Below are positions 1 to 64,000 of a stretch of DNA of 64,000 bases, in pieces. Under the pieces are notes generated by a model that saw only the letters and a program-made list of their open reading frames with translations, did no database searches and was not told the DNA's origin. The stretch's first letter is position 1; each line of letters begins with the position of its first letter. A program made the translations under genes and the position numbers. The DNA lies in the NCBI RefSeq assembly GCF_003449035.1, contig NZ_QRGB01000001.1:1612001-1676000 (forward strand), read 5' to 3'. Origin of the DNA: Pedobacter indicus (GTDB lineage Bacteria > Bacteroidota > Bacteroidia > Sphingobacteriales > Sphingobacteriaceae).

Positions 1-807
1 CATCACATTGCAAAGGGCATGATCAGGATTCTTAAAGAAAAAGGGCTCCAATTATGGAGATCTGACAGTTTTCAATACATGCAAGGCATTGGAGTAAAAG
101 GATCGGTGAACGGAAGAGAAATTGTTGCGGCGGGACCCAATTATTTTACAGAAAACAAAATTGACAGACCTGCCGTCCCTCCAGAAATTGATCAGGATAC
201 AGAGACCATAAATTATGTATTCATTGAAGGCAAGGTAATAGGCATTATTACCCTTGCGGATAGGGTAAGAGAAGGATCTCAGGAAGCCATTCGTCAGCTA
301 AAAGAAATGGGAATTAAATCGTTTCTTTTAACAGGTGACAACGAGAAAATTGCAGCCTCGGTTTCTAACAAATTAGGAATGGATGGATTTTTAGCCAATG
401 TCCTTCCACATAACAAACAAGAAAAGGTAAAAGAATTTCAGGCCAAGGGTGAAATTGTTGCCATGACGGGCGATGGCGTAAACGATGCCCCTGCCTTGGC
501 GCAGGCCGATGTGGGGATTGCTGTTGGTTCCGGTACGGACGTGGCCGCTGAAACAGCAGATATTATTCTGGTAAACAGTGACCCGAGGGATGTTGTAAAA
601 TTGATAGACTTTGGAAAGAGGACCTATCGGAAAATGATACAGAACTTGATCTGGGCTGTCGGTTATAATATAGTCGCCATACCATTGGCAGCTGGTATAC
701 TGTATCCCAATTTTGTATTGAGTCCGGCTATGGGTGCAGTTTTAATGAGCGTTAGTACGATCGTCGTCGCATTTAATGCAACCTTACTAAAGCTTAATAA
801 AAAATGA
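1..807 (+). CDS. Copper-translocating P-type ATPase, CopB-like, C-terminal part (cut by window start)
   Basis: This is the C-terminal half of an inner-membrane P1B-type ATPase that pumps heavy metal, probably copper, out of the cytoplasm using ATP. The frame is already open at base 1, so the ATG at 19 is internal. The nucleotide-binding and phosphorylation domains end in the hinge motif TGDGVNDAP (bases 466-492), followed by two C-terminal membrane segments. The last segment carries an MSxST-type signature, which in known families points to the CopB (P1B-3) group rather than CopA. The phosphorylated DKTGT loop and the N-terminal metal sites lie outside the window. The neighbouring multicopper oxidase supports copper as substrate. 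The family is sure; the subgroup is moderately sure. Confidence 0.9.
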   Translation, partial: HHIAKGMIRILKEKGLQLWRSDSFQYMQGIGVKGSVNGREIVAAGPNYFTENKIDRPAVPPEIDQDTETINYVFIEGKVIGIITLADRVREGSQEAIRQLKEMGIKSFLLTGDNEKIAASVSNKLGMDGFLANVLPHNKQEKVKEFQAKGEIVAMTGDGVNDAPALAQADVGIAVGSGTDVAAETADIILVNSDPRDVVKLIDFGKRTYRKMIQNLIWAVGYNIVAIPLAAGILYPNFVLSPAMGAVLMSVSTIVVAFNATLLKLNKK

Positions 808-829
808 ATCTAAATTTATAGACATCAGA

Positions 830-1693
830 ATGAAAAACGCCCTGTCTCAAATAATGGTAACCAAAAGCGATGGACGGATCGTGCCTTTTGATCCCAACAA
901 AATCATAAAGGTTCTACACAAAGTGGGAGCTGACGAGCAGGCTATCTCCTTAGTCCTACAGCAAACGTACAAAGTTCTTTATGAAGGGATTTCAACAAAG
1001 AAAATCTACGAAAGTGTATTTGAAAACCTTAAAAGGATGGATAAATCCTTGGCTGGCAGATATAATTTGAAGAAAGCAATTTTTGCACTGGGACCGTCGG
1101 GGTTTCCGTTTGAGAAATATGTTGGTTCGCTCTTTATAGCGGAGGGATACACTGTAAAAACAGGAATTACCGTATCGGGTAAATGTGTAGATCATGAAGT
1201 TGATGTGGTTGCAGAAAACACATTAGAGTTGAACATGATGGAATGTAAATTTCACTCATCTCAAAAGTCCTATTGTAGCGTACAGCACTCCTTGTATGTT
1301 CGGGCAAGATTTTGGGATATAGAGCGAAAATTCGAACAAGATGCCGCTAGTTTGCCAAGAAAGTTTTCCGGATGGCTGGTTACCAACACAAGGTTTTCTA
1401 CGGATGCAACTACTTATGGCACCTGTTCGGATTTGAAAATGATGTCCTGGGATTTTCCACTTAATAGTAGTCTGAAAGACAGGATTGACAAATTGGGATT
1501 ACACCCGGTAACATCGATTGTATCGCTTTCACAAAGAGAAACGCGAAAATTGTTGGCCATGAATATTGTGCTTTGTCAAAGTTTAAATGCGGAAATATTA
1601 GGGAATTTAGGTATTAGCGAAGGTAGAATACCTGATATAATTCGGGAGTCTGCTAGTTTATGCAGACGAATCAAAAAATCAAACATAGATTAA
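830..1693 (+). CDS. ATP-cone domain fused to Mrr-like restriction-endonuclease fold
   Basis: Residues about 9-88 look like an ATP-cone, the nucleotide-sensing domain of ribonucleotide reductases and NrdR (KSDGRIVPFDPNKI near the start). Residues about 95-200 look like a PD-(D/E)xK nuclease of the Mrr type, with D121, D125 and E138-C139-K140 as the likely catalytic acid/lysine set. The rest is helical. It sits 22 bases after the copper ATPase and 35 bases before the multicopper oxidase, so it probably belongs to the same transcript. A nuclease or nucleotide-sensing role follows from the folds; its role in a copper locus is not known to me. Start ATG 830 gives a full ATP-cone. Confidence 0.75.
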   Translation: MKNALSQIMVTKSDGRIVPFDPNKIIKVLHKVGADEQAISLVLQQTYKVLYEGISTKKIYESVFENLKRMDKSLAGRYNLKKAIFALGPSGFPFEKYVGSLFIAEGYTVKTGITVSGKCVDHEVDVVAENTLELNMMECKFHSSQKSYCSVQHSLYVRARFWDIERKFEQDAASLPRKFSGWLVTNTRFSTDATTYGTCSDLKMMSWDFPLNSSLKDRIDKLGLHPVTSIVSLSQRETRKLLAMNIVLCQSLNAEILGNLGISEGRIPDIIRESASLCRRIKKSNID

Positions 1694-1728
1694 GTAAAAG
1701 GTATTATTAAGTAATAAAACATATTCAA

Positions 1729-4209
1729 ATGAAAAGTAAAATATACACATTCCTATCTGCATTGATGTTGATACACCTAGGTTTGTACGCTCAAACAGGG
1801 CATTTACCCGAGGTTTCAAACCAGAAAAGCGGTGATCATTCTCATAAGGTTGAGGTAAGCAAAGATCAGCAGTCTTATACGTGCACAATGCACCCTGAAG
1901 TTATTTCGAATAAACCGGGAAATTGTCCGAAATGTGGTATGAAACTGGTGCTTAAAGATAACAATGAAATGCACGGTGCCCATGGAAAAATGGATATGAA
2001 CGATCAAAAGGTCATTCCCGTTCTTCCCCCAAAAAATACTAGAGGTGGAAAAATCGTAAAGTATGACCTTTATGTAAATGATACTATCGTAAATTATGGA
2101 GGAAAGCCGAAACGTGCCATTGCCGTTAATGGACAAATTCCAATGCCGACACTTACTTTCACAGAGGGGGATACCGCTGTCATCGTTGTGCACAACATGA
2201 TGGATGAAGAAACTTCGTTGCACTGGCACGGTGTGATGTTACCCAACAAGGAGGATGGTGTACCCTGGCTTACACAGAAGCCAATCAAACCTCATTCAAC
2301 ATATACTTATAGTTTTCCGATAATTCAGACGGGAACTCACTGGTACCATTCCCATTCAGGCTTACAAGAACAAATAGGCATGTATGGTTCATTTATAATG
2401 GAAAAGCGTCAAGATGATCCAACGTTTAGAAAAGGCATTGATGACCTCCCGACCGTACCTTTAATTCTAAGTGAGTGGACGAACTTAAACCCTGATAATG
2501 TCCATAGGATGCTGAATAACGCCAATGACTGGTTCGCTATAAAAAAAGGATCAACGCAAAGCTATTTGGATGCGATAAAAGAGGGGCATTTCAAAACTAA
2601 GGTAATAAATGAATGGAAACGTATGCTTGCCATGGATGTAAGTGATGTATATTATGATAAATTTTTGATCAATGGGGCAGACGGACAACAACATTCTCAA
2701 TTTAAAGCTGGAGATAAAGTAAGATTAAGAATAGCCAACGGAGGGGCCTCATCATATTTTTGGGTGAATTATGCAGGGGGAAAATTCATGGTTGTTGCCA
2801 ATGATGGTAACGATGTCGAACCCGTTGAAGTCGATAGATTGATTATGGGTGTTTCGGAAACGTATGATGTAGTCGTAACTATCCCACAAAAAGACGTTTC
2901 ATATGAACTTCTGGTGACACCGGAGGATCGTACAAAATCAACTTCTATTTTTATTGGAGAAGGCACTAAGCAACTGCATCCACCACTCCCTAAACTCAAC
3001 TACTTCGAAGGGATGAAGATGATGAACGATATGATGAAGATGAACGGTGATATGAAAGATATGGGAATGAATATGAGCCTACAAAAAATGGACATGAATG
3101 CCGTGATGTATCCAGAAATTACCGGAAATCAAGCAGATAATAAGATGCAAATGGATGGAGCAATGGATCATTCCGGTCATGATATGGGAAATGCTGATAT
3201 CGTAACCTTAAATTATGACATGCTCAAATCACCATATAATACTGAATTGCCAAAAGGCTCGCCAGTTAAAGAGCTCACTTTCACTTTGACAGGCAACATG
3301 AATAGATACGTATGGAGTCTGGATAATAAAGTTCTTTCCGAGGTAGATAAAATTGCGGTAAAAAAGGGTGAAATACTTCGAATCACACTTGTCAATAATT
3401 CTATGATGCGTCACCCTATGCATCTTCACGGGTTTGATTTTAGGGTCTTAAATAGCCATGGGGTTCAATCGCCTTTGATGAATGTAATTGATATTATGCC
3501 AATGGAAAAGGATACCATAGAGTTTGCAGCGAACACCGAAGGTGATTGGTTCTTTCATTGCCATATTTTATATCATATGATGGCAGGTATGAATAGAGTA
3601 TTCGAGGTTGGAGACTATCAAAATCCCGAACTACCCGATAAGGAATATGCGTATAAAAAGCTTCAGAGAGAAAGCAACAAACTTCACTTGATGGCAGAAA
3701 ATGACTTTGCAACAAATGGTAACGATGGACAGGTTATGTTGCAAAATGCGAGATGGAGCTATGCAACAGAATGGAGATTAGGTTACAACAATAAGCATGG
3801 ATACGAAACCGAAACACATATAGGAAGATACATTGGGAATATGCAATGGTTTATGCCTTTTATCGGATTCGATTGGCGGTATAGGGAGTTTGGTAGCCAT
3901 GAAATTGAAAAGAACTTCTTTGGACAGAAGAATACAAAAAACAAGAGGGCAAAAGTTAGTGCTGGTTTTGTATATACGTTACCCATGCTCGTAGATTTCC
4001 AGGCGGAAGTGTTTACTGATGGCATTGTTCGTTTACAGTTACGTAGAGAAGATATTCCATTGACCCAAAGATTGAGAGGGGCCTTTTCTGTTAATACGGA
4101 TAAGGAATATATGGGAGGTCTTAAATACATACTGACTAAAAACACTGCTCTTGCTACTCATTATGATAGTGATATGGGATGGGGATTTGGTTTGACACTT
4201 TCGTATTAG
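1729..4209 (+). CDS. Multicopper oxidase with N-terminal heavy-metal-binding domain and C-terminal barrel-like extension
   Basis: This is a secreted copper oxidase, by family a periplasmic Cu(I) oxidase for copper tolerance. A signal peptide covers residues 1-21. A heavy-metal-binding domain follows at about 50-75 (TCTMHP and CPKCGM, C52, C66, C69). The cupredoxin copper sites are all present: HWHG (165-168), HWYHSH (204-209), HPMHLHG (562-568) and HCHILYHMMAGM (610-621, axial Met621). Residues about 425-490 are strikingly rich in Met and His, as in copper-loading loops. The last 150 residues alternate polar and aromatic residues, resemble the CopB outer-membrane barrel and end in Tyr. At 826 aa it is much longer than a plain oxidase. 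The barrel reading is inference. Confidence 0.92.
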   Translation: MKSKIYTFLSALMLIHLGLYAQTGHLPEVSNQKSGDHSHKVEVSKDQQSYTCTMHPEVISNKPGNCPKCGMKLVLKDNNEMHGAHGKMDMNDQKVIPVLPPKNTRGGKIVKYDLYVNDTIVNYGGKPKRAIAVNGQIPMPTLTFTEGDTAVIVVHNMMDEETSLHWHGVMLPNKEDGVPWLTQKPIKPHSTYTYSFPIIQTGTHWYHSHSGLQEQIGMYGSFIMEKRQDDPTFRKGIDDLPTVPLILSEWTNLNPDNVHRMLNNANDWFAIKKGSTQSYLDAIKEGHFKTKVINEWKRMLAMDVSDVYYDKFLINGADGQQHSQFKAGDKVRLRIANGGASSYFWVNYAGGKFMVVANDGNDVEPVEVDRLIMGVSETYDVVVTIPQKDVSYELLVTPEDRTKSTSIFIGEGTKQLHPPLPKLNYFEGMKMMNDMMKMNGDMKDMGMNMSLQKMDMNAVMYPEITGNQADNKMQMDGAMDHSGHDMGNADIVTLNYDMLKSPYNTELPKGSPVKELTFTLTGNMNRYVWSLDNKVLSEVDKIAVKKGEILRITLVNNSMMRHPMHLHGFDFRVLNSHGVQSPLMNVIDIMPMEKDTIEFAANTEGDWFFHCHILYHMMAGMNRVFEVGDYQNPELPDKEYAYKKLQRESNKLHLMAENDFATNGNDGQVMLQNARWSYATEWRLGYNNKHGYETETHIGRYIGNMQWFMPFIGFDWRYREFGSHEIEKNFFGQKNTKNKRAKVSAGFVYTLPMLVDFQAEVFTDGIVRLQLRREDIPLTQRLRGAFSVNTDKEYMGGLKYILTKNTALATHYDSDMGWGFGLTLSY

Positions 4210-5166
4210 GTGTCAATTTATCAAGGTTTAGATTATACCTTTATTGAAAATTTACATACAGAAATCGATAATCTTGCAAACCAACTTTTATTGTCAAATG
4301 AAAAAAATAATTCGAGATATATATATTTTATGATTGATTATTGTAGGAAAATTATCGAAAAACTAGATGAAGATATCATCGAACTAACAAGGGAAAACGA
4401 AAATTTATTAGTTTTATATGAAAAAGTTGTCAATCTAGTTTTGGAGCAATTGGCTACCACCAAGGATTTTATAATAAATCGGGGATTCAAAAATTTAGAA
4501 GAAGAAATTCAATTTTTTAAAGAATTGAAGCCTACTATCCTTTCAAAATTAATTTACTATAACTCAATCTATAAAATTGAAGCAAAAAAGCCATGGATAG
4601 GGGAACGAATAATAGAGTCTTATTTTAACAATGAACTGAGTAAGTTAAAAAAGTTCTTTGATAATAATCTAGAGTTTTATCAATACTACCGTACTAATAG
4701 TACTTATCTTGATCATAAATACTTCGTTCGGGGCAAACATGATATTAAACTTAGTTTGGACACATGTTATTTTGAGTCTGATCATAGCTTTTCAACTTCG
4801 CATGATTATAAAACGGCAAAAATATTAGCTAATGATTTGCTGCAAGTTTATTTAGAAGATCAGCTTGCAAACAATAGAAGACTTATTTCAATGAAGAATA
4901 CTGAAACAAGCACAATGGGGTTAACTTGGACTTTGAGTAAGACTGACCTAATTGAGCTTCTTTATGCATTGCATACCCTATCGGCTTTTAACAATGGCGC
5001 GGCAGACATAAAAATAATAGCCACTTATTTTGAGAAAACATTTAATATCGATCTGGGTGATTTTTATCATACATTTTTGGAACTCAGAAATAGGAAAAAG
5101 AATCCTACTAAATTTCTGGACGTACTTAAAGAAGGATTGTTAAAGAAGATGGAAGAACATGATTAA
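4210..5166 (+). CDS. rteC: RteC-family protein (conjugative-transposon regulator family)
   Basis: The 318-residue protein is acidic and helical with no signal peptide. Its C-terminal 90 residues (LIELLYALHTLSAFNNG onward, ending in a basic FLDVLKEGLLKK stretch) match my memory of the RteC family. In Bacteroides CTnDOT, RteC activates the excision genes. No ATG lies near the N-terminus, so GTG 4210 is used; it directly abuts the oxidase stop TAG (4207-4209), which implies translational coupling or a recombination junction. A hairpin terminator follows at 5256-5286. It suggests the copper genes lie in an integrative element. The family call is fairly confident; the function here is inference. 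Confidence 0.75.
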   Translation: MSIYQGLDYTFIENLHTEIDNLANQLLLSNEKNNSRYIYFMIDYCRKIIEKLDEDIIELTRENENLLVLYEKVVNLVLEQLATTKDFIINRGFKNLEEEIQFFKELKPTILSKLIYYNSIYKIEAKKPWIGERIIESYFNNELSKLKKFFDNNLEFYQYYRTNSTYLDHKYFVRGKHDIKLSLDTCYFESDHSFSTSHDYKTAKILANDLLQVYLEDQLANNRRLISMKNTETSTMGLTWTLSKTDLIELLYALHTLSAFNNGAADIKIIATYFEKTFNIDLGDFYHTFLELRNRKKNPTKFLDVLKEGLLKKMEEHD

Positions 5167-5562
5167 GGAAGAAGTAAGTTTCTTGTAGATGGAGTAGTGA
5201 AATACAAGGACGTAGATGCATTCATTGAACGGATTTTAGTTTTAGTGTAGTTGGAAAGGCGTTGTCAATTGGCAGCGCTTTTTTTATCCGGGTAGAGGGA
5301 AAGCTCAAAAACTGAAGTATTAGTTTATGTTGTTTAGATGATTGTAAGCTAATACTTTTGATAAAGTTCCAGTATTTACGATATTTTTAGTGTAAATCAT
5401 TCATTTTAAACTAATGACAATTAGTCTTATGATGCAACTCATAAAAAGACAAAAAAGTAAAAATAATTAGTAGTTGAATTCCCGAATAACAGTATTCCAA
5501 GTTATCGTATGTATACAAGGCGTATTTTATAAAAAATATTGTAAATACCAGTTTCTCTTTAA
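5167..5562. other. Noncoding gap between rteC and arsR with inverted repeats
   Basis: After the rteC stop the same frame stays open for 28 codons (about 5167-5250), perhaps a remnant of a longer protein. An inverted repeat has 14-base arms at 5315-5328 and 5344-5357 (12 of 14 match, the two mismatches allow G-U pairs). A second one is ACTAAT-N4-ATTAGT at 5410-5425. I see no gene. Confidence 0.5.
5256..5286 (+). terminator. Rho-independent terminator after rteC
   Basis: A GC-rich stem of 8 bp with two G-U pairs (GCGTTGTC/GGCAGCGC, loop AATT) is flanked by an AAAG/TTTT extension and runs into seven T residues. It lies about 90 bases after the rteC stop. Confidence 0.75.
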
Positions 5563-5592
5563 TTGTTAAATAACTTATCGTATATTTGCGAT
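5563..5592 (+). promoter_or_regulatory. arsR promoter with overlapping ATCG-N8-CGAT operator
   Basis: A Bacteroidetes -7 box TATATTTG lies at 5581-5588, with a TTG at 5563-5565 near the -33 region. The -7 box exactly fills the spacer of the dyad ATCG-N8-CGAT (5577-5592), so a bound repressor would cover the promoter. The same dyad recurs before arsM. Confidence 0.6.
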
Positions 5593-5934
5593 ATGAATTT
5601 GAAGACGATCGAAAAGCCAGAGGATTTTTTAATAAAGGATGTGAATTTAGCGAAGTATGCTAAAGCGCTCTCACATCCTGCACGAATAGCTATCCTGAAC
5701 TTGCTCGTACAGAAACAGACCTGTATCTGTGGAGATATCGTAGAGGAATTGCCTTTGGCTCAAAGTACAGTATCCCAACATTTGAAAGTATTAAAAGAAG
5801 CGGGCTTGATTAAAGGTGAAATTGAAGGATCAACCGTATGTTATTGCATTGACGGGGAAGAGTGGGCTATTGCTAAAAATCTACTCCATGAATTATTTAT
5901 AAGCTATCAGCCGCTTTCGGGAAATTGCTGTTAG
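5593..5934 (+). CDS. arsR: ArsR-family arsenic-responsive repressor
   Basis: This is a small winged-helix repressor of the ArsR/SmtB family (113 aa from ATG 5593). By family it leaves DNA when As(III) binds. The metal site motif is C44-I-C46 in the recognition-helix region (TCICGDIV), followed by the HTH (AQSTVSQHLKVLKEAGL); two more Cys end the protein. An upstream TTG (5563) would place the promoter box inside the gene, so ATG 5593 is preferred. That leaves only 4 bases between the -7 box and the start, which implies a leaderless mRNA. It is followed 61 bases later by arsM and almost certainly controls the arsenic genes. Confidence 0.92.
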   Translation: MNLKTIEKPEDFLIKDVNLAKYAKALSHPARIAILNLLVQKQTCICGDIVEELPLAQSTVSQHLKVLKEAGLIKGEIEGSTVCYCIDGEEWAIAKNLLHELFISYQPLSGNCC

Positions 5935-5953
5935 TATTTTTTTACCCATATCA

Positions 5954-5969
5954 ATCGTTAAATTACGAT
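5954..5969. promoter_or_regulatory. Second ATCG-N8-CGAT dyad, before arsM
   Basis: ATCG at 5954-5957 and CGAT at 5966-5969 with an 8-base spacer copy the dyad over the arsR promoter; here the arms extend to ATCGT/ACGAT. It is probably a second ArsR operator. Confidence 0.5.
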
Positions 5970-5995
5970 ACAATTAATCACTAAAAACAAAAACA

Positions 5996-6865
5996 ATGAA
6001 TACAGAACAAGAAATCAAGGACATGGTTAAGCAGAAATATAGTGAAATAGCTATGCAGGATAAAGAAATCAACGCTTCTTCTTGCTGCGGTTCAGGCGGC
6101 CAAAGTAAAGAGGTGTATAACATAATGAGTGAAGAATATACCGAACTTGAAGGCTATAATCCAGACGCTGATTTGGGCTTAGGTTGCGGTTTACCTACAC
6201 AGTTTGCAAAAATTAAAAAAGGAGACACCGTCATTGACTTGGGCAGTGGAGCCGGTAACGATTGTTTTGTAGCCAGAGCTGAAACGGGAGAAACAGGAAA
6301 AGTGATCGGGATTGATTTTGCAGAGCCCATGATCAATAAAGCCCGTACCAATGCAGAGAAGCTTGGGTTTAATAATGTGGAGTTTCGCCAAGGTGACATT
6401 GAAAATATGCCCGTAAGCTCGAATGTAGCCGATGTAATCGTGAGCAACTGCGTATTAAACCTTGTACCTAATAAAGAAGCGGTTTTTGCAGATATCTTCC
6501 GTGCACTAAAACCAGGTGGACATTTCAGTATTTCCGATATCGTTTTAACAGGCGCCCTGCCTGATAAAATTAAAAATGCCGCGGAAATGTATGCAGGCTG
6601 TGTTGCTAGCGCGATTGACAAAAATGAGTATTTGAGTTATATCGATAAGGTAGGTTTTAAGAATGTCACCATTCAGAAAGATAAGGCCATCGTAGTTCCT
6701 GATGATATTTTGAAAGATTATTTAAACGATGCTGAAATAGCTGCGTATAAATCAAGTGAAACGGTAATCAGGAGTATAACCGTATATGCGGAGAAGCCAT
6801 CTGGCAGTATAATACTCGTAGAAACAGTGGCGAATAGTTGCAGTCCCAATACAGGATGTTGCTAA
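5996..6865 (+). CDS. arsM: Arsenite S-adenosylmethionine methyltransferase
   Basis: This cytosolic enzyme methylates As(III) using S-adenosylmethionine, giving methylated and volatile arsenicals. The SAM-binding motif is DLGSGAGNDCF. The three cysteines needed for arsenic binding and catalysis in ArsM enzymes appear at C64 (GLGCG), C152 (SNCVLNL) and C202 (AGCVAS). A Cys pair at 30-31 (SSCCGSGG) and a C-terminal CC may carry extra arsenic. The 289-aa length is normal for the bacterial family. ATG 5996 follows a purine-rich stretch and an ArsR-type dyad. It lies between arsR and the arsenite exporter. Confidence 0.96.
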   Translation: MNTEQEIKDMVKQKYSEIAMQDKEINASSCCGSGGQSKEVYNIMSEEYTELEGYNPDADLGLGCGLPTQFAKIKKGDTVIDLGSGAGNDCFVARAETGETGKVIGIDFAEPMINKARTNAEKLGFNNVEFRQGDIENMPVSSNVADVIVSNCVLNLVPNKEAVFADIFRALKPGGHFSISDIVLTGALPDKIKNAAEMYAGCVASAIDKNEYLSYIDKVGFKNVTIQKDKAIVVPDDILKDYLNDAEIAAYKSSETVIRSITVYAEKPSGSIILVETVANSCSPNTGCC

Positions 6866-6930
6866 ATTGGAATTTCCTAATCTTAGTGGGAAAATGTACA
6901 GTTGAAAACTTGACTTAAATAGAAATAAAA

Positions 6931-8043
6931 TTGATTGAATTAAATCATTGTGCTCCCGCAGCGGAGCGTAAGAAAATAGGATTCATTAACCGATATCTTA
7001 CCTTATGGATCTTTATAGCGATGGCTCTCGGAGTTGGAATAGGATATTTTATTCCATCATCCTCAGGCTTCATCAATTCCTTTTCGCACGGGACTACTAA
7101 TATACCCCTTGCCATTGGTTTGATCTTAATGATGTACCCTCCTTTAGCAAAAGTGAAATATGAAAACCTTGGACAGGTTTTTAAAGACACAAAGGTTATG
7201 AGTGTCTCGCTTATCTTAAATTGGGTTATCGGGCCAATATTAATGTTCATATTGGCCATTACATTCTTAAGGGATTATCCCGAATACATGATTGGATTGA
7301 TTCTTATTGGTCTAGCCCGATGTATTGCCATGGTCGTGGTTTGGAACGAACTTGCAGAAGGAAATAGAGAATATGCAGCAGGCTTAATTGCGCTGAACAG
7401 TATCTTTCAGGTTCTCTTTTATAGCGTCTTTGCCTATGTGTTTATCACTGTACTTCCACCATTATTCGGTATAGAGGGCGCTGAGGTGAATATTACGATG
7501 GGAGAGATTGCAAAAAGTGTGGGCATCTATTTGGGTATCCCTTTTCTAATGGGTGTGACCAGCCGTTATGGATTGATCCGTTTAAAAGGAGAAGAATGGT
7601 TTGAAAAGAAGTATGTGCCTTTTATTTCGCCCATTACCCTAACCGCTCTTTTGTTTACCATCTTGGTGATGTTCAGTATAAAAGGAGAGCTGATCGTGAA
7701 AATACCTTTTGATGTGGTGCGTATTGCTATTCCCTTGATTATTTATTTCAGTCTGATGTTCGTTATCAGCTTCTTTTTGGCCAAACGTTTTGGTGCGGAC
7801 TATTCAAAGAATGCATCCATTTCCTTCACGGCTGCTGGGAACAATTTTGAACTGGCGATTGCCGTTGCAATTGGCGTATTTGGAATCAACAGTGGTCAGG
7901 CATTTGCAGGTGTTATAGGACCTTTAGTAGAGGTACCGGTACTGATTGGTCTCGTCAATGTGGCCTTCTGGTTACGGGCCAGATATTATAAATCAAAGAA
8001 TGCTGAAGCCAGGTCTACTGTCCATCATAAACAAAAAATATAA
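6931..8043 (+). CDS. acr3: ACR3-family arsenite efflux permease
   Basis: This is an inner-membrane arsenite/H+ antiporter of the ACR3 (BART) family with about ten membrane segments. The family signature [16 protein letters not shown] begins at R130; C131 is the conserved membrane Cys needed for transport in characterised ACR3 proteins. The late motif [21 protein letters not shown] also fits. The reading frame starts with TTG 6931; the first ATG (7021) would remove the start of the first helix (RYLTLWIF), so the TTG start is preferred. It overlaps the next gene by one base (taATG), showing tight coupling. Confidence 0.94.
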
Positions 8044-8684
8044 TGAGCAAAAATAGAGTGACAATGTTTCCTGAAATTACAGACATTATTAATCAGTTGA
8101 ATCCCGAAACGATTTTCGAAGATCGAAAAGAAACTCTTAGGCCTTTAGTCGAATTCATACAGACGAAGGTTGATAAGCAAGAAGCAATACGAATTAATTT
8201 CATCTGCACACACAACTCCCGTAGAAGTCATTTATCGCAAATCTGGGGGCAGGTTGCAGCTGCATACTTTAAAATTCCTGATGTTTTTTGTTATTCAGGT
8301 GGTACTGAAGAGACCGCGTTGTTTCCAAAAGTTGCAGAAACATTGTTAAGCCAAGGGTTCCTTGTTTTTAAGATCTCAAAAGAAAAAAATCCAATATATG
8401 CGATAAAGTACGGTGTTAATGCGATGCCGATTATAGGGTTTTCAAAAAAATATGATAGCCCATTTAACCCTTCCTCTGCCTTCGCAGCAGTTATGACTTG
8501 TTCTCAAGCCGATAATGGCTGCCCGTTTATTGTTGGGGCAGAAAAAAGAATCCCTATCATGTTTGAAGATCCTAAAGTTTCAGACAATACGCCAATGCAA
8601 ACGCAAGTATACGTAGAGCGGAGCTTGCAAATTGCGACAGAAATGTTTTATGTTTTTTCGAAAATATTAAGAAGAGAAGAGTGA
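8043..8684 (+). CDS. Low-molecular-weight phosphatase-like arsenate reductase
   Basis: Residues 51-65 carry the P-loop C55-T-H-N-S-R-R-S of thioredoxin-coupled arsenate reductases and low-molecular-weight tyrosine phosphatases. Two later cysteines, C153 and C160 (MTCSQADNGCPF), match the positions expected for a disulfide relay reducing As(V) to As(III). The 213-aa length, with about 50 residues before the P-loop, fits the longer Bacteroidetes subfamily often labelled protein-tyrosine-phosphatase. Its one-base overlap with acr3 supports arsenate reduction followed by arsenite export. The enzyme class is secure; reductase rather than phosphatase is inferred from context. Confidence 0.85.
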   Translation: MSKNRVTMFPEITDIINQLNPETIFEDRKETLRPLVEFIQTKVDKQEAIRINFICTHNSRRSHLSQIWGQVAAAYFKIPDVFCYSGGTEETALFPKVAETLLSQGFLVFKISKEKNPIYAIKYGVNAMPIIGFSKKYDSPFNPSSAFAAVMTCSQADNGCPFIVGAEKRIPIMFEDPKVSDNTPMQTQVYVERSLQIATEMFYVFSKILRREE

Positions 8685-9085
8685 CGTGACGTTAATTTTT
8701 TACTGGTTTTATTACCCCAAAATATTCTGGATAAAATACCTAAAACATCTATAACAAATTACATCGATAAAACATTCGATCTATGGAATGGTTAATACGT
8801 CATAACAAAAGTTCATGAAAATAATAACCAAAAACAATTGTTGGCGATCCCAATTTCGGAAATAAAAAGAAGAAAAGATACCCACAGATTCTTGCTTGTT
8901 TTTAGAGTTCAAATGCTATAAAGCTCTTCTGTGACCACTTGAAGGTGATTGTTGTATCTTCTGTAGTTATGGCACTATTAAATTCCCATCCATACAATAT
9001 GGATGATCTTGTTGATAAGAACTAACATGCTCATTTATTATAGGATATATTAACGGATAGAAAGTAAAACAATATCAAAAAAAAG
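8685..9085. other. Noncoding gap between arsenic and mercury clusters
   Basis: This AT-rich stretch has stops in all frames. I see no clear terminator or promoter, apart from an ATCG-N10-CGAT sequence near 8760 that has the wrong spacing for the ArsR dyad. It may be a decayed spacer between resistance modules. Confidence 0.4.
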
Positions 9086-9214
9086 ATGGTGATGAATAGA
9101 ATGTACAACGAAGGCTGTGGAATGATGTCAGCTGCTATGTGGTTAATTACTGTTTTGGTTATTGTAGTACTTGTATTGTTGATATTTTGGCTTCTTAAGA
9201 AACTTAAGCGCTAA
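9086..9214 (+). CDS. Small membrane protein of 42 residues
   Basis: ATG 9086 opens a 42-codon frame: a short Met- and Cys-containing N-terminus (EGCGMM), one strong hydrophobic helix of about 22 residues, and a basic KKLKR tail, the layout of a single-pass inner-membrane peptide with the tail inside. A purine-rich stretch (AAAAAAGA) lies just before the start. It lies about 190 bases before the mercury operon. I recognise no family; a metal link is inference from position only. Confidence 0.45.
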   Translation: MVMNRMYNEGCGMMSAAMWLITVLVIVVLVLLIFWLLKKLKR

Positions 9215-9329
9215 TATTTAAAATTAAATTGCGATTTTAATTGACCGAATAAGCGAAAACCACAGGCAACATTCCCTTCTACTTCGAAGTAATTCCCAAG
9301 GGTACTATCTGACAAGATATTTTTAGAAA

Positions 9330-9374
9330 TCTTATTTAAGCATTTGCTTAAATAAGAAAATAGAATTACCTTTG
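9330..9374 (+). promoter_or_regulatory. mer promoter with 28-bp perfect palindrome
   Basis: A perfect inverted repeat with 12-base arms and a 4-base ATTT centre spans 9330-9357. It overlaps a TTTG at 9343-9346 that would be the -33 element; the -7 box TACCTTTG follows at 9367-9374 after 20 bases. The layout fits an ArsR/SmtB repressor operator controlling the mer genes. Confidence 0.65.
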
Positions 9375-9405
9375 ATCCGTTATAATATCAAAGATTTAGA
9401 AAATT

Positions 9406-9786
9406 ATGAAATCTAATCGGTCGTGTATAAGAGTATTTGCTAACCAGACTCAGATAGAAGAATGTAGGGAAAAACTGAAATCAAACGCACACGCTTTTGA
9501 TCAATTAAGTGGTTTGTTGGCATTGGCAGGTAATGAAGTAAGACTCAAGATAATGTTCCTTATTGAAGAAGAGGACGAACTTTGTCCCTGTGACCTTGCA
9601 GATATTTTGGGAATGAGCATTCCTGCAGTTTCTCAACATCTTAGGAAAATGAAAGACGGAGGTGTATTAAGCGCTAGGCGTTCAGGTCAAACAATTTTCT
9701 ACTCTCTTAAGGAAGAGCATCTCAAGCTCCTTCAACCATTTTTCAAGATTATTATCAATAACGAATCGCAAGAAGCACTTACATGA
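9406..9786 (+). CDS. ArsR/SmtB-type regulator of the mercury operon
   Basis: This 126-residue winged-helix repressor carries the CxC metal site C60-P-C62 before the HTH (MSIPAVSQHLRKMKDGG) and N-terminal Cys at 7 and 20, as in CadC-like sensors. Its stop overlaps the merTP start (ATGA, 9783-9786), so it is the first gene of the mer operon. In proteobacteria this job is done by a MerR-family protein; here an ArsR-family protein replaces it, which is also known in some other phyla. The palindrome at 9330-9357 is its probable operator. Hg(II) as ligand is inferred from the operon. Confidence 0.88.
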   Translation: MKSNRSCIRVFANQTQIEECREKLKSNAHAFDQLSGLLALAGNEVRLKIMFLIEEEDELCPCDLADILGMSIPAVSQHLRKMKDGGVLSARRSGQTIFYSLKEEHLKLLQPFFKIIINNESQEALT

Positions 9787-10388
9787 AAAGAAAAATAAAT
9801 ATTGGTAAACTTGCAGGAGTAAGTATCCTTTCCGCCATCGTAGCTTCTTTGTGCTGTATTACACCCTTCTTAGCACTTGTATCAGGTGTGGGGATCGTCT
9901 CATCCACTTTTTTATGGATAGAACCCGCTAGACCCTATTTGCTTGGTATTACTATTTTAGTTTTGGCTTTTGCGTGGTATCAAAAGCTAAAACCAAGATC
10001 AATCGAAGAAATGGGGTGTGACTGTACAGAAAATGACAAGAAAAGCTTTATACAAACCAAAAGCTTTTTGGGCATCATAACAGTATTTGCGTTTTTGATG
10101 ATGGGATTTCCTTATTACGGAAAGATAATTTATTCTAAACCAGATAAAAAAGTTATTGTGATTTCTTCCAATAAAAAGCAAGAAGTGAAATTCAATGTAA
10201 GTGGAATGACTTGTGCCAGTTGCGAAAAGCCTGTAGAACATGCTGTAAACAAATTGCCGGGAATTATAAGTGTTTCGGCTATTAGCAGTGAAGGGATCGT
10301 AAATGTTGTTTATGATAATTCCAAAATAAATAAGGTTGACATTAAAAAGGTGATTGATGCAACAGGCTATAAGATCTTGGGAGACTAA
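9783..10388 (+). CDS. merT: Mercuric transport protein MerTP (MerT-MerP fusion)
   Basis: This protein imports Hg(II) for reduction. The N-terminal half is MerT-like: three hydrophobic helices with the paired C24-C25 in the first (SLCCITPFLAL) and a cytoplasmic GCDC motif in the loop. The C-terminal 65 residues are a MerP-like heavy-metal-associated domain with GMTCASC (C144, C147). In gram-negative mer operons these are two proteins; here they are fused, with MerP tethered to the membrane. It overlaps the regulator by 4 bases and is followed 46 bases later by merA. Confidence 0.93.
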   Translation: MKRKINIGKLAGVSILSAIVASLCCITPFLALVSGVGIVSSTFLWIEPARPYLLGITILVLAFAWYQKLKPRSIEEMGCDCTENDKKSFIQTKSFLGIITVFAFLMMGFPYYGKIIYSKPDKKVIVISSNKKQEVKFNVSGMTCASCEKPVEHAVNKLPGIISVSAISSEGIVNVVYDNSKINKVDIKKVIDATGYKILGD

Positions 10389-10434
10389 CTAAATACATAT
10401 TTGACAAAACATTGGAAATAAAAACAACAAAGTT

Positions 10435-12093
10435 ATGGAAGAGAAAAAGGTGTTTCTTGAAATTATAGGTATGACCTGCGACCATTGTGCAGAAGATATA
10501 GAGAATTTATTTGAAAAGACGAAAGGTATTATTTCCAAAGAAGTAAGTTACCCAAGCGGCAGAGCAGAGTTTGTTTACAATCCTGCGGACATCTCAAAAG
10601 ACACGATTATCGGCTCTATTAATGAAACGCAGAAATATCGAGCGAAAGAAATTAATAGCATGGGAACCGACAGTTTAAATACAGAACATTTTGATTTAAT
10701 TATTATCGGTGGTGGTTCGGCTGCATTTTCCGCCGCGATCAAGGCAGAAAGTTTAGGATTGACTACGTTAATGGTCAATGCTGGTTTGGACTATGGCGGA
10801 ACTTGTGTAAATGTAGGTTGTGTGCCGTCAAAAAACTTAATTCGTGCAGGAGAAACCGTCTATCACGCAAAACATTCCAATTTTGCTGGTATTAAACCTA
10901 AAGGAGCCGATATAGACTTTGCGCAAGTTATCAGAGATAAGAAAAAATTGGTCCAAACACTTCAGCAACAAAAATATCTGGATGTTGTAAGCGATTTTCG
11001 AGGGTTAAAAATGATAACGGGTTGGGCACAATTCAAAGACAACAAAACGATAATAGTAAACAATGAGGAAAAATACACGGCCCTGAAATTTATCATTGCA
11101 ACGGGTGCGGCCACCAATATTCCGAACATTGAAGGACTGAGCGAGGTGGGATATTTTACAAATATTTCGCTTTTCGATCTGGAGGAAAAACCTGAAAGCA
11201 TTACTATAATGGGAGCTGGATATATAGGTTTGGAAATTGCAATGGCTTATAACCGTTTGGGTGTAAAGGTTCGTGTAATTGAATTTACAGATCGCGTGTT
11301 ACGAACGCAAACAGCTGATATTAGTGAGGTATTGGAAAGCCAAATGAAAGAGGAAGGCATAGAACTTTTACCGAATTTTCGCGCCGTTAAATTTGAAAAA
11401 AGAGGAAGTGATACCATTATACACTGCAAATGCCCGGATGGTTCATTTGCTCAAATTGTAGAGAAAGGGAAGTTGGTGGTAACATCTGGAATTAAACCTA
11501 ATACACAGAAATTGGGCTTGCAAAACATCGGTATAGAACTTAACAAAAGGGGGCATATTTTGGTAAATGAAAAAATGGAAACCAATGTACCTAATATTTA
11601 TGCCGCGGGGGATGTAGTAAATACACCTTCATTTGTTTACACTGCCGCTTTTGAAGGGAAAATTGCAGTTGAAAATGGGTTTTCAGGAGCAGAAAATAAA
11701 GCAGATTATTTATCCTTGCCTTGGGTTGTTTTTACCGATCCGCAGGTAGCGGGTGCAGGGTTGGACGAGGCACAGGCCGAGCTTCAAAATATTACCTTTG
11801 AAGTTTCCAAACTGGAACTCAAGGATGTTCCTAGAGCCATAGCTGCCAATGACACAAGGGGGTTTATTAAGCTTATTCGTAACAGTCAGACCGATAAATT
11901 GATTGGAGCAAGAGTTGTTGCACCTGAAGGTGGTGAATTGATACAACAGTTAAGTATGGCGATCAAATACGGAATTACTGTGAAAGAGTTGGCCGAGAGT
12001 TTTTATCCATATTTAACATTAGGTGAAGGAATAAAATTGGCAGCCATAACATTTGGTAAAGACGTTTCAAAATTGAGTTGTTGTGCTACTTAA
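10435..12093 (+). CDS. merA: Mercuric reductase
   Basis: This cytosolic flavoprotein reduces Hg(II) to Hg(0) with NADPH. Residues 1-65 are the NmerA metal-binding domain (GMTCDHC, C15 and C18). An FAD-binding motif (IIIGGGSAAFSAA) follows, then the redox-active disulfide GTCVNVGCVPSK (C124, C129), an NAD(P)-binding segment (IMGAGYIGLEIA) and the second FAD motif (IYAAGDV). The C-terminal Cys pair C549-C550 (LSCCAT) that delivers Hg(II) to the partner active site is present. These features separate it from other disulfide reductases. The 552-aa length is typical. Confidence 0.97.
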   Translation: MEEKKVFLEIIGMTCDHCAEDIENLFEKTKGIISKEVSYPSGRAEFVYNPADISKDTIIGSINETQKYRAKEINSMGTDSLNTEHFDLIIIGGGSAAFSAAIKAESLGLTTLMVNAGLDYGGTCVNVGCVPSKNLIRAGETVYHAKHSNFAGIKPKGADIDFAQVIRDKKKLVQTLQQQKYLDVVSDFRGLKMITGWAQFKDNKTIIVNNEEKYTALKFIIATGAATNIPNIEGLSEVGYFTNISLFDLEEKPESITIMGAGYIGLEIAMAYNRLGVKVRVIEFTDRVLRTQTADISEVLESQMKEEGIELLPNFRAVKFEKRGSDTIIHCKCPDGSFAQIVEKGKLVVTSGIKPNTQKLGLQNIGIELNKRGHILVNEKMETNVPNIYAAGDVVNTPSFVYTAAFEGKIAVENGFSGAENKADYLSLPWVVFTDPQVAGAGLDEAQAELQNITFEVSKLELKDVPRAIAANDTRGFIKLIRNSQTDKLIGARVVAPEGGELIQQLSMAIKYGITVKELAESFYPYLTLGEGIKLAAITFGKDVSKLSCCAT

Positions 12094-12184
12094 ACCCTTT
12101 CTTTACTGTTTGAATTGTCAAAATAGTGGTTTTATTAATATGGTGACCTTTTGAGAAATTAATATTTTAAGCCAAACTAATCAG

Positions 12185-12192
12185 TACTTTTG
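12185..12192 (+). promoter_or_regulatory. -7 promoter box before the DUF6660-like gene
   Basis: TACTTTTG matches TAnnTTTG and ends only 4 bases before GTG 12197, so the transcript would begin at or very near the start codon. Confidence 0.5.
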
Positions 12193-12196
12193 CATC

Positions 12197-12499
12197 GTGA
12201 AATTATTTGTCCTGTTACTATCTATATTAGTGTTGACACTTAACAGTGTACCTTGTTGTACATGGGAAGATAGTGGGACAGACCATTATACTCATGAAAA
12301 CTCCCACAATGAAGACGAATGCTATCAGGTCTGTTCTCCATTTTATACCTGCGGTACCTGCGTTGGTTTTACGACAATCAATTATTTAGCAGTGACATTT
12401 GTTGTTTACATGAGACCCATTCAACACAACAGTATTTATCTTCCTTTTGAGTTGCCCCAAGCAATTCTACCCATTTGGCAACCTCCCCAATTAAGTTAA
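12197..12499 (+). CDS. Small Cys-rich secreted protein, DUF6660-like
   Basis: This 100-residue protein has a signal peptide (residues 1-20), then Cys at CC (VPCCTW) and at CYQVC, YTCGTC, together with His residues, and ends in IWQPPQLS. I recall such proteins (DUF6660) next to metal-linked TonB receptors and RND pumps in Bacteroidetes. The Cys/His content suggests periplasmic metal binding, which is inference. The start is GTG 12197 directly after a -7 box; no in-frame ATG precedes the hydrophobic segment. It lies about 60 bases before the TonB-dependent receptor. A second protein with the same ending lies at 44235-44612. Confidence 0.7.
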   Translation: MKLFVLLLSILVLTLNSVPCCTWEDSGTDHYTHENSHNEDECYQVCSPFYTCGTCVGFTTINYLAVTFVVYMRPIQHNSIYLPFELPQAILPIWQPPQLS

Positions 12500-12559
12500 T
12501 CTATTTCATTACGGCCAATCAGGCTGATTATTTTGTATTATCTTAATTTAAAAACAATC

Positions 12560-14752
12560 ATGAAATCGTTGATTACAATTTTTGCTATGCTGTTTTTTAC
12601 AGCATTTACCTATGCTCAAAACACATATAAGGCGATCATTAAAGATGCCAAAACTCAAGAATCATTACCAGGCGCAACTGTTAAAGTTCAAAATACGGAA
12701 CTAATTACGCTATCAGATGCGAATGGACTAGTTACACTGACTAACGTTCCCTCGGGAAAGCAAGTCATTGAGTATACCTATGTCGGTTATTCAAGGAAAA
12801 CGATTACGTTGACTTTTCCAATTGATAATACCGATCCTTTGCTAGTCATGATGGAAGAAGCAGATGAGCATGAAGAGCTGGAAGAAGTCGTGGTTTCAGC
12901 GACCAGAAGCACCCGAACCATTTATAATACACCCACACGGGTAGAGGTAATTGCGGGGGAAGAATTGGATGAAAAAGGAAATATGAAACCTGGAGACATC
13001 CGCATGTTATTGGCAGAAAGTACAGGCATTCAAACCCAGCAGACCTCAGCGACCAGCGGAAACTCAAGTATCCGAATACAAGGGCTTGATGGAAAATATA
13101 CACAAATGATTCGTGATGGCTTTCCTTTATACTCGGGCTTCTCGGGAGGATTAGGTTTACTTCAGATAGCGCCCCTAGATCTTCAACAGGTCGAGGTAAT
13201 CAAAGGATCTTCCTCAACTTTATACGGAGGCGATGCCATAGCAGGTTTGGTTAACCTTGTATCTAAAAAGCCTAAGGACGAGCGCCAATTAGACTTTCTC
13301 TTAAACGGGACATCCGCTTTGGGGCTAGACGCAAGTGGATTCTATGCGCAAAAGTTTGAGAAAGTAGGAACAACCATTTATGCCGCTTACAACAAAGGTA
13401 CGGCTTATGACCCTTCGGATATTGGACTATCGGCCATTCCGAAATTTGAGCGTTTTACGTTGAACCCCAAATTGTTTTTGTATTTCAATGAAGCTACTAG
13501 GCTTTCCGCGGGATTGAACACCACCATAGAAAAGCGAATAGGGGGTGATATGGAATACCTAAAAGGAAAGGGTAGTGCCACTCATTCCTATTTTGAGGAA
13601 AACAAAACACAACGTTACAGCACACAACTTGAGCTGGAACATGCCTTAAATGATAAGGCGAAGTTAACTTTTCGCAATTCTGTAAGTTATTATGACCGTA
13701 GCATTCGTTTGCCGGATTATTTGTTTTCGGGGGTACAGCTATCAACTTACAGTGAGGCAAATTACAATCGCCATGCTGAACGAACCGATTGGGTCGCGGG
13801 ATTAAATTTCCTTACGGACAATTTTAGGGAAGACCGTAACGACGACTTTGCACTAAGAAACTATAACTACCAAACAATCGGATCTTTCGTACAGAATACA
13901 TGGAATACGACAGAGAAATTCACTATTGAATCCGGTATCCGTGGAGATTACCACAACGAATACGGCTTCTTTTTTCTGCCCAGGATTTCAGGCTTGTGGA
14001 AAATAAATAATCATTTCTCCACACGTTTAGGAGGTGGATTGGGGTATAAAGCACCAAGCGTATTTACTGAAGATGCTGAAAGAATTCAATTCAGAAATGT
14101 TTTACCTCTTCATGTTGCGAATACTAAAGCTGAACGTTCTTCTGGTGCCAATTATGATGTTAATTACCGCACAACATTATGGGACGGCGAAGTTGGTTTC
14201 AGCATCAACCAATTGTTTTTTTACACCCGGATCAATAATCCAATTCTGCTAACCAACGCGGCGGACAAGGAACTTGTTTATGTGCAGCCAAACGGTAATC
14301 TGGATACCAAAGGAATGGAAACCAATATTAAGATTACCTACGATGATTTCAAACTGTTCATTGGGTATACTTATGCCGATGTCAACCAACATGCAGGCGG
14401 TACCAATACTGCTTACCCGCTCGTGTCCAAACATCGACTGAACAATGTGCTGATGTATGAAGTGGAAGACCAATGGAAAATCGGTGCAGAAGCTTATTAT
14501 TTCGGAAACCAAAAATTAAACGACGGAACTATAGGGAAAGCCTATTGGACAGCAGGGTTAATGGCTGAAAAATTATGGGAACGTTTTTCGATTTTTGTCA
14601 ACTTTGAGAACCTGACTGATACCCGCCAAACGAAATTCGGTCCGATCTATACAGGTAGTATTACCGATCCAAGTTTTCGGGATATTTATGCCCCTGTTGA
14701 TGGTTTTGTAATTAACGGGGGTATTAAAATAAAAACGGGGGTATTAAAATAA
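12560..14752 (+). CDS. TonB-dependent outer-membrane receptor with carboxypeptidase-like domain
   Basis: This outer-membrane transporter is powered by TonB. A signal peptide (MKSLITIFAMLFFTAFTYAQ) is followed by a carboxypeptidase-regulatory-like domain (about residues 22-95), a plug domain (VVVSATRSTRTIYNTPTRVEVI and the QVEVIKGSSSTLYGGDAIAG segment) and a 22-strand-type barrel. ATG 12560 is preferred over TTG 12533 because it begins the signal peptide. The last residues are odd: a 20-bp tandem duplication replaces an expected end GIKIKL with GIKIKTGVLK. The substrate is unknown; its place after mer and a Cys-rich small protein suggests a metal or metallophore. Confidence 0.88.
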   Translation: MKSLITIFAMLFFTAFTYAQNTYKAIIKDAKTQESLPGATVKVQNTELITLSDANGLVTLTNVPSGKQVIEYTYVGYSRKTITLTFPIDNTDPLLVMMEEADEHEELEEVVVSATRSTRTIYNTPTRVEVIAGEELDEKGNMKPGDIRMLLAESTGIQTQQTSATSGNSSIRIQGLDGKYTQMIRDGFPLYSGFSGGLGLLQIAPLDLQQVEVIKGSSSTLYGGDAIAGLVNLVSKKPKDERQLDFLLNGTSALGLDASGFYAQKFEKVGTTIYAAYNKGTAYDPSDIGLSAIPKFERFTLNPKLFLYFNEATRLSAGLNTTIEKRIGGDMEYLKGKGSATHSYFEENKTQRYSTQLELEHALNDKAKLTFRNSVSYYDRSIRLPDYLFSGVQLSTYSEANYNRHAERTDWVAGLNFLTDNFREDRNDDFALRNYNYQTIGSFVQNTWNTTEKFTIESGIRGDYHNEYGFFFLPRISGLWKINNHFSTRLGGGLGYKAPSVFTEDAERIQFRNVLPLHVANTKAERSSGANYDVNYRTTLWDGEVGFSINQLFFYTRINNPILLTNAADKELVYVQPNGNLDTKGMETNIKITYDDFKLFIGYTYADVNQHAGGTNTAYPLVSKHRLNNVLMYEVEDQWKIGAEAYYFGNQKLNDGTIGKAYWTAGLMAEKLWERFSIFVNFENLTDTRQTKFGPIYTGSITDPSFRDIYAPVDGFVINGGIKIKTGVLK

Positions 14753-14754
14753 AA
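14715..14754. repeat. 20-bp exact tandem duplication at the receptor 3' end
   Basis: Unit 14715-14734 is repeated exactly at 14735-14754 (unit begins ACGGGGGTATT). As 20 is not a multiple of three, it shifts the frame and changes the last codons. Removing one unit gives an end of ...GIKIKL and a TAG stop. Confidence 0.9.
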
Positions 14755-15030
14755 CTGTAGCGATAAAGTAAGGCATGACTTAATCGGGGAAGCGGAGTTA
14801 CAATGTTAAGAGTAGCTATGCTCGCGATTTTGAATGCAATCATGATTCAAAATAAAAAATCAATTTATAAATTTTTTATTCATCAGTTTGCTTCAGTTAA
14901 GATACAAAATGTATTGTTCAATCAACTTAAATGATTAGATTTGTATCATCGACTCACAAATTATATGTGAGTTAATCGGTGAGTAGTTCTTAAGTATAGA
15001 AGTCAATATATTGATTCATAGATATTTATG

Positions 15031-15060
15031 GAGGTGCGGATTCATCCTGCCACCCCGACG
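15031..15060 (+). other. tRNA-3'-end-like fragment, candidate attachment site
   Basis: The bases can fold as a T-arm-like hairpin (GTGCGG, loop ATTCATC, CTGCCAC) followed by an acceptor-like CCCCGAC, with no tRNA body upstream. With the strong terminator and integrase remnant nearby this may be a tRNA 3' end left by element insertion. The T-loop is not canonical, so the call is tentative. Confidence 0.3.
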
Positions 15061-15081
15061 AAAGCCAGTCTATCTGGGTTC

Positions 15082-15117
15082 AAAAGCCTCTAAATCATAC
15101 GATTTAGAGGCTTTTTT
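15082..15117 (+). terminator. Strong Rho-independent terminator
   Basis: A perfect 15-bp stem (AAAAGCCTCTAAATC and its complement) with loop ATAC ends in a T run. It lies 22 bases after the tRNA-like fragment. Confidence 0.85.
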
Positions 15118-15172
15118 GCTTTTAAACACTCCCTAATAATCCATATCAATCCATACCTCCTGAGAACTATAA

Positions 15173-15206
15173 GGTGACCTCTTTTAATTTTTTAAATTAG
15201 GTCACC
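15173..15206. repeat. Inverted repeat GGTGACCT...AGGTCACC
   Basis: Perfect 8-base arms flank an AT-only spacer that itself contains AATTT-N3-AAATT. The related sequence ATGGTGACCT also occurs at 12140-12149. It may be a recombinase or regulator binding site near the integrase remnant. Confidence 0.45.
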
Positions 15207-15357
15207 ATAAAGGGTTTAACTTTCTGATTTGCAATAAGATGAATCAGTAAAATTTAGATTCAAATAGATCGATATAAATCACTTTTTTGCTCTTTCTGTT
15301 GACCTGTTTGGACGAGATAGTTCATATCAGTTCATGTTAAACTTTAAAAAATAGAGT

Positions 15358-15503
15358 ATGAGATCAGCAAACACGTTCGGTGTTCATTTCATTTTGAGAT
15401 GAACAAAGCAAAAAATGGTACCGCCCCGATTTATGTGCGAATCGCGGTGAATGGAGAGAGGATCGAGATGTCCCTCAAGAAGAAAGTAAAAGTCTCACAC
15501 TGA
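15358..15503 (+). pseudogene. Tyrosine recombinase (integrase) N-terminal remnant, frameshifted
   Basis: From ATG 15358 the frame encodes MRSANTFGVHFILR and stops at 15400. The next frame (from 15399) continues MNKAKNGTAPIYVRIAVNG and GERIEMSLKKKV, then stops at 15501. Joined, these form the arm-DNA-binding N-terminus typical of Bacteroidetes tyrosine recombinases; one missing base explains the break. The SAM-like and catalytic domains are absent, so the enzyme is dead. It marks a decayed integrative element beside the resistance genes. Confidence 0.8.
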
Positions 15504-15792
15504 ATCCGAACAATTTTCAAACTCGGACACCTTTAACCGTAATTATTTAAAGCAAACATTTTCTTTTGCATGAATATAGTCTTTAGTATGTTGTTTTCGT
15601 CTTACACATGTTATATTCTTGCCCCATAAACTTACTCCTTAGTGCTTTTTAGTGCTTTGATCTTGATTATTGGTTTTAAATAGATAGAGCGAATAGATGC
15701 TAATGACTTGTATGTATTATCCAATAATTCAAACCAACTCCTAATCATTATAACTGTCTATAACAGTTTCAGCTTTTTTGGCACACTCATTG
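15504..15792. other. Gap between integrase remnant and marR
   Basis: There is no coding sequence. A 10-bp tandem repeat TTAGTGCTTT lies at 15639-15658. The end of the gap should hold the marR promoter, but I see no clean TAnnTTTG box. Confidence 0.4.
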
Positions 15793-15810
15793 TAGTTGCA
15801 TATGCAACTA
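15793..15810. promoter_or_regulatory. Palindromic MarR operator over the marR start
   Basis: TAGTTGCATATGCAACTA is an 18-bp perfect palindrome whose centre contains the start codon ATG 15802. MarR proteins bind such palindromes, so autorepression is likely. Confidence 0.6.
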
Positions 15811-16257
15811 GATTTGAATAGAGTGAAAATATCAATAAGCGACATTTTTAATATTGTAATAGGTAGAACAACTAATATAGTTAATAGGAAATTGCAACGT
15901 GAGTTTAAGCGAGCTAATCTTGCGATTACTCATGAACAATGGACTCTTCTTTCTGCTTTATGGAATGAGGATGGACAGACACAACAATCGCTCTCTGAGA
16001 AAACCTTTCGTGACAAAACTAGTGTTACTAGACTGATTAATAAGCTAGAATCTCGAAGTTTGGTGGTTAGAGTTAGTGATAAATATGATCAGCGGACAAA
16101 CTTAATTTATCTGACAGCTCAAGGAAAGTCTTTAGAAAACACAACTACAGAAATTTTAAAGGAAACCTACCGGAAAGCTATTGCAGGTATCTCTGAGAAA
16201 GATATTTTGATCTGTAAGGATGTTTTAAATAGAGTTTTCAATAACTTGAAAGATTGA
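15802..16257 (+). CDS. MarR-family transcriptional regulator
   Basis: This winged-helix dimer of about 151 residues probably represses the efflux operon that follows. The HTH core is QQSLSEKTFRDKTSVTRLINKLESRSLV and the wing contains SDKYDQRTNLIYLTAQG, the usual MarR layout. TTG 15796 is also in frame, but ATG 15802 is chosen as the normal start. The palindrome at 15793-15810 covers the start codon. The TolC-like gene begins about 40 bases after its stop. The ligand is unknown, probably a lipophilic or phenolic toxicant by family. Confidence 0.9.
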   Translation: MQLDLNRVKISISDIFNIVIGRTTNIVNRKLQREFKRANLAITHEQWTLLSALWNEDGQTQQSLSEKTFRDKTSVTRLINKLESRSLVVRVSDKYDQRTNLIYLTAQGKSLENTTTEILKETYRKAIAGISEKDILICKDVLNRVFNNLKD

Positions 16258-16296
16258 TATTTTTAATATAAAATGGTTGTATTGACAACAATAGAC

Positions 16297-17703
16297 ATGA
16301 AACGTATATTATTTATCCCAGCATTTCTACTTACATCTCTTCAGATTAGCGCACAAACGAATGTTTCTGATTTTGCAAAATCATTAACTAATGATGCGTT
16401 GAAGAAGAGTTATGAGCTAAATAATACTCAGTTAGAAAGCGAAAAAACAGCACAGGATATTAAAAGTGCTAAAGCTACCTATATTCCAAAGATAAATGCC
16501 ATTGGGGCTTACGCATATATTAATCAGGACCTGACGGTAGATCTTCCTTCTATACAAACTGGGATATCTGGACTTAATTTATTTGAAGGTAGCCAGTCTT
16601 TTGGGGTTAAAGGACAATTAGGGCTTGCAGCAGTTAACGCTGAAATGGTTCTGTTCTCTGGTATGCAGGCTGAATATGGTTCAAAAGCCTTGGCCGAAAA
16701 AAAGAACGCTCAAGAATATCTCTCGAAGGCGAAGAGTGATGAAATTATTCAAGATATCTTGCAGACAATTGACCAAATCGCACTTTTACATCAATCAAAA
16801 CTGCTTTTAGATGAAAGTCAAAAAAGGTTAGATAAAGAGAATTTACGGGTAATCAAAGCGATTGAAAATGGATTGGCTATTCCTTATGATAGAAAGAGGA
16901 TTGAAGTAGCTATTTATCGTTTGGAAGCTAAAAAACAAGAATACGAAGGAAAAAAGGAGCTTTTGTTTTCAAAGTTAAGTATGATCACGGGTCGATCTGT
17001 AGACGACTTAGAAAGCCAGACCAAAGAGTTGAGCTACTTGAATCCCTGGCGGTTTGTGTCGCATGATTTATCCAATGAGGGTTCTATGGTAAATACTCGT
17101 CCTGAAATGCAAGCACTGAGTTCAGGAATTAAAGCTGTAGATTATCAGATTAAAATGGAAAAGGCAAAAGCTCTTCCTCAGGTTATTGCAATGGGTAGTG
17201 TAGGTTATACAAATTTGCACAATACCGAAATTTCAACACCATATCATTTACCCGTTTCTGGCCAGGAAGTGAATCTTAAAGCGAATAAAATTGAGGCCTT
17301 TCCCAATTATATAGTAGGAGTAGGTGTAAAATGGAACTTGTTTTCTGGGACAAAAAGAACACATGAGATTAAGAAATTGAGTCTTGAAAAGACCATCGTT
17401 GAGAATAAAAGAAAAGATATCAAGGAGAAATTAGATCTCTTATTACAGAAATCGCGTACAGAATTTAAACTGGCAGAAAAACAAATGCAATTGAAAGAAA
17501 AAGAGAAAGCTGTATCTGAGGATGCAATGAATACTGCTGTTAAAAGTTACCAGGAAGGATTAATTTCTATAACGGAGCGTATTGAAGCTGAGAATTCTTT
17601 GCAGCAATCACAAATGGAATATGTACAAGCTGTGTTTGAACAAAGAAAAGCAGCCCTGTCTTATTTGAATGCTCAGGGTGCTTTGACATTGGAGAGTTTG
17701 TAA
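16297..17703 (+). CDS. TolC-family outer-membrane efflux channel
   Basis: This is an outer-membrane factor forming a trimeric channel for the HlyD-like adaptor and ABC permease that follow. A signal peptide (MKRILFIPAFLLTSLQISAQ) begins at ATG 16297, preferred over ATG 16273. The mature part shows the twofold pattern of long coiled-coil helices and short beta segments typical of TolC proteins, with heptad-rich stretches at about residues 140-230 and 370-460. The 468-aa length is usual. It is in a MarR-controlled operon. Confidence 0.9.
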   Translation: MKRILFIPAFLLTSLQISAQTNVSDFAKSLTNDALKKSYELNNTQLESEKTAQDIKSAKATYIPKINAIGAYAYINQDLTVDLPSIQTGISGLNLFEGSQSFGVKGQLGLAAVNAEMVLFSGMQAEYGSKALAEKKNAQEYLSKAKSDEIIQDILQTIDQIALLHQSKLLLDESQKRLDKENLRVIKAIENGLAIPYDRKRIEVAIYRLEAKKQEYEGKKELLFSKLSMITGRSVDDLESQTKELSYLNPWRFVSHDLSNEGSMVNTRPEMQALSSGIKAVDYQIKMEKAKALPQVIAMGSVGYTNLHNTEISTPYHLPVSGQEVNLKANKIEAFPNYIVGVGVKWNLFSGTKRTHEIKKLSLEKTIVENKRKDIKEKLDLLLQKSRTEFKLAEKQMQLKEKEKAVSEDAMNTAVKSYQEGLISITERIEAENSLQQSQMEYVQAVFEQRKAALSYLNAQGALTLESL

Positions 17704-17750
17704 ATTACAAGAAACAAAGTTTTAATTGCTGAATAATAATAAGATCTTAA

Positions 17751-18713
17751 ATGAAAACATTAAAAAATATCAACCTCCTATTTCTTCTTTCCGTTTTGGG
17801 ATTTGCATCTTGTCAATCAACTATTGATAAGCCTATTGAAGGAAAAATTAAAAGAAATACAATATCAGTTACAGGAAAGATTCCTGGTAGAGTTCATGAA
17901 ATTCGCGTTCATGAAGGTGAATTCGTTAAAGCTGGTGACACCTTAGCAATTTTATCTTTGCCCGAGGTAGATGCTAAAATGGTTCAGGCAGAAGGTGCCG
18001 TAAAATCTGCTGATGCACAATATAAAATGACCGTAAAAGGTGCAACCGACTTACAACTTCAACAATTGGCAGCAAAAAGAGATGCTTTACAAGAACAGTA
18101 TAAATTTGCTCAAACCTCTGTAAAACGTTTATCGAATATGCTTCAAGATTCTTTAATTTCTCGTCAACAATATGATGAAGCGTATACTAAAATGCAAGGT
18201 GCAAAAGCTCAATATATGGCAACTTTAGCTGAATTTGAAGAAGCGAAAAACGGTGCAAGAGTTGAACAACAAATCATGGCTCTGGGACAGAAAGATAGGG
18301 CAGAAGGAGCTTTGCAAGAGGCCGGGGCAGCAGACAAAGAAAGGTATATTATCGCTCCGCAAGACATGAGCATTGAAAATATTACCCTAAGTGTCGGGGA
18401 ATTGGCCCTTCCTGGTTATACATTATTTACAGGTTATTTGAACTCGTCTACTTATTTTCGATTTACCTTACCTGAATCGAAAATCGGGCAAGTAAAAAAT
18501 GGACAAGAGGTTACGATCGAGATTTCTTATGCAAAGACTTCTGCTGCCGGGACTATAATTTCGATTTCTCAATTAACTCATTATGCTGATATTACCACAG
18601 CTTACCCTGACTATGAAATGGGAGAGGCTATTTACGAGATAAAGGTAAAACCTGGCGATGAGAATGCAGCCAAAGAGTTCTTAGCGAATGCTACAGTAAC
18701 GCTCAAGCTTTAA
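17751..18713 (+). CDS. HlyD/EmrA-like periplasmic adaptor lipoprotein
   Basis: This membrane fusion protein links the inner-membrane permease to the TolC-like channel. The N-terminus ends in a lipobox (LGFASC, Cys about 22), so it is probably a lipoprotein. A biotinyl/lipoyl-like half motif (VTGKIPGRVHEIRVHEGEFVKAG) is followed by a coiled coil (about 75-170) and a beta-barrel region. The 320-aa length is usual. It lies 47 bases after the channel gene and 25 before the permease. Confidence 0.9.
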   Translation: MKTLKNINLLFLLSVLGFASCQSTIDKPIEGKIKRNTISVTGKIPGRVHEIRVHEGEFVKAGDTLAILSLPEVDAKMVQAEGAVKSADAQYKMTVKGATDLQLQQLAAKRDALQEQYKFAQTSVKRLSNMLQDSLISRQQYDEAYTKMQGAKAQYMATLAEFEEAKNGARVEQQIMALGQKDRAEGALQEAGAADKERYIIAPQDMSIENITLSVGELALPGYTLFTGYLNSSTYFRFTLPESKIGQVKNGQEVTIEISYAKTSAAGTIISISQLTHYADITTAYPDYEMGEAIYEIKVKPGDENAAKEFLANATVTLKL

Positions 18714-18738
18714 CCCATTATTGCAATAAAGAATTAAG

Positions 18739-19908
18739 ATGAGAAGGTATATTGATTTAGTTAAGCGTGAATTCAAGTTATTCTGGAACAATTCGGTTCT
18801 TAGAATGCTCTTTATTGGCGCACCGTTGGCTTATGGCATACTCTTTGGATTTGTGTATGAAAAAGGAAAAGTAACGGATTTGCCGATCGTTGTGGTGGAT
18901 GAAGATAACTCTCCAATGAGTCATCGCTTAATTGAAATGCTGAATGATAATGAAACAGTTAAGATTGCTGCAATTGTTCCAGCGAATACTGACTTGCATG
19001 TTTTATCAGTAAAATATGATGCAGCAAGTGTAATTGTAATTCCAGATCATTTTGAAGCTGATATTCTTTATAAACGCTATCCTGAAATACCAGTCTATGT
19101 TAATACTGATAATATTTTAACTGCTAATTTCTCTTCCAAAGCCATTCAAATAGTTACAGGTACCTTAAAGGCTGGTATCGAAATAGAAGCTTTGAGAAAA
19201 ACCGGAGTGCCAGAAGCTCTTGCTAATACACAATATGAACCTTTTCAGGTAACCTACATCAAAAACTATAATACGAGCGGAAACTATATGTATTTTTTAT
19301 GGCCAGGGATGCTGGCTACGATTTTTCAGCAAGTATTATTTTTGGCGTTGGCGATAACTTTTGCCGCTGAACTTGAAAATGGAACCTTTTCTGAACTGGT
19401 TAGGAAATCGCGCACCTCTTTAATGGCCATTGTTGCCAAATGTACTCCGTACTTTATTATGTCATTTATTATCTGGATTTGCTATGCAATTATGCACTTG
19501 TATTTTAAAGTTCCATTAGGCTATAATCTTGGATGGATTACGCTCATTGCGGGTCTGCTCGTTTTTTCTGTATGCATGATCGGTATCTTGGTTAGTATTC
19601 TTATTCCTAATCAATTAAAAGCAACTGAGATTTTAATGGTAATTGCTACTCCAAGCTTCGTGCTTAGTGGATTCACCTGGCCATTAAGCCAGATGCCAGT
19701 TTGGATACAATACTTAGCGCAAGCTATTCCTTTAACGCACTTTTTAGAGGCTTACCGAATTGCTACGATTCAAAATGGAGGCTTTGACGCATTAATTAAC
19801 CCGATTGCTAAAATGTTTATTCTAGGTTTGGTAACAGGTGTTATTGCATGGATTTGTATAGAGGTGAAGTTCCGTAAAGCAAAAAAGACGGAATTGTTAC
19901 TGCTATAA
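18739..19908 (+). CDS. ABC-2 type transporter permease (YhhJ/YbhR-like)
   Basis: This inner-membrane permease has one N-terminal helix, a large periplasmic domain (about residues 40-170) and five C-terminal helices, as in YbhR/YhhJ and other ABC-2 permeases. The motif LSGFTWPLSQMPVWIQYLAQAIPLTHFL near the end is typical. No ATP-binding subunit is encoded beside it, and only one permease gene is present. It may use an ATPase from elsewhere, or the operon lost downstream genes; decayed DNA follows directly after its stop. Confidence 0.88.
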   Translation: MRRYIDLVKREFKLFWNNSVLRMLFIGAPLAYGILFGFVYEKGKVTDLPIVVVDEDNSPMSHRLIEMLNDNETVKIAAIVPANTDLHVLSVKYDAASVIVIPDHFEADILYKRYPEIPVYVNTDNILTANFSSKAIQIVTGTLKAGIEIEALRKTGVPEALANTQYEPFQVTYIKNYNTSGNYMYFLWPGMLATIFQQVLFLALAITFAAELENGTFSELVRKSRTSLMAIVAKCTPYFIMSFIIWICYAIMHLYFKVPLGYNLGWITLIAGLLVFSVCMIGILVSILIPNQLKATEILMVIATPSFVLSGFTWPLSQMPVWIQYLAQAIPLTHFLEAYRIATIQNGGFDALINPIAKMFILGLVTGVIAWICIEVKFRKAKKTELLLL

Positions 19909-20077
19909 ACAACAACATTTTTATGGTGAAAAGACTTTCTTGGCGTAAGTGAAAAACAGTGCTATACTAACTTTGCAACCGTATTATGAAATTCCGTTTT
20001 ATGTAAATCGTCAGCAAGTGGACACGATAATCTAAAGTCTTAAGGAGAGTTTTAATTAAAAAACATTAAATTTAATC

Positions 20078-20152
20078 ATGGAAACTCCAAAGAAAAAGAG
20101 TGCTGAAAAATTTGTCAAAGACATTCGTAAACACACCCGTAGAATTTTCATT
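20078..20152 (+). mobile_element. IS3-family OrfA transposase N-terminal remnant
   Basis: ATG 20078 starts METPKKKSAEKFVKDIRK followed by HTRRIF, which resembles the N-terminus of IS3-type OrfA proteins in Bacteroidetes. After about 24 residues the similarity ends abruptly and the frame stops at 20215. No OrfB or second terminus is visible, so only a scrap of the element remains. Confidence 0.5.
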
Positions 20153-20249
20153 GCGAGACCCAGACGGATATTTTTTGACGATTTACAGGGATGGAGAACA
20201 CGGATTAATAATTAATTTAAAGAATAATGAAATAACATCTTTTGAATAA
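20136..20249 (+). pseudogene. VOC/glyoxalase-like C-terminal remnant
   Basis: In the frame ending at 20249 the sequence reads VEFSLRDPDGYFLTIYRDGE and onward. F-x-x-R-DPDGY is the usual last-strand motif of VOC-superfamily (glyoxalase/bleomycin-resistance) proteins. The upstream part is replaced by the IS3 scrap in another frame, so an insertion followed by deletion probably destroyed the gene. Confidence 0.45.
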
Positions 20250-20254
20250 ATAAC

Positions 20255-22123
20255 CTAAGCCCCTAGCTCATTAATAAACTGATCAAGATTCTCCTCTTTT
20301 TGCAAATTCAATTTTTGTTTGATTCGGTAACGAGCCATTCTGATACTTTTCGGATCGACATTCAGCTTAACGGCAATTTCCTTATTGGTAAGTCCCATCA
20401 GAATATAAGAGCAATATTTTAGATCAAGGCGCGTTAGTTTATTTTCTGCCTTTTGCTGAAGATTGGCAATAAAGTCAGGACTTATTTCAGACAGCTCGGT
20501 TCGGATGTTGTTGTAACCCTTATCCACGTCATGATTTTTGGAAATTAGCCGATCAATTTGTCGATACAATGGGTCTTCACGGTCTAAGAGGCTTAGTTTG
20601 TCTTTTAGTTCCTTCATGAGCGTGTTTTTTTCAGCGACTTGCAGGGTGCCGGCGAGGAGTTTTTTTTCCAATTGGTTAAGCCTTTCCTGCATAAGTTCGC
20701 GTTCTGCTCTCAGTCGAGCGGTTTCCTCGATTTTAAGGTTGGTCTGGAGCTCAGCCTTATTTTTTTCTCCGGTGAGTAATAGCTGCTTTTGCTGTGAGGA
20801 TTTCAATTTAAAATGATAAGATCTAAACAAAAAGAATAAGGCTATTAAGCCAGCAATAATCGTGATTAAATAATAACGGTTCAGTTTTTTGGTGAAGAGA
20901 GCTTCCTGTTTTGTTGCTGTTAATGCAAGTTCCTTTTTTTCAGATTGATATTGTATTTCGAGCCGCTGGGTGATGGATAATTTTTCCTTATCAAACAATT
21001 CTTTGTCATACTTCATGTATTGTTTATAATATTCTAATGCTTTAGCTGTATTGCCGCTTTTTTCGGCCACCCGAGCCAAAGCATTCGTTATCCTTCCTTT
21101 GGACAAGGTGCCTCCAGGACTGTTAATGATCTCGGTCAACGCCATTTGCAAGAGGGCCTCAGCGCGTATATAGTCGTTTTCTTTTAGCGAATATTCGCTT
21201 AATATTCCATAACTGTTGGCAATAATATCTACGTTATTGATTTTTTTCCCAATAGAAAGCGCCTCGTTGAGATACACTTGCGCACTATCTTGATAGGACG
21301 CCGGGTAAAATTCAAAATAGAGATTAGCCATGTTAAGTGCAGCAATACCTCTTGTGCTCGGCAGCGTAATACGACTTTTTAGGGAATCAGTAAGTTGTAG
21401 CACCGATCGGTAGAAATATGCCGCAGAATCTAGCAATTGCTGCTGGCTGTCATCCTTGCGGAAACGGTAGAGGTAACTCGTTCCCATGCTCAAATTAGCA
21501 TTGGCAATAGCATCTGGATTGCCGCTTCTATGTGCCACATCATGACAAAGCCTGGTATAATGTAATTGTTTATCAGTATTTCCCCAATAAGCGTGTATAG
21601 CAGCGAGATAATGATAAATATTGCTTTTGTAAAGGTCGGTACCGTCTTCGTTCAACAGGCGGAGTGCTTTTAGCATATTTTGATAAGCCTTATCGGTATT
21701 TTCCACGATGTGCTCTAGCCAACCCCTACGAAAAAGAACGCGTCCTTGTATGATCTTATCCGTTGTATGAGAAAGGTATTGTTCGGCACTATCAATGGCC
21801 TGAAAGGCAAGCTTTAAACTGTCTTGTTGTACATGCAAATAACTCAAAGTTGATTGAATCAAGGCACCGTATCGCCCGTCTTTTTCTCTGTGACTAAGCT
21901 GCTGTGCTTCTTTCGCTATTTTCAATGCCTCCGGTAGTTTATTTTGAGCAGCTATGATTTTAGATAATTGCGCCATAGCTTCTATACGTTCTCCGTTTGA
22001 TGTGCTAGATTTCGCTATAACGAGATGCAAAGAATCCGTAATTATAGATTGTGCTCGTCCACCTAACGAAGAGAATAGAGCCATCAAAAAAAGAAAGGAG
22101 CATACGAACACGGAATATCTCAT
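20255..22123 (-). CDS. TPR-repeat membrane regulator with C-terminal LuxR-like HTH
   Basis: A signal peptide (1-25) leads into about 350 residues of tetratricopeptide-like helical repeats outside the cytoplasm. One transmembrane helix follows near residues 405-430, then a long coiled coil (about 440-520) and a C-terminal LuxR-type HTH (LKYCSYILMGLTNKEIAVKL, then DPKSIRMARYRIKQKL). The design suits a one-component sensor that binds DNA from the membrane. It is divergent from the DUF4870-like gene. Target genes and signal are unknown. Confidence 0.85.
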   Translation of the reverse strand: MRYSVFVCSFLFLMALFSSLGGRAQSIITDSLHLVIAKSSTSNGERIEAMAQLSKIIAAQNKLPEALKIAKEAQQLSHREKDGRYGALIQSTLSYLHVQQDSLKLAFQAIDSAEQYLSHTTDKIIQGRVLFRRGWLEHIVENTDKAYQNMLKALRLLNEDGTDLYKSNIYHYLAAIHAYWGNTDKQLHYTRLCHDVAHRSGNPDAIANANLSMGTSYLYRFRKDDSQQQLLDSAAYFYRSVLQLTDSLKSRITLPSTRGIAALNMANLYFEFYPASYQDSAQVYLNEALSIGKKINNVDIIANSYGILSEYSLKENDYIRAEALLQMALTEIINSPGGTLSKGRITNALARVAEKSGNTAKALEYYKQYMKYDKELFDKEKLSITQRLEIQYQSEKKELALTATKQEALFTKKLNRYYLITIIAGLIALFFLFRSYHFKLKSSQQKQLLLTGEKNKAELQTNLKIEETARLRAERELMQERLNQLEKKLLAGTLQVAEKNTLMKELKDKLSLLDREDPLYRQIDRLISKNHDVDKGYNNIRTELSEISPDFIANLQQKAENKLTRLDLKYCSYILMGLTNKEIAVKLNVDPKSIRMARYRIKQKLNLQKEENLDQFINELGA

Positions 22124-22256
22124 GTGGTAAAAATAGAATAATTAACGCCCTCTTTGATTAAAGATACAGATTTTGTAGACACTTTGTAGATGTTTATTCA
22201 AATGCTTGTAGTCGCTGCATAGGTGTCTGAAAATTTTTTAAGGAACGATGTGCCCA

Positions 22257-22264
22257 TAAATTTG
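22257..22264 (+). promoter_or_regulatory. -7 promoter box for the 22300 gene
   Basis: TAAATTTG matches TAnnTTTG and lies 35 bases before ATG 22300 in the divergent intergenic region. Confidence 0.5.
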
Positions 22265-22299
22265 TATTAGACTTTTTTACCCAAATTTAAGATACCCAC

Positions 22300-22626
22300 A
22301 TGAAAGCAAAAACTATTTCAATCGTAGCGTATATCACCATTATTGGATGGGTGATTGCTTATTTACAATATAAACAGCGTGAGCAAAAAAATGAGTTGGT
22401 CTCTTATCATCTGAGTCAGGGACTTGGTGTATTTATCTTTGCTGTGGTTTTGAACATTATTCTTACTATTGTTATATCCGTGGTTCCTTCGCTGGGAAGC
22501 ATTCTGGTTCTGGCAGGGCTGCTACCGATCGCGTTCCTTATTTTTGGAATTATAACGGCAGCTAACGAAGCTCGGAAACCAGTTCCAATCATCGGGAAGG
22601 TCTTTGAAGGAATGTTTAATTTTTAG
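22300..22626 (+). CDS. DUF4870-like (Tic20-like) membrane protein
   Basis: This 108-residue inner-membrane protein has three hydrophobic segments. The pattern NELVSYHLSQGLGVFIF followed by a second helix and an LLPIAFLIFGIITAANEARKPVPIIG end resembles DUF4870/Tic20-like proteins. The biochemical role is unknown. It is the first gene of a same-strand cluster reaching 25390, with gaps of 9 to 33 bases and one overlap. Confidence 0.75.
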   Translation: MKAKTISIVAYITIIGWVIAYLQYKQREQKNELVSYHLSQGLGVFIFAVVLNIILTIVISVVPSLGSILVLAGLLPIAFLIFGIITAANEARKPVPIIGKVFEGMFNF

Positions 22627-22635
22627 GAATAATAA

Positions 22636-22992
22636 ATGAAAATGTTTTTCTCTAAAATGGCGAGCTCGTCACTCGACAAAAAAGATCTCGAAATTTTTCA
22701 GTCGCTTGACCAAGAGAACTATGGTCGGGAGCTTGCCAGGAAGGCTAAAGGTGAATTTACCCTTGGGGAGGTAAACGATGGAATGGGGCCGCATCCTGTT
22801 CTTATTACTTTTGAAAGCTTGGAGGAGTTCGTGGAGTGGCTTGCGAATCAAAATGACCAATCGATGTCTTTGTATACAGTGAGTTCATTTAATAACCAAA
22901 CGATCAGTAAGATTCGATTGAAGTATTATCTAGATAATAATTATAATCCGGGATGGAATTCCTATTGCGAATACCTGAGAGAGCGAAGATAA
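22636..22992 (+). CDS. Hypothetical protein, 118 residues
   Basis: This soluble-looking, acidic protein has no signal peptide or membrane helix. It contains a DGMGPHPVLITFESLEEF segment and a C-terminal NNYNPGWNSYCEYLRERR. It starts 9 bases after the DUF4870-like gene, so it is probably co-transcribed with it. I recognise no family. Confidence 0.65.
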   Translation: MKMFFSKMASSSLDKKDLEIFQSLDQENYGRELARKAKGEFTLGEVNDGMGPHPVLITFESLEEFVEWLANQNDQSMSLYTVSSFNNQTISKIRLKYYLDNNYNPGWNSYCEYLRERR

Positions 22993-23025
22993 AAAAGTAA
23001 TTTAATAAAGCATAAAACTAATAAA

Positions 23026-23715
23026 ATGTGGATTAGAATATCAAAAATAGATGTGAGGCAAGTGGATGCTTCGCATTTAGAGAACCCAAAAACTGCTGGC
23101 GATCCTATGGTGTTGAGTTTGTATCAGCAGGAAAGCAGAATGGCATTTTTCGTGTCGACCCACAAGAAGGTCTTGGCAGAGTATCTTCAAGCACCTGCCG
23201 GATCAAGAATACCAAAGAGAAAATGGTCAGCAGAGATGGATGAATTTGCTCAGTCAGAATTAGCCAAAACGCCGCCCCAAAAAGGTTCGTTTAGACTCAC
23301 AGTTGTCGGGTGGGTGTTTTTCTTGTTTGCTTTTGGCTTATTGGGCTATATTGTAGTCGACGAAATAGGAGCACCCGCCAGAAAAGAAGCCTATCAACAA
23401 AGAATGACGGAAGAAGCTAAAGTAGCCGTGGGGGATATTTACTTTGGAACGTATAGAGCTTATAAAGAAAAGGGCAATATGCTGGGAAGCGAGGGAGGAT
23501 TTGGCTGGTTCAAGGTGGTTGAAATCGAAAATGATACCTACTACATTTCCAAAAGTAACGAAATAAGTAAGACTGCACAACCAAAGGAACAGATGAATAG
23601 TGCAGATTTTGAAACGGAAACAAATGCAGTAAAAGCGAAGGAACTGGAAGCTTATACCAAGCAATTTATTTCCGAAGACGGATTGCTGGAATTTAATTTG
23701 AATGAAAAAAAGTAA
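23026..23715 (+). CDS. Hypothetical single-pass membrane protein
   Basis: The 229-residue protein has a cytoplasmic N-terminal domain of about 90 residues, one membrane helix (LTVVGWVFFLFAFGLLGYIVV, about 96-116) and a C-terminal domain outside with a VGDIYFGTYRAY segment. Its end overlaps the start of the WG-repeat gene by 14 bases. I recognise no family. Confidence 0.65.
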   Translation: MWIRISKIDVRQVDASHLENPKTAGDPMVLSLYQQESRMAFFVSTHKKVLAEYLQAPAGSRIPKRKWSAEMDEFAQSELAKTPPQKGSFRLTVVGWVFFLFAFGLLGYIVVDEIGAPARKEAYQQRMTEEAKVAVGDIYFGTYRAYKEKGNMLGSEGGFGWFKVVEIENDTYYISKSNEISKTAQPKEQMNSADFETETNAVKAKELEAYTKQFISEDGLLEFNLNEKK

Positions 23716-25390
23716 GTTGCCAAAACAAATAATTAGGCAATCGTTCATACGTGCCACAGCCTTCCTGTTTCTATTGACAATGTCTTTACCACTGATAGCT
23801 CAGAAAGAGGTGAGTCCATTTGGTATGTGTTCTGAAGAAGCATGGGGCTTCATAAACGTTTATGACAGTACCAAAAGAATACCTGCGATATATTGTTCAG
23901 CCAGTGGTTTTTCCGATGGTCTTGCTGCTGTAAAAAAAGGTGATATTTGGGGTTATATCGATACCGGCAACCATGTCGTGCTGGATTTTCAATTTGATTA
24001 TGCCAGAAGTTTTAAACAAGAAAGGGCAATTGTGAAGGTGGGGGAATTCTACGGTGTTATCAATGAAGACGGTGAATTTGTAATTCCACCATGTTATTAT
24101 GATCTAATGCCATACGAATTAGAAGGCGATCGGTATTATCTTTCTCGAGATAGCACTTTTTTTCAAGGGATCATTGACAGTGCTGGTAGAGAGATTCTTC
24201 CACACCGCTACACTTATATTATTACTTATCAACCTAACCTAGGGCAACAGAGGTTTTATAAAAATATACCGTTTTATACTGTTTACCAAGATATCGATAC
24301 TGCTAAAGGCAGCTTCTTCGATCAATTCAAAGAAGATTCATACCAGTTCTCGCCTGAAAAAGGCAAGCATGAGATATATGACCTTAAATTCGATAAATTG
24401 GTGTCGCGGAACTCGACTGGCTATTCGGATGGGTTCACCCATAAGGAACTGGTTAGGATCGATAATTTTCTGGACGAAAATATTGATTTAGTTGCTGCCC
24501 AAAAGGTCAAGGAGGTTGCAAATATACTGGGCACAAAAGAGTCGGACACCCCGGAAGTCTTAGGTTCGAATAACGAAGGTCTTCAGTATGGCGTAATGAA
24601 TCACGATGAAATTGAGGATCATTTGGCAAAATTGGGTTATCGCTTGTTTACTAATAAGGAGGGAAAGATAGGAGTGAAAAAAAAGGGGATCGTCGTTATT
24701 CCTGCAGAAAATAAATTTTTACAATTATTGAACGTAGTTATCAGTGCTCCGATGGTAGCTGATATTTCGTATTTGCAGGAAAACTATGAGGGTGCTTACC
24801 GCCCCGACAGCACAGGCTTTTTTGATTTGTTTTGTGTAGTAGCAAGTGGTGAAGGACAGGAAGGGTTTGTCTACTCTCTGAGCGGAAAACAGATTCTGAA
24901 TGTAGATAAAAAGACAATGAGTCTTTCTAATATTACAAAGATTGGATTTAAATATACCACTAACTTCGAAATGTCCGCTAGTCAGTATGGTCTGCTTGGT
25001 TGGGATGGAGAGACTATATTGTCCCCTTTGTATAAGGATATTGATGTCCTGAGAACCGGTCAACTGGTTGTAAAGCAAGGGGAAGTAATTGATGATGGGA
25101 TGAAAGAGTATATGGGTTTGTTTACCGAAAGAGGAGAAGTTGTGATTCCTTTAGGTGAATATTCGGAAATTAAGCCCTTTCAAGAAGTCGATAATCTGTA
25201 TCTGGCAGTCGAAAGTAATCCTCATCTAGTCAAAAAAATATCAACGAAAAAGAGCAAAGACTATGTTGTTCTTAAAGTGTCTGACAATTCATATACTGTG
25301 ACTAATAGATTTTCGGCAAACCTGATCTTTACATGGGCATTGGACCCTGAAACAGGCATGATACCCTATCGTCAGTTTAGGAATGAATGA
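23702..25390 (+). CDS. WG-repeat secreted protein
   Basis: After a hydrophobic N-terminus (FLFLLTMSLPLIAQ, about residues 20-33) come degenerate WG (KWG) beta repeats: IWGYIDTGNHVVLDFQFDYA, FYGVINEDGEFVIPPCYYD and later KIGVKKKGIVVIPAENKF and YGLLGWDGETILSPLYKDI. Such repeats form propeller-like surfaces for protein contact. It overlaps the previous gene by 14 bases. The function is unknown. Confidence 0.8.
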   Translation: MKKSKLPKQIIRQSFIRATAFLFLLTMSLPLIAQKEVSPFGMCSEEAWGFINVYDSTKRIPAIYCSASGFSDGLAAVKKGDIWGYIDTGNHVVLDFQFDYARSFKQERAIVKVGEFYGVINEDGEFVIPPCYYDLMPYELEGDRYYLSRDSTFFQGIIDSAGREILPHRYTYIITYQPNLGQQRFYKNIPFYTVYQDIDTAKGSFFDQFKEDSYQFSPEKGKHEIYDLKFDKLVSRNSTGYSDGFTHKELVRIDNFLDENIDLVAAQKVKEVANILGTKESDTPEVLGSNNEGLQYGVMNHDEIEDHLAKLGYRLFTNKEGKIGVKKKGIVVIPAENKFLQLLNVVISAPMVADISYLQENYEGAYRPDSTGFFDLFCVVASGEGQEGFVYSLSGKQILNVDKKTMSLSNITKIGFKYTTNFEMSASQYGLLGWDGETILSPLYKDIDVLRTGQLVVKQGEVIDDGMKEYMGLFTERGEVVIPLGEYSEIKPFQEVDNLYLAVESNPHLVKKISTKKSKDYVVLKVSDNSYTVTNRFSANLIFTWALDPETGMIPYRQFRNE

Positions 25391-25534
25391 AGAATTTGTG
25401 TTTGAAATAAGCACGAAGCGCTAACAAGTTTATTAATTTTGATAGAAAGTAGGATTTTTATTTCAAGGACGAAACGGTTTCCTGACAGGATTTATCTGTT
25501 GTGCACAACGGATAAATGATAAACCAAAGTTAAA

Positions 25535-25930
25535 ATGAATACTAAATTAATAATGATAGCAAGCTCTCTAGTAATGGGAGGACTCGGAATTATTGCGTCT
25601 TTTTTTCCAGATGAAATTTTACGATCTTTTGAACAGACTCCAACGGATATCTTAAGATTATTTGTGCAAATCACAGGAGCATTATATCTTGGTTTTGCGA
25701 TAATGAACTGGATGGCTAAAACTGTTTTAATTGGTGGAATATATGCGCGACCGCTTTGTGTTGGTAATTTTTCGCATTTTTTAGTAGCAGGTCTTTCAAT
25801 TATGAGAGTGGGAATACAGAATCCAATGGTAAAATTAGTTTGGTTGCTGGCAATTATCTATTTAATATTTGCTTTCTTGTTTAGTTTTCTTCTATTTACT
25901 AGCCCTAAAACAGGACGGTGTGATAGATGA
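25535..25930 (+). CDS. Small four-helix membrane protein
   Basis: This 131-residue hydrophobic protein has four predicted helices and short loops, with no conserved catalytic motif that I recognise. Its stop overlaps the start of the frameshifted methyltransferase (ATGA, 25927-25930), so the two form one transcript. Confidence 0.65.
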   Translation: MNTKLIMIASSLVMGGLGIIASFFPDEILRSFEQTPTDILRLFVQITGALYLGFAIMNWMAKTVLIGGIYARPLCVGNFSHFLVAGLSIMRVGIQNPMVKLVWLLAIIYLIFAFLFSFLLFTSPKTGRCDR

Positions 25931-26737
25931 AAGATAATTTTTCGACACAATCAGACAAATACGCAAAATATCGACCTGTATATCCAGGCGCTTTCTTTGA
26001 TTATTTGAATCCGCATATTCCAATCAAACAGATCGCATGGGATTGTGGAACAGGGACGGGGGCAAGTTGCATACGAGTTAGCAAAGACTTTTGACAAGGT
26101 ATTTGCGACGGACGTAAGCCAATCGCAAATTGCTAACGCTTTACAAGCTAACAATATCTCATATTCTGTTCAGCCAGCTGAAACGACAAACTTTGATGAT
26201 GGACAGTTCGACTTAGTTATCGTTGCACAAGCCATTCATTGGTTTGATTTTGATAAGTTTTACGCAGAGGTAAAACGGACAACAAAAGACAATGCATTCC
26301 TTTGCGTTGTTGGTTATAATCGTGTTAAAATTACTGAACAAATTGATAATGTAATTACCGACTTTTATACCCATGTAATTGGTTCTTATTGGGACAAAGA
26401 GCGAAGATATGTTGATGAAAATTATACAACTATTCCGTTTCCGTTTAAAGAAATTCAAACACCAAAGTTTGTGAACAAACAACATTGGACTTTGGAGCAT
26501 TTAGTAGGTTATTTGAAAACCTGGTCGGCCGTAAAACATTTTGTGAAACAGAATACTTTTAATCCGGTAGACGAATTGCAAAAAGAAATCGAGCCACTTT
26601 GGGGAAACAAACAGATCAGGGAAGTTCATTTTCCTTTGCTTTTGCGAATTGGGCAAATAACGAAATCACATTACTGGTCCTTGCATTCGCAGTTAACACC
26701 TGCTATAGCTACATCGTTTACCTGGTTACTGATATAG
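25927..26737 (+). pseudogene. SAM-dependent methyltransferase, frameshifted
   Basis: From ATG 25927 the frame encodes a class I methyltransferase start (FSTQSDKYAKYRPVYP, then WDCGTGTG) but stops at 26092. The +1 frame continues without loss: QVAYELAKTFDKVFATDVS, then FDLVIVAQAIHWFDFDKFY and so on. One extra G in the five-G run 26058-26062 explains the break. The C-terminus runs past the expected LLLRIGQ end by about 20 residues and overlaps the opposite-strand lipoprotein gene. Either a real pseudogene or a homopolymer error in the assembly. Confidence 0.8.
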
Positions 26738-27321
26738 TGAGAACGGCCGATAATAATTTCACCGTCTATGGGCACTAAACCAGCTGGCTGTTGGTTGTCG
26801 AAACCACCCTCGAATTTTGACAACATGCCGGATATGGCGAATCGTATCCTCTCGTCTGAATTTTCCTTCACTATAATGGTTGGTAGAGTTGGTACATTTT
26901 CATCTCCGTCTCCATAGTCTTTGGTGTATTGCGTACCGTCCCATGCTGGGGTGATTAGGGAATGAGCGTAAAACACATCTGCTGAGGAATCAGCCGTAAA
27001 GATGGTACCTACGGCGGTTTCACGGTTAAATTTCTCTAGTTCAAAACCAGATAAAAAAGCCATTTGTTTCTTGCCATCAGTTTTGGATTGCATAATTGAA
27101 ATACTAAATCCTCCTTCTTCTTCGTCATCTATGATGCCATACGTACTGGATAAATGGATGTTGTCCTGTCCGAATAAGTTCGGGTAGGCTATTTCATCTT
27201 CTATGGTAATGCGATACCAGCATTCATCTGAACCAATTGGTTTATTGTCTTCTTTAGAGCAGCCTGTTAAAACTACGCCCATAGTTAATAGACCTAATGT
27301 TTTTCGGATTATTGTTTTCAT
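26671..27321 (-). CDS. Hypothetical lipoprotein, 216 residues
   Basis: A lipobox (VVLTGC, Cys21) predicts a lipoprotein. The mature domain is acidic and beta-rich (DDEEEGGFSISIM, GEIIIGRSHY) and ends in two Cys (NCECKDQ). I recognise no family. A -7 box TACCTTTG lies upstream on the same strand. Its 3' end overlaps the methyltransferase 3' end by 67 bases. Confidence 0.7.
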   Translation of the reverse strand: MKTIIRKTLGLLTMGVVLTGCSKEDNKPIGSDECWYRITIEDEIAYPNLFGQDNIHLSSTYGIIDDEEEGGFSISIMQSKTDGKKQMAFLSGFELEKFNRETAVGTIFTADSSADVFYAHSLITPAWDGTQYTKDYGDGDENVPTLPTIIVKENSDERIRFAISGMLSKFEGGFDNQQPAGLVPIDGEIIIGRSHYISNQVNDVAIAGVNCECKDQ

Positions 27322-27362
27322 GCTTTTATTTTTTTTTAGTTGTTATATCGGTTAGACGGAAG

Positions 27363-27370
27363 CAAAGGTA
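27363..27370 (-). promoter_or_regulatory. -7 promoter box for the lipoprotein gene
   Basis: On the minus strand the bases read TACCTTTG, matching TAnnTTTG, 41 bases before the start codon. Confidence 0.55.
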
Positions 27371-27447
27371 TCGATGAAGAGTTTTCTGTAATACCCCCTA
27401 AAGTGGGTTATTGAAAAGAATGATATATGAGCATGAAGTTGTAAAAG

Positions 27448-27486
27448 AAACTCACCCTAAAAAGTTTTAGATTTTAAGGTGAGTTT
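27448..27486 (-). terminator. Hairpin terminator after the 27496 gene
   Basis: AAACTCACC and GGTGAGTTT pair perfectly, followed inside by TAAAA/TTTTA after one mismatch. It lies 9 bases beyond the minus-strand stop at 27496. Confidence 0.65.
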
Positions 27487-27495
27487 AAATTGGTT

Positions 27496-28161
27496 TTATT
27501 GGTCTTTAAGCCAAATATCGTTTTCAAAGCAGGTAAGCTGTGCGACCTTTCCATCGGTCAGTAAAAATGTTAGCGGGAAAGTGCCGTCATCGCTTAGGAA
27601 AAAGCTTTCTGTTCGCGGCGTGAAGCTAATCTCTTTATTATCCCATAATTGTTTTAGGGTCAATCCTTGGGCGGAAGATCGGATCTCTAGTTTGAGTTTA
27701 CTGTCTTTTGTAAAGGTATAGGTTCCCTCGAGCCGCTGAAGTTGTTCTTGCGAGAGATGTACTGCTTGTTGGGGATTAAACGCAACTTTTATCGCGTTGT
27801 ATTTTTCTAGTATCTTCGCCTGCGCGTAGCCGTCAGAGCTTTCGTCTGTGAACTGGACTTTGTGACCTCCTTGCTTTGTTTCAAAGGTTGTTTCATTGAT
27901 CTGGACGAGCTCATATTCTGTATTGTCCCATAATTTTGTACCAAAAAGTACATCGTCTCTTCGCTCAAATTTGACAAAGTCTGATTTGGTGGGAAGTTGG
28001 TAATAGCCGGTGTACTTTTCCAAGGAAGCCGTTTCAGCCGGCTGAGCGGATGTTTGTGCGAAGGCTGCCGATGAGAGAAATGTGCCTAACAGTAAAATGC
28101 TGCCGACGGCCAACCTAATTGGGATGGCGATTGTCGATTTGAAAATGTTCATTGTTTTCAT
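27496..28161 (-). CDS. Secreted protein with two copies of a DUF3471-like domain
   Basis: A signal peptide ends at about residue 35 (SSAAFAQ). Two similar units follow: LEKYTGYYQLPTKSDFVKFE with LFGTKLWDNTEYEL, and LQRLEGTYTFTKDSKLKLEI with LTLKQLWDNKEISF. The unit resembles the domain appended to serine-hydrolase (beta-lactamase-like) proteins, but no catalytic domain is present. Function unknown. It lies directly downstream of the AraC regulator gene. Confidence 0.7.
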   Translation of the reverse strand: MKTMNIFKSTIAIPIRLAVGSILLLGTFLSSAAFAQTSAQPAETASLEKYTGYYQLPTKSDFVKFERRDDVLFGTKLWDNTEYELVQINETTFETKQGGHKVQFTDESSDGYAQAKILEKYNAIKVAFNPQQAVHLSQEQLQRLEGTYTFTKDSKLKLEIRSSAQGLTLKQLWDNKEISFTPRTESFFLSDDGTFPLTFLLTDGKVAQLTCFENDIWLKDQ

Positions 28162-28239
28162 AATTATATTTTTTTATGATGCAATGATAGCTCATCGGCT
28201 CCGAAAAGGGGTTCGTCTGGATGCAAGTGAACAAAACCT

Positions 28240-29355
28240 TTAGGAAACGGTCTTTGAATTTGCCTGAATGTATTCTTTTGGAGTGAGGTTGGTAGCTTTT
28301 TTAAATGTTGTGTAGAAGGTGGTTTTGGAATTGAAGCCGGCTCTAATCGCGATACCGAGCAGATCTAAATGTTTCAGATCATCTGAGAGGAGCAAGGACT
28401 TTGCTTCTTCAGTCCGCAGTTCGTTTATGAACTGATAAAAGCTTTTTCCAAGCCCGCTGTTAAGGATGTAGGAGAGTTCATGGGTGCTGATGCCAATTTC
28501 TCCTGAAAGCATGGAAAGTGTCAGACTGGGATCAAGGTATAATTTTTCATCGATTGTTTTCCGAAGGACTATAGATTTAAGTTGAGCGACCTGTTCTGTC
28601 GTAAGCCGTTCGTTGGATGCTTTTTTGGGGTTCGCACTATCTTCTGCTTTCGGAATATTGGATTCGATAGCATAAATAGATTTTTGGGAAAGTGTAGAGT
28701 ATGCGACTAAAATTATTCCTAAGAAATAGAGTATTGGAGCTAAAGATGCTACCGAATTGCTGGAAATAGCAAGTATGCGGATGAAAATTAGAAATAATAC
28801 AGACATCAATAGATATTTTAGCCATTCCAGATCTATCTTTTCGGTAAAGGAAGCAAGCATCTTGATGTTTTTCTGGTGCGATCGGAAGAGGTAAAAGCAT
28901 AATATCCAATAGAAAATGGTCTGGACAAGAAAGAAATAGCGAACGATATGTCCGACGGAAGCTGGTAATGTAGGCATATTGTTCTGTTCGTTAAACAGAT
29001 TGGGTATGAGGTAAACCAAAGAAAATAGAAGGAAAGCTAAAAACGGAACAAAGTGAAGTATCCATCTTTTTTTAGGTTTAGAAGGTGATACATAATAGCT
29101 TACCGCCATATAGAGACTGGGTAACACAGCCCACCTAGGCACTTCAAGTAGATGGATGAGGAGCGCTCCACCCACTCTAAATTCTTCTAGAAATAGTTGT
29201 GTAAACGTGCATGCGAGGATGCTGTAGAATGCCCCAAGCCATCGACCGCCTTGGGCATTTGCTTTATCGAACCCGATTAGAAGGAGGGAGCCGAGAAGCC
29301 ATAAGGCTCCTCCTGAAAAGGCATGGATAGCTGTTAAGTGATTTAATTCAGGCAT
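28240..29355 (-). CDS. Membrane-anchored AraC-family regulator
   Basis: The N-terminal 230 residues contain about seven hydrophobic helices. The C-terminal 110 residues are an AraC-type double HTH (LSMLSGEIGISTHELSYILN and LLGIAIRAGFNSKTTFYTTFKKATNLTPKEYI). This architecture is common in Bacteroidetes one-component sensors. It diverges from the sulfatase gene, and a 12-12-12 inverted repeat lies between them. Regulation of the sulfatase or of the secreted protein next to it is plausible but not shown. Confidence 0.88.
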   Translation of the reverse strand: MPELNHLTAIHAFSGGALWLLGSLLLIGFDKANAQGGRWLGAFYSILACTFTQLFLEEFRVGGALLIHLLEVPRWAVLPSLYMAVSYYVSPSKPKKRWILHFVPFLAFLLFSLVYLIPNLFNEQNNMPTLPASVGHIVRYFFLVQTIFYWILCFYLFRSHQKNIKMLASFTEKIDLEWLKYLLMSVLFLIFIRILAISSNSVASLAPILYFLGIILVAYSTLSQKSIYAIESNIPKAEDSANPKKASNERLTTEQVAQLKSIVLRKTIDEKLYLDPSLTLSMLSGEIGISTHELSYILNSGLGKSFYQFINELRTEEAKSLLLSDDLKHLDLLGIAIRAGFNSKTTFYTTFKKATNLTPKEYIQANSKTVS

Positions 29356-29419
29356 GAAGTGATTTGGACTGTTGTGTAAATTTAGGTTATTTGCACGGGA
29401 ATTTGACAGTGTTTGGGGT

Positions 29420-29455
29420 TACTTTAGTTCGATGTGATCCAAACGAACTAAAGTA
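29420..29455. promoter_or_regulatory. Perfect inverted repeat between the AraC regulator and the sulfatase
   Basis: TACTTTAGTTCG (29420-29431) and CGAACTAAAGTA (29444-29455) are exact complements separated by 12 bases. Its place in the divergent region suggests a regulator site, although a hairpin in the regulator's 5' leader is possible. Confidence 0.55.
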
Positions 29456-29568
29456 GTGTGTCAGCAAGAAGATTGTTCGTTAGTTCTTTTTACGAATTGT
29501 TCCTATATTTATAGGTAATTGTAAAAATTATAGCCATTGCCATAACCTCTATAATAATAACGATATAG

Positions 29569-31077
29569 ATGAAATATTCGCTAATTTCAATTATTGTGTT
29601 AGTGGTTACCTTCAGTCAGTTCCATGCTGTATTGGGGCAGGAGGTGAGTGGAGCGAATAATTTATCTAAGCCGAACGTTCTCTTTCTATTTGTGGATGAC
29701 CTGCGAGCAGATTTAGGTGCTTATGGCAATAAGATTGTTCGGACTCCTAACCTGGACAGTTTGGCCGAACGTGGTTTTCTGTTTACGAATCAATATGCGA
29801 ATGTACCCACTTGCGGTGCGTCAAGGTATGTATTGCTGACTGGAAAGCTGCCGCAAACTACAGGACATTTAAGCAATGATATTTTTGCTCATGATCTTGC
29901 GCGCCGTCCTAAAAGTGAGGTGCCGGAGAGCTTTGTAGATCATTTGCGTCGAAACGGGTATAAGACTATCGGTATTGGAAAGATAAGTCACTCTGCTGAC
30001 GGGTATTTTTATCCGTATAATGCAGATAAAAGTGATGTGTTGGAATTGCCCTACAGCTGGGAAGAAATGCTTTTTAATCCTGGAGAGTGGGAGACAGGGT
30101 GGAAAGCCTTTTTTGCGGGCGTGAACGGGCGAAGTAGAATCACATTGAATGGTCAGATGAAACCCTATGAGAGTGTAGACGTGACGGATACAGACTATCC
30201 GGATGGGCTGACTGCACAGCTGGCGATCGATAAGTTGGATGAGCTGGCTGATGAGGATGAGCCATTTTTCTTAGGAGTTGGTTTTTTTAAGCCGCATCTC
30301 CCTTTTAATGCGCCGAAAAAGTATTGGGATTTGTATAACGAAGACAAGATTCCTCTTTCTGAATCGCCAGACTTGCCTGAGAATGTTGATCGTGCTAGCT
30401 TGATACAAAGTGAGGAGTTTAACCAATATAAGTTAGGTGAAGAACATCCGAGACTGGACCGACCTGTTTCAGATGCTTATGCAAGAAAATTAAAGCATGC
30501 TTATTATGCATCGATAAGTTATGTAGACGCGATGATCGGTAAAGTGCTTCAAACTTTGAGGGAAAAGAATCTGGATCGTAATACAATTATTATTGTCTGG
30601 GGTGATCACGGATGGCAATTGGGCGATCACCGAATTTGGGGAAAACACACGTTGTTTGACTTGTCATTGAAGAGTACTTACATTATGAAGTTGCCCGGAG
30701 ATCAGAAAGGAGGACGAGTGGTGGATGAGGTAATTAGTGCTGTTGATTTGTACCCAACACTAATGGATTTGTGTGGAATATCGATGCCGGCTATTGAATA
30801 TGACGGAGCTTCGTATGCAAAGCTTTTAACGGAAGGGAAAGATAGACATTGGAAAAATACGGCCTTTGCTTATTTTAAAAATGGAATCTCTTTGAAAACC
30901 TCTCAGTATCGGATAACGAAATACTTTAGGGATACGAATTTTCCGGTGGAGCTGTATGATCATCGAAGGGATCCGCATGAAAGCAAAAATATTGTGGACC
31001 AAAAACCCAAAGTAGTCGACAGGTTATTAATAGAATTGGAAAAAGGAAATACAGGGCTTTATAACGGAAATAAATAA
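29569..31077 (+). CDS. Type I sulfatase, iduronate-2-sulfatase-like
   Basis: This is a secreted sulfate-ester hydrolase. A signal peptide (1-23) is followed by the metal-binding FLFVDDLRADLGAYG. The formylglycine motif is C82-G-A-S-R86, with Ala in the third place where most sulfatases have Pro; activation needs a formylglycine-generating enzyme. The DHGWQLGDHRIWGKHTLFD segment with KPHLPF is typical of the iduronate-2-sulfatase subfamily. The 502-aa length fits. The likely substrate is a sulfated glycan, inferred from the subfamily. Confidence 0.92.
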   Translation: MKYSLISIIVLVVTFSQFHAVLGQEVSGANNLSKPNVLFLFVDDLRADLGAYGNKIVRTPNLDSLAERGFLFTNQYANVPTCGASRYVLLTGKLPQTTGHLSNDIFAHDLARRPKSEVPESFVDHLRRNGYKTIGIGKISHSADGYFYPYNADKSDVLELPYSWEEMLFNPGEWETGWKAFFAGVNGRSRITLNGQMKPYESVDVTDTDYPDGLTAQLAIDKLDELADEDEPFFLGVGFFKPHLPFNAPKKYWDLYNEDKIPLSESPDLPENVDRASLIQSEEFNQYKLGEEHPRLDRPVSDAYARKLKHAYYASISYVDAMIGKVLQTLREKNLDRNTIIIVWGDHGWQLGDHRIWGKHTLFDLSLKSTYIMKLPGDQKGGRVVDEVISAVDLYPTLMDLCGISMPAIEYDGASYAKLLTEGKDRHWKNTAFAYFKNGISLKTSQYRITKYFRDTNFPVELYDHRRDPHESKNIVDQKPKVVDRLLIELEKGNTGLYNGNK

Positions 31078-31108
31078 ATGGGCAATAGGAATTTAGGGGT
31101 ATATTCCT

Positions 31109-31116
31109 TATTTTTG
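31109..31116 (+). promoter_or_regulatory. -7 promoter box for the 31124 gene
   Basis: TATTTTTG matches TAnnTTTG, 7 bases before ATG 31124, so the leader would be very short or absent. Confidence 0.5.
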
Positions 31117-31123
31117 TGCTTAA

Positions 31124-31537
31124 ATGAATATGCGGATGAAGGGTGAATTGTCTATAACTACGCGGGTGAAAGCAGCTGTTTTAATGCTGTGTGTGTTGTT
31201 TATGATGTTAAATACCTGCCCTATACGAAGTCTCTTAGCTAACGCCATTAATACTCCGATTGAAAATAGTATGCAGGGAAAAAAAGCTGCAAATTCAAAT
31301 TCATTTGTTTACGATAATCTTCGCTGTGCTGACGGGAAAGTAGCGAAGGCGGTAGTTTTAGATTTTTCGAAATCGGGGAATAAAAGCTTGCCTCTCCCTC
31401 TTTTCATGACGATTATCAGCTTATATCTTTCTTTATCGATCTTAAGTTCAAGATTTACAGCTTTTAATATAGAAGAAAAATACATCTTGAAGAATGGTGT
31501 TCCGCTTTTTCTGAGAAATCGATCGATAATAATATGA
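31124..31537 (+). CDS. Small hypothetical membrane protein
   Basis: The 137-residue protein has an N-terminal helix (VKAAVLMLCVLFMMLNTCPI), a middle region with one Cys (DNLRCADG), a second helix (LFMTIISLYLSLSILSS) and a basic tail ending in PLFLRNRSIII. It lies just before two thioredoxin-fold genes. I recognise no named family. It could be a redox or metal partner, but that rests on position alone. Confidence 0.6.
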   Translation: MNMRMKGELSITTRVKAAVLMLCVLFMMLNTCPIRSLLANAINTPIENSMQGKKAANSNSFVYDNLRCADGKVAKAVVLDFSKSGNKSLPLPLFMTIISLYLSLSILSSRFTAFNIEEKYILKNGVPLFLRNRSIII

Positions 31538-31629
31538 TACCCGCCTACTTTTCTTCTTTTTAATCAAATACGGAATTAGTCTGATTGACCGATACCTAGT
31601 ATGTATTGGTGGGAAAACTTATTTACACA

Positions 31630-32247
31630 ATGAATACTTTAACAAAATTGAAGGAGAAAATCACTCTTTCAAATATATTTACAGGAGTATTGTTGGTTTT
31701 TGTACTAGCAATGCTTTTTAGCCCTGATTTTAAAGGCATGGTTACGCAAAACTTGATGAAGATCGGCCTCTTCCAACCAAAAGTGCCGAACGGTTCGTCG
31801 AAAGATATTGCGGCAGGTATTGATGCAAATGAAAATAACGAAGAAATACTTTTTAAGGATCCGGAAGGTTACGTGATTGAACTTTCAGATCAGAAGGGGA
31901 AAGTCGTTTTTATGAACTTCTGGGCAACCTGGTGTCCGCCATGTATCGCTGAAATGCCTTCTATTAATAAACTTTATTCGGAACTGAAGAATAATGACGA
32001 AATTGAGTTTATGATGGTTGATGTTGATAACAATAGGAGTAAGTCAGAGAAGTTTATGGAAAAGAGAAACTTTGATTTGCCAATATATACACCTGCAAGT
32101 TCAATTCCGTCTTCCTATATGAGCGGCGCTATACCTACAACTTTGGTTCTGAATAAATATGGGAAAGTCGTTTTTAAGCATGAGGGGATGGGCGACTTTT
32201 CGAACGCGGAGTTTAAAGACTTTTTGATGAAGTTAACCGCGGAGTGA
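31630..32247 (+). CDS. TlpA-like membrane-anchored thioredoxin-fold protein
   Basis: One N-terminal membrane anchor (about residues 13-32) is followed by an extracytoplasmic thioredoxin domain with the active site WATWC102-P-P-C105 and a cis-Pro region (GAIPTTLVL). It probably keeps periplasmic cysteines reduced or serves cytochrome or metal-protein assembly. ATG 31630 is preferred to GTG 31606, as it starts a normal charged N-terminus. It is followed by another TlpA protein 40 bases later. Confidence 0.88.
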   Translation: MNTLTKLKEKITLSNIFTGVLLVFVLAMLFSPDFKGMVTQNLMKIGLFQPKVPNGSSKDIAAGIDANENNEEILFKDPEGYVIELSDQKGKVVFMNFWATWCPPCIAEMPSINKLYSELKNNDEIEFMMVDVDNNRSKSEKFMEKRNFDLPIYTPASSIPSSYMSGAIPTTLVLNKYGKVVFKHEGMGDFSNAEFKDFLMKLTAE

Positions 32248-32287
32248 TAATTAAAGAAATTAAAAATTGAAAACTAAAAAATATACT

Positions 32288-33394
32288 ATGAAAATTGGAT
32301 TAATGTTAACGAAGGTTTTTGTTCTTATTTTCCTTACGTCTTGTGGTGCAGTCGACGATACAAAATTTACCATCAATGGTCACGTTGAAAATGCCGGTGG
32401 GGTAAGTAATATCGTGTTATATGAAGGCGAGAAGGAATTGGGGGCGGCAGCTTTGGATGAAAACCAAGACTTCTATTTTGAAGGCAATGCGCCTGAACCG
32501 GGTTTGTATACTTTACTAGTTGGCGAACGACCGTATATGCTGGTTTTGGAAAATGGAGAGACAGTCAAATTTCAAGCAGACATGAAAAAGCCGGCAGACT
32601 ATAAAGTAAGTGGGTCAAAGACATCTGCCAAACTGAAAGAACTGGATGCTGTTCGCGAAACATTTCAGAAGCAACAGACAGCACTGGGACAAGAGTTCGA
32701 GCAGCGTATGAACAATGGTGAGGAAGCTGCAGTTGTTCAGAGTGATCTAATGACAAAAAGTGAGAATTTTATTGCAGATTTGTCGGAACAGGTAGTCGAG
32801 TTTTCATTAGATAATAAAGATAACTTAGCAGGATTCTATGGCATGCTGATTTTATATACGGTTGATCCTACCGGACAGGAAGAAGCTTTGGTGAATTATG
32901 CAGAGGAGGTAAAAGACCAGTTTCCGAACAATGATGCAGTGCAGTCTTTTGTTGCGCACATGGCTGCGATCAAACCATTGAGTATTGGACAGGTAGCACC
33001 AGATTTTGCCTCGCTAACACCGGAAGGGGATGAGGTTAAATTGTCTGACTTGAGGGGGCAGTATGTTTTATTGGATTTTTGGGCTGCATGGTGCGGACCA
33101 TGTCGTCAGGAAAACCCGAACATCGTTGAACAATTTCATCGCTTTAAGGATAAAGGTTTTACGGTGTTGGGTGTTTCATTGGACCGTGATCGCGATGCTT
33201 GGCTCAAAGCGATTAAAGATGATAAATTGGAATGGACTCAGATTTCTGATTTAAAGATGTGGGATAGTGAGGCAGGGCAACTTTATAATATTTCTGCAAT
33301 ACCAGCGTCGTTCATGATTGACCCGGATGGTAAAATCGTCGGTAAAAACCTTCGAGGGCCAGCGCTGCGACAGTTTTTAGAAGAAAATTTGTAA
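32288..33394 (+). CDS. TlpA-family lipoprotein with DUF4369-like N-terminal domain
   Basis: A lipobox (IFLTSC, about Cys18) precedes a DUF4369-like beta domain (FTINGHVENAGGVSNIVLYE, to about residue 110), a helical linker and a C-terminal thioredoxin fold with WAAWC269-G-P-C272 and the cis-Pro segment SAIPASFMID. ATG 32288 is preferred to TTG 32267. It is a periplasmic thiol-disulfide enzyme; the partner is unknown. A strong hairpin follows. Confidence 0.9.
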   Translation: MKIGLMLTKVFVLIFLTSCGAVDDTKFTINGHVENAGGVSNIVLYEGEKELGAAALDENQDFYFEGNAPEPGLYTLLVGERPYMLVLENGETVKFQADMKKPADYKVSGSKTSAKLKELDAVRETFQKQQTALGQEFEQRMNNGEEAAVVQSDLMTKSENFIADLSEQVVEFSLDNKDNLAGFYGMLILYTVDPTGQEEALVNYAEEVKDQFPNNDAVQSFVAHMAAIKPLSIGQVAPDFASLTPEGDEVKLSDLRGQYVLLDFWAAWCGPCRQENPNIVEQFHRFKDKGFTVLGVSLDRDRDAWLKAIKDDKLEWTQISDLKMWDSEAGQLYNISAIPASFMIDPDGKIVGKNLRGPALRQFLEENL

Positions 33395-33428
33395 CGAGGC
33401 GATAGAGGGTTTCAGATAAATTATAGAT

Positions 33429-33459
33429 ACCTTTACCAGACACATCGTCTGGTAAAGGT
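33429..33459 (+). terminator. Hairpin terminator after the TlpA pair
   Basis: ACCTTTACCAGAC and GTCTGGTAAAGGT form a perfect 13-bp stem with loop ACATC. The T run after it is weak, as often seen in Bacteroidetes. Confidence 0.7.
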
Positions 33460-33485
33460 GTGTTTCGGGTAACATCTGACTTTAT

Positions 33486-34658
33486 ATGAAACAGAAAGAG
33501 GTTTTATGGAATAAGAACTTCGTCATCGCTTGCATCGCCAATTTTTTCACGGCTTGTTCTTTTAATCTCCTGATGCCCACTATTCCGTTGTACTTAACTG
33601 AGGTATTGAGCATAGAGAGTTCAAAAATGGGTATCATCTTGTCTTCCTATGCGTTTGCATTGCTGCTGATTAGACCATTTTCAGGTTTTCTAGTTGATCT
33701 GTATCCTCGGAAGATGTTGTACCTACTTGGAATAACCTGTTTTATGGCTGTGTTTTTCGGGTACTATTTCGCGGTTACTGTCGGCTTTTTTGTGATTCTC
33801 CGATTTGTTCATGGTTTGTTTTGGGGGCTTGCAACAGTTTCATCCAATACGGTAGCGATTGATATCATTCCACCTACGCGAAGAGCAGAAGGGATAGGTT
33901 ATTTCGGTGTTAACATGAACCTGGCAATGGCCATTGCTCCTTTCTTTGCGATTGAGATATATGAGGAGCACGGCTTTTCGTTTCTGATTTCGGTGGCTTT
34001 GGTATTGGGAGCTTTGGCTATTTTGGTCGTGTGTTTTATTAAGGTTCCTAAGCGGGAGCTCATAGAAAAAAAACAACCAATTTCTTTCGATCGGTTTTTA
34101 CTTGTAAAGGCAATCCCAATTCTGTTTAATCAGATTTTTATCACGTTTGGATGGGGTACTTTGGCGGCTTATGCCGTTTTGTATGGTATCGAGTCGGGTC
34201 TGCAAAATGCAGGTTTGTTTTTTCTATTCCTAGCGGCTGGTATTATTGTTTCGAGAATTGCTTCAGGGCGGTTGGTGGATAAGGGGCATATCCACCAGGT
34301 TATTATTTTCGCGGTAGCGGTAGTTACGATTTCTTTTGTCTCTTTTGCTTTGATCCATACCGTATATGCCTATAATATTTCAGCTTTCTTTATCGGGGTG
34401 GGTTATGGTACATTGCTTCCCGCTTTGCAAACGATCTATATCGAAATGGCTCCCGCATCAAAAAGGGGTACTGCAAATTCCACCTACTTGACGGGCTTCG
34501 ATTTGGGAATTGGTATCGGTATGCTTGTCGGTGCGAGTATCGCAGCGGCATGGGGTTATGAAAATATGTATCTGATTACAGCCGCACTGTGTTTTATTGG
34601 GCTTCTATTTTATCTGTTCAGCTCCAGAAATATTTATGAAAAATATAGACTGAGGTAA
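33486..34658 (+). CDS. Major facilitator superfamily transporter
   Basis: The 390-residue inner-membrane protein has 12 predicted helices. The loop between helices 2 and 3 reads GFLVDLYPRKMLYLLG, the MFS signature region, and the matching loop in the second half is ASGRLVDKGH. The substrate cannot be told from sequence; the family includes drug and metabolite exporters. The aldolase-like gene follows after 12 bases and is probably co-transcribed. Confidence 0.9.
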   Translation: MKQKEVLWNKNFVIACIANFFTACSFNLLMPTIPLYLTEVLSIESSKMGIILSSYAFALLLIRPFSGFLVDLYPRKMLYLLGITCFMAVFFGYYFAVTVGFFVILRFVHGLFWGLATVSSNTVAIDIIPPTRRAEGIGYFGVNMNLAMAIAPFFAIEIYEEHGFSFLISVALVLGALAILVVCFIKVPKRELIEKKQPISFDRFLLVKAIPILFNQIFITFGWGTLAAYAVLYGIESGLQNAGLFFLFLAAGIIVSRIASGRLVDKGHIHQVIIFAVAVVTISFVSFALIHTVYAYNISAFFIGVGYGTLLPALQTIYIEMAPASKRGTANSTYLTGFDLGIGIGMLVGASIAAAWGYENMYLITAALCFIGLLFYLFSSRNIYEKYRLR

Positions 34659-34670
34659 TCAGCAATCAAT

Positions 34671-35696
34671 ATGTACAATTTTAAGAACGACTATTCGGAA
34701 GGAGCACACCCATCCATTCTAAAAAGGCTGATGGAAACCAATTTGGTGCAGCAGCAAGGCTATGGAGAAGATGAATATTCGGCTAAAGCGAAAGAGTTTA
34801 TTAAACAGAGAGTGAATAACCCGGAAGCCTCAATCTATTTTGTGTCGGGCGGCACACAAACAAATCTTTTGGTTATTTCAACGCTCCTGAAAGCTCATGA
34901 AGCAGTTATCAGCGCTAGAACCGGGCATATTTTTTCACACGAAACTGGTGCTATTGAAGCAACAGGACACCGAGTGATTACAATTGACACAAGCGACGGT
35001 AAGATTGGGCCATTGGGAATTGAAAAGGTTCTGAGTGAATATTCTTTACGGCCACACGTTGTAAAGCCGAAGATGGTTTATATTTCTAACTCCACTGAAA
35101 TCGGAACAATCTATGGAAAGGATGAATTGGCGGCTCTGGCTGAATTTTGCGAGTCACATGATTTGCTGTTGTTTTTAGATGGGGCAAGATTAGCCCAAGC
35201 TCTAACTGCCGAAAATAATGATCTGACTTTGGCAGATGTCGCTCGCTTAACGGATGTGTTCTATATTGGAGGTACGAAGAATGGTGCTCTTTTGGGCGAG
35301 GCAATCGTTTTTAATAAACCCGACCTGGCTCCTGAATTTGATTACGTATTAAAGCAGAAAGGTGCTCTACTGGCAAAAGGAAGGGTTTTAGGCATTCAAT
35401 TTCTTGAACTATTCAAAGATGATTTGTATTTCGAATTAGGTCGTCATGCGAATAGGATGGCTATGAAATTATCTGTGGCCCTCAAGAAAAAGGGTTATTC
35501 GTTTTTAACAGATTCGATGACGAATCAGATATTCCCAATTTTACCAAATGAACTGATAGCTAGATTGAGTAAAAAGTATCTGTTCTACGAATGGTGTGTT
35601 ATAGATGATGGCCACTCTGCGATTCGACTAATAACCTCGTGGTCTACGGATGAGAAGGCGGTTGATCGGTTTATAGAGGATTTGTCGATAAGTTAA
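34671..35696 (+). CDS. Low-specificity threonine aldolase-like PLP enzyme
   Basis: This cytosolic fold-type I PLP enzyme splits L-threonine or related beta-hydroxy amino acids into glycine and an aldehyde. The family motifs are the N-terminal NDYSEGAHPSIL, the PLP-contacting LFLDGARLAQAL, and the PLP lysine K203 in GGTKNGALLGEA. The 341-aa length is typical. It probably shares a transcript with the preceding MFS gene. A tryptophanase-like beta-eliminating lyase is the main alternative. Confidence 0.9.
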   Translation: MYNFKNDYSEGAHPSILKRLMETNLVQQQGYGEDEYSAKAKEFIKQRVNNPEASIYFVSGGTQTNLLVISTLLKAHEAVISARTGHIFSHETGAIEATGHRVITIDTSDGKIGPLGIEKVLSEYSLRPHVVKPKMVYISNSTEIGTIYGKDELAALAEFCESHDLLLFLDGARLAQALTAENNDLTLADVARLTDVFYIGGTKNGALLGEAIVFNKPDLAPEFDYVLKQKGALLAKGRVLGIQFLELFKDDLYFELGRHANRMAMKLSVALKKKGYSFLTDSMTNQIFPILPNELIARLSKKYLFYEWCVIDDGHSAIRLITSWSTDEKAVDRFIEDLSIS

Positions 35697-35699
35697 ACT

Positions 35700-35996
35700 T
35701 TATTCCAGCGAAATATCTTCGTAATGAAGTACTTCGGGAAAGGGAGAATAATGATGATGTAATAGCTCTTTCCATTTTAAGTATTGAGGTGATTTCCGGA
35801 ACCCGATTTCATGAGCTTCAACTGACACCCATTCAACCAATAAAAGATATTGATTGTCTTTGTCAATACATTTTTTTAAAGAATGCTTTATATATCCTTC
35901 AATAGAAGAAATATATTGCGATGCCTCCTTGAAATCATTTTCAAATTGTTCTTGTTTTCCCTCTTTTACATATAAGATTGCTGCCTCTAATACCAT
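35700..35996 (-). CDS. Antibiotic-biosynthesis-monooxygenase (ABM) domain protein
   Basis: The 98-residue protein is a single ferredoxin-like ABM domain: VLEAAILYVKEGKQEQFENDF, YIKHSLKKCIDKDNQYLLLVEW and FRKSPQYLKW are the usual beta-alpha-beta pieces. Such small dimers act as cofactor-free oxygenases or stress proteins; the substrate is unknown. It is convergent with the aldolase-like gene, with only three bases between stops. Confidence 0.82.
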   Translation of the reverse strand: MVLEAAILYVKEGKQEQFENDFKEASQYISSIEGYIKHSLKKCIDKDNQYLLLVEWVSVEAHEIGFRKSPQYLKWKELLHHHYSPFPEVLHYEDISLE

Positions 35997-36116
35997 ATTG
36001 AGTCTTAATTTGTTGGGGTTCAGTTTCCCTCACATCACTAAAATAAAGATAAATTAATATATTTAACTAGTAGAGGAACCAGATTAAAAATAATTAAAAA
36101 CCGACGTATAATCTAG

Positions 36117-37595
36117 ATGGACATATATCAAATCATTTCAATAGGGCTTTACTTGGTTTTGATGATCAGTATTGGCTTTTATTCATATCGTAAATCGACT
36201 AGCAATGTCAACGAATTTTTATTGGGCGGTAGGAAACTCGGTGCGGCGGTAACAGCTTTGTCCGCGGGGGCAGCCGATATGAGCGGATGGCTGTTGATGG
36301 GCTTGCCCGGAGCGATGTTTGAATCCGGACTATCCGCTAGCTGGATAGCGCTCGGTTTAACGATTGGCGCTTATATGAACTACGTTTTGGTGGCGCCTCG
36401 ACTTCGTGTCTATACGGAAAAAGCGAGTAATGCCATTACGATACCCGACTATTTTGAGAAGCGTTTTCACGATAATAAACGGGTACTGCGCTTTATCTCT
36501 GGTTTGGTAATTTTGGTCTTCTTTACATTATATACTTCCGCTGGAATGGTTTCTGGGGGTAAGTTGTTCGAGTCAGCATTTAATATGGACTATTATACCG
36601 GACTCTGGATTACCAGTTCTGTTGTGGTGCTTTATACATTTTTAGGAGGCTTTTTAGCTGTTAGTCTGACAGATTTTGTACAGGGTACGATTATGGTTTT
36701 GGCTTTGATTCTTGTTCCTATTGTTGTGTTTTCTGAGTTAGGAGGGATCTCTTCTACTTTTGAAACAATCCGCCTGAAAGACCCGAATTACCTAAGTCTT
36801 TTTCAGGGAACCACTTGGGTCGGTATCGTTTCGTTATTAGCCTGGGGCTTTGGCTATTTTGGTCAACCGCATATTTTAGTTCGTTTTATGGCGATTGATA
36901 CCGTTAAGCAACTCCGTTCGGCTAAACGGATTGGAATAACTTGGATGGCCTTTACCGTAGGTGGTGCTCTGCTGGTTGGCTTGGTCGGTATCGCATACAT
37001 GGATCAGATGGGGCAGTCGATAGACGATCCTGAAACGATTTTTATCTTTTTTTCGAAGGTCTTATTCCACCCGCTAATCGGCGGTTTTCTGCTCTCTGCG
37101 ATTTTAGCGGCTGTAATGAGTACGATATCGTCTCAGTTGCTGGTTACTTCTAGTTCAATGACCGAAGATTTTTATAAAAATTTCTTTCGTCGCGAAGCTT
37201 CTGAAAAGGAATTATTGCTAGTTAGTCGTTTGTCAGTTTTAGTTGTCGCGGTTGTCGCATTAGGATTGTCCTTTAATCCCAAAGATACAATTTTGGATTT
37301 GGTAAGCCACGCTTGGGCGGGCTTTGGTTCTGCATTTGGACCGGTAATGTTGTTTTCTCTACTTTGGAAGAGAATAACTCGAAATGGTGCTGTAGCCGGA
37401 ATGGTGGTTGGTGGATTAACGGTTCTTCTGTGGACATATTTGGTACATCCTTTTCATGAACTGTACTCCATGATACCAGGGTTTGCTCTTTCTTCCTTGG
37501 CGATCCTGATTGTGTCGAAGATAGAAAAACAGCCAAATGCAGCAGTTGAAGAACAATTTGAGAGTGTTCAGCAGGAATTGAAAGAGACCTATTAA
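36117..37595 (+). CDS. putP: Sodium/proline symporter
   Basis: This inner-membrane sodium:solute symporter (SSS family, 492 aa, about 13 helices) probably imports proline with Na+. The early segment FLLGGRKLGAAVTALSAGAADMSGWLLMGLPGA is the PutP-type signature, and SAILAAVMSTISSQLLVTSSS is the sodium-site helix. It overlaps no neighbour; the penicillin-acylase gene runs toward it from the other strand with a 15-base gap. Confidence 0.92.
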   Translation: MDIYQIISIGLYLVLMISIGFYSYRKSTSNVNEFLLGGRKLGAAVTALSAGAADMSGWLLMGLPGAMFESGLSASWIALGLTIGAYMNYVLVAPRLRVYTEKASNAITIPDYFEKRFHDNKRVLRFISGLVILVFFTLYTSAGMVSGGKLFESAFNMDYYTGLWITSSVVVLYTFLGGFLAVSLTDFVQGTIMVLALILVPIVVFSELGGISSTFETIRLKDPNYLSLFQGTTWVGIVSLLAWGFGYFGQPHILVRFMAIDTVKQLRSAKRIGITWMAFTVGGALLVGLVGIAYMDQMGQSIDDPETIFIFFSKVLFHPLIGGFLLSAILAAVMSTISSQLLVTSSSMTEDFYKNFFRREASEKELLLVSRLSVLVVAVVALGLSFNPKDTILDLVSHAWAGFGSAFGPVMLFSLLWKRITRNGAVAGMVVGGLTVLLWTYLVHPFHELYSMIPGFALSSLAILIVSKIEKQPNAAVEEQFESVQQELKETY

Positions 37596-37610
37596 AATTC
37601 AAGTTGTACG

Positions 37611-40007
37611 TTATTCCTTTGTTTTTCCGGGATCTAGTACGATTCTGTCAGCTGTTACAGCTAGTATTTTATCCTTTGAATAATATAACGGGAAATATTC
37701 ATCGTTTGCCCAAGGCTCGTATAGGTTACTATAAAATGCGCTTTCGGGGTCTCCAGACTGTCCAGGCCCATTCGTGCTGATAGCCGCGTCCCAGTCACCC
37801 GTATTAACAATCAGTCGGAACGAAGCCCCCGTTGTTTGTCTATTATTGATCCCCGTTGACCCCACCGTATAGGCATTTCCGCCTCTGGGAAGAGGTTTTA
37901 GATCTAATTTCGCCTTTGTTTCTTCGTTTACGAGGCTGCTTAAAGCGTGTTGCATATGCGTATGCTTGAATTTTTCCTGACCATATTGCCAATAGTTCAT
38001 ATCGCTTCCCAAAGTCTCCTCCAAATAGGTAATCGCTGCTTCAAAAGCTTCTTTTAGGAATGCATCTCTACCATTAAGTGGATCAGGTCCAAATCGGTTT
38101 TCAGGTTCTTTAATCCAGCTGATCAATTGAGCTAGCTGAAATTTGCCGATGATTTCTTTAGCCGATGTCGGGATAAATTTTCTCGCGGCAAGATCGGATA
38201 TTTCGTTTTCCCAAGCCACATAAATTGCGGCTTCAATTGAGTTCGCATTTAATTTAAAATCCCAGTCCCGTAAAACACTTCTGGCGTCAGCAGCCCTGCC
38301 CGATAAGCTTAGCGAATCAAGCATCGGAACCAATGTTCTCGCAGGGATAGAAAGATAATCTACTTGTAATGCGCGCATGTCTTCCATTGTGAATTTATTG
38401 CCATTGCCTAATACTTCATTAATGCGATCACCGCGAAACGGATCGGACCATGAGAATCCTATTGCATCCCAATGTTCGTAATCATCGGGCGTTACATTTT
38501 GGTTTGCGGTCGCAAAAAATCCTTTCGAAGGGTTGAGCATATGAGGTCTTTCTTTAATTGGAATATAGCCTTCCCATTCGTATCGGCCATCACCAGGAAC
38601 AGGTATAAGTCCGCTAAAGTTTCGACGTATAGGGGCTATGCCAACGGCTTGCCAACCAATATTGCCTTCCTTGTCTGCCCAAATCATATTCTCACCGGGA
38701 ATATGACTATAACTACACGCATCTCGAAACTCTTCCCAGTTTTTAGCTTGCCCAAATCGTAGAGAAGCTAAATAGGGCGCTCCACCGATTTCCAGCCAGC
38801 CACAACGTACGGCATATGCTTTGTGGTGTATCGAATCTACGTAAACCACCGGGCCGTGTCTGGTATAAAGTAACTCTACCTTAGTAGGGTCTTGATTTTT
38901 AACGTTTATTTGTTCTGAAATTACGTTCATATCCATCCACTCGCCACGATATAGGTATTGCTTGAGGTTTTCAGGATTAATGTCATAAACGTAAAGATCT
39001 TCAGCATCCGTACTGAAGATGGTGAGGCCCCAAGCTCCATATTCATTATGCCCAATTGAAATACCTGGGATTTCAGGTTCACCGCCACCGATTACGTCCC
39101 AGCCAGGTGCAACGAGATGGACCATATACCTAAGGGATGGGACGGTAATTGCCCGATGCGGGTCATTCGCCATATAGGTGTTCCCATCGACTGTACGCTC
39201 TTTACTTACGACCCAGTTGTTACTGCCAATAGAAAGCATATCTTCCTCTTTTTTTAATTGCTGTGATAGACTGTTAGACGCGTCGGTTGATTGGAATTCT
39301 TTCCGTATATCACTTTGCTCAAATCGGAGAGGAGCTCTATAGGCATTGTATAGTTCGAGAATATCGTCGAACAAAAGCTCCTTATTTATACTGGGATCGA
39401 GATTGATATCCGGATCTTGAGGATGAAACCAAGATAGGGTCTTCGTAGTTTCCGCACCTAACCTGGCGACAGCTCTTCCAGTCTCTAATTCTTTGTTGAT
39501 ATTTCCCAAAAGACCTTGATGTCTCGAAATGACTACTTCTGGCGTCCATTTTTCTGGAACAATATTCAATATCTTGAACTCAACCGGAAGCTTTTCCGGT
39601 GTTCGGAGAATCTCTTCAATATAAGCATTGACGCCGTCCGTATATGCTGTAATAATTTCTTCCCCGTCCTTATGATAATGATTCATTTCCGTTTTCATAT
39701 CACCCCGGAACTTGAACAACCGAGTGCCGATGTCTCGCTTTAGTTCTCGTTCACCTAAGAGCTCGGCGACAGTACCGGTCGCTTGACGTCTCCATATTTC
39801 AAACTGAAAAAGACGGTCTTTTGCGGCAGCGTAACCCTGTGCAAAAAATAAATCATGCTGATTATTAGCATAAATATGGTTGACGCCCCATTTGTCTCGC
39901 AAAATTTCGACCGATTCCTTTAATCCTTCGACTGATATTTGTTCCTTATCTGACGATTGGCAGGCGTAAAGAAGTAAAAAGGCTGATAAAATATAAAGTG
40001 TCTTCAT
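37611..40007 (-). CDS. Penicillin acylase (Ntn-hydrolase) family lipoprotein
   Basis: This exported amidase precursor is 798 aa long. The N-terminus has a lipobox (LLLYAC, Cys16). The autocatalytic nucleophile is S262 in LSIGSNNWVVS, the conserved start of the beta chain, preceded by the alpha chain (VEILRDKWGVNHIYANNQHDLFFAQGY). The GPVVYVDS and ANQNVTPDDYEHW segments also fit. Natural substrates in this family include N-acyl homoserine lactones, acyl amides and beta-lactams; which applies here is unknown. Confidence 0.92.
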   Translation of the reverse strand: MKTLYILSAFLLLYACQSSDKEQISVEGLKESVEILRDKWGVNHIYANNQHDLFFAQGYAAAKDRLFQFEIWRRQATGTVAELLGERELKRDIGTRLFKFRGDMKTEMNHYHKDGEEIITAYTDGVNAYIEEILRTPEKLPVEFKILNIVPEKWTPEVVISRHQGLLGNINKELETGRAVARLGAETTKTLSWFHPQDPDINLDPSINKELLFDDILELYNAYRAPLRFEQSDIRKEFQSTDASNSLSQQLKKEEDMLSIGSNNWVVSKERTVDGNTYMANDPHRAITVPSLRYMVHLVAPGWDVIGGGEPEIPGISIGHNEYGAWGLTIFSTDAEDLYVYDINPENLKQYLYRGEWMDMNVISEQINVKNQDPTKVELLYTRHGPVVYVDSIHHKAYAVRCGWLEIGGAPYLASLRFGQAKNWEEFRDACSYSHIPGENMIWADKEGNIGWQAVGIAPIRRNFSGLIPVPGDGRYEWEGYIPIKERPHMLNPSKGFFATANQNVTPDDYEHWDAIGFSWSDPFRGDRINEVLGNGNKFTMEDMRALQVDYLSIPARTLVPMLDSLSLSGRAADARSVLRDWDFKLNANSIEAAIYVAWENEISDLAARKFIPTSAKEIIGKFQLAQLISWIKEPENRFGPDPLNGRDAFLKEAFEAAITYLEETLGSDMNYWQYGQEKFKHTHMQHALSSLVNEETKAKLDLKPLPRGGNAYTVGSTGINNRQTTGASFRLIVNTGDWDAAISTNGPGQSGDPESAFYSNLYEPWANDEYFPLYYSKDKILAVTADRIVLDPGKTKE

Positions 40008-40115
40008 TTCTTTAGGTTAATGGTTTGGTAATTATGATACGGAGCTTGATTTTTTTCGTTGATAATAGCGTTTCGCTTTCGCGCTGCTACCACAGGTTTA
40101 AAGGTATAAATAAAT

Positions 40116-40256
40116 ATGAAATCAAATACACTACGATATATTTACCCAGTATTGGCCTACTTTGCCATATACATTAGATGCGCCGGTATTGCATTAGCGG
40201 TTGTTCTTAGTGGTATTTTGTTGGCTCAATTGGGTAAGAAAACAATGATTAAATAA
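40116..40256 (+). CDS. Small membrane protein of 46 residues
   Basis: ATG 40116 opens a 46-codon frame with an N-terminal YIYPVLAYFAIYIR and a second hydrophobic stretch (ALAVVLSGILLAQLG), ending in basic KKTMIK. The layout fits a two-helix inner-membrane peptide. I recognise no family, and the region upstream has no obvious promoter. Confidence 0.35.
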   Translation: MKSNTLRYIYPVLAYFAIYIRCAGIALAVVLSGILLAQLGKKTMIK

Positions 40257-40278
40257 ATATCTCTTAAGCAAAAATTAT

Positions 40279-40286
40279 TAAGTTTG
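40279..40286 (+). promoter_or_regulatory. -7 promoter box for the second sulfatase
   Basis: TAAGTTTG matches TAnnTTTG and ends 4 bases before ATG 40291. If translation begins at 40306 instead, a short leader remains. Confidence 0.5.
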
Positions 40287-40290
40287 AGAA

Positions 40291-41667
40291 ATGAACGTCG
40301 TCAAGATGAGATTTCCAAACAAACTCCTTACTCTCTTCATCGGTTTTTTAGGGCTTCACAATTTACATGCTCAAACTAACGAGGTACGCCCTAATGTAAT
40401 TGTTATTTATTCTGATGACCAGGGCTGGACTGACATCAACTCTTTTGGTGGGAAAGATCTTTATACACCTGTTTTGGATAGTCTAGCAGCGGATGGTGTC
40501 CGATTTACGCAATTCTATGCAGCGTCCCCGGTTTGTTCACCTTCTCGTGCGTCATTGTTGACCGGTCGCTATCCGCAGCGGGCAGGACTAGCGGGAAATG
40601 CTTCTTCTCATAAAGGGGTAGAGGGCATGCCAACAGAGCAATATACGATTGGGGAATTCTTCCGAGATGCAGGTTATAAGACTGCTCACATTGGCAAATG
40701 GCATGTAGGTTATACGCCTGAAACGATGCCCAATGCACAGGGTTTCGACTATTCTTATGGCTTTATGGGCGGTTGTATTGACAATTATTCGCATTTCTTT
40801 TATTGGGATGGTCCGAATAGACATGATTTGTGGTGCAACGGAAAAGAAGTATATGAAGATGGAACTTATTTTCCCGATTTAATGATTCGTGAAACCAATA
40901 CCTTTATAGATAAAAATAAGGATAACCCTTTCTTTATTTATTTCGCTATCAACATGCCTCATTACCCATTACAAGGGGAGAAAAAGTGGTTAGACTATTA
41001 TAGTGATAAAGGGCTGGAGTCACCAAGGGATAAATACGCGGCTTTTGTTTCAACGATGGATGAGAAAATTGGAGAAGTAGTGAATCACCTAAAAGAGTTA
41101 GGGCTTTATGAGAATACAATCATCGTCTTTCAGTCAGATCATGGTTTTTCTGAAGAAGAGAGAGGCTTCGGGGGAGGTGGATCAGCAGGAGTATTACGCG
41201 GTTCAAAATTCAGTTTATTCGAAGGTGGTACTCGAGTTCCGGCGATAATAACATGGCCGAGAGGGATTGAAGCTAATCAAGTGCGAGATCAATTTTCTGC
41301 AAATATAGATTGGTATCCTACCTTAGCAGAACTATGCGGGATTCATCTACCAGCGCGTCGTTTGGACGGGAAAAGCTTAGTTTCGATTATTGCTGACAAA
41401 AATGAGCCAACAAAGCATGATGTGTTTTTCTGGCGTCAAGGTGGCTCCAAAGAAAAGCCACAATGGGCTGTACGGATGGGTGATTGGAAATTATTAAGAT
41501 ATCCTGTATTTGCCGAGGATAAAGAACTAGATGAAAGAGGCTTCTTTCTCGTAAATATCAATGAAGATCTAGCAGAAACAAAAAACCTGGCTCAGCAATT
41601 TCCTCAGCGTGTAAAAGAACTCGAGATCTTATACGAGGAATGGTTGGCTGACGTGAGCCTTCAGTAG
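40291..41667 (+). CDS. Type I sulfatase, arylsulfatase-like
   Basis: This secreted sulfatase has a signal peptide ending near LHNLHAQ. The metal site is VIYSDDQGWTDINSFGG and the formylglycine motif is the canonical C82-S-P-S-R86 (ASLLTGRYPQRAG follows). KWHVGY and FQSDHGFSEE supply further active-site residues. ATG 40306 (MRFPNKLLTL) is an equally good start and would give a more usual signal peptide. The class is sure; the sulfated substrate is not known. Confidence 0.92.
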   Translation: MNVVKMRFPNKLLTLFIGFLGLHNLHAQTNEVRPNVIVIYSDDQGWTDINSFGGKDLYTPVLDSLAADGVRFTQFYAASPVCSPSRASLLTGRYPQRAGLAGNASSHKGVEGMPTEQYTIGEFFRDAGYKTAHIGKWHVGYTPETMPNAQGFDYSYGFMGGCIDNYSHFFYWDGPNRHDLWCNGKEVYEDGTYFPDLMIRETNTFIDKNKDNPFFIYFAINMPHYPLQGEKKWLDYYSDKGLESPRDKYAAFVSTMDEKIGEVVNHLKELGLYENTIIVFQSDHGFSEEERGFGGGGSAGVLRGSKFSLFEGGTRVPAIITWPRGIEANQVRDQFSANIDWYPTLAELCGIHLPARRLDGKSLVSIIADKNEPTKHDVFFWRQGGSKEKPQWAVRMGDWKLLRYPVFAEDKELDERGFFLVNINEDLAETKNLAQQFPQRVKELEILYEEWLADVSLQ

Positions 41668-41745
41668 TTTGCAGCGAAACTCCGTTTCTTGATTAGTGTT
41701 TTTTTCGCTAATTTAGTGATAGAAGTTAACCAATAAGCGCTAAAT

Positions 41746-42495
41746 ATGAAAAGGCTATTGTTTTTTTCTGTCTTGGTACTGGCGTTACCTGCCTGTAGTC
41801 CGGTTTACTATGCACCTTCATCACAGCATGTTCCTTTACTCACAGAGGAAGAAGAATTTACCGTGGCGGGCAATTACGTGGGGGCGAACTCAGTAGATGG
41901 CGCTAGTTTGCGAGCGGCTTATGCCCTAAATTCGAATTGGGGATTGATTGGAGGGGGAAGTCTGTTTTTTAACGAGGGCTCCGAAGATAATTCTTCTAAT
42001 GGTAGCGGTGGGCATTTTGAAGCGGGTGGAGGGTATTTTACCGAAGTTTCTAATAAATTTGTATTTGAAACCTATGGTTTACTTGGCTATGGAAATATGG
42101 TCAACCGGTTCCCACAATCTATACAAGACTATCCGGGAACAGACGGTGAAATCAAAGCCAATATACTCAGCTTGGCATTGCAGCCTGCATTTGGCTTTAA
42201 GTCGAAATACTTTGAAGCTGCGATATCTTTGCGGACGGGTATGATTAATTACTCAGGTATCCGAGGAGATTTAATGACACAGAATGATGATCAAGACGCA
42301 GTGGGAAATCAACAAGAATATCTGAAAGATAACAGAAGCAATTTACTTTTTGAACCGGCATTAACCATTCGGGGAGGACTGGAATTCCTTAAAATTGAGG
42401 CCCAAACTGGTGGCAGTTTGAACCTGACCAATAAAAACTTTCCTCAAGAGACATCATGGCTGTCAATTGGGTTGATTTATCGTTTCGAGGATTAA
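41746..42495 (+). CDS. Outer-membrane beta-barrel-like lipoprotein
   Basis: A lipobox (ALPACS, Cys17) starts a 249-residue protein with alternating beta strands (LRAAYALNSNWGLIGGGSLFF, FEAGGGYFTEV, WLSIGLIYRFED), ending near an aromatic residue. This is the usual look of a small barrel or barrel-lined lipoprotein. I recognise no named family. No operon partner is close by. Confidence 0.7.
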   Translation: MKRLLFFSVLVLALPACSPVYYAPSSQHVPLLTEEEEFTVAGNYVGANSVDGASLRAAYALNSNWGLIGGGSLFFNEGSEDNSSNGSGGHFEAGGGYFTEVSNKFVFETYGLLGYGNMVNRFPQSIQDYPGTDGEIKANILSLALQPAFGFKSKYFEAAISLRTGMINYSGIRGDLMTQNDDQDAVGNQQEYLKDNRSNLLFEPALTIRGGLEFLKIEAQTGGSLNLTNKNFPQETSWLSIGLIYRFED

Positions 42496-42537
42496 TAATT
42501 TTCAGCTGTTAGATTATTTTTTATTTCTAAATCCTGC

Positions 42538-42571
42538 TGACAAACTGCTGTCATAGCAGCTTGTATCTTTG
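42538..42571 (+). promoter_or_regulatory. DinB-gene promoter with TGACA-N6-TGTCA dyad
   Basis: The -7 box TATCTTTG lies at 42564-42571. The dyad TGACA (42538-42542) and TGTCA (42549-42553) covers the place of the -33 element, with CTGC/GCAG outside it. It may be an operator for the YafY/WYL regulator encoded next door. Confidence 0.5.
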
Positions 42572-42636
42572 TGTTATACAAAGCAATAAGTTTGATCCGG
42601 ACAAACGTAGTTTTTATCTTAAAATATTAGAACCTT

Positions 42637-43110
42637 ATGAAAACGACCGTAATTTTAACAAAAGAAGAGTTTTTAGAGCATTGGTTAGGACATCGTGCAT
42701 TGACCCGCAGAACCATAGAGAAATTTCCAGAGAAAGAACTTTTTGAATTCTCTATTGGTGGTATGCGAACTTTTGCTGATCTGGTGAAAGAGCTTTTATC
42801 CATTGCTGAGCCTGGTCTGCGCGGAATCGTTGAAAGAGCCGATAAGCCCTACGACCATAAACTGAATTTAAATACGAAAGCTGAATTATTGGCACAATGG
42901 GATGCTGATACACCCAAAATTAGAGAACTGTACAATCAAATCCCTGAGGAAGATTTCCACGAAACGCATAATCTGTTTGGTGAATATAATTTCCCGATTT
43001 ATAGTAATCTGCTCTATTTTGTCGATAATGAAATCCATCATCGGGGTCAAGGTTTTGTTTATCTACGTGCACTGGGCATTGAGCCTCCTTTCTTTTGGGA
43101 ACGTCAATAG
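42637..43110 (+). CDS. DinB-family protein
   Basis: The 157-residue protein is a four-helix DinB-type bundle. Likely metal-binding His appear in the first helix (EHWLGHR) and in NEIHHRGQGFVYLRALGIEPPFF, the conserved end of the family. DinB proteins include thiol-dependent transferases and many of unknown role. It converges with a YafY/WYL regulator gene, a pairing I have seen often in Bacteroidetes. Confidence 0.88.
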   Translation: MKTTVILTKEEFLEHWLGHRALTRRTIEKFPEKELFEFSIGGMRTFADLVKELLSIAEPGLRGIVERADKPYDHKLNLNTKAELLAQWDADTPKIRELYNQIPEEDFHETHNLFGEYNFPIYSNLLYFVDNEIHHRGQGFVYLRALGIEPPFFWERQ

Positions 43111-43137
43111 CAAATAATAATACCGTTTTATTTTTAG

Positions 43138-43180
43138 ATCTTCTGCTTTCATATTATTTGGAAGCGGAAGATTTATTTTT
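43138..43180 (+). terminator. Hairpin between convergent dinB-like and yafY-like genes
   Basis: ATCTTCTGCTTTC pairs with GAAGCGGAAGAT, allowing one G-U pair and one bulge, and is followed by TTATTTTTA. Confidence 0.6.
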
Positions 43181-44123
43181 AGACCTTGATTTTACTAAGC
43201 AGCTCGCTTACTTTTTTCTTCAACGACTCAGGTTCCAATATTCTTGCCCGATCAGCAAACATGAGATACCAACGAGGAAATTCTTGCTCGATGTTTTTTG
43301 ATTCAAATGTCATGATGACCTCTTCTCCCCTAGTTTCTTCAGCTACGAAGCCATAATAATTACGTTCCCACTGCAGGTATCTGGCAAAATCACGAGAGAT
43401 TGCCAGGCGTATTTTTGTAGTGGGAACGTTTTCATCTTTTTTTAGGTAATAGGAGAGACGTTTATGTTTTTTCGTGAAAGGCTCGTCAGTCAAATGTATC
43501 TTATGAATCCGGTCTATTCGAAATTGCCTATAATCTTTTCGGAGATGGCAATACGCCATAAAATACCAGTATGCCCCCTCATGAAACGCACCAACCGGCT
43601 CAATTGTACGTGATGTTGGTTCGGTAGAGCTACCACTTTGGTATTCCATATTAATAAGCTTTTTCCGCGCGACACCATCGAAAAGATATGATAGAGCTGA
43701 CGGTACGTTTTTATTGAAGCGGTTTTCCAATACACTCATCGCTATGTTTTCTTCCAGCTCTGTTATATTCATCTTTTCATGAGATCGTAAGTAGGCTTTA
43801 ATTTTATTAATTGCTGACGCAAAATGTTTGGATAGGTCAGGGTCTACAAACTTTTTCATGAGCTGTTCTGCGGCAGCAAGCGTTATGATCTCTTCATTTG
43901 TGAAGCGAGGTAATGCTATCTTATAGCCCTCGACCAATGCGTAGCCAGATCCAGCTTCTCCATAAATAGGTATTCCTGCTTGTTCGAGAGAACGGATATC
44001 ACGATAAATCGTTCTCTTGCTTACTTCAAACTGGTCTGCAAGGTCTTGTGCTCTGACCAATGGTTTGGCCTGAAGTTGAAAATAAATAGCAATGACCCGG
44101 TTAAATCTTTTGGTGATATCCAT
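43179..44123 (-). CDS. YafY-family WYL-domain transcriptional regulator
   Basis: Residues 1-60 are an HTH_11-type DNA-binding domain (ADQFEVSKRTIYRDIRSLEQAG). The middle region, about 135-230, is a WYL domain (GAFHEGAYWYFMAYCHLRKDYRQFRIDRI), and the C-terminus is a WCX-like extension. WYL proteins sense nucleic-acid or other ligands and activate or repress. The TGACA-N6-TGTCA dyad before the DinB gene is a candidate target. Confidence 0.9.
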   Translation of the reverse strand: MDITKRFNRVIAIYFQLQAKPLVRAQDLADQFEVSKRTIYRDIRSLEQAGIPIYGEAGSGYALVEGYKIALPRFTNEEIITLAAAEQLMKKFVDPDLSKHFASAINKIKAYLRSHEKMNITELEENIAMSVLENRFNKNVPSALSYLFDGVARKKLINMEYQSGSSTEPTSRTIEPVGAFHEGAYWYFMAYCHLRKDYRQFRIDRIHKIHLTDEPFTKKHKRLSYYLKKDENVPTTKIRLAISRDFARYLQWERNYYGFVAEETRGEEVIMTFESKNIEQEFPRWYLMFADRARILEPESLKKKVSELLSKIKV

Positions 44124-44221
44124 TTAATATTTAAAGATACAGTAAATTCTTACTATTCTTCATGAGGTTAATTAATAATAACCTTTTTACATTAAACTAA
44201 GACTGTTTCCCGAAAAAGAAC

Positions 44222-44229
44222 TATTTTAG
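44222..44229 (+). promoter_or_regulatory. -7-like box before the 44235 gene
   Basis: TATTTTAG differs from TAnnTTTG in one place and ends 5 bases before GTG 44235, the same spacing as before the DUF6660-like gene. Confidence 0.35.
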
Positions 44230-44234
44230 CTGCC

Positions 44235-44612
44235 GTGAAGAGAATACTAGTCATATTTCTTTTATCAATTTATGCCTGTGTGACTACAGAGTTCGGTCAA
44301 TTCCTAAAGTTACCGATACTGGTTGCTCATTTCATAGATCATACCAATGAAGAAGACGATATGACGTTCTGGAATTATTTGGTTCATCATTATGGGGGGC
44401 ATGAAATGGATGAAGATTGGGAAACAGACATGAAACTTCCTTTTATGAAAGGTGTTGAAACGTTGAACATACCAATCTTATCTCCTGAAAGTCGCGTTGA
44501 ATTGTCTAGTATAATTGATAGCTCAATTATTTTAAAAATATTTCCATACTATACTGCTTATTTTCCAAATTCTCATTTAAATAAAATTTGGCAGCCGCCG
44601 CAATTCTGTTAA
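44235..44612 (+). CDS. Small secreted protein ending IWQPPQFC, beside the RND pump
   Basis: The 125-residue protein begins at GTG 44235 with a signal-like helix (MKRILVIFLLSIYACVT). The middle is acidic and His-rich (HFIDHTNEEDDMTFWNYLVHHYGGHEMDEDWETDMKLPF, 283 bases before the pump ends it), and it ends KIWQPPQFC. The last residues match the DUF6660-like protein at 12197-12499 (IWQPPQLS), although the rest is unlike it. Its stop is 43 bases before the RND pump start. Metal binding or a pump-accessory role is inference. Confidence 0.65.
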   Translation: MKRILVIFLLSIYACVTTEFGQFLKLPILVAHFIDHTNEEDDMTFWNYLVHHYGGHEMDEDWETDMKLPFMKGVETLNIPILSPESRVELSSIIDSSIILKIFPYYTAYFPNSHLNKIWQPPQFC

Positions 44613-44655
44613 TCGACTCTAACCCTTAATTAATTTATCGATTAACAGAATTTTT

Positions 44656-47600
44656 ATGCTTAATAAGATCATTGAGTTTTCCGTAAGGAATAAACTCATC
44701 ATTGGGCTGTTTACATTAGCCCTTATCATATACGGTAGCTTTGAAGCTACGAGATTACCTATAGATGCACAACCAGATATCACGAATAATCAGGTACAGG
44801 TTATAACAGTTGCATCGTCTTTCGGAGCCTTGGATATTGAACGCTTAATTACATTTCCTATTGAGCAAGCAAATAGCAATATCCCAGGAATTGAAGAAAT
44901 TCGAAGTTTTTCCCGATTTGGCCTATCGCTGGTAACGATAGTTTTTGACGACAAGACAGACATTTATTGGGCTCGGCAACAGGTCGCCGAAAGGTTGGCA
45001 CAGGTACAAAGCCAAATACCCGAAGGAATCGGCAGTCCTGAACTTGGGCCGATCTCTACAGGCTTAGGAGAAATTTATCAATACGTGGTGCGGCCAAAAA
45101 AAGGTTACGAGCATAAGTATGACGAGACCGAACTTCGGACCATTCAGGATTGGATTGTAAGAAGGCAGTTGCTTGGAGTTAAAGGGGTTGCTGACGTGAG
45201 CAGCTTCGGTGGAAAACTAAAGCAATATGAAATCGCGATTGATCCTCAGCAACTACAGGCTTACCATCTGACATTAGATGATGTATTCGATGCTCTAGCA
45301 AAGAATAACGAAAATACCGGAGGTGCATATATTGAGAAAGGACCTACCGTTTTATTTATTCGTAGTGAGGGGCTTATCGGAAGTGTAGAGGATATCGAAA
45401 ATATTTCGATTAAGTCTGCTGATAGCCGGTCTCCGGTGTTCATTCGCGATGTGGCCAAAGTTAATATTGGCCATGCCACCAGATACGGAGCGATGACCTA
45501 TAATGATGAAGGGGAGGTGTCAGGGGCGATTGTCATGATGCTAAAAGGTGCAAATAGCAATGAGGTCATTAAAGAAGTTAAAGCTAAGGTGGCGGAGATA
45601 CAGAAAACACTGCCCGAAGGCGTAATCATTGAGCCTTTCTTGGACCGCAGTAAAATGGTTCATAATACAATTTCGACCGTTAAAACCAATCTAATCGAAG
45701 GTGCGTTGATCGTCGTTTTTATTCTGGTTTTATTTTTAGGTAATGTGCGCGCTGGTTTTTTAGTGGCTTCTGTGATCCCATTGTCAATGCTGTTTGCAGT
45801 TATCATGATGAATATATTTGGAGTCGGCGGCAATTTAATGAGTCTGGGAGCATTAGATTTCGGGTTGATTGTAGATGGTGCAGTGATTATTGTTGAAGCA
45901 GTTATGCACCAACTGACCCACAACAAAAAATACGGACTGAATAATATACTTCGTCGGGATGAGATGGACAAGCAAGTTATTTCCTCAGCCTCACGCATGG
46001 CAAATAGTGCTGTTTTTGGACAAATTATCATCCTAATTGTTTACCTCCCTATTCTGACGTTGAGTGGTATCGAAGGTAAAATGTTTAAACCGATGGCTCA
46101 GACCGTTGGGTTTGCATTGATCGGGGCATTCATCCTTTCATTGACATATATACCGATGATGAGTGCACTATTCTTAAGCAGAAAGAAGAAATTAAAACCC
46201 AATCGGTCAGATCGGGTAATGTCACGGATCGAGGTTTTCTATAAAAGATGCTTAATCAAAGCATTGGGTGTGCCGAAGGCTATCATCGGGATAATTCTCG
46301 TGTTGTTTATTGGGGCGATTTTCACACTTTCAAGGATGGGAGGTGAATTTATTCCATCATTAGAGGAAGGCGACTTTGCAGTTGAAACAAGGATTTTACC
46401 AGGAAGTAATATCAATACCACAATCGAGTACACCAACAAGGCGGCTCGGATTCTGAAGGATCAGTTTCCGGAAGTTGAAAAGGTCGTCACCAAAATAGGA
46501 AGTGGTGAAATACCTACGGAGCCTATGCCCATGGATGCAGGAGATATGATCATTGTTCTAAAGCCAAAAAGTGAATGGACTTCGGCAACTACCTTTCCCG
46601 AACTTTCTGAAAAGATGAGTCGTTCTATTCAAGATATTCCGGGAATTACAACGGGCTTTCAATTTCCGGTGCAAATGCGCTTCAATGAATTGATGACAGG
46701 TGCTCGTCAAGATATTGTTGTCAAAATATTTGGAGAAGATTTGGATAGCTTGGCCTATTACGCACAAAAACTAGGGGGCGTAGTGCAGACTGTTGAGGGC
46801 GCACAAGATCTTTACATCGAACCCATCAGTGGTATGCCACAAGTAGTGATTGATTTCGACCGTAATGCCGTTGCAAGATATCAACTGGATATTTCAGACA
46901 TCAATCGGGTTGTAAATATGGCTTTCGCTGGTCAAAGTACGGGAATGGTATTCGAAGGAGAGCGCAGATTTGACTTGGTTGTGCGTTTAGATACTTCTAA
47001 ACGGAGAAATATAGAAGATATCCGCAGTATTCTGATACCTGCACCAAGTGGTATCCAGATTCCCTTGAGCCAACTAGCAGAGGTTGAACTGAAAAATAGT
47101 CCAAATCAGATACAACGTGAAGATGCCAAAAGAAGAATCGTTGTTGGGTTTAACGTCAGAGGCAGGGATGTTGAAAGCATCGTCGAAGAGCTTCAAGAAA
47201 AGGTTGCAGTTGAGATTAATCTACCAGCTGGATATTATACGACATATGGTGGAACATTTGAAAATCTGAATCAAGCAAAAGCACGCTTGGGAGTCGCTGT
47301 ACCTGTCTCATTGGTACTGATATTTCTATTATTGTTTTTCGCATTTGGGTCCATCAAACATAGTTTACTTATCTACACAGCCATTCCTTTGTCAGCGATC
47401 GGAGGTATTTACTTTTTGGCTTTGAGAGGGTTGCCTTTTAGTATCAGTGCCGGCGTTGGCTTTATCGCTTTGTTCGGTGTGGCTGTTTTAAATGGTATTG
47501 TATTAATTGCGGAATTTAACAGACTAAAAAGCCATGGTCTTAAAAACACAACACGAATTGTACTCATCGGTGCGAGGACTCGTTTACGACCCGTATTAAT

Positions 47601-48993
47601 GACCGCGTGTGTTGCGTCGTTAGGTTTTTTACCGATGGCCATCAGTACAGGTTCAGGTGCTGAAGTTCAGCGCCCACTGGCTACCGTTGTAATCGGAGGG
47701 CTGTTGTTGGCAACCTTGCTGACACTTTTTGTCTTGCCTATCCTTTACATCCTTTTTGAAAAGATCCCTAAACTAAAACTCAGGACTAAAAGAAAGACTA
47801 TGAAAGTATTGATCGCAATGCTCTTTATGTTGTCATCGTTACCTGCTTTTTCGCAGCAAGGTATTTTAATTGACCAAGCCATAGACACCGCTGTTAAAAA
47901 CAGCTATTTAACGAAAAATAGCAAGCTTTTGTCCCAGTACCAGCAGAAACTGATAAGGAGTAGTTCAGATATTCCGCAAGCCTCGGTTAATGGGGAATAT
48001 GGGCGTTTGAATTCATGGAGGAAAGATTATAAGATAGGGGTTTCTCAGACAATCTCTTTCCCGACTGTTTATCGGCGTAAAAAGGATGTATTGAACAGTC
48101 AATGGGAGGAGGCTGTTATCAATGAAAAGCTCGCCGAAGCTGAAATAGAGAGGCATGTTTCCGAAGTATTTTACCACCTACTGGTCCTTAATGAAAGAGA
48201 GCAGCTGTTAACGAAAACCGACAGCATATTTAAACTTTTCCTCGATAAGGCTACCAAACGATTTGATATGGGAGCCTCTAATATGATGGAAAAAGCCTCT
48301 GCCGAGGTACAGCGATCCCAGATTGCTATTCAATTAGAAGAATTGAGAAATGAACATGATTTAGCTCTTCTCCGTTTTCAGTTATTATTAAATACTGAGA
48401 AAAAATATATTCCAGAAGGAGAGGCCTTCAGTACTTTAACAGAAGGAGCTCATACAGCTGGTCAGATAAATGAGCACCCTGAAGTTGAATTATATAAACA
48501 GAAGATACAAACAGCGGAACATGAAACACGTTGGAAAAAATCAGAATTTCTGCCGAACCTTTTGGCTGGTTATTCTCTGCAAAGCATGGCTGAATTAGAT
48601 TCACGGCATTACACTGCAATTGAAGTGGGAATTGGAATCCCGATTTTCAATAGAGGGCGCAAAGCGGCTGTCGCGGCTAGTAAACAAAAACAGCTTATCG
48701 CTGAGAACGACTATACGCAGAAACAGGCCGAACTGACAAGCAAATACCAACAAGCGCTTTTAGAGTACGAAAGCCGCGCGGAAACTATTCAAAGGTATCA
48801 TGATGATCAACTTCCGAATGCGGAATTAATTATCCAAACTGCGAAGCGTCAATTCTCCGAAGGAGAAATTGATTACATAGAATGGATCATGCTGAACAAT
48901 CAAGCTATCGCTATCCAATCTGACTATTTTGATGCATTACATGCGCTTAACCAAGCTATTATCAATCTTAATTATCTTCTATATTCTAAATAA
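44656..48993 (+). CDS. CusA/CzcA-type RND metal efflux pump fused to a TolC-like outer-membrane channel
   Basis: Residues 1 to about 1035 are a heavy-metal RND pump with 12 helices; the helix-4 motif D401-F-G-x-x-x-D407-G is that of the metal-exporting subgroup. From residue 1049 a TolC-like protein of about 397 residues follows, beginning with MKVLIAMLFMLSSLPAFSQ, a perfect signal peptide with its own Met (ATG 47800) and a purine-rich AAAAGAAAG before it. The two parts are normally separate CusA and CusC genes. The product might be processed inside, or the channel may also be made from the internal start. The metal is unknown (Cu/Ag or Co/Zn/Cd). Confidence 0.93.
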   Translation: MLNKIIEFSVRNKLIIGLFTLALIIYGSFEATRLPIDAQPDITNNQVQVITVASSFGALDIERLITFPIEQANSNIPGIEEIRSFSRFGLSLVTIVFDDKTDIYWARQQVAERLAQVQSQIPEGIGSPELGPISTGLGEIYQYVVRPKKGYEHKYDETELRTIQDWIVRRQLLGVKGVADVSSFGGKLKQYEIAIDPQQLQAYHLTLDDVFDALAKNNENTGGAYIEKGPTVLFIRSEGLIGSVEDIENISIKSADSRSPVFIRDVAKVNIGHATRYGAMTYNDEGEVSGAIVMMLKGANSNEVIKEVKAKVAEIQKTLPEGVIIEPFLDRSKMVHNTISTVKTNLIEGALIVVFILVLFLGNVRAGFLVASVIPLSMLFAVIMMNIFGVGGNLMSLGALDFGLIVDGAVIIVEAVMHQLTHNKKYGLNNILRRDEMDKQVISSASRMANSAVFGQIIILIVYLPILTLSGIEGKMFKPMAQTVGFALIGAFILSLTYIPMMSALFLSRKKKLKPNRSDRVMSRIEVFYKRCLIKALGVPKAIIGIILVLFIGAIFTLSRMGGEFIPSLEEGDFAVETRILPGSNINTTIEYTNKAARILKDQFPEVEKVVTKIGSGEIPTEPMPMDAGDMIIVLKPKSEWTSATTFPELSEKMSRSIQDIPGITTGFQFPVQMRFNELMTGARQDIVVKIFGEDLDSLAYYAQKLGGVVQTVEGAQDLYIEPISGMPQVVIDFDRNAVARYQLDISDINRVVNMAFAGQSTGMVFEGERRFDLVVRLDTSKRRNIEDIRSILIPAPSGIQIPLSQLAEVELKNSPNQIQREDAKRRIVVGFNVRGRDVESIVEELQEKVAVEINLPAGYYTTYGGTFENLNQAKARLGVAVPVSLVLIFLLLFFAFGSIKHSLLIYTAIPLSAIGGIYFLALRGLPFSISAGVGFIALFGVAVLNGIVLIAEFNRLKSHGLKNTTRIVLIGARTRLRPVLMTACVASLGFLPMAISTGSGAEVQRPLATVVIGGLLLATLLTLFVLPILYILFEKIPKLKLRTKRKTMKVLIAMLFMLSSLPAFSQQGILIDQAIDTAVKNSYLTKNSKLLSQYQQKLIRSSSDIPQASVNGEYGRLNSWRKDYKIGVSQTISFPTVYRRKKDVLNSQWEEAVINEKLAEAEIERHVSEVFYHLLVLNEREQLLTKTDSIFKLFLDKATKRFDMGASNMMEKASAEVQRSQIAIQLEELRNEHDLALLRFQLLLNTEKKYIPEGEAFSTLTEGAHTAGQINEHPEVELYKQKIQTAEHETRWKKSEFLPNLLAGYSLQSMAELDSRHYTAIEVGIGIPIFNRGRKAAVAASKQKQLIAENDYTQKQAELTSKYQQALLEYESRAETIQRYHDDQLPNAELIIQTAKRQFSEGEIDYIEWIMLNNQAIAIQSDYFDALHALNQAIINLNYLLYSK

Positions 48994-49001
48994 AACGAAC
49001 A

Positions 49002-50147
49002 ATGAAAAATATTGCAATTATTCTATTTATAACAATCTTTTTTGGCTGTCAAAATGATCGTGACACGGCTGAACAAGGAAAGGAGAGCTCAGAGACACCA
49101 GCCATAGATAATATTGTCCGATTGACGTCAGAACAGTTAGAGAATGCATCGATTGATTCAGTATCGCTTGAAAAAGTTAATATTTCTGGTGTACTACGAT
49201 TAAACGGAACTGTCGAAGTAGATCCGGATAATCGGGTTTCTCTCTCAAGTGCTTTAGGCGGCCATATCAAATCAGTCAATGTGCTTCCAGGGCAAGCGGT
49301 GCGGAAAGGGGAAGCTATATTAACCGTAGAAGACAACCAATTTATTCAAGTACAACAAGATTATCTTACGACAAAGGCTGAGTTAACCAGTGCAGAAGCC
49401 GATTTTAACCGTCAAAAAGAGCTGAATGCAAGCAAGTCGGTGAGTGACAAGGCGGTGGAGCAAGCAGAAACGGAATACCTGTCTCTGTTAGCCACTAAAA
49501 GAGGATTGGAAGAGAAACTGCGCCTGATCAATATTTCCCCATCGCAGCTAACGCCCGCTAATATCAGACGAGGGATCAATATTGTCGCACCATTCAATGG
49601 TGTGATTAGTGATGTAATGGTTAACAAAGGTAAATACGTTTCTCCGTCTGATGTATTGGTTGAACTGATCAATCCGCAATCAATGCTCTTACGACTTCAG
49701 GTTTTCGAAAAGGACTGGTCATCAGTGAGGGTCGGACAAACCATCGAAGCCCACACAAACCAAGAGTCTGATAAAAAGATCCAAGCCGAAATTATATCAA
49801 CAGGAATGATCATTAACGAAGACGGAAGTGCGCTAGTGATTGCTCGCGTAAAGAACCCTCAGATTGTCCCTCTGGTACCTGGTCTGTATGTAAATGCACT
49901 TATTCATATCGAGAACAAAAATGTTTACACCCTGCCGAATGATGCCATTGTCTCATTCGAAAATAAAAGCTACATCTTTGAATGGATCGAGTCTACCTCT
50001 TTTCGAATGAAAGAAGTAACTACAGGCAGTTCAAATGACGGAAAAGTTGAAATTGTCAACTATGAAGATCTAGTCGATAAACCCATTGTAAATAAAGGAG
50101 CCTACTCCCTATTGATGGCGGCAAAAAACAAAGGCGAAGAAGAATAG
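49002..50147 (+). CDS. CusB/CzcB-like periplasmic adaptor lipoprotein
   Basis: A lipobox (TIFFGC, Cys16) anchors this 381-residue HlyD-type adaptor. The lipoyl-like half is LGGHIKSVNVLPGQAVRKGEAIL, followed by a short coiled coil (about 105-165), the second half GINIVAPFNGVISDVMVNKGKYVSPSD, and barrel and membrane-proximal parts. It lies 8 bases after the pump and completes the tripartite exporter. No N-terminal metal-binding Met/His domain is obvious. Confidence 0.92.
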   Translation: MKNIAIILFITIFFGCQNDRDTAEQGKESSETPAIDNIVRLTSEQLENASIDSVSLEKVNISGVLRLNGTVEVDPDNRVSLSSALGGHIKSVNVLPGQAVRKGEAILTVEDNQFIQVQQDYLTTKAELTSAEADFNRQKELNASKSVSDKAVEQAETEYLSLLATKRGLEEKLRLINISPSQLTPANIRRGINIVAPFNGVISDVMVNKGKYVSPSDVLVELINPQSMLLRLQVFEKDWSSVRVGQTIEAHTNQESDKKIQAEIISTGMIINEDGSALVIARVKNPQIVPLVPGLYVNALIHIENKNVYTLPNDAIVSFENKSYIFEWIESTSFRMKEVTTGSSNDGKVEIVNYEDLVDKPIVNKGAYSLLMAAKNKGEEE

Positions 50148-50162
50148 TTCGTATTTTTGATA

Positions 50163-50186
50163 GGCTGGTTCGTCTATGAACTAGCC
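50163..50186 (+). terminator. Hairpin after the adaptor gene
   Basis: GGCTGGTTC and GAACTAGCC form a 9-bp stem with one G-U pair and loop GTCTAT. There is no T run, so it may only slow or partly end transcription before the receptor gene. Confidence 0.45.
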
Positions 50187-50253
50187 CATTCCGTCTAATA
50201 AACGAAAATTGAAATGATAGTCTTTCTACTTTCATATCATCATTATTCAAAAG

Positions 50254-52605
50254 ATGTTAACTATGAGAAGGTTAGAGATTATCATTTTTATTTTATTTCT
50301 TTTACCAGTTGTTGTTGTCGCTCAAAGTCGGCCTCAGCTTACGCAGACGGTGCATGGTATGGTAAAAGATAAAGTTTCGGGCGAACCATTACCTGCAATT
50401 TCGATCTATTTGGATAACAAACAGTTGGATACCTCGACCGATGAGCATGGTCAATTTGTATTACATGAAGTGCCTATTGGTCGGCACACCGTTCGGGCAA
50501 GTGGTGCAGGTTATGAAACGGCTGTTATTAAAGAAGTCTTGGTGGGTACAGGCAGAGAGTTAAACCTGGAAATAGCACTTCATGAAAAATACATAGCTTT
50601 AGAATCGGTTGTGGTTACCCCCAAAATTAACAAAGAGCAATCGCTGAACCCCATGGCACTTGTGGGTGCTCAAATGTTTAGCGTGGAAGAAGCGAATAGG
50701 TTTGCAGGAGGAATGGATGATCCAGCTCGTTTGGTCAGTTCCTATGCCGGTGTGGCAACACCTCACGTATCGAATAACGGGATTTCAATCCGTGGAAATG
50801 CGCCAAGCCTTTTGCAGTGGCGTGTGGAAGGCATAGAGATTCCTAATCCGAATCATTTTGCTGATATTGACGTTTTGGGAGGCGGGCTTCTATCTGCATT
50901 AAGCAGCAATGTACTTGGTAATTCAGATTTCTTTATTGGTGCGTTCCCGGCCGAATATAATAATTCTATTTCTGGTGTTTTTGATATGCAATTGCGGAAT
51001 GGAAATAGTCAACGACATCAACATACGTTTCAGCTGGGCGTTTTAGGAATAGATTTAGCTTCTGAGGGGCCTATTAGCCGAGAAAACAATTCGTCCTATA
51101 TTATTAACTATCGATATTCAACAACGGGCCTAATCGGGAAGTTTCAAGATAAAGAAGATATGGGCGGTCTGCTAGCCTATCAAGATTTAAATTTCAAATT
51201 TAATTTTCCGACAAGTAAAATCGGTACTTTTTCGTTGTGGGGCGTGGGTTTCATGGATGAAGCTGATCCTATACTCGACGAGGATGAAGAACGAAAGTAT
51301 CTGGATGACGGAATTCTTTCGGCAGCTAAACAAAAGTCAGGTTCGCTAGGCTTGTCCCATCGTTATTTCTTCGATAACAAGAAAACTTCTGTAAACACAA
51401 CGCTTGCCGCAATACATCAAGGTAACGAGATCGAAGAAGAATTTTATAATTTAGATGAGGAGAGAAGTCCAAAAAGTGAACTGTATGCAAATACCACAAA
51501 TCTGGTGTTTAATAGCGTGCTGAATCATAAATTTAACGCAAAGCATAGTAATAAAACAGGAATTACATTTACGAATATCCGTTATGACATGAACTTGGAT
51601 TTTACACCAATATTCGAACAGCCTCTTGAAAATCTATTGAGCTCTACGGAAAGCGCGAACTTAATCTCAGGATATACGAACTCATTATTCAATATTAACG
51701 ATGTATTAACGCTTTCCACAGGACTGAATGCACAGTATTTTTCTTTAAACGGTAATGTGACCATTGAGCCGCGAGCAAGTTTTAAATGGCAATTAAATCC
51801 AAAAAATTCGGTGGCAATAGCCTATGGCCTGCATAGTCGGATGGAAAAGCCGGACGTTTATTTTGTAAAAGATGAAGATGCGAATCTTCCCAACCGAAAT
51901 CTCGATTTAATGAAAAGTCATCATCTTATGCTTTCTTATGTTTATAGTATTTCAGGTAATATGAGCTTGAAAATAGAACCTTATTATCAAGCGTTATTTG
52001 ATGTGCCGGTTACAGACGATGGCAGTTATTCCATTCTTAATAGAAAGGATTTTTATATTAGTGAGAGCTTAGTTAATAAAGGAAAGGGGCGAAATTATGG
52101 GATTGACTTAACTTTTTCAAGATATCTTACAAGAGGATTATACTACATGATGACTGCATCTTTATTTGATTCGAAATACCTGGCGGGTGATGAGAGGTGG
52201 TACAACACTCGTTATAATAGAAATTGGATTACCAATGCTCTTGTTGGAAAAGAATGGATGTTCGGTCGGGATATGCTCAGCGTAAACCTGAAAGCTAGCA
52301 TTCTGGGTGGCAAACGCTATACTCCGGTAGATGAAGCCGCTACATTTGCGCATCCCGATAAAGAGGTTCAATATGATGAAACAAGGATGTATTCGAAGCA
52401 ATTTTCTCCGATGTTTATTGGTGATTTCTCTTTAAGCTATAAAATGAATCGAAAAAAAGTGGCACATGAATTCGCAATAAAAAGTATTAATGCAACTGGT
52501 GCGAAAGAATACTTAGAACATAAATATAACATCATAACACGAACGATTGAACCATACGAGCCTAGCACGTCTATTTTTAATGTAAGTTACCGGATCGAAT
52601 TTTAG
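50254..52605 (+). CDS. TonB-dependent receptor-like outer-membrane protein
   Basis: The 783-residue protein has a signal peptide (to about VVVVAQS), a carboxypeptidase-regulatory-like domain (VHGMVKDKVSGEPLPAISIY, to about residue 115), a plug region (GISIRGNAPSLLQWRVEGIEIPNPNHF) and a long barrel ending in the aromatic SYRIEF. ATG 50263 is another possible start. The plug resembles those in sensor-type receptors. It lies between a metal exporter and a LytS/LytTR signalling unit, which suggests sensing or import of the same substrate; this is inference. Confidence 0.85.
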   Translation: MLTMRRLEIIIFILFLLPVVVVAQSRPQLTQTVHGMVKDKVSGEPLPAISIYLDNKQLDTSTDEHGQFVLHEVPIGRHTVRASGAGYETAVIKEVLVGTGRELNLEIALHEKYIALESVVVTPKINKEQSLNPMALVGAQMFSVEEANRFAGGMDDPARLVSSYAGVATPHVSNNGISIRGNAPSLLQWRVEGIEIPNPNHFADIDVLGGGLLSALSSNVLGNSDFFIGAFPAEYNNSISGVFDMQLRNGNSQRHQHTFQLGVLGIDLASEGPISRENNSSYIINYRYSTTGLIGKFQDKEDMGGLLAYQDLNFKFNFPTSKIGTFSLWGVGFMDEADPILDEDEERKYLDDGILSAAKQKSGSLGLSHRYFFDNKKTSVNTTLAAIHQGNEIEEEFYNLDEERSPKSELYANTTNLVFNSVLNHKFNAKHSNKTGITFTNIRYDMNLDFTPIFEQPLENLLSSTESANLISGYTNSLFNINDVLTLSTGLNAQYFSLNGNVTIEPRASFKWQLNPKNSVAIAYGLHSRMEKPDVYFVKDEDANLPNRNLDLMKSHHLMLSYVYSISGNMSLKIEPYYQALFDVPVTDDGSYSILNRKDFYISESLVNKGKGRNYGIDLTFSRYLTRGLYYMMTASLFDSKYLAGDERWYNTRYNRNWITNALVGKEWMFGRDMLSVNLKASILGGKRYTPVDEAATFAHPDKEVQYDETRMYSKQFSPMFIGDFSLSYKMNRKKVAHEFAIKSINATGAKEYLEHKYNIITRTIEPYEPSTSIFNVSYRIEF

Positions 52606-52619
52606 TGAAATAAAGGACA

Positions 52620-53639
52620 ATGAGTGAACAGCACAAAAATACACTCTTTAACTTTCTGACTTCAACGAACTACAGAGTATGGAGGCACCTGTTTTTCATT
52701 TTGGCCTTTATTCCTATCGGACTGGCACAAGCTTTTTTTGTATTTGATGGTTATACTGAGATTTCTACTCGTACAATCTATGCATTTGGGATCGGTCTCT
52801 TTATCACAATTATTGCTTTTGTCTATTTCAATATTTACGTTTTAGCATCCCGCTTTTTGCCGAAAGGTGAATTCGCGACCTATCTTTTCGCCTTGTTGGT
52901 TTCGGTTTTTTTGTTTCTTTTTTTAAAACATATTACAGAATATTGGATTCTTTCTGCTGCTAATATTCATCGGGGATTTAATGGGATTACCCTGTTGGAT
53001 GGCCTGTCAAATCTAATGCTCTACTCCATATGTATCGCCAGTGGTTCTATCTCACTGCTATTTAAACGATGGATGGCCGGGAATGATGAAATTGAAAATC
53101 TCAAAAATAAGCAGTTGAAAAATAGTATCGAGGAAATTAAAAGCAGGCTCCGTCCTCATTTCTTATACGCCACGTTGGACCATGCTTCAAACCGTGTGAA
53201 ATCAGAACCGGTTCTGATTTCAGATACAGTCTTCCGATTGAGTGAGATGCTGAGATACCAATTGTACGATTCCAAGAGAGACCGAGTTCTGTTGACGTCT
53301 GATATAGAATTCATACGGAATTATCTGGTGCTAGAAAAGCAGAATAGGGAAGGGGCGCTTACTTATACGATATCGGTCAATGGGAACCCCAATAAGCTGG
53401 TTTTTCCAGCACTGTTTATCCCTTGGGTCGATGAAATCGCTGCCGGTAAACCAACCCAGATTGATATCTTATTTGATATCGATACTTGTTTGATCAAGTT
53501 CGAGTGTCGGGTATGGGGACTAGACTTGTCACCATGCGACTTTTCGAAAATCCAACAGGAACAAAAGGTACTATATGCTGATGATATAGCTATAAAAAAA
53601 GAAGACGGATTGATCGAATTACAGTTGAAAATATGCTGA
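52620..53639 (+). CDS. LytS-like membrane protein, probable pseudokinase
   Basis: Four hydrophobic helices (about residues 20-160) lead to a His-kinase core. H180 is kept, but in RPHFLYATLDHASN instead of NPHFLFN. The following SDTVFRLSEMLRYQLYD is normal. The ATP-binding N-box, usually PFVENAVKH, reads PWVDEIAAG, and no glycine-rich G-box exists; the protein is also shorter at the C-terminus than its neighbour. It likely cannot bind ATP. Its stop overlaps the intact kinase gene by seven bases, so the two are co-translated and may pair. Confidence 0.85.
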   Translation: MSEQHKNTLFNFLTSTNYRVWRHLFFILAFIPIGLAQAFFVFDGYTEISTRTIYAFGIGLFITIIAFVYFNIYVLASRFLPKGEFATYLFALLVSVFLFLFLKHITEYWILSAANIHRGFNGITLLDGLSNLMLYSICIASGSISLLFKRWMAGNDEIENLKNKQLKNSIEEIKSRLRPHFLYATLDHASNRVKSEPVLISDTVFRLSEMLRYQLYDSKRDRVLLTSDIEFIRNYLVLEKQNREGALTYTISVNGNPNKLVFPALFIPWVDEIAAGKPTQIDILFDIDTCLIKFECRVWGLDLSPCDFSKIQQEQKVLYADDIAIKKEDGLIELQLKIC

Positions 53640-54673
53640 GCAAGATTAACCATATCACCCCCGATATACTCTTAAATCGACAGTATAGACCACTAAGGCA
53701 TGTTTTACTGCAAATTGCCGTTCTGTTGATCACGGTCAATATCTTATGGGATAAACCTACCCAAATCCTACCCAGCCGTTTATGGGCCTGGGGAATATAT
53801 TGGCTATTGTTCAACCTCGCAATTTATATCAATATGTACGTACTGGTACCACGCTTTTTGTTGAAAGGTAAAACCAAATTGTACGTCGGACTCACATTCT
53901 TGTTGATTTTACTTTCAATACTGTCGATTGGAGTACTCCAAAGTTTGGCGGACGGTGAAAGCGCTACTACTGCACCTACTAGAGCGCCGGTGTTTATAGG
54001 TTTGCTATCTGGTTTGGGGTCTTTTGCTCTTTTTATAGGCGGAATTACCAACCTTCAATTATTTAAGTACCTATTAGAGAACCGCCAGAGGATCAATGAA
54101 CTGGAGAATGCGACAATGGCTGTCGAGCTGGCCAATTTGCAGAACCAAATCAACCCACACTTTTTATTTAATATGCTGAACAATGCGAATATTATGGCAG
54201 GAGAAGATACGCAGAAATCATCTCTGATGCTCTCTAAATTAAAGGATCTTTTGCGCTATCAGGTTGACAAGAGTTCTGAAAAGACGGTTCGATTAGATCA
54301 GGAAATCGCATTATTGAAAGATTATCTCGAACTTGAAACCGTTCGACGAGATCGTTTTTCGTATGATATTAAATTTTGGGGAGACATGAGTCAATCCGTG
54401 CCGCCGCTTCTTTTTATTCCCTTTGTAGAGAATGCTGTTAAACACAATCCGGAGAACGATGCTTATGTTCATCTACTATTTCGCTTGACGGCTGATAAAT
54501 TGTATTTTGAATGTATAAATCCGAAAGCCAAAACTACTCGGACTAGAAAAGAAGGAGGGATCGGCTTGGTGAATATCCGAAGACGTTTAGATTTATTGTA
54601 TAAACAAAAATATGAACTTGTACTTAAGGATAATGGGAGTTTTTATACCGCAAAATTAGAGCTGGAGCTATGA
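53633..54673 (+). CDS. LytS-like sensor histidine kinase
   Basis: Four membrane helices (about residues 25-155) precede a His-kinase core with N174-P-H176-F-L-F-N. The ATP-binding boxes are complete: P263-F-V-E-N267-A-V-K-H and GGIGLVNIRRRL (about 309-320). H176 should be phosphorylated and pass the phosphate to the LytTR regulator encoded next, whose gene overlaps by four bases (ATGA). The 346-aa length is usual. The likely stimulus is at the membrane, unknown. Confidence 0.93.
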   Translation: MLSKINHITPDILLNRQYRPLRHVLLQIAVLLITVNILWDKPTQILPSRLWAWGIYWLLFNLAIYINMYVLVPRFLLKGKTKLYVGLTFLLILLSILSIGVLQSLADGESATTAPTRAPVFIGLLSGLGSFALFIGGITNLQLFKYLLENRQRINELENATMAVELANLQNQINPHFLFNMLNNANIMAGEDTQKSSLMLSKLKDLLRYQVDKSSEKTVRLDQEIALLKDYLELETVRRDRFSYDIKFWGDMSQSVPPLLFIPFVENAVKHNPENDAYVHLLFRLTADKLYFECINPKAKTTRTRKEGGIGLVNIRRRLDLLYKQKYELVLKDNGSFYTAKLELEL

Positions 54674-55377
54674 AATGTATTATTGTAGACGATGAGCCTA
54701 TCGCCCGTAAAGGGATAGAAAAACTAACAACAACTATCTCGTCGTTGAAATTATTAGGTTGTTTTGAAAGTGCCGAAACGGCGGCTAAATTTATTCGAGA
54801 CCACGAAGTCGACTTACTCTTCCTGGATATCCAGATGTCCGGATTGAATGGGATTGAGTTGGCGAGAACGATTCCAGCGACAACTTTGGTCATCTTTACA
54901 ACGGCTTTTGCAGAGTATGCACTTGACAGTTATGAGGTGGACGCAGTGGACTATCTCGTCAAACCCATCAAACCCGAACGATTTAAGAAGGCAGTAGAAA
55001 AAGCTCTTAGCTATCATAGTATGCTCCTATCTGAAGAAAAGAATGTTGGTATCGAGCAGGTTAATAATGACTTTATGTTCATAAAATCTGATCGTCGGTT
55101 CTTCAAAGTAAATTTTAGAGATATTTTGTTCGTTGAAGGCTTAAAGGATTATGTTATTATCCAAACGACGACCCAGCGTCTAATCACCCATATGAACCTG
55201 AAAACAATTCATGGATTGTTACCGCAACTTAATTTTTTACGTGTCAACCGTTCTTATATTATCAATAAAGAAAGTATTGATTCGTTTAGTAACAATGATG
55301 TCTTTATCAGAGATTATGAGATTAGCATCGGTAATAGTTATCGTGATGAGTTTTTTGATGAATTGTTGAAAAAGTAA
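54670..55377 (+). CDS. LytTR-family response regulator
   Basis: The receiver domain (residues 1-115) has the phospho-acceptor D53 (LLFLDIQMSG) with the acidic pair at DDEP and the switch Lys in VKPIKPERF. The C-terminal LytTR DNA-binding domain (about 140-235) includes FFKVNFRDILFVEGLKDYVII and LNFLRVNRSYIINKESIDS. It is the output of the kinase pair. Its targets may include the upstream receptor and pump, which I cannot show. Confidence 0.94.
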   Translation: MKCIIVDDEPIARKGIEKLTTTISSLKLLGCFESAETAAKFIRDHEVDLLFLDIQMSGLNGIELARTIPATTLVIFTTAFAEYALDSYEVDAVDYLVKPIKPERFKKAVEKALSYHSMLLSEEKNVGIEQVNNDFMFIKSDRRFFKVNFRDILFVEGLKDYVIIQTTTQRLITHMNLKTIHGLLPQLNFLRVNRSYIINKESIDSFSNNDVFIRDYEISIGNSYRDEFFDELLKK

Positions 55378-55406
55378 GATCTTTAAGTTTAATTAACCTC
55401 AATCCG

Positions 55407-56189
55407 ATGAAAAAGTTATGTCTTCTAATCTTTATTTGTGGCTTTGCTTTAGGCGTGAATGCTCAAACAAAAAATGAAACCCTTGAAGTGATTTCCTATA
55501 ATATTCACCACGGAGCTAATAAGGACGAAGTGTTGACGATTGATAAGGTAGGTGAGTTTCTGAAGAAATACAAAGTAGACCTGGTTGGTCTACAGGAAGT
55601 TGACAGCTTATGTAACCGATCAGGAAAAACAGATCAGATGAAAGTTTTGGCGGAAATTACAGGTATGCATGCTGCATTTGGAAGGCATTTTCCTTATGAT
55701 GGCGGATCTTATGGCTTGGGTCTGCTTTCAGCTTTTCCGTTAAGTGACATCCGCAACGATCGGATCACATCGAAATCTGTCGATGGTGAAAAACGCTCGC
55801 TCGCTCTGCTTAGTGCAATTGCAACCCTCCCTGATGGCCGGAAAATTCGATTCGCAACGGTTCATTTTGCACTGGATCAGCCGACGAGAATGCTCCAAGC
55901 TGAAGAGGTTCTGGAGTTTTTAAAAGAAGATGGTTCTATACCGGTTATTTTGACGGGCGACTTGAACGCTAAACCAGACAATGAGGCCATTGAGTTGTTA
56001 CAACTCGATTTTTCATTGACTGACGCAAAGCTCGGCAATACCTTCCCTGTATATGAAGCTGATCGGAAAATCGATTACATCATGGTCAGCTCGAAAAATC
56101 TGCATTCCGTTAAAGGAGCGAAAGTTCTGGATAAAGAAGACCATTCTGACCATTTACCTCTTTGGAGTGCTGTGGAGCTGAAATTTTAG
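55407..56189 (+). CDS. Secreted endonuclease/exonuclease/phosphatase-family protein
   Basis: After a signal peptide (1-19, ending VNAQ) come the family motifs: SYNIHHG, LVGLQEVDS, GDLNAKPDN and DHSDHLPLWSAV, containing the metal-binding Asn, Glu, Asp and His. Enzymes in this fold cleave DNA, inositol phosphates or sphingomyelin; the secreted Bacteroidetes versions are mostly uncharacterised. It lies 29 bases after the LytTR gene. After the stop (TAG 56187-56189) the same frame stays open to about 56331. Confidence 0.88.
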   Translation: MKKLCLLIFICGFALGVNAQTKNETLEVISYNIHHGANKDEVLTIDKVGEFLKKYKVDLVGLQEVDSLCNRSGKTDQMKVLAEITGMHAAFGRHFPYDGGSYGLGLLSAFPLSDIRNDRITSKSVDGEKRSLALLSAIATLPDGRKIRFATVHFALDQPTRMLQAEEVLEFLKEDGSIPVILTGDLNAKPDNEAIELLQLDFSLTDAKLGNTFPVYEADRKIDYIMVSSKNLHSVKGAKVLDKEDHSDHLPLWSAVELKF

Positions 56190-56297
56190 TGGTACTCCTC
56201 GTTTCGACAATCGAAAAATAAGTTAGACAAGGAACGAAGGTTGCTAGCGGAGTTGTTCGAGTTGTTTAAGAATTTATTACCTGATAATTCTCTAATG

Positions 56298-56347
56298 GAT
56301 CCCTATTTTCGATCAAATGAACGGGGGCATTAGGGATCTAATAGGGA
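56298..56347. repeat. Competing inverted repeats
   Basis: GATCCCTA (56298-56305) can pair with TAGGGATC (56331-56338), while TCCCTATT (56300-56307) can pair with AATAGGGA (56340-56347). The two stems exclude each other. It lies between the stops of convergent genes and may only be a terminator. Confidence 0.4.
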
Positions 56348-56418
56348 ATCAATTGGCAAATACGTAAACCAAGTTTAAAATTATTTCGTAATGAGTTTGA
56401 TGGAATTTCTGGGTTACA

Positions 56419-57714
56419 TCAATCGTTTTCTATCCATCCTTTCGTGAAATTATTTTCTATCAAATAATAATCATCAATTTCAGCTAATATCTGAACTTGT
56501 TCGCCAGCCGGATATCGGTTGACAATGGCAGCCAGTAGATGAGGGCTTCTGTAAACAAGCTTTTCTTTTCGAAGGGTCAATGTTCTCAGCGGTTGAGAAG
56601 TATTCGTTACCTGATTTTCCGAAACGAATACCTTACTTTGATCTGGTAGCGTGGCTCGATAGCCATTTAGTGCTGCCGCCTCGATAATCAGCGGCGTATG
56701 GATCGCAACATCATGATTGGATGTGCTTATGCGAAGTGTATCGCCAATTCGTCCGATATCGGATGTGATCGCTGATGGCGTTGATTTTCCGGGCCTGACA
56801 AAAGGGAGTGGGTCAACCGCGCCGTTTGAAGTGTAAATGCCAAAATGAAGATGCGGTGGTGTGGTGCGGGCATTTCCTGTATTGCCAATCAAACCAACAG
56901 TGTCACCCGTTTTAACGGTTTGACCTGTTGAGACAATTTGGCTATCCAAATGGGCGTAATATAAGCTAATTGGCCGATCTTGAGCCCGAAGAAAGACAAC
57001 TTTACCACCGAGGTTATTGGTTCCCACTCGACGGATGACACCGTCTGTCGCGGCGACGGCAGGTGTCATCCGATCAGCGAATATATCAATACCCTCATGT
57101 GATCTTCGGCCGCCATCGCGGTCGACGCCAAAGAAAGAGCCGATATGCTGCTTGGCATTCTCGGCAACCGGGTTTGATAGCGAGGGTTCTGCTGTTATCC
57201 TCAGATCAAAAGAAACATCGCTAAGCAATTCAGGCTGAATTCGAAGGATGTATTCTCCATTCCGTCGGACCGTATAGGAAAGAAAGGTGCTATCGGCTTC
57301 GACGGATGCTAGGTGCATGTGATTTTGTGTTGTGTCAGTAGCCCGGGCAAATAAGTCGATGAACAATTGTACACTGTCTAAACTTTGGGGGCTAATTTCA
57401 ATCTGCAGTTGCTCACCATCTCTGGCTTCAAATAAATAACCGGCGGCATTGGGGAAATCTGCTCCGAAATACGCCTTTTCCTGATAGGGCACACTAATTT
57501 CAATAGGTTGCTGAAGACTCTGAACGGAGGCAGCTAACCAGCGCTCGTAAAGAATACTTCCATTCAATCCTGCGTTCTCGAGATGTTCTGAGTAACGCTC
57601 ATGAGGTGTTTTCCCTTTGAATAAATCGCCGGTGATTTGATCACTACAGGCAATGATGAGGACCGAAAATAGCAGAGTAATATAGTAGACACTTTTAATT
57701 TCTTTGTTTCTCAT
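56419..57714 (-). CDS. M23-family peptidase lipoprotein
   Basis: ATG 57714 (MRNKEIKS) is preferred over the farther upstream Met because it leads into the lipobox (VLIIACS). Residues about 60-190 form a beta-rich N-terminal domain. The zinc peptidase domain (about 205-320) shows SHEGIDIF and HLHFG, the metal-binding motifs of lysostaphin-type enzymes, which cut peptidoglycan peptides. The C-terminal 100 residues are SH3-like. The domains suggest cell-wall remodelling at the outer membrane or periplasm. Confidence 0.9.
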   Translation of the reverse strand: MRNKEIKSVYYITLLFSVLIIACSDQITGDLFKGKTPHERYSEHLENAGLNGSILYERWLAASVQSLQQPIEISVPYQEKAYFGADFPNAAGYLFEARDGEQLQIEISPQSLDSVQLFIDLFARATDTTQNHMHLASVEADSTFLSYTVRRNGEYILRIQPELLSDVSFDLRITAEPSLSNPVAENAKQHIGSFFGVDRDGGRRSHEGIDIFADRMTPAVAATDGVIRRVGTNNLGGKVVFLRAQDRPISLYYAHLDSQIVSTGQTVKTGDTVGLIGNTGNARTTPPHLHFGIYTSNGAVDPLPFVRPGKSTPSAITSDIGRIGDTLRISTSNHDVAIHTPLIIEAAALNGYRATLPDQSKVFVSENQVTNTSQPLRTLTLRKEKLVYRSPHLLAAIVNRYPAGEQVQILAEIDDYYLIENNFTKGWIEND

Positions 57715-57782
57715 ATAGAGAAAACAAAAGAACATGTGAAATGTTGACGATCTTTAATGACCTTCTCCCAGAAGATGTCGGT

Positions 57783-58466
57783 TTATAGCAATTGGTGCAA
57801 TGTGGCCCAAACATTCTCAGCCATAATCCGCTGACCCTCTTTTGTCGGGTGGATACCGTCTTCTTGGTTAAGCTCGACTTCTCCAGCCACATTTTCAAGT
57901 AAGAAAGAGACTAACGCAAGTTCGTTTTCTTCAGCTAGCCTGGGAAAAATCTGTTTAAAGTTCTCTGCATATTCTTGACCCATACTAGGGGGGACAAGCA
58001 TCCCGGTTAAGACGATCTGACACTCAGGCCAGGCTGCTTTGACTTTATCGATAATGGATTGGAGGTTGTTATAGGTTTCCTCGACTGGCAGTCCGCGCAA
58101 ACCATCGTTAGCGCCAAGCTCCAAAACGAAAATATCAATTCGCTGTTTCAGGAGCCAGTCTACCCGTTCATTTCCACCTGCTGTTGTTTCGCCACTTAAT
58201 CCGGCATTGACCGTCTGATAGGGGAGTTCCAGTGAATCTATTTTCTTCTGAATCAGACCCGGAAAAGCATCATCAGTATTATCCAGACCGTAGCCCGCAG
58301 TTAAACTGTTCCCAAAAAATAATATTCTTTTAACGGCCGCTTTCTCTTCTTTGGCAGCTGGGTCAATGTTGTTCTCTTTCTCTTCTGACGATTGTTGGTT
58401 ATTAGGGTTAGCGCATGAAACAAGGCAAATAACAGCAAGGAGTATGGGAATAGAATTAAGGTTCAT
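57783..58466 (-). CDS. SGNH/GDSL esterase, TesA-like lipoprotein
   Basis: A lipobox (CLVSCA) predicts a lipoprotein of 227 residues. The SGNH blocks are FFGNSLTAGYGLD (nucleophile Ser), SGETTAGG, LGANDGL and DGIHPTKEG (catalytic Asp and His). Substrates of TesA-type enzymes are acyl esters and thioesters. It is transcribed away from an ABC transporter gene pair; in E. coli tesA is likewise divergent from ybbA-ybbP. Confidence 0.92.
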   Translation of the reverse strand: MNLNSIPILLAVICLVSCANPNNQQSSEEKENNIDPAAKEEKAAVKRILFFGNSLTAGYGLDNTDDAFPGLIQKKIDSLELPYQTVNAGLSGETTAGGNERVDWLLKQRIDIFVLELGANDGLRGLPVEETYNNLQSIIDKVKAAWPECQIVLTGMLVPPSMGQEYAENFKQIFPRLAEENELALVSFLLENVAGEVELNQEDGIHPTKEGQRIMAENVWATLHQLL

Positions 58467-58559
58467 GTCGAATGTAATGCTTTTGTTTAAATAGGATATC
58501 CAGACGACAAATTACTGAAATAATCCGTATATTTTTAACTTCTGAAAATTATCATTGTT

Positions 58560-59237
58560 TTGACGAATATTTTAAGTGTACGTAATTTAAGTAAGACTTA
58601 CCGGAGCGGTGAACGCAGTTTAGCGGTTTTACAAGACATTAATTTTGATATAGAAGAAGGATCCACAACGGCGATCGTTGGGCCATCGGGTAGCGGCAAA
58701 ACGACCCTTCTCGGGCTTTGTGCGGGACTGGATCAGGCAAGTGAAGGTAGGATTGTCCTCCATCAGCAGGTTATGAACGAGCTGAATGAAGACGAACGTT
58801 CTTTGTTAAGAAATCAGTATGTGGGGTTTATTTTTCAGAATTTTCAGCTGTTGCCGACATTGACAGCGCTGGAAAATGTCATGGTTCCTTTGGAACTTCG
58901 TAATGCTCGCAATGTAAAGAAAGTAGCAATGGAACTACTGGAAAAGGTGGGTCTGGCAGCTCGATCGTCACACTATCCGGCGCAGCTTTCAGGTGGGGAG
59001 CAACAACGTGTTTCCTTGGCGAGAGCATTTTCCAATTCACCTAAAATTCTGTTTGCTGACGAACCTACTGGGAATTTGGATGCGGAGACAGGTGAGAAGG
59101 TCGAGAAATTGCTATTCGATCTGAATCGTGAAGCAGGTACCACGCTCATTTTGGTAACCCATGACCTTGATCTGGCGTCGAAAACACAGCGAGTAATTCA
59201 TATGAAGGGTGGAAAGTTACTGACAGATGAAGGGTAA
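58560..59237 (+). CDS. ybbA: ABC transporter ATP-binding protein, YbbA-like
   Basis: This 225-residue LolD/MacB-type ATPase has Walker A GPSGSGKTTLLG, signature LSGGEQQRVSLARA and Walker B ILFADEPTGNLD. It starts with TTG 58560, since no ATG lies at the N-terminus before the conserved LSVRNLSKTY. It overlaps the FtsX-like permease gene by 11 bases. With the divergent TesA-like gene it reproduces the E. coli tesA/ybbA/ybbP order. The substrate is unknown; lipid or acylated-molecule handling is a guess from tesA. Confidence 0.93.
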   Translation: MTNILSVRNLSKTYRSGERSLAVLQDINFDIEEGSTTAIVGPSGSGKTTLLGLCAGLDQASEGRIVLHQQVMNELNEDERSLLRNQYVGFIFQNFQLLPTLTALENVMVPLELRNARNVKKVAMELLEKVGLAARSSHYPAQLSGGEQQRVSLARAFSNSPKILFADEPTGNLDAETGEKVEKLLFDLNREAGTTLILVTHDLDLASKTQRVIHMKGGKLLTDEG

Positions 59238-61785
59238 GAAAGTTTCAAAGAGCAGTTTAAATTTTCCGTGGCTGATTAAAATGGCTTTACGCGATAGCCG
59301 AAAGAATAAGTCAAGATTATTCCTTTTTATTTCATCCATCGTGCTGGGAATAGCGGCTATGGTTGCTATCTCTTCTTTTCGAGATAACCTGATGCGTGAT
59401 ATTGACAGACAGGCGGCATCTTTGATCGGTGCTGATTTGGTTCTGGATAGTCGCAAAGTACTGTCGGATAGCTCCCGGAAACTAATCGATTCGCTGAAAG
59501 ATTTGAGTGTTCAATTTGCCGAAGAGAAGAATTTTGTCTCGATGGTGTATTTTGAAAAAAGTGGTGGAAGTCGACTTGTTCAAATTCGTGGAATATCAGG
59601 GGAATACCCTTTTTATGGAAAAATAGAAACCATCCCTCAGGGAGCCGCTGATCATTATCAAAACGAAAATACCGTGTTGGTTGATAAAACGCTGATGCTG
59701 CAGTTTGATGCGGAAGTAGGCGATACGGTGCGCATTGGGAATTCAAAATTTAGGATTGAAGGCGAATCCGTGCAAGCACCCGGGCAAACGGGCCTGTCCT
59801 CTGCTGTGGCTCCAGCGATTTTCTTGCCCTTAGCTAGTTTAGAGTCGACCGGGCTCCTGCAAAAAGGAAGCAGGGTCAATTATCTGTACTATTATCAGTT
59901 TGATACGAATGTAGATAGCCACCAGCTTGCAGAGCGACTGGACGAGCGACTCGAGAAAGAGGGGCTTGATGCAGAAAGCGTTCAAATGCGAAAAGAACGA
60001 ACAGGCAGGGTATTTGGTGATTTGACGAAATTCCTTTCTCTGGTAGGCTTTATTGCGCTCTTGTTGGGTTGTATTGGTGTGTCAAGTGCTGTGCAGATTT
60101 ATATTCGTGAAAAAATCAATAGTATTGCCATTCTGAGGTGTTTGGGTGTCAGCGGTTTTCAAGCTTTTCTGATTTTCATTTTCCAGATTATCGGTATTGG
60201 ATTTATCGGTTCAATCATTGGTGCCGGATTAGGGGTGCTGCTTCAACAATTGATCCCGATGGTTCTCGCAGAGCTACTTCCGGTAGAGGTGAACATTGCT
60301 GTTTCCTGGCCGTCAATCTGGATGGGTGTGGTGCTGGGTGTACTGATTTCTGTGCTTTTTGCCCTGTTACCTTTACTGTCCGTTCAGAGGGTATCACCTT
60401 TAAATACACTCCGCGCCTCCTTTCAGGCAACTGCTGCAAGCAGCAATAAACAACGGGGGTTTGTATTTCTGTTGATTGTGCTGTTTATCGCCACTTTCGC
60501 CAGAACGCAGTTAGACGATTGGTTGCAAACGCTTATATTCACGATCGCAGTTGTTGCAGGTTATCTCATCCTATATGGTGTGGCTGCGATAATGATCAGG
60601 CTTGTGCGCAAATATTTTCCTAATTCCTGGGCTTATGTATGGCGACAAGGCTTATCTAATTTATACAGACCTAATAATCAGACGGTGATTTTGGTCATGG
60701 CGATTGGCTTGGGAACCGCCTTTATAAGTACGTTGTTCTTTGTTAAATCATTACTGATCGAACAGGTTACGTTTTCTACGCAGGGTGAGCAACCCAATAT
60801 GGTGCTTTTTGATATCCAAACTAGGCAGAAAGATGAGGTAACTGATTTGGTCAGGTTGTCTGGGTTGCCGGTCATTCAGGAGGTACCGATTGTTACGATA
60901 CAACTTGAATCAATTAATGGATATCGACAAAGCGATGTTGAGAAGGATAGTACCTTAGAGATCTCTACCAGAGCGTTTGCCAGAGAGCTCCGCGTTACGT
61001 TTCGAGATAGTCTGATTTCTTCGGAAAAGATTACTGAAGGATCCTGGAAAGGCATTGTTGCAGAAGGAGATACGGCGCTTATCTCGCTTGACCGGGAATA
61101 TGCGGAGCGTATCGGAGTTCAGGTTGGAGATGAGATTGTATGCAATGTTCAGGGTTTACTAGTTCCAACAAGGGTTGGAAGCCTGCGGGAAGTTGATTGG
61201 GATCGCGTACAAACAAATTTTCGCATCGTCTTTCCGAAAGGTATAATTGACGATGCTCCGCAGTTCCATGTTATTATGACGAGAACCCCGAACGAAGAAA
61301 CCTCGGCAGCTTTTCAATTAAAGCTTGTACAGGCTTTTCCGAATGTCTCTATTATCGATTTGAAATTAATTTTGACAGTGTTGGACGAAATTATTTCTAA
61401 AGTTAGTTTTGTGATCCAATTTATGGCTGCTCTCAGTATTTTTACGGGACTCGTTGTTCTGTTATCGTCTATACTGATAAGTAAGTTCCAGCGGATTCAA
61501 GAGAGCGTACTGTTGCGAACTTTAGGGGCAAGTAGAAAGCAAGTGCTTGCAATCACTGCGCTGGAATATTTCTTTTTGGGAGCTTTGTCTTCGATGGCCG
61601 GGATATTAATTGCCGTCGTTTCGGCTTGGGCTTTAGCAACTTTTAATTTTGAAATACCGTTCCGCCCCGATTTTCTGGTCATATTGGTGGTTTTGGTTTG
61701 CGTTACATTTCTTACAGTGATCATCGGGATCATTAATATTAATAGTATTCTGAGGCGGCCTCCTTTGGAAATTCTTCGAAGATAA
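59227..61785 (+). CDS. ybbP: FtsX/MacB-like ABC permease, YbbP-like
   Basis: The 852-residue inner-membrane permease has two FtsX repeats, one near residues 265-400 (CIGVSSAVQIYIREKINSIAILRCLG) and one near 735-850 (RIQESVLLRTLGASRKQVLAI), separated by large periplasmic domains; further helices lie in between. Such permeases do not pump through the membrane directly but drive extracytoplasmic work. It is coupled to the YbbA-like ATPase by an 11-base overlap. Confidence 0.93.
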   Translation: MKGKKVSKSSLNFPWLIKMALRDSRKNKSRLFLFISSIVLGIAAMVAISSFRDNLMRDIDRQAASLIGADLVLDSRKVLSDSSRKLIDSLKDLSVQFAEEKNFVSMVYFEKSGGSRLVQIRGISGEYPFYGKIETIPQGAADHYQNENTVLVDKTLMLQFDAEVGDTVRIGNSKFRIEGESVQAPGQTGLSSAVAPAIFLPLASLESTGLLQKGSRVNYLYYYQFDTNVDSHQLAERLDERLEKEGLDAESVQMRKERTGRVFGDLTKFLSLVGFIALLLGCIGVSSAVQIYIREKINSIAILRCLGVSGFQAFLIFIFQIIGIGFIGSIIGAGLGVLLQQLIPMVLAELLPVEVNIAVSWPSIWMGVVLGVLISVLFALLPLLSVQRVSPLNTLRASFQATAASSNKQRGFVFLLIVLFIATFARTQLDDWLQTLIFTIAVVAGYLILYGVAAIMIRLVRKYFPNSWAYVWRQGLSNLYRPNNQTVILVMAIGLGTAFISTLFFVKSLLIEQVTFSTQGEQPNMVLFDIQTRQKDEVTDLVRLSGLPVIQEVPIVTIQLESINGYRQSDVEKDSTLEISTRAFARELRVTFRDSLISSEKITEGSWKGIVAEGDTALISLDREYAERIGVQVGDEIVCNVQGLLVPTRVGSLREVDWDRVQTNFRIVFPKGIIDDAPQFHVIMTRTPNEETSAAFQLKLVQAFPNVSIIDLKLILTVLDEIISKVSFVIQFMAALSIFTGLVVLLSSILISKFQRIQESVLLRTLGASRKQVLAITALEYFFLGALSSMAGILIAVVSAWALATFNFEIPFRPDFLVILVVLVCVTFLTVIIGIININSILRRPPLEILRR

Positions 61786-61844
61786 TCTGAATGATCTATT
61801 TTCTAAGTTTTTGTTCTTAAATTAGGTGAATCTAAGCCGAAATT

Positions 61845-62390
61845 ATGATGCAGACTTATATTTCAATTTTGCGAGGTATCAACGTAAGTGGGCAAAAGCT
61901 AATAAAAATGGATGCCCTAAAAAGTATGTACGAATCGCTGGGCTTTACCCATGTCAAAAATTATGTGCAAAGTGGTAATATTATCTTTTCAGCAGATGAG
62001 ACAGCTACCAAATCGCTGGTAGAAAAAATATCATCACAAATTGAAAATGATTTTGGGTTTGAGGTTCCCGTTTTAGTAATGACTAAAAATGAGCTCGAAG
62101 AAATTATCGCTGCGAATCCTTTTGCTGATAGTCCTGAGAAAGACCCTACCGCTCTGTATGTGACTTTTTTGGCAGCTAACGTGAGCGATTTTGATCTTGA
62201 TCGTATCGAGGAAAAGGCTCAAAAAGATGAGCAGATATACATTGGATCAAAGGCTGTGTATTTATATTGTCCTCATGGCTATGGGAAAACCAAGTTAAAC
62301 AATACTTTTTTAGAACGAAGTTTAAAAACAAAGGCGACTACTAGAAATTGGAAGACGACAAAAAAGCTTTTGGAATTAGCCGTTCGCTAA
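61845..62390 (+). CDS. DUF1697-family protein
   Basis: The 181-residue soluble protein begins with YISILRGINVSGQKLIKMDAL and continues with FTHVKNYVQSGNIIFSAD, the signature of DUF1697. YLYCPHGYGKTKLNN near residue 145 is also conserved. The biochemical function is unknown. No operon partner is evident. Confidence 0.92.
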   Translation: MMQTYISILRGINVSGQKLIKMDALKSMYESLGFTHVKNYVQSGNIIFSADETATKSLVEKISSQIENDFGFEVPVLVMTKNELEEIIAANPFADSPEKDPTALYVTFLAANVSDFDLDRIEEKAQKDEQIYIGSKAVYLYCPHGYGKTKLNNTFLERSLKTKATTRNWKTTKKLLELAVR

Positions 62391-62477
62391 AATTGGAATT
62401 ACGCATTTATTTTCCGTATTTTATGGGTACGTTACCGATTTGATAATGTTTGCCAAAAAAATAACCCACACTAAACT

Positions 62478-64000
62478 ATGAAAAAGACTTGGCTGTCCTT
62501 CGTTTTTATATTTTTCGGAGCAACTTTTACTGCATTCTCTCAAGATTCCGTGCAGCGGAAGAAAGAATATCTAAAAGAGATTCTGGATATTAATATTGAT
62601 CAGCGCTTTAGAGCAAATACCAGACGTGTTTCTGTAGAAGATAGTACCTGGATGGACTGGTTAAAACGAACGGGAGAGTTGCCACCGGACTTTTCCAAGA
62701 TGCGGTCTATCCCTAATTTACCTGAACCTTTAATTGAATATCGGGATGGTAATAAAGTACCGATAACCACTGTTAACCAATGGAAGAAAAAACGAGAATG
62801 GATAAAAGCACAGTATCAACACTGGGTTTCTGGTCATGCTCCTGGAGCGCCTGGGAACGTTGAGGCTAACGTATTGACTGATGAGGTACAAGAGAACGGC
62901 ACTCGTGTCCAAATGATTGAACTCAGATTTGGTCCAGGTCATAAAGCAAAGATGACTGTCGAATTGATTATCCCTCCGGGAAGTGAAGAAAAACCGGTTT
63001 TTATGACACAATGGAACCATCGTGACTGGGCGCAATTAGCCGTTAAAAGGGGGTACATCGGCTGCGTTTATGCGGCGGCAGATTTGAAGGATGATACGGA
63101 TCCCTATATGTTTATCTATCCTGATTATGACTTTAGCGGGTTGATGAGAAGAGCATTTGGGGCCTCGAGGGTGGTGGATTATCTATTGACGAGGCGTGAA
63201 GTGAATAAAGATCAAATTGCAATAACAGGACACTCCCGAAATGGAAAGCAATCTCTCTGGGCAGCGGCTTTTGATGAGCGAATTTCAGCTGTAGTGTCGA
63301 GTAGCTCGAGTACTGGGGGAGATATGCCCTGGCGCTATGGCGACCCGCAATTTGCAAGCGAAACACTCGACTATGTTATGGCTTGGAATGCTCATTGGTT
63401 TCATCCTCGATTGCGGTTCTTTTCTGGTCGGGAAGATAAGCTTCCAGTCGATCAGAATCTGCTGGGGGCACTGATAGCGCCGAGACCTTTATTGTATCAT
63501 TACTCGATCGTAGAGAGAGGGCTGAATTCCTGGTCGAACGAGCAGAATTATTATTCGGTCAAAAAGGTTTATGACTTTCTCGGGGTGCCAGATCATGTTG
63601 GGGTATTGACCCGCATGGGTCCGCATGCTGTTGCGGCAAGAGATGTCGAGCAGACAATTGACTTTTTGGATATTCAGTTTGGAAGATCGGATCAAAAATG
63701 GTCAAACGAATTGTATTATCCTTATGACTACAAAAAATGGGAGAGTAGCCACCCTGATTATAAGGAAAAAGCAAAGGAAATCGTCCCTGTTAAATTAAAG
63801 AATAACTATCGGAGTACAACAGCGTTTCAAGAAGACAAAGAGAAGATAATCGATAATCTCAATTGGATTCTGGGAGATGAACCTGCCGGTGTTCGCGCGG
63901 TGAATGTAGGTTCATGGCAGCCCGCCAATAGAGATTGGATTAACCTAATAAACCCTATACCACAGGTTAAAGGAGCTAAAGAGATTTATTTGGGTCCCTA
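62478..64000 (+). CDS. CE15/acetylxylan-esterase-like secreted hydrolase (cut by window end)
   Basis: ATG 62478 starts a signal peptide (MKKTWLSFVFIFFGATFTAFS), and the frame is open for 507 codons to the window edge. The alpha/beta-hydrolase nucleophile is S253 in GHSRNGKQSLWAAAFDERI; CE15 glucuronoyl esterases have a close G-x-SRNGK motif. A likely catalytic His lies in RMGPHAVAARDVEQTIDF. It would cleave ester bonds on xylan or glucuronoxylan, which is inference. The C-terminus beyond the hydrolase domain is unfinished, so a second domain may follow. Confidence 0.85.
   Translation, partial: MKKTWLSFVFIFFGATFTAFSQDSVQRKKEYLKEILDINIDQRFRANTRRVSVEDSTWMDWLKRTGELPPDFSKMRSIPNLPEPLIEYRDGNKVPITTVNQWKKKREWIKAQYQHWVSGHAPGAPGNVEANVLTDEVQENGTRVQMIELRFGPGHKAKMTVELIIPPGSEEKPVFMTQWNHRDWAQLAVKRGYIGCVYAAADLKDDTDPYMFIYPDYDFSGLMRRAFGASRVVDYLLTRREVNKDQIAITGHSRNGKQSLWAAAFDERISAVVSSSSSTGGDMPWRYGDPQFASETLDYVMAWNAHWFHPRLRFFSGREDKLPVDQNLLGALIAPRPLLYHYSIVERGLNSWSNEQNYYSVKKVYDFLGVPDHVGVLTRMGPHAVAARDVEQTIDFLDIQFGRSDQKWSNELYYPYDYKKWESSHPDYKEKAKEIVPVKLKNNYRSTTAFQEDKEKIIDNLNWILGDEPAGVRAVNVGSWQPANRDWINLINPIPQVKGAKEIYLGP

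Follow-up and report, generated by a model that had tools for sequence, protein, structure and literature searches.

Four genes lie in the same orientation in one part of the window, the 64-kb stretch of DNA that was analyzed. The first (50254..52605, + strand) encodes an outer-membrane receptor-like protein of 783 residues, with orthologues at other loci, that carries CarboxypepD_reg domains (Pfam) and is probably a TonB-receptor-like barrel. After a gap of 14 nt comes the gene for protein A (52620..53639, +), a pseudo-histidine-kinase of 339 residues made up of a membrane region, dimerization helices and an eroded ATPase-like domain, and then the gene for protein B (53633..54673, +), an intact His_kinase (PF06580) sensor kinase of 346 residues with His176, Asn267 and GGIGL at residues 308-312. 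The fourth gene (54670..55377, +), found after B at the A-B loci collected, encodes a response regulator, whose Pfam scores (Response_reg 70 bits, LytTR 62.6 bits) define a receiver plus a LytTR DNA-binding domain. The ORF coordinates of A and B match the seven-base overlap reported in the original prediction (ATGCTGA), and the regulator starts within the stop codon of B (ATGA), an overlap of 4 nt.

The CarboxypepD_reg domains of the receptor-like protein score over their cut-off, and no barrel or plug model of Pfam matched the window protein; the orthologue at locus L187 matches the TonB-receptor barrel model at 28.5 bits against a cut-off of 27. No solved structure similar in sequence to the receptor-like protein was found. 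At two loci, L194 (7988-8908) and L197 (8736-9656), a DUF6268 protein (PF19783, about 360 bits) stands in the receptor's place upstream of the pair. Links to the flanking genes were rejected, as the upstream RND efflux genes (44656-50147) do not lie beside the pair in other loci and the downstream phosphatase-family gene (55407-56189) is likewise not a conserved neighbor. Within the upstream segment, 44656-48993 is a single ORF of 1445 aa that, by sequence judgement only, seemingly joins a CzcA-type RND pump to a TolC-like outer-membrane protein.

Motifs and predicted folds of the two kinases

Protein A matches PF06580 at 52.5 bits over residues 170-241 and protein B matches it at 81.2 bits (cut-off 25.2 for both). 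This is the sole Pfam match of B; A has, in addition, a single weak match to UVSSA_N (PF20867) under its cut-off, and no ATPase model of Pfam matched A. Neither protein has a match to 5TMR-LYT, the input domain that is a feature of the LytS family proper (PMC10653868), so the label "LytS-like" originally given to the intact kinase holds for the His_kinase core and fails for the LytS-defining sensor. The two proteins align with one another over residues 11-296 at 25% identity (E 2e-23), the N-terminal membrane region included, and the shared four-helix N-terminus proposed earlier is recovered in AlphaFold models as four long N-terminal helices in both A and B.

As had been noted from the sequence, A of the window keeps the H-box histidine (RPHFLYATL, H180) and has lost the N-box and G-box. 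The N-box reads PWVDEIAAG in A versus PFVENAVKH in B, with Glu replaced by Asp, Asn by Glu and Lys by Ala; the G-box GGxGLxN is absent, and the C-terminal domain is shorter than that of B. Because the N-box Asn and the G-box are missing, A should not autophosphorylate. The earlier description of B as intact is upheld by the 14 aligned B sequences, in which His176, Glu266, Asn267, Lys270, His271, Gly308, Gly309, Gly311 and Asn314 are all invariant.

The AlphaFold models of A and B, which were built from 28-row alignments, have mean pLDDT values of 86 and 79, respectively. The A model is a shortened kinase fold whose best PDB match is GanS (Z 13.2, rmsd 4.3 over 157 residues), and the GanS kinase core is the best structural match of both models; a structural re-alignment of 1,000 chains covers the kinase region at 175-339. 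These models suggest that A keeps an ATPase-like fold minus the motifs. A complete ATP site in A, named in the original prediction as the structural counter-evidence, finds no support in the sequence, from which the motifs are gone. GanS of Geobacillus stearothermophilus (PDB 6swk, 6swj) is the closest solved structure to A and B and, unlike A, retains the H-box, N-box and G-box.

A co-inherited pair under constraint

A search of genomes from the window's taxonomic family (399), phylum (395) and class (395) recovered 16 copies of A-type proteins in 15 Bacteroidota genomes (G000, G371, G332, G115, G360, G266, G164, G302, G275, G112, G174, G209, G215, G642, which has two copies, and G758). With a profile built from 14 A-type copies, true A-type proteins score at least 360 bits and everything else at most 245; the gene is absent from the only other species of the window's genus among the genomes searched. 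The boxes are abnormal in all 16 copies, which makes the pseudokinase call stronger than first claimed, and orthologues with normal boxes, the finding that was to speak against it, number 0 of 16. Among the 14 aligned copies, the N-box column is never Asn and the G-box is always missing. The loss of boxes in A is beyond chance: all boxes are present in 208 of the 228 distinct kinases of this type at the loci collected, and A-type proteins make up 16 of the 20 that are box-deficient.

A B-type kinase adjoins A in 16 of 16 copies with a LytTR regulator next, and the A and B genes share 1-29 nt at each of the 14 aligned loci, a layout of the FasBCA type in which two adjacent kinase genes, one of them degenerate, are accompanied by a LytTR-type regulator. 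In genus g17 (93 genomes), the A and B profiles mark the identical 10 genomes (A 374-490 bits, B 454-557; runners-up about 220 and 293), and neither gene occurs alone in any of the 93. This bears on the reading that A and B are independent inputs for different signals, with A acting via another kinase or via the receptor-like protein and not via B. The membrane regions of the two proteins do differ (the 25% identity is the overall figure) and each has its own conserved residues, but genes that are never apart in 93 genomes make independent action highly improbable. The receptor-like gene lies directly 5' of the pair in most loci. In the complete loci of g17, its orthologues are 51-67% identical and directly upstream of the pair; a receptor orthologue scoring above 860 bits is found in 9 of the 10 pair-bearing genomes (in the tenth, G332, it is truncated at the end of a contig) and in 0 of the 83 genomes without the pair, where the best score is 608 bits. 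Judged by these loci, the pair is a LytTR-linked unit inherited across 15 Bacteroidota genomes and no local accident.

In a tree of 67 proteins, A and B form separate clades with support of 100/99 and 98/96, respectively. Sub-groups in the A and B subtrees match one another (window, L178 and L179; L181, L182, L184 and L186; L180, L187, L193, L189 and L190), and the simplest reading of these sequences is that the pair has been co-inherited since one origin. A recent, decaying local tandem copy of B is ruled out, since A has its own well-supported clade and is not nested in B. In close pairs, dN/dS of A is approximately 0.13-0.27 (YN00 or NG86, for pairs with an estimable dS), and because these values are well below 1, A is under purifying selection; together with open frames in 16 copies, they rule out a pseudogene. 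Mean pairwise identities within A are 39% in the membrane region, 43% in the dimerization region and 26% in the catalytic region, versus 43%, 53% and 50% within B, and for this reason the relaxed constraint in A is assigned mainly to the catalytic domain. Kept in A are LRYQLY (residues 211-216, invariant), W151, K174, P179 and several membrane-region residues.

Across the 14 aligned A copies, the phospho-acceptor column reads H/Q/Q/A/A/I/I/V/I/Q/A/E/E/S. The histidine is present in the window only; the other 15 copies have Q, A, I, V, E or S in its place. The codon is CAT in the window and CAA or CAG (Gln) in the nearest orthologues, L178 and L179, one base away. The window may have retained or regained the histidine: retention would take several independent losses on the tree, and regain one loss plus one gain. 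Could B phosphorylate His180 of A in trans, with A relaying the phosphate, as has been proposed for FasC? The His180 of the window stands in a recognizable H-box context, and the Fas system depends on H246 of FasC (PMC12675982). However, the operon is kept although the histidine is missing in 15 of 16 A-type copies, the two nearest orthologues included, and the Asn that is invariant in B four residues past the H-box histidine is Ala in A of the window. As a mechanism for the family, the phospho-acceptor role originally proposed does not survive these substitutions, and we consider it very unlikely; in the window alone, His180 may have a species-specific phosphotransfer role.

A candidate regulator site and promoter

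A candidate binding region for the LytTR regulator lies ahead of the receptor-like gene at 50148..50199 (+), with half-sites TTCGTATTTT (50148), TTCGTCTATG (50169) and TCCGTCTAAT (50190) at 21-bp spacing, and a degenerate -7 promoter box, TACTTTCA (50227..50234, +), stands 27 nt past the last half-site. The consensus of the Bacteroidota -7 box is TAnnTTTG. A de novo motif search upstream of the first gene at 13 loci learned the half-site TTtGTCTCAt, repeated at 21 bp; the log-likelihood of the repeat is 91 at this spacing, at most 52 at other spacings (16 to 26) and 27-34 in shuffles. When the motif was trained without the window, its top match on both strands of the 64 kb was 50169-50199 (19.9 bits; next 15.0), at -85 from the receptor ATG, and the third half-site (50148) derives from a 12.3-bit match one period upstream. 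In 8 of 12 loci, a TAnnTTT box stands precisely 27 nt past the second half-site, with at most one locus at any other offset, and the window has an imperfect copy at the 27-nt offset. The site is weak at L178, and the motif model missed L190 and L193 at the expected place, although a half-site is present at that place in L190 and the pattern is matched farther upstream in L193. The window site was found again by a genome-wide pattern scan. With respect to a regulon beyond the operon, the three other pattern matches in the window's genome are not clearly above reversed-pattern controls.

The target of a LytTR regulator is a pair of 9-11-nt repeats with a spacer of 11-13 nt, and the YpdB site is of the form 10-N11-10, with 11 bp between its two direct repeats of 10 bp each (PMC4847170). 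The predicted site at 50169-50199 is likewise 10-N11-10 and fits this target geometry. Because the site is conserved and its 27-nt spacing to the -7 box is fixed, we infer that the operon's own regulator would bind the candidate 21-bp repeat and act as an activator.

In five genomes, the receptor orthologues (L181, L182, L183, L184 and L186) begin with an HU-like N-terminal segment (MNKxETIxxIS...) before a membrane segment, and at L193 a small ORF of its own, between the receptor and the candidate binding site, encodes a similar segment. The segment matches PF00216 under the cut-off (19.8 versus 22.4), is odd for an outer-membrane protein and is absent in the window.

Proposed mechanism and comparison with known systems

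We hypothesize, and consider probable, that A, as a "double-dead" pseudokinase, exerts its effect by pairing allosterically with B, and that the regulator activates the receptor-A-B-regulator operon. A non-catalytic role follows from the lack of the N-box Asn and the G-box and from the loss of the histidine in 15 of 16 copies. The conserved dimerization helices of A would pair with those of B, and the membrane part of A would switch B on or off upon a signal; B would then autophosphorylate its own His176 and hand the phosphate to the LytTR regulator, which would bind the 21-bp direct repeat immediately upstream of the promoter. Since nearly all A members have no histidine, an A-B dimer would have to phosphorylate the histidine of B in cis, or A would act on B homodimers. 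An A-B heterodimer is consistent with the strict linkage, the gene overlap, the mirrored trees and the constrained dimerization domain. It is possible that A is the sensor, as its membrane part is conserved, yet B has a similar membrane part. A more elaborate version, in which A reads the state or ligand of the receptor across the envelope and, within an obligate heterodimer, drives B to autophosphorylate in cis, which would put receptor synthesis under the control of the receptor itself, is rather unlikely.

B alone has all that a normal homodimeric kinase needs, and A could have an inhibitory or accessory role. In the main rival model, A regulates B negatively in the manner of RetS acting on GacS, with B monomers trapped in inactive heterodimers or autophosphorylation blocked until a signal arrives. 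RetS, whose degenerate ATPase domain has no G-boxes, inhibits GacS, but does so with an H-box phosphatase motif and receiver domains that A lacks (PMC5992135). The constrained helices and eroded catalytic domain of A are as compatible with an inhibitor as with an activator, whereas the one-to-one linkage and gene overlap of A and B better suit an obligate partner. RetS and GacS, by comparison, are encoded apart. Inhibition by A is doubtful on this balance, and obligate pairing with B, in which A is the allosteric partner, is favored.

The nearest precedent is FasBCA of group A Streptococcus, in which two adjacent sensor-kinase genes, one for a proposed pseudokinase, accompany a LytTR-type regulator; a FasB-FasC heterodimer is indicated by two-hybrid analysis, and the phospho-acceptor is proposed to come from the pseudokinase (PMC12675982). 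FasC, however, retains its His (H246) and depends on it, and has a recognizable but dispensable ATPase domain and six membrane helices (PMC12675982), whereas A is of the PF06580 type, has neither an N-box nor a G-box, has also lost the His in almost every copy, and belongs to an operon that adds an outer-membrane protein. YpdA/YpdB and BtsS/BtsR of E. coli also combine a kinase with a LytTR regulator, and the site geometry of YpdB is identical to that predicted here, but these systems have a single kinase with the 5TMR-LYT sensor that is absent in A and B, and the target of BtsR is a pyruvate transporter gene (PMC4847170, PMC10653868). In Pseudomonas aeruginosa, RetS is likewise a kinase with a degenerate ATPase domain that acts on an intact kinase, and differs from A in its receiver domains, retained H-box and negative regulation (PMC5992135). 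A pseudokinase variant of ChrS in Corynebacterium glutamicum, without a working catalytic domain, heterodimerizes with a paralogue, but arose in laboratory evolution, unlike the inherited A-B pair (PMC9491836).

A pseudokinase with LytS, or a "histidine pseudokinase", was not found in the open-access literature, and the bacterial histidine-kinase pseudokinases found described are single cases. The A-B pair is a natural and repeatedly inherited one, in which one partner is without ATP-binding motifs and nearly always without the phospho-acceptor. It makes cis versus trans phosphorylation and allosteric activation directly testable, with the candidate binding site as a simple promoter read-out. 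A second pseudokinase layout was seen in genus g5 (L013 1195-3612 and L021 3-2367), where an intact kinase is followed by a degenerate kinase and then by a LytTR regulator; the degenerate kinase has PRFLFN instead of PHFLFN and no G-box.
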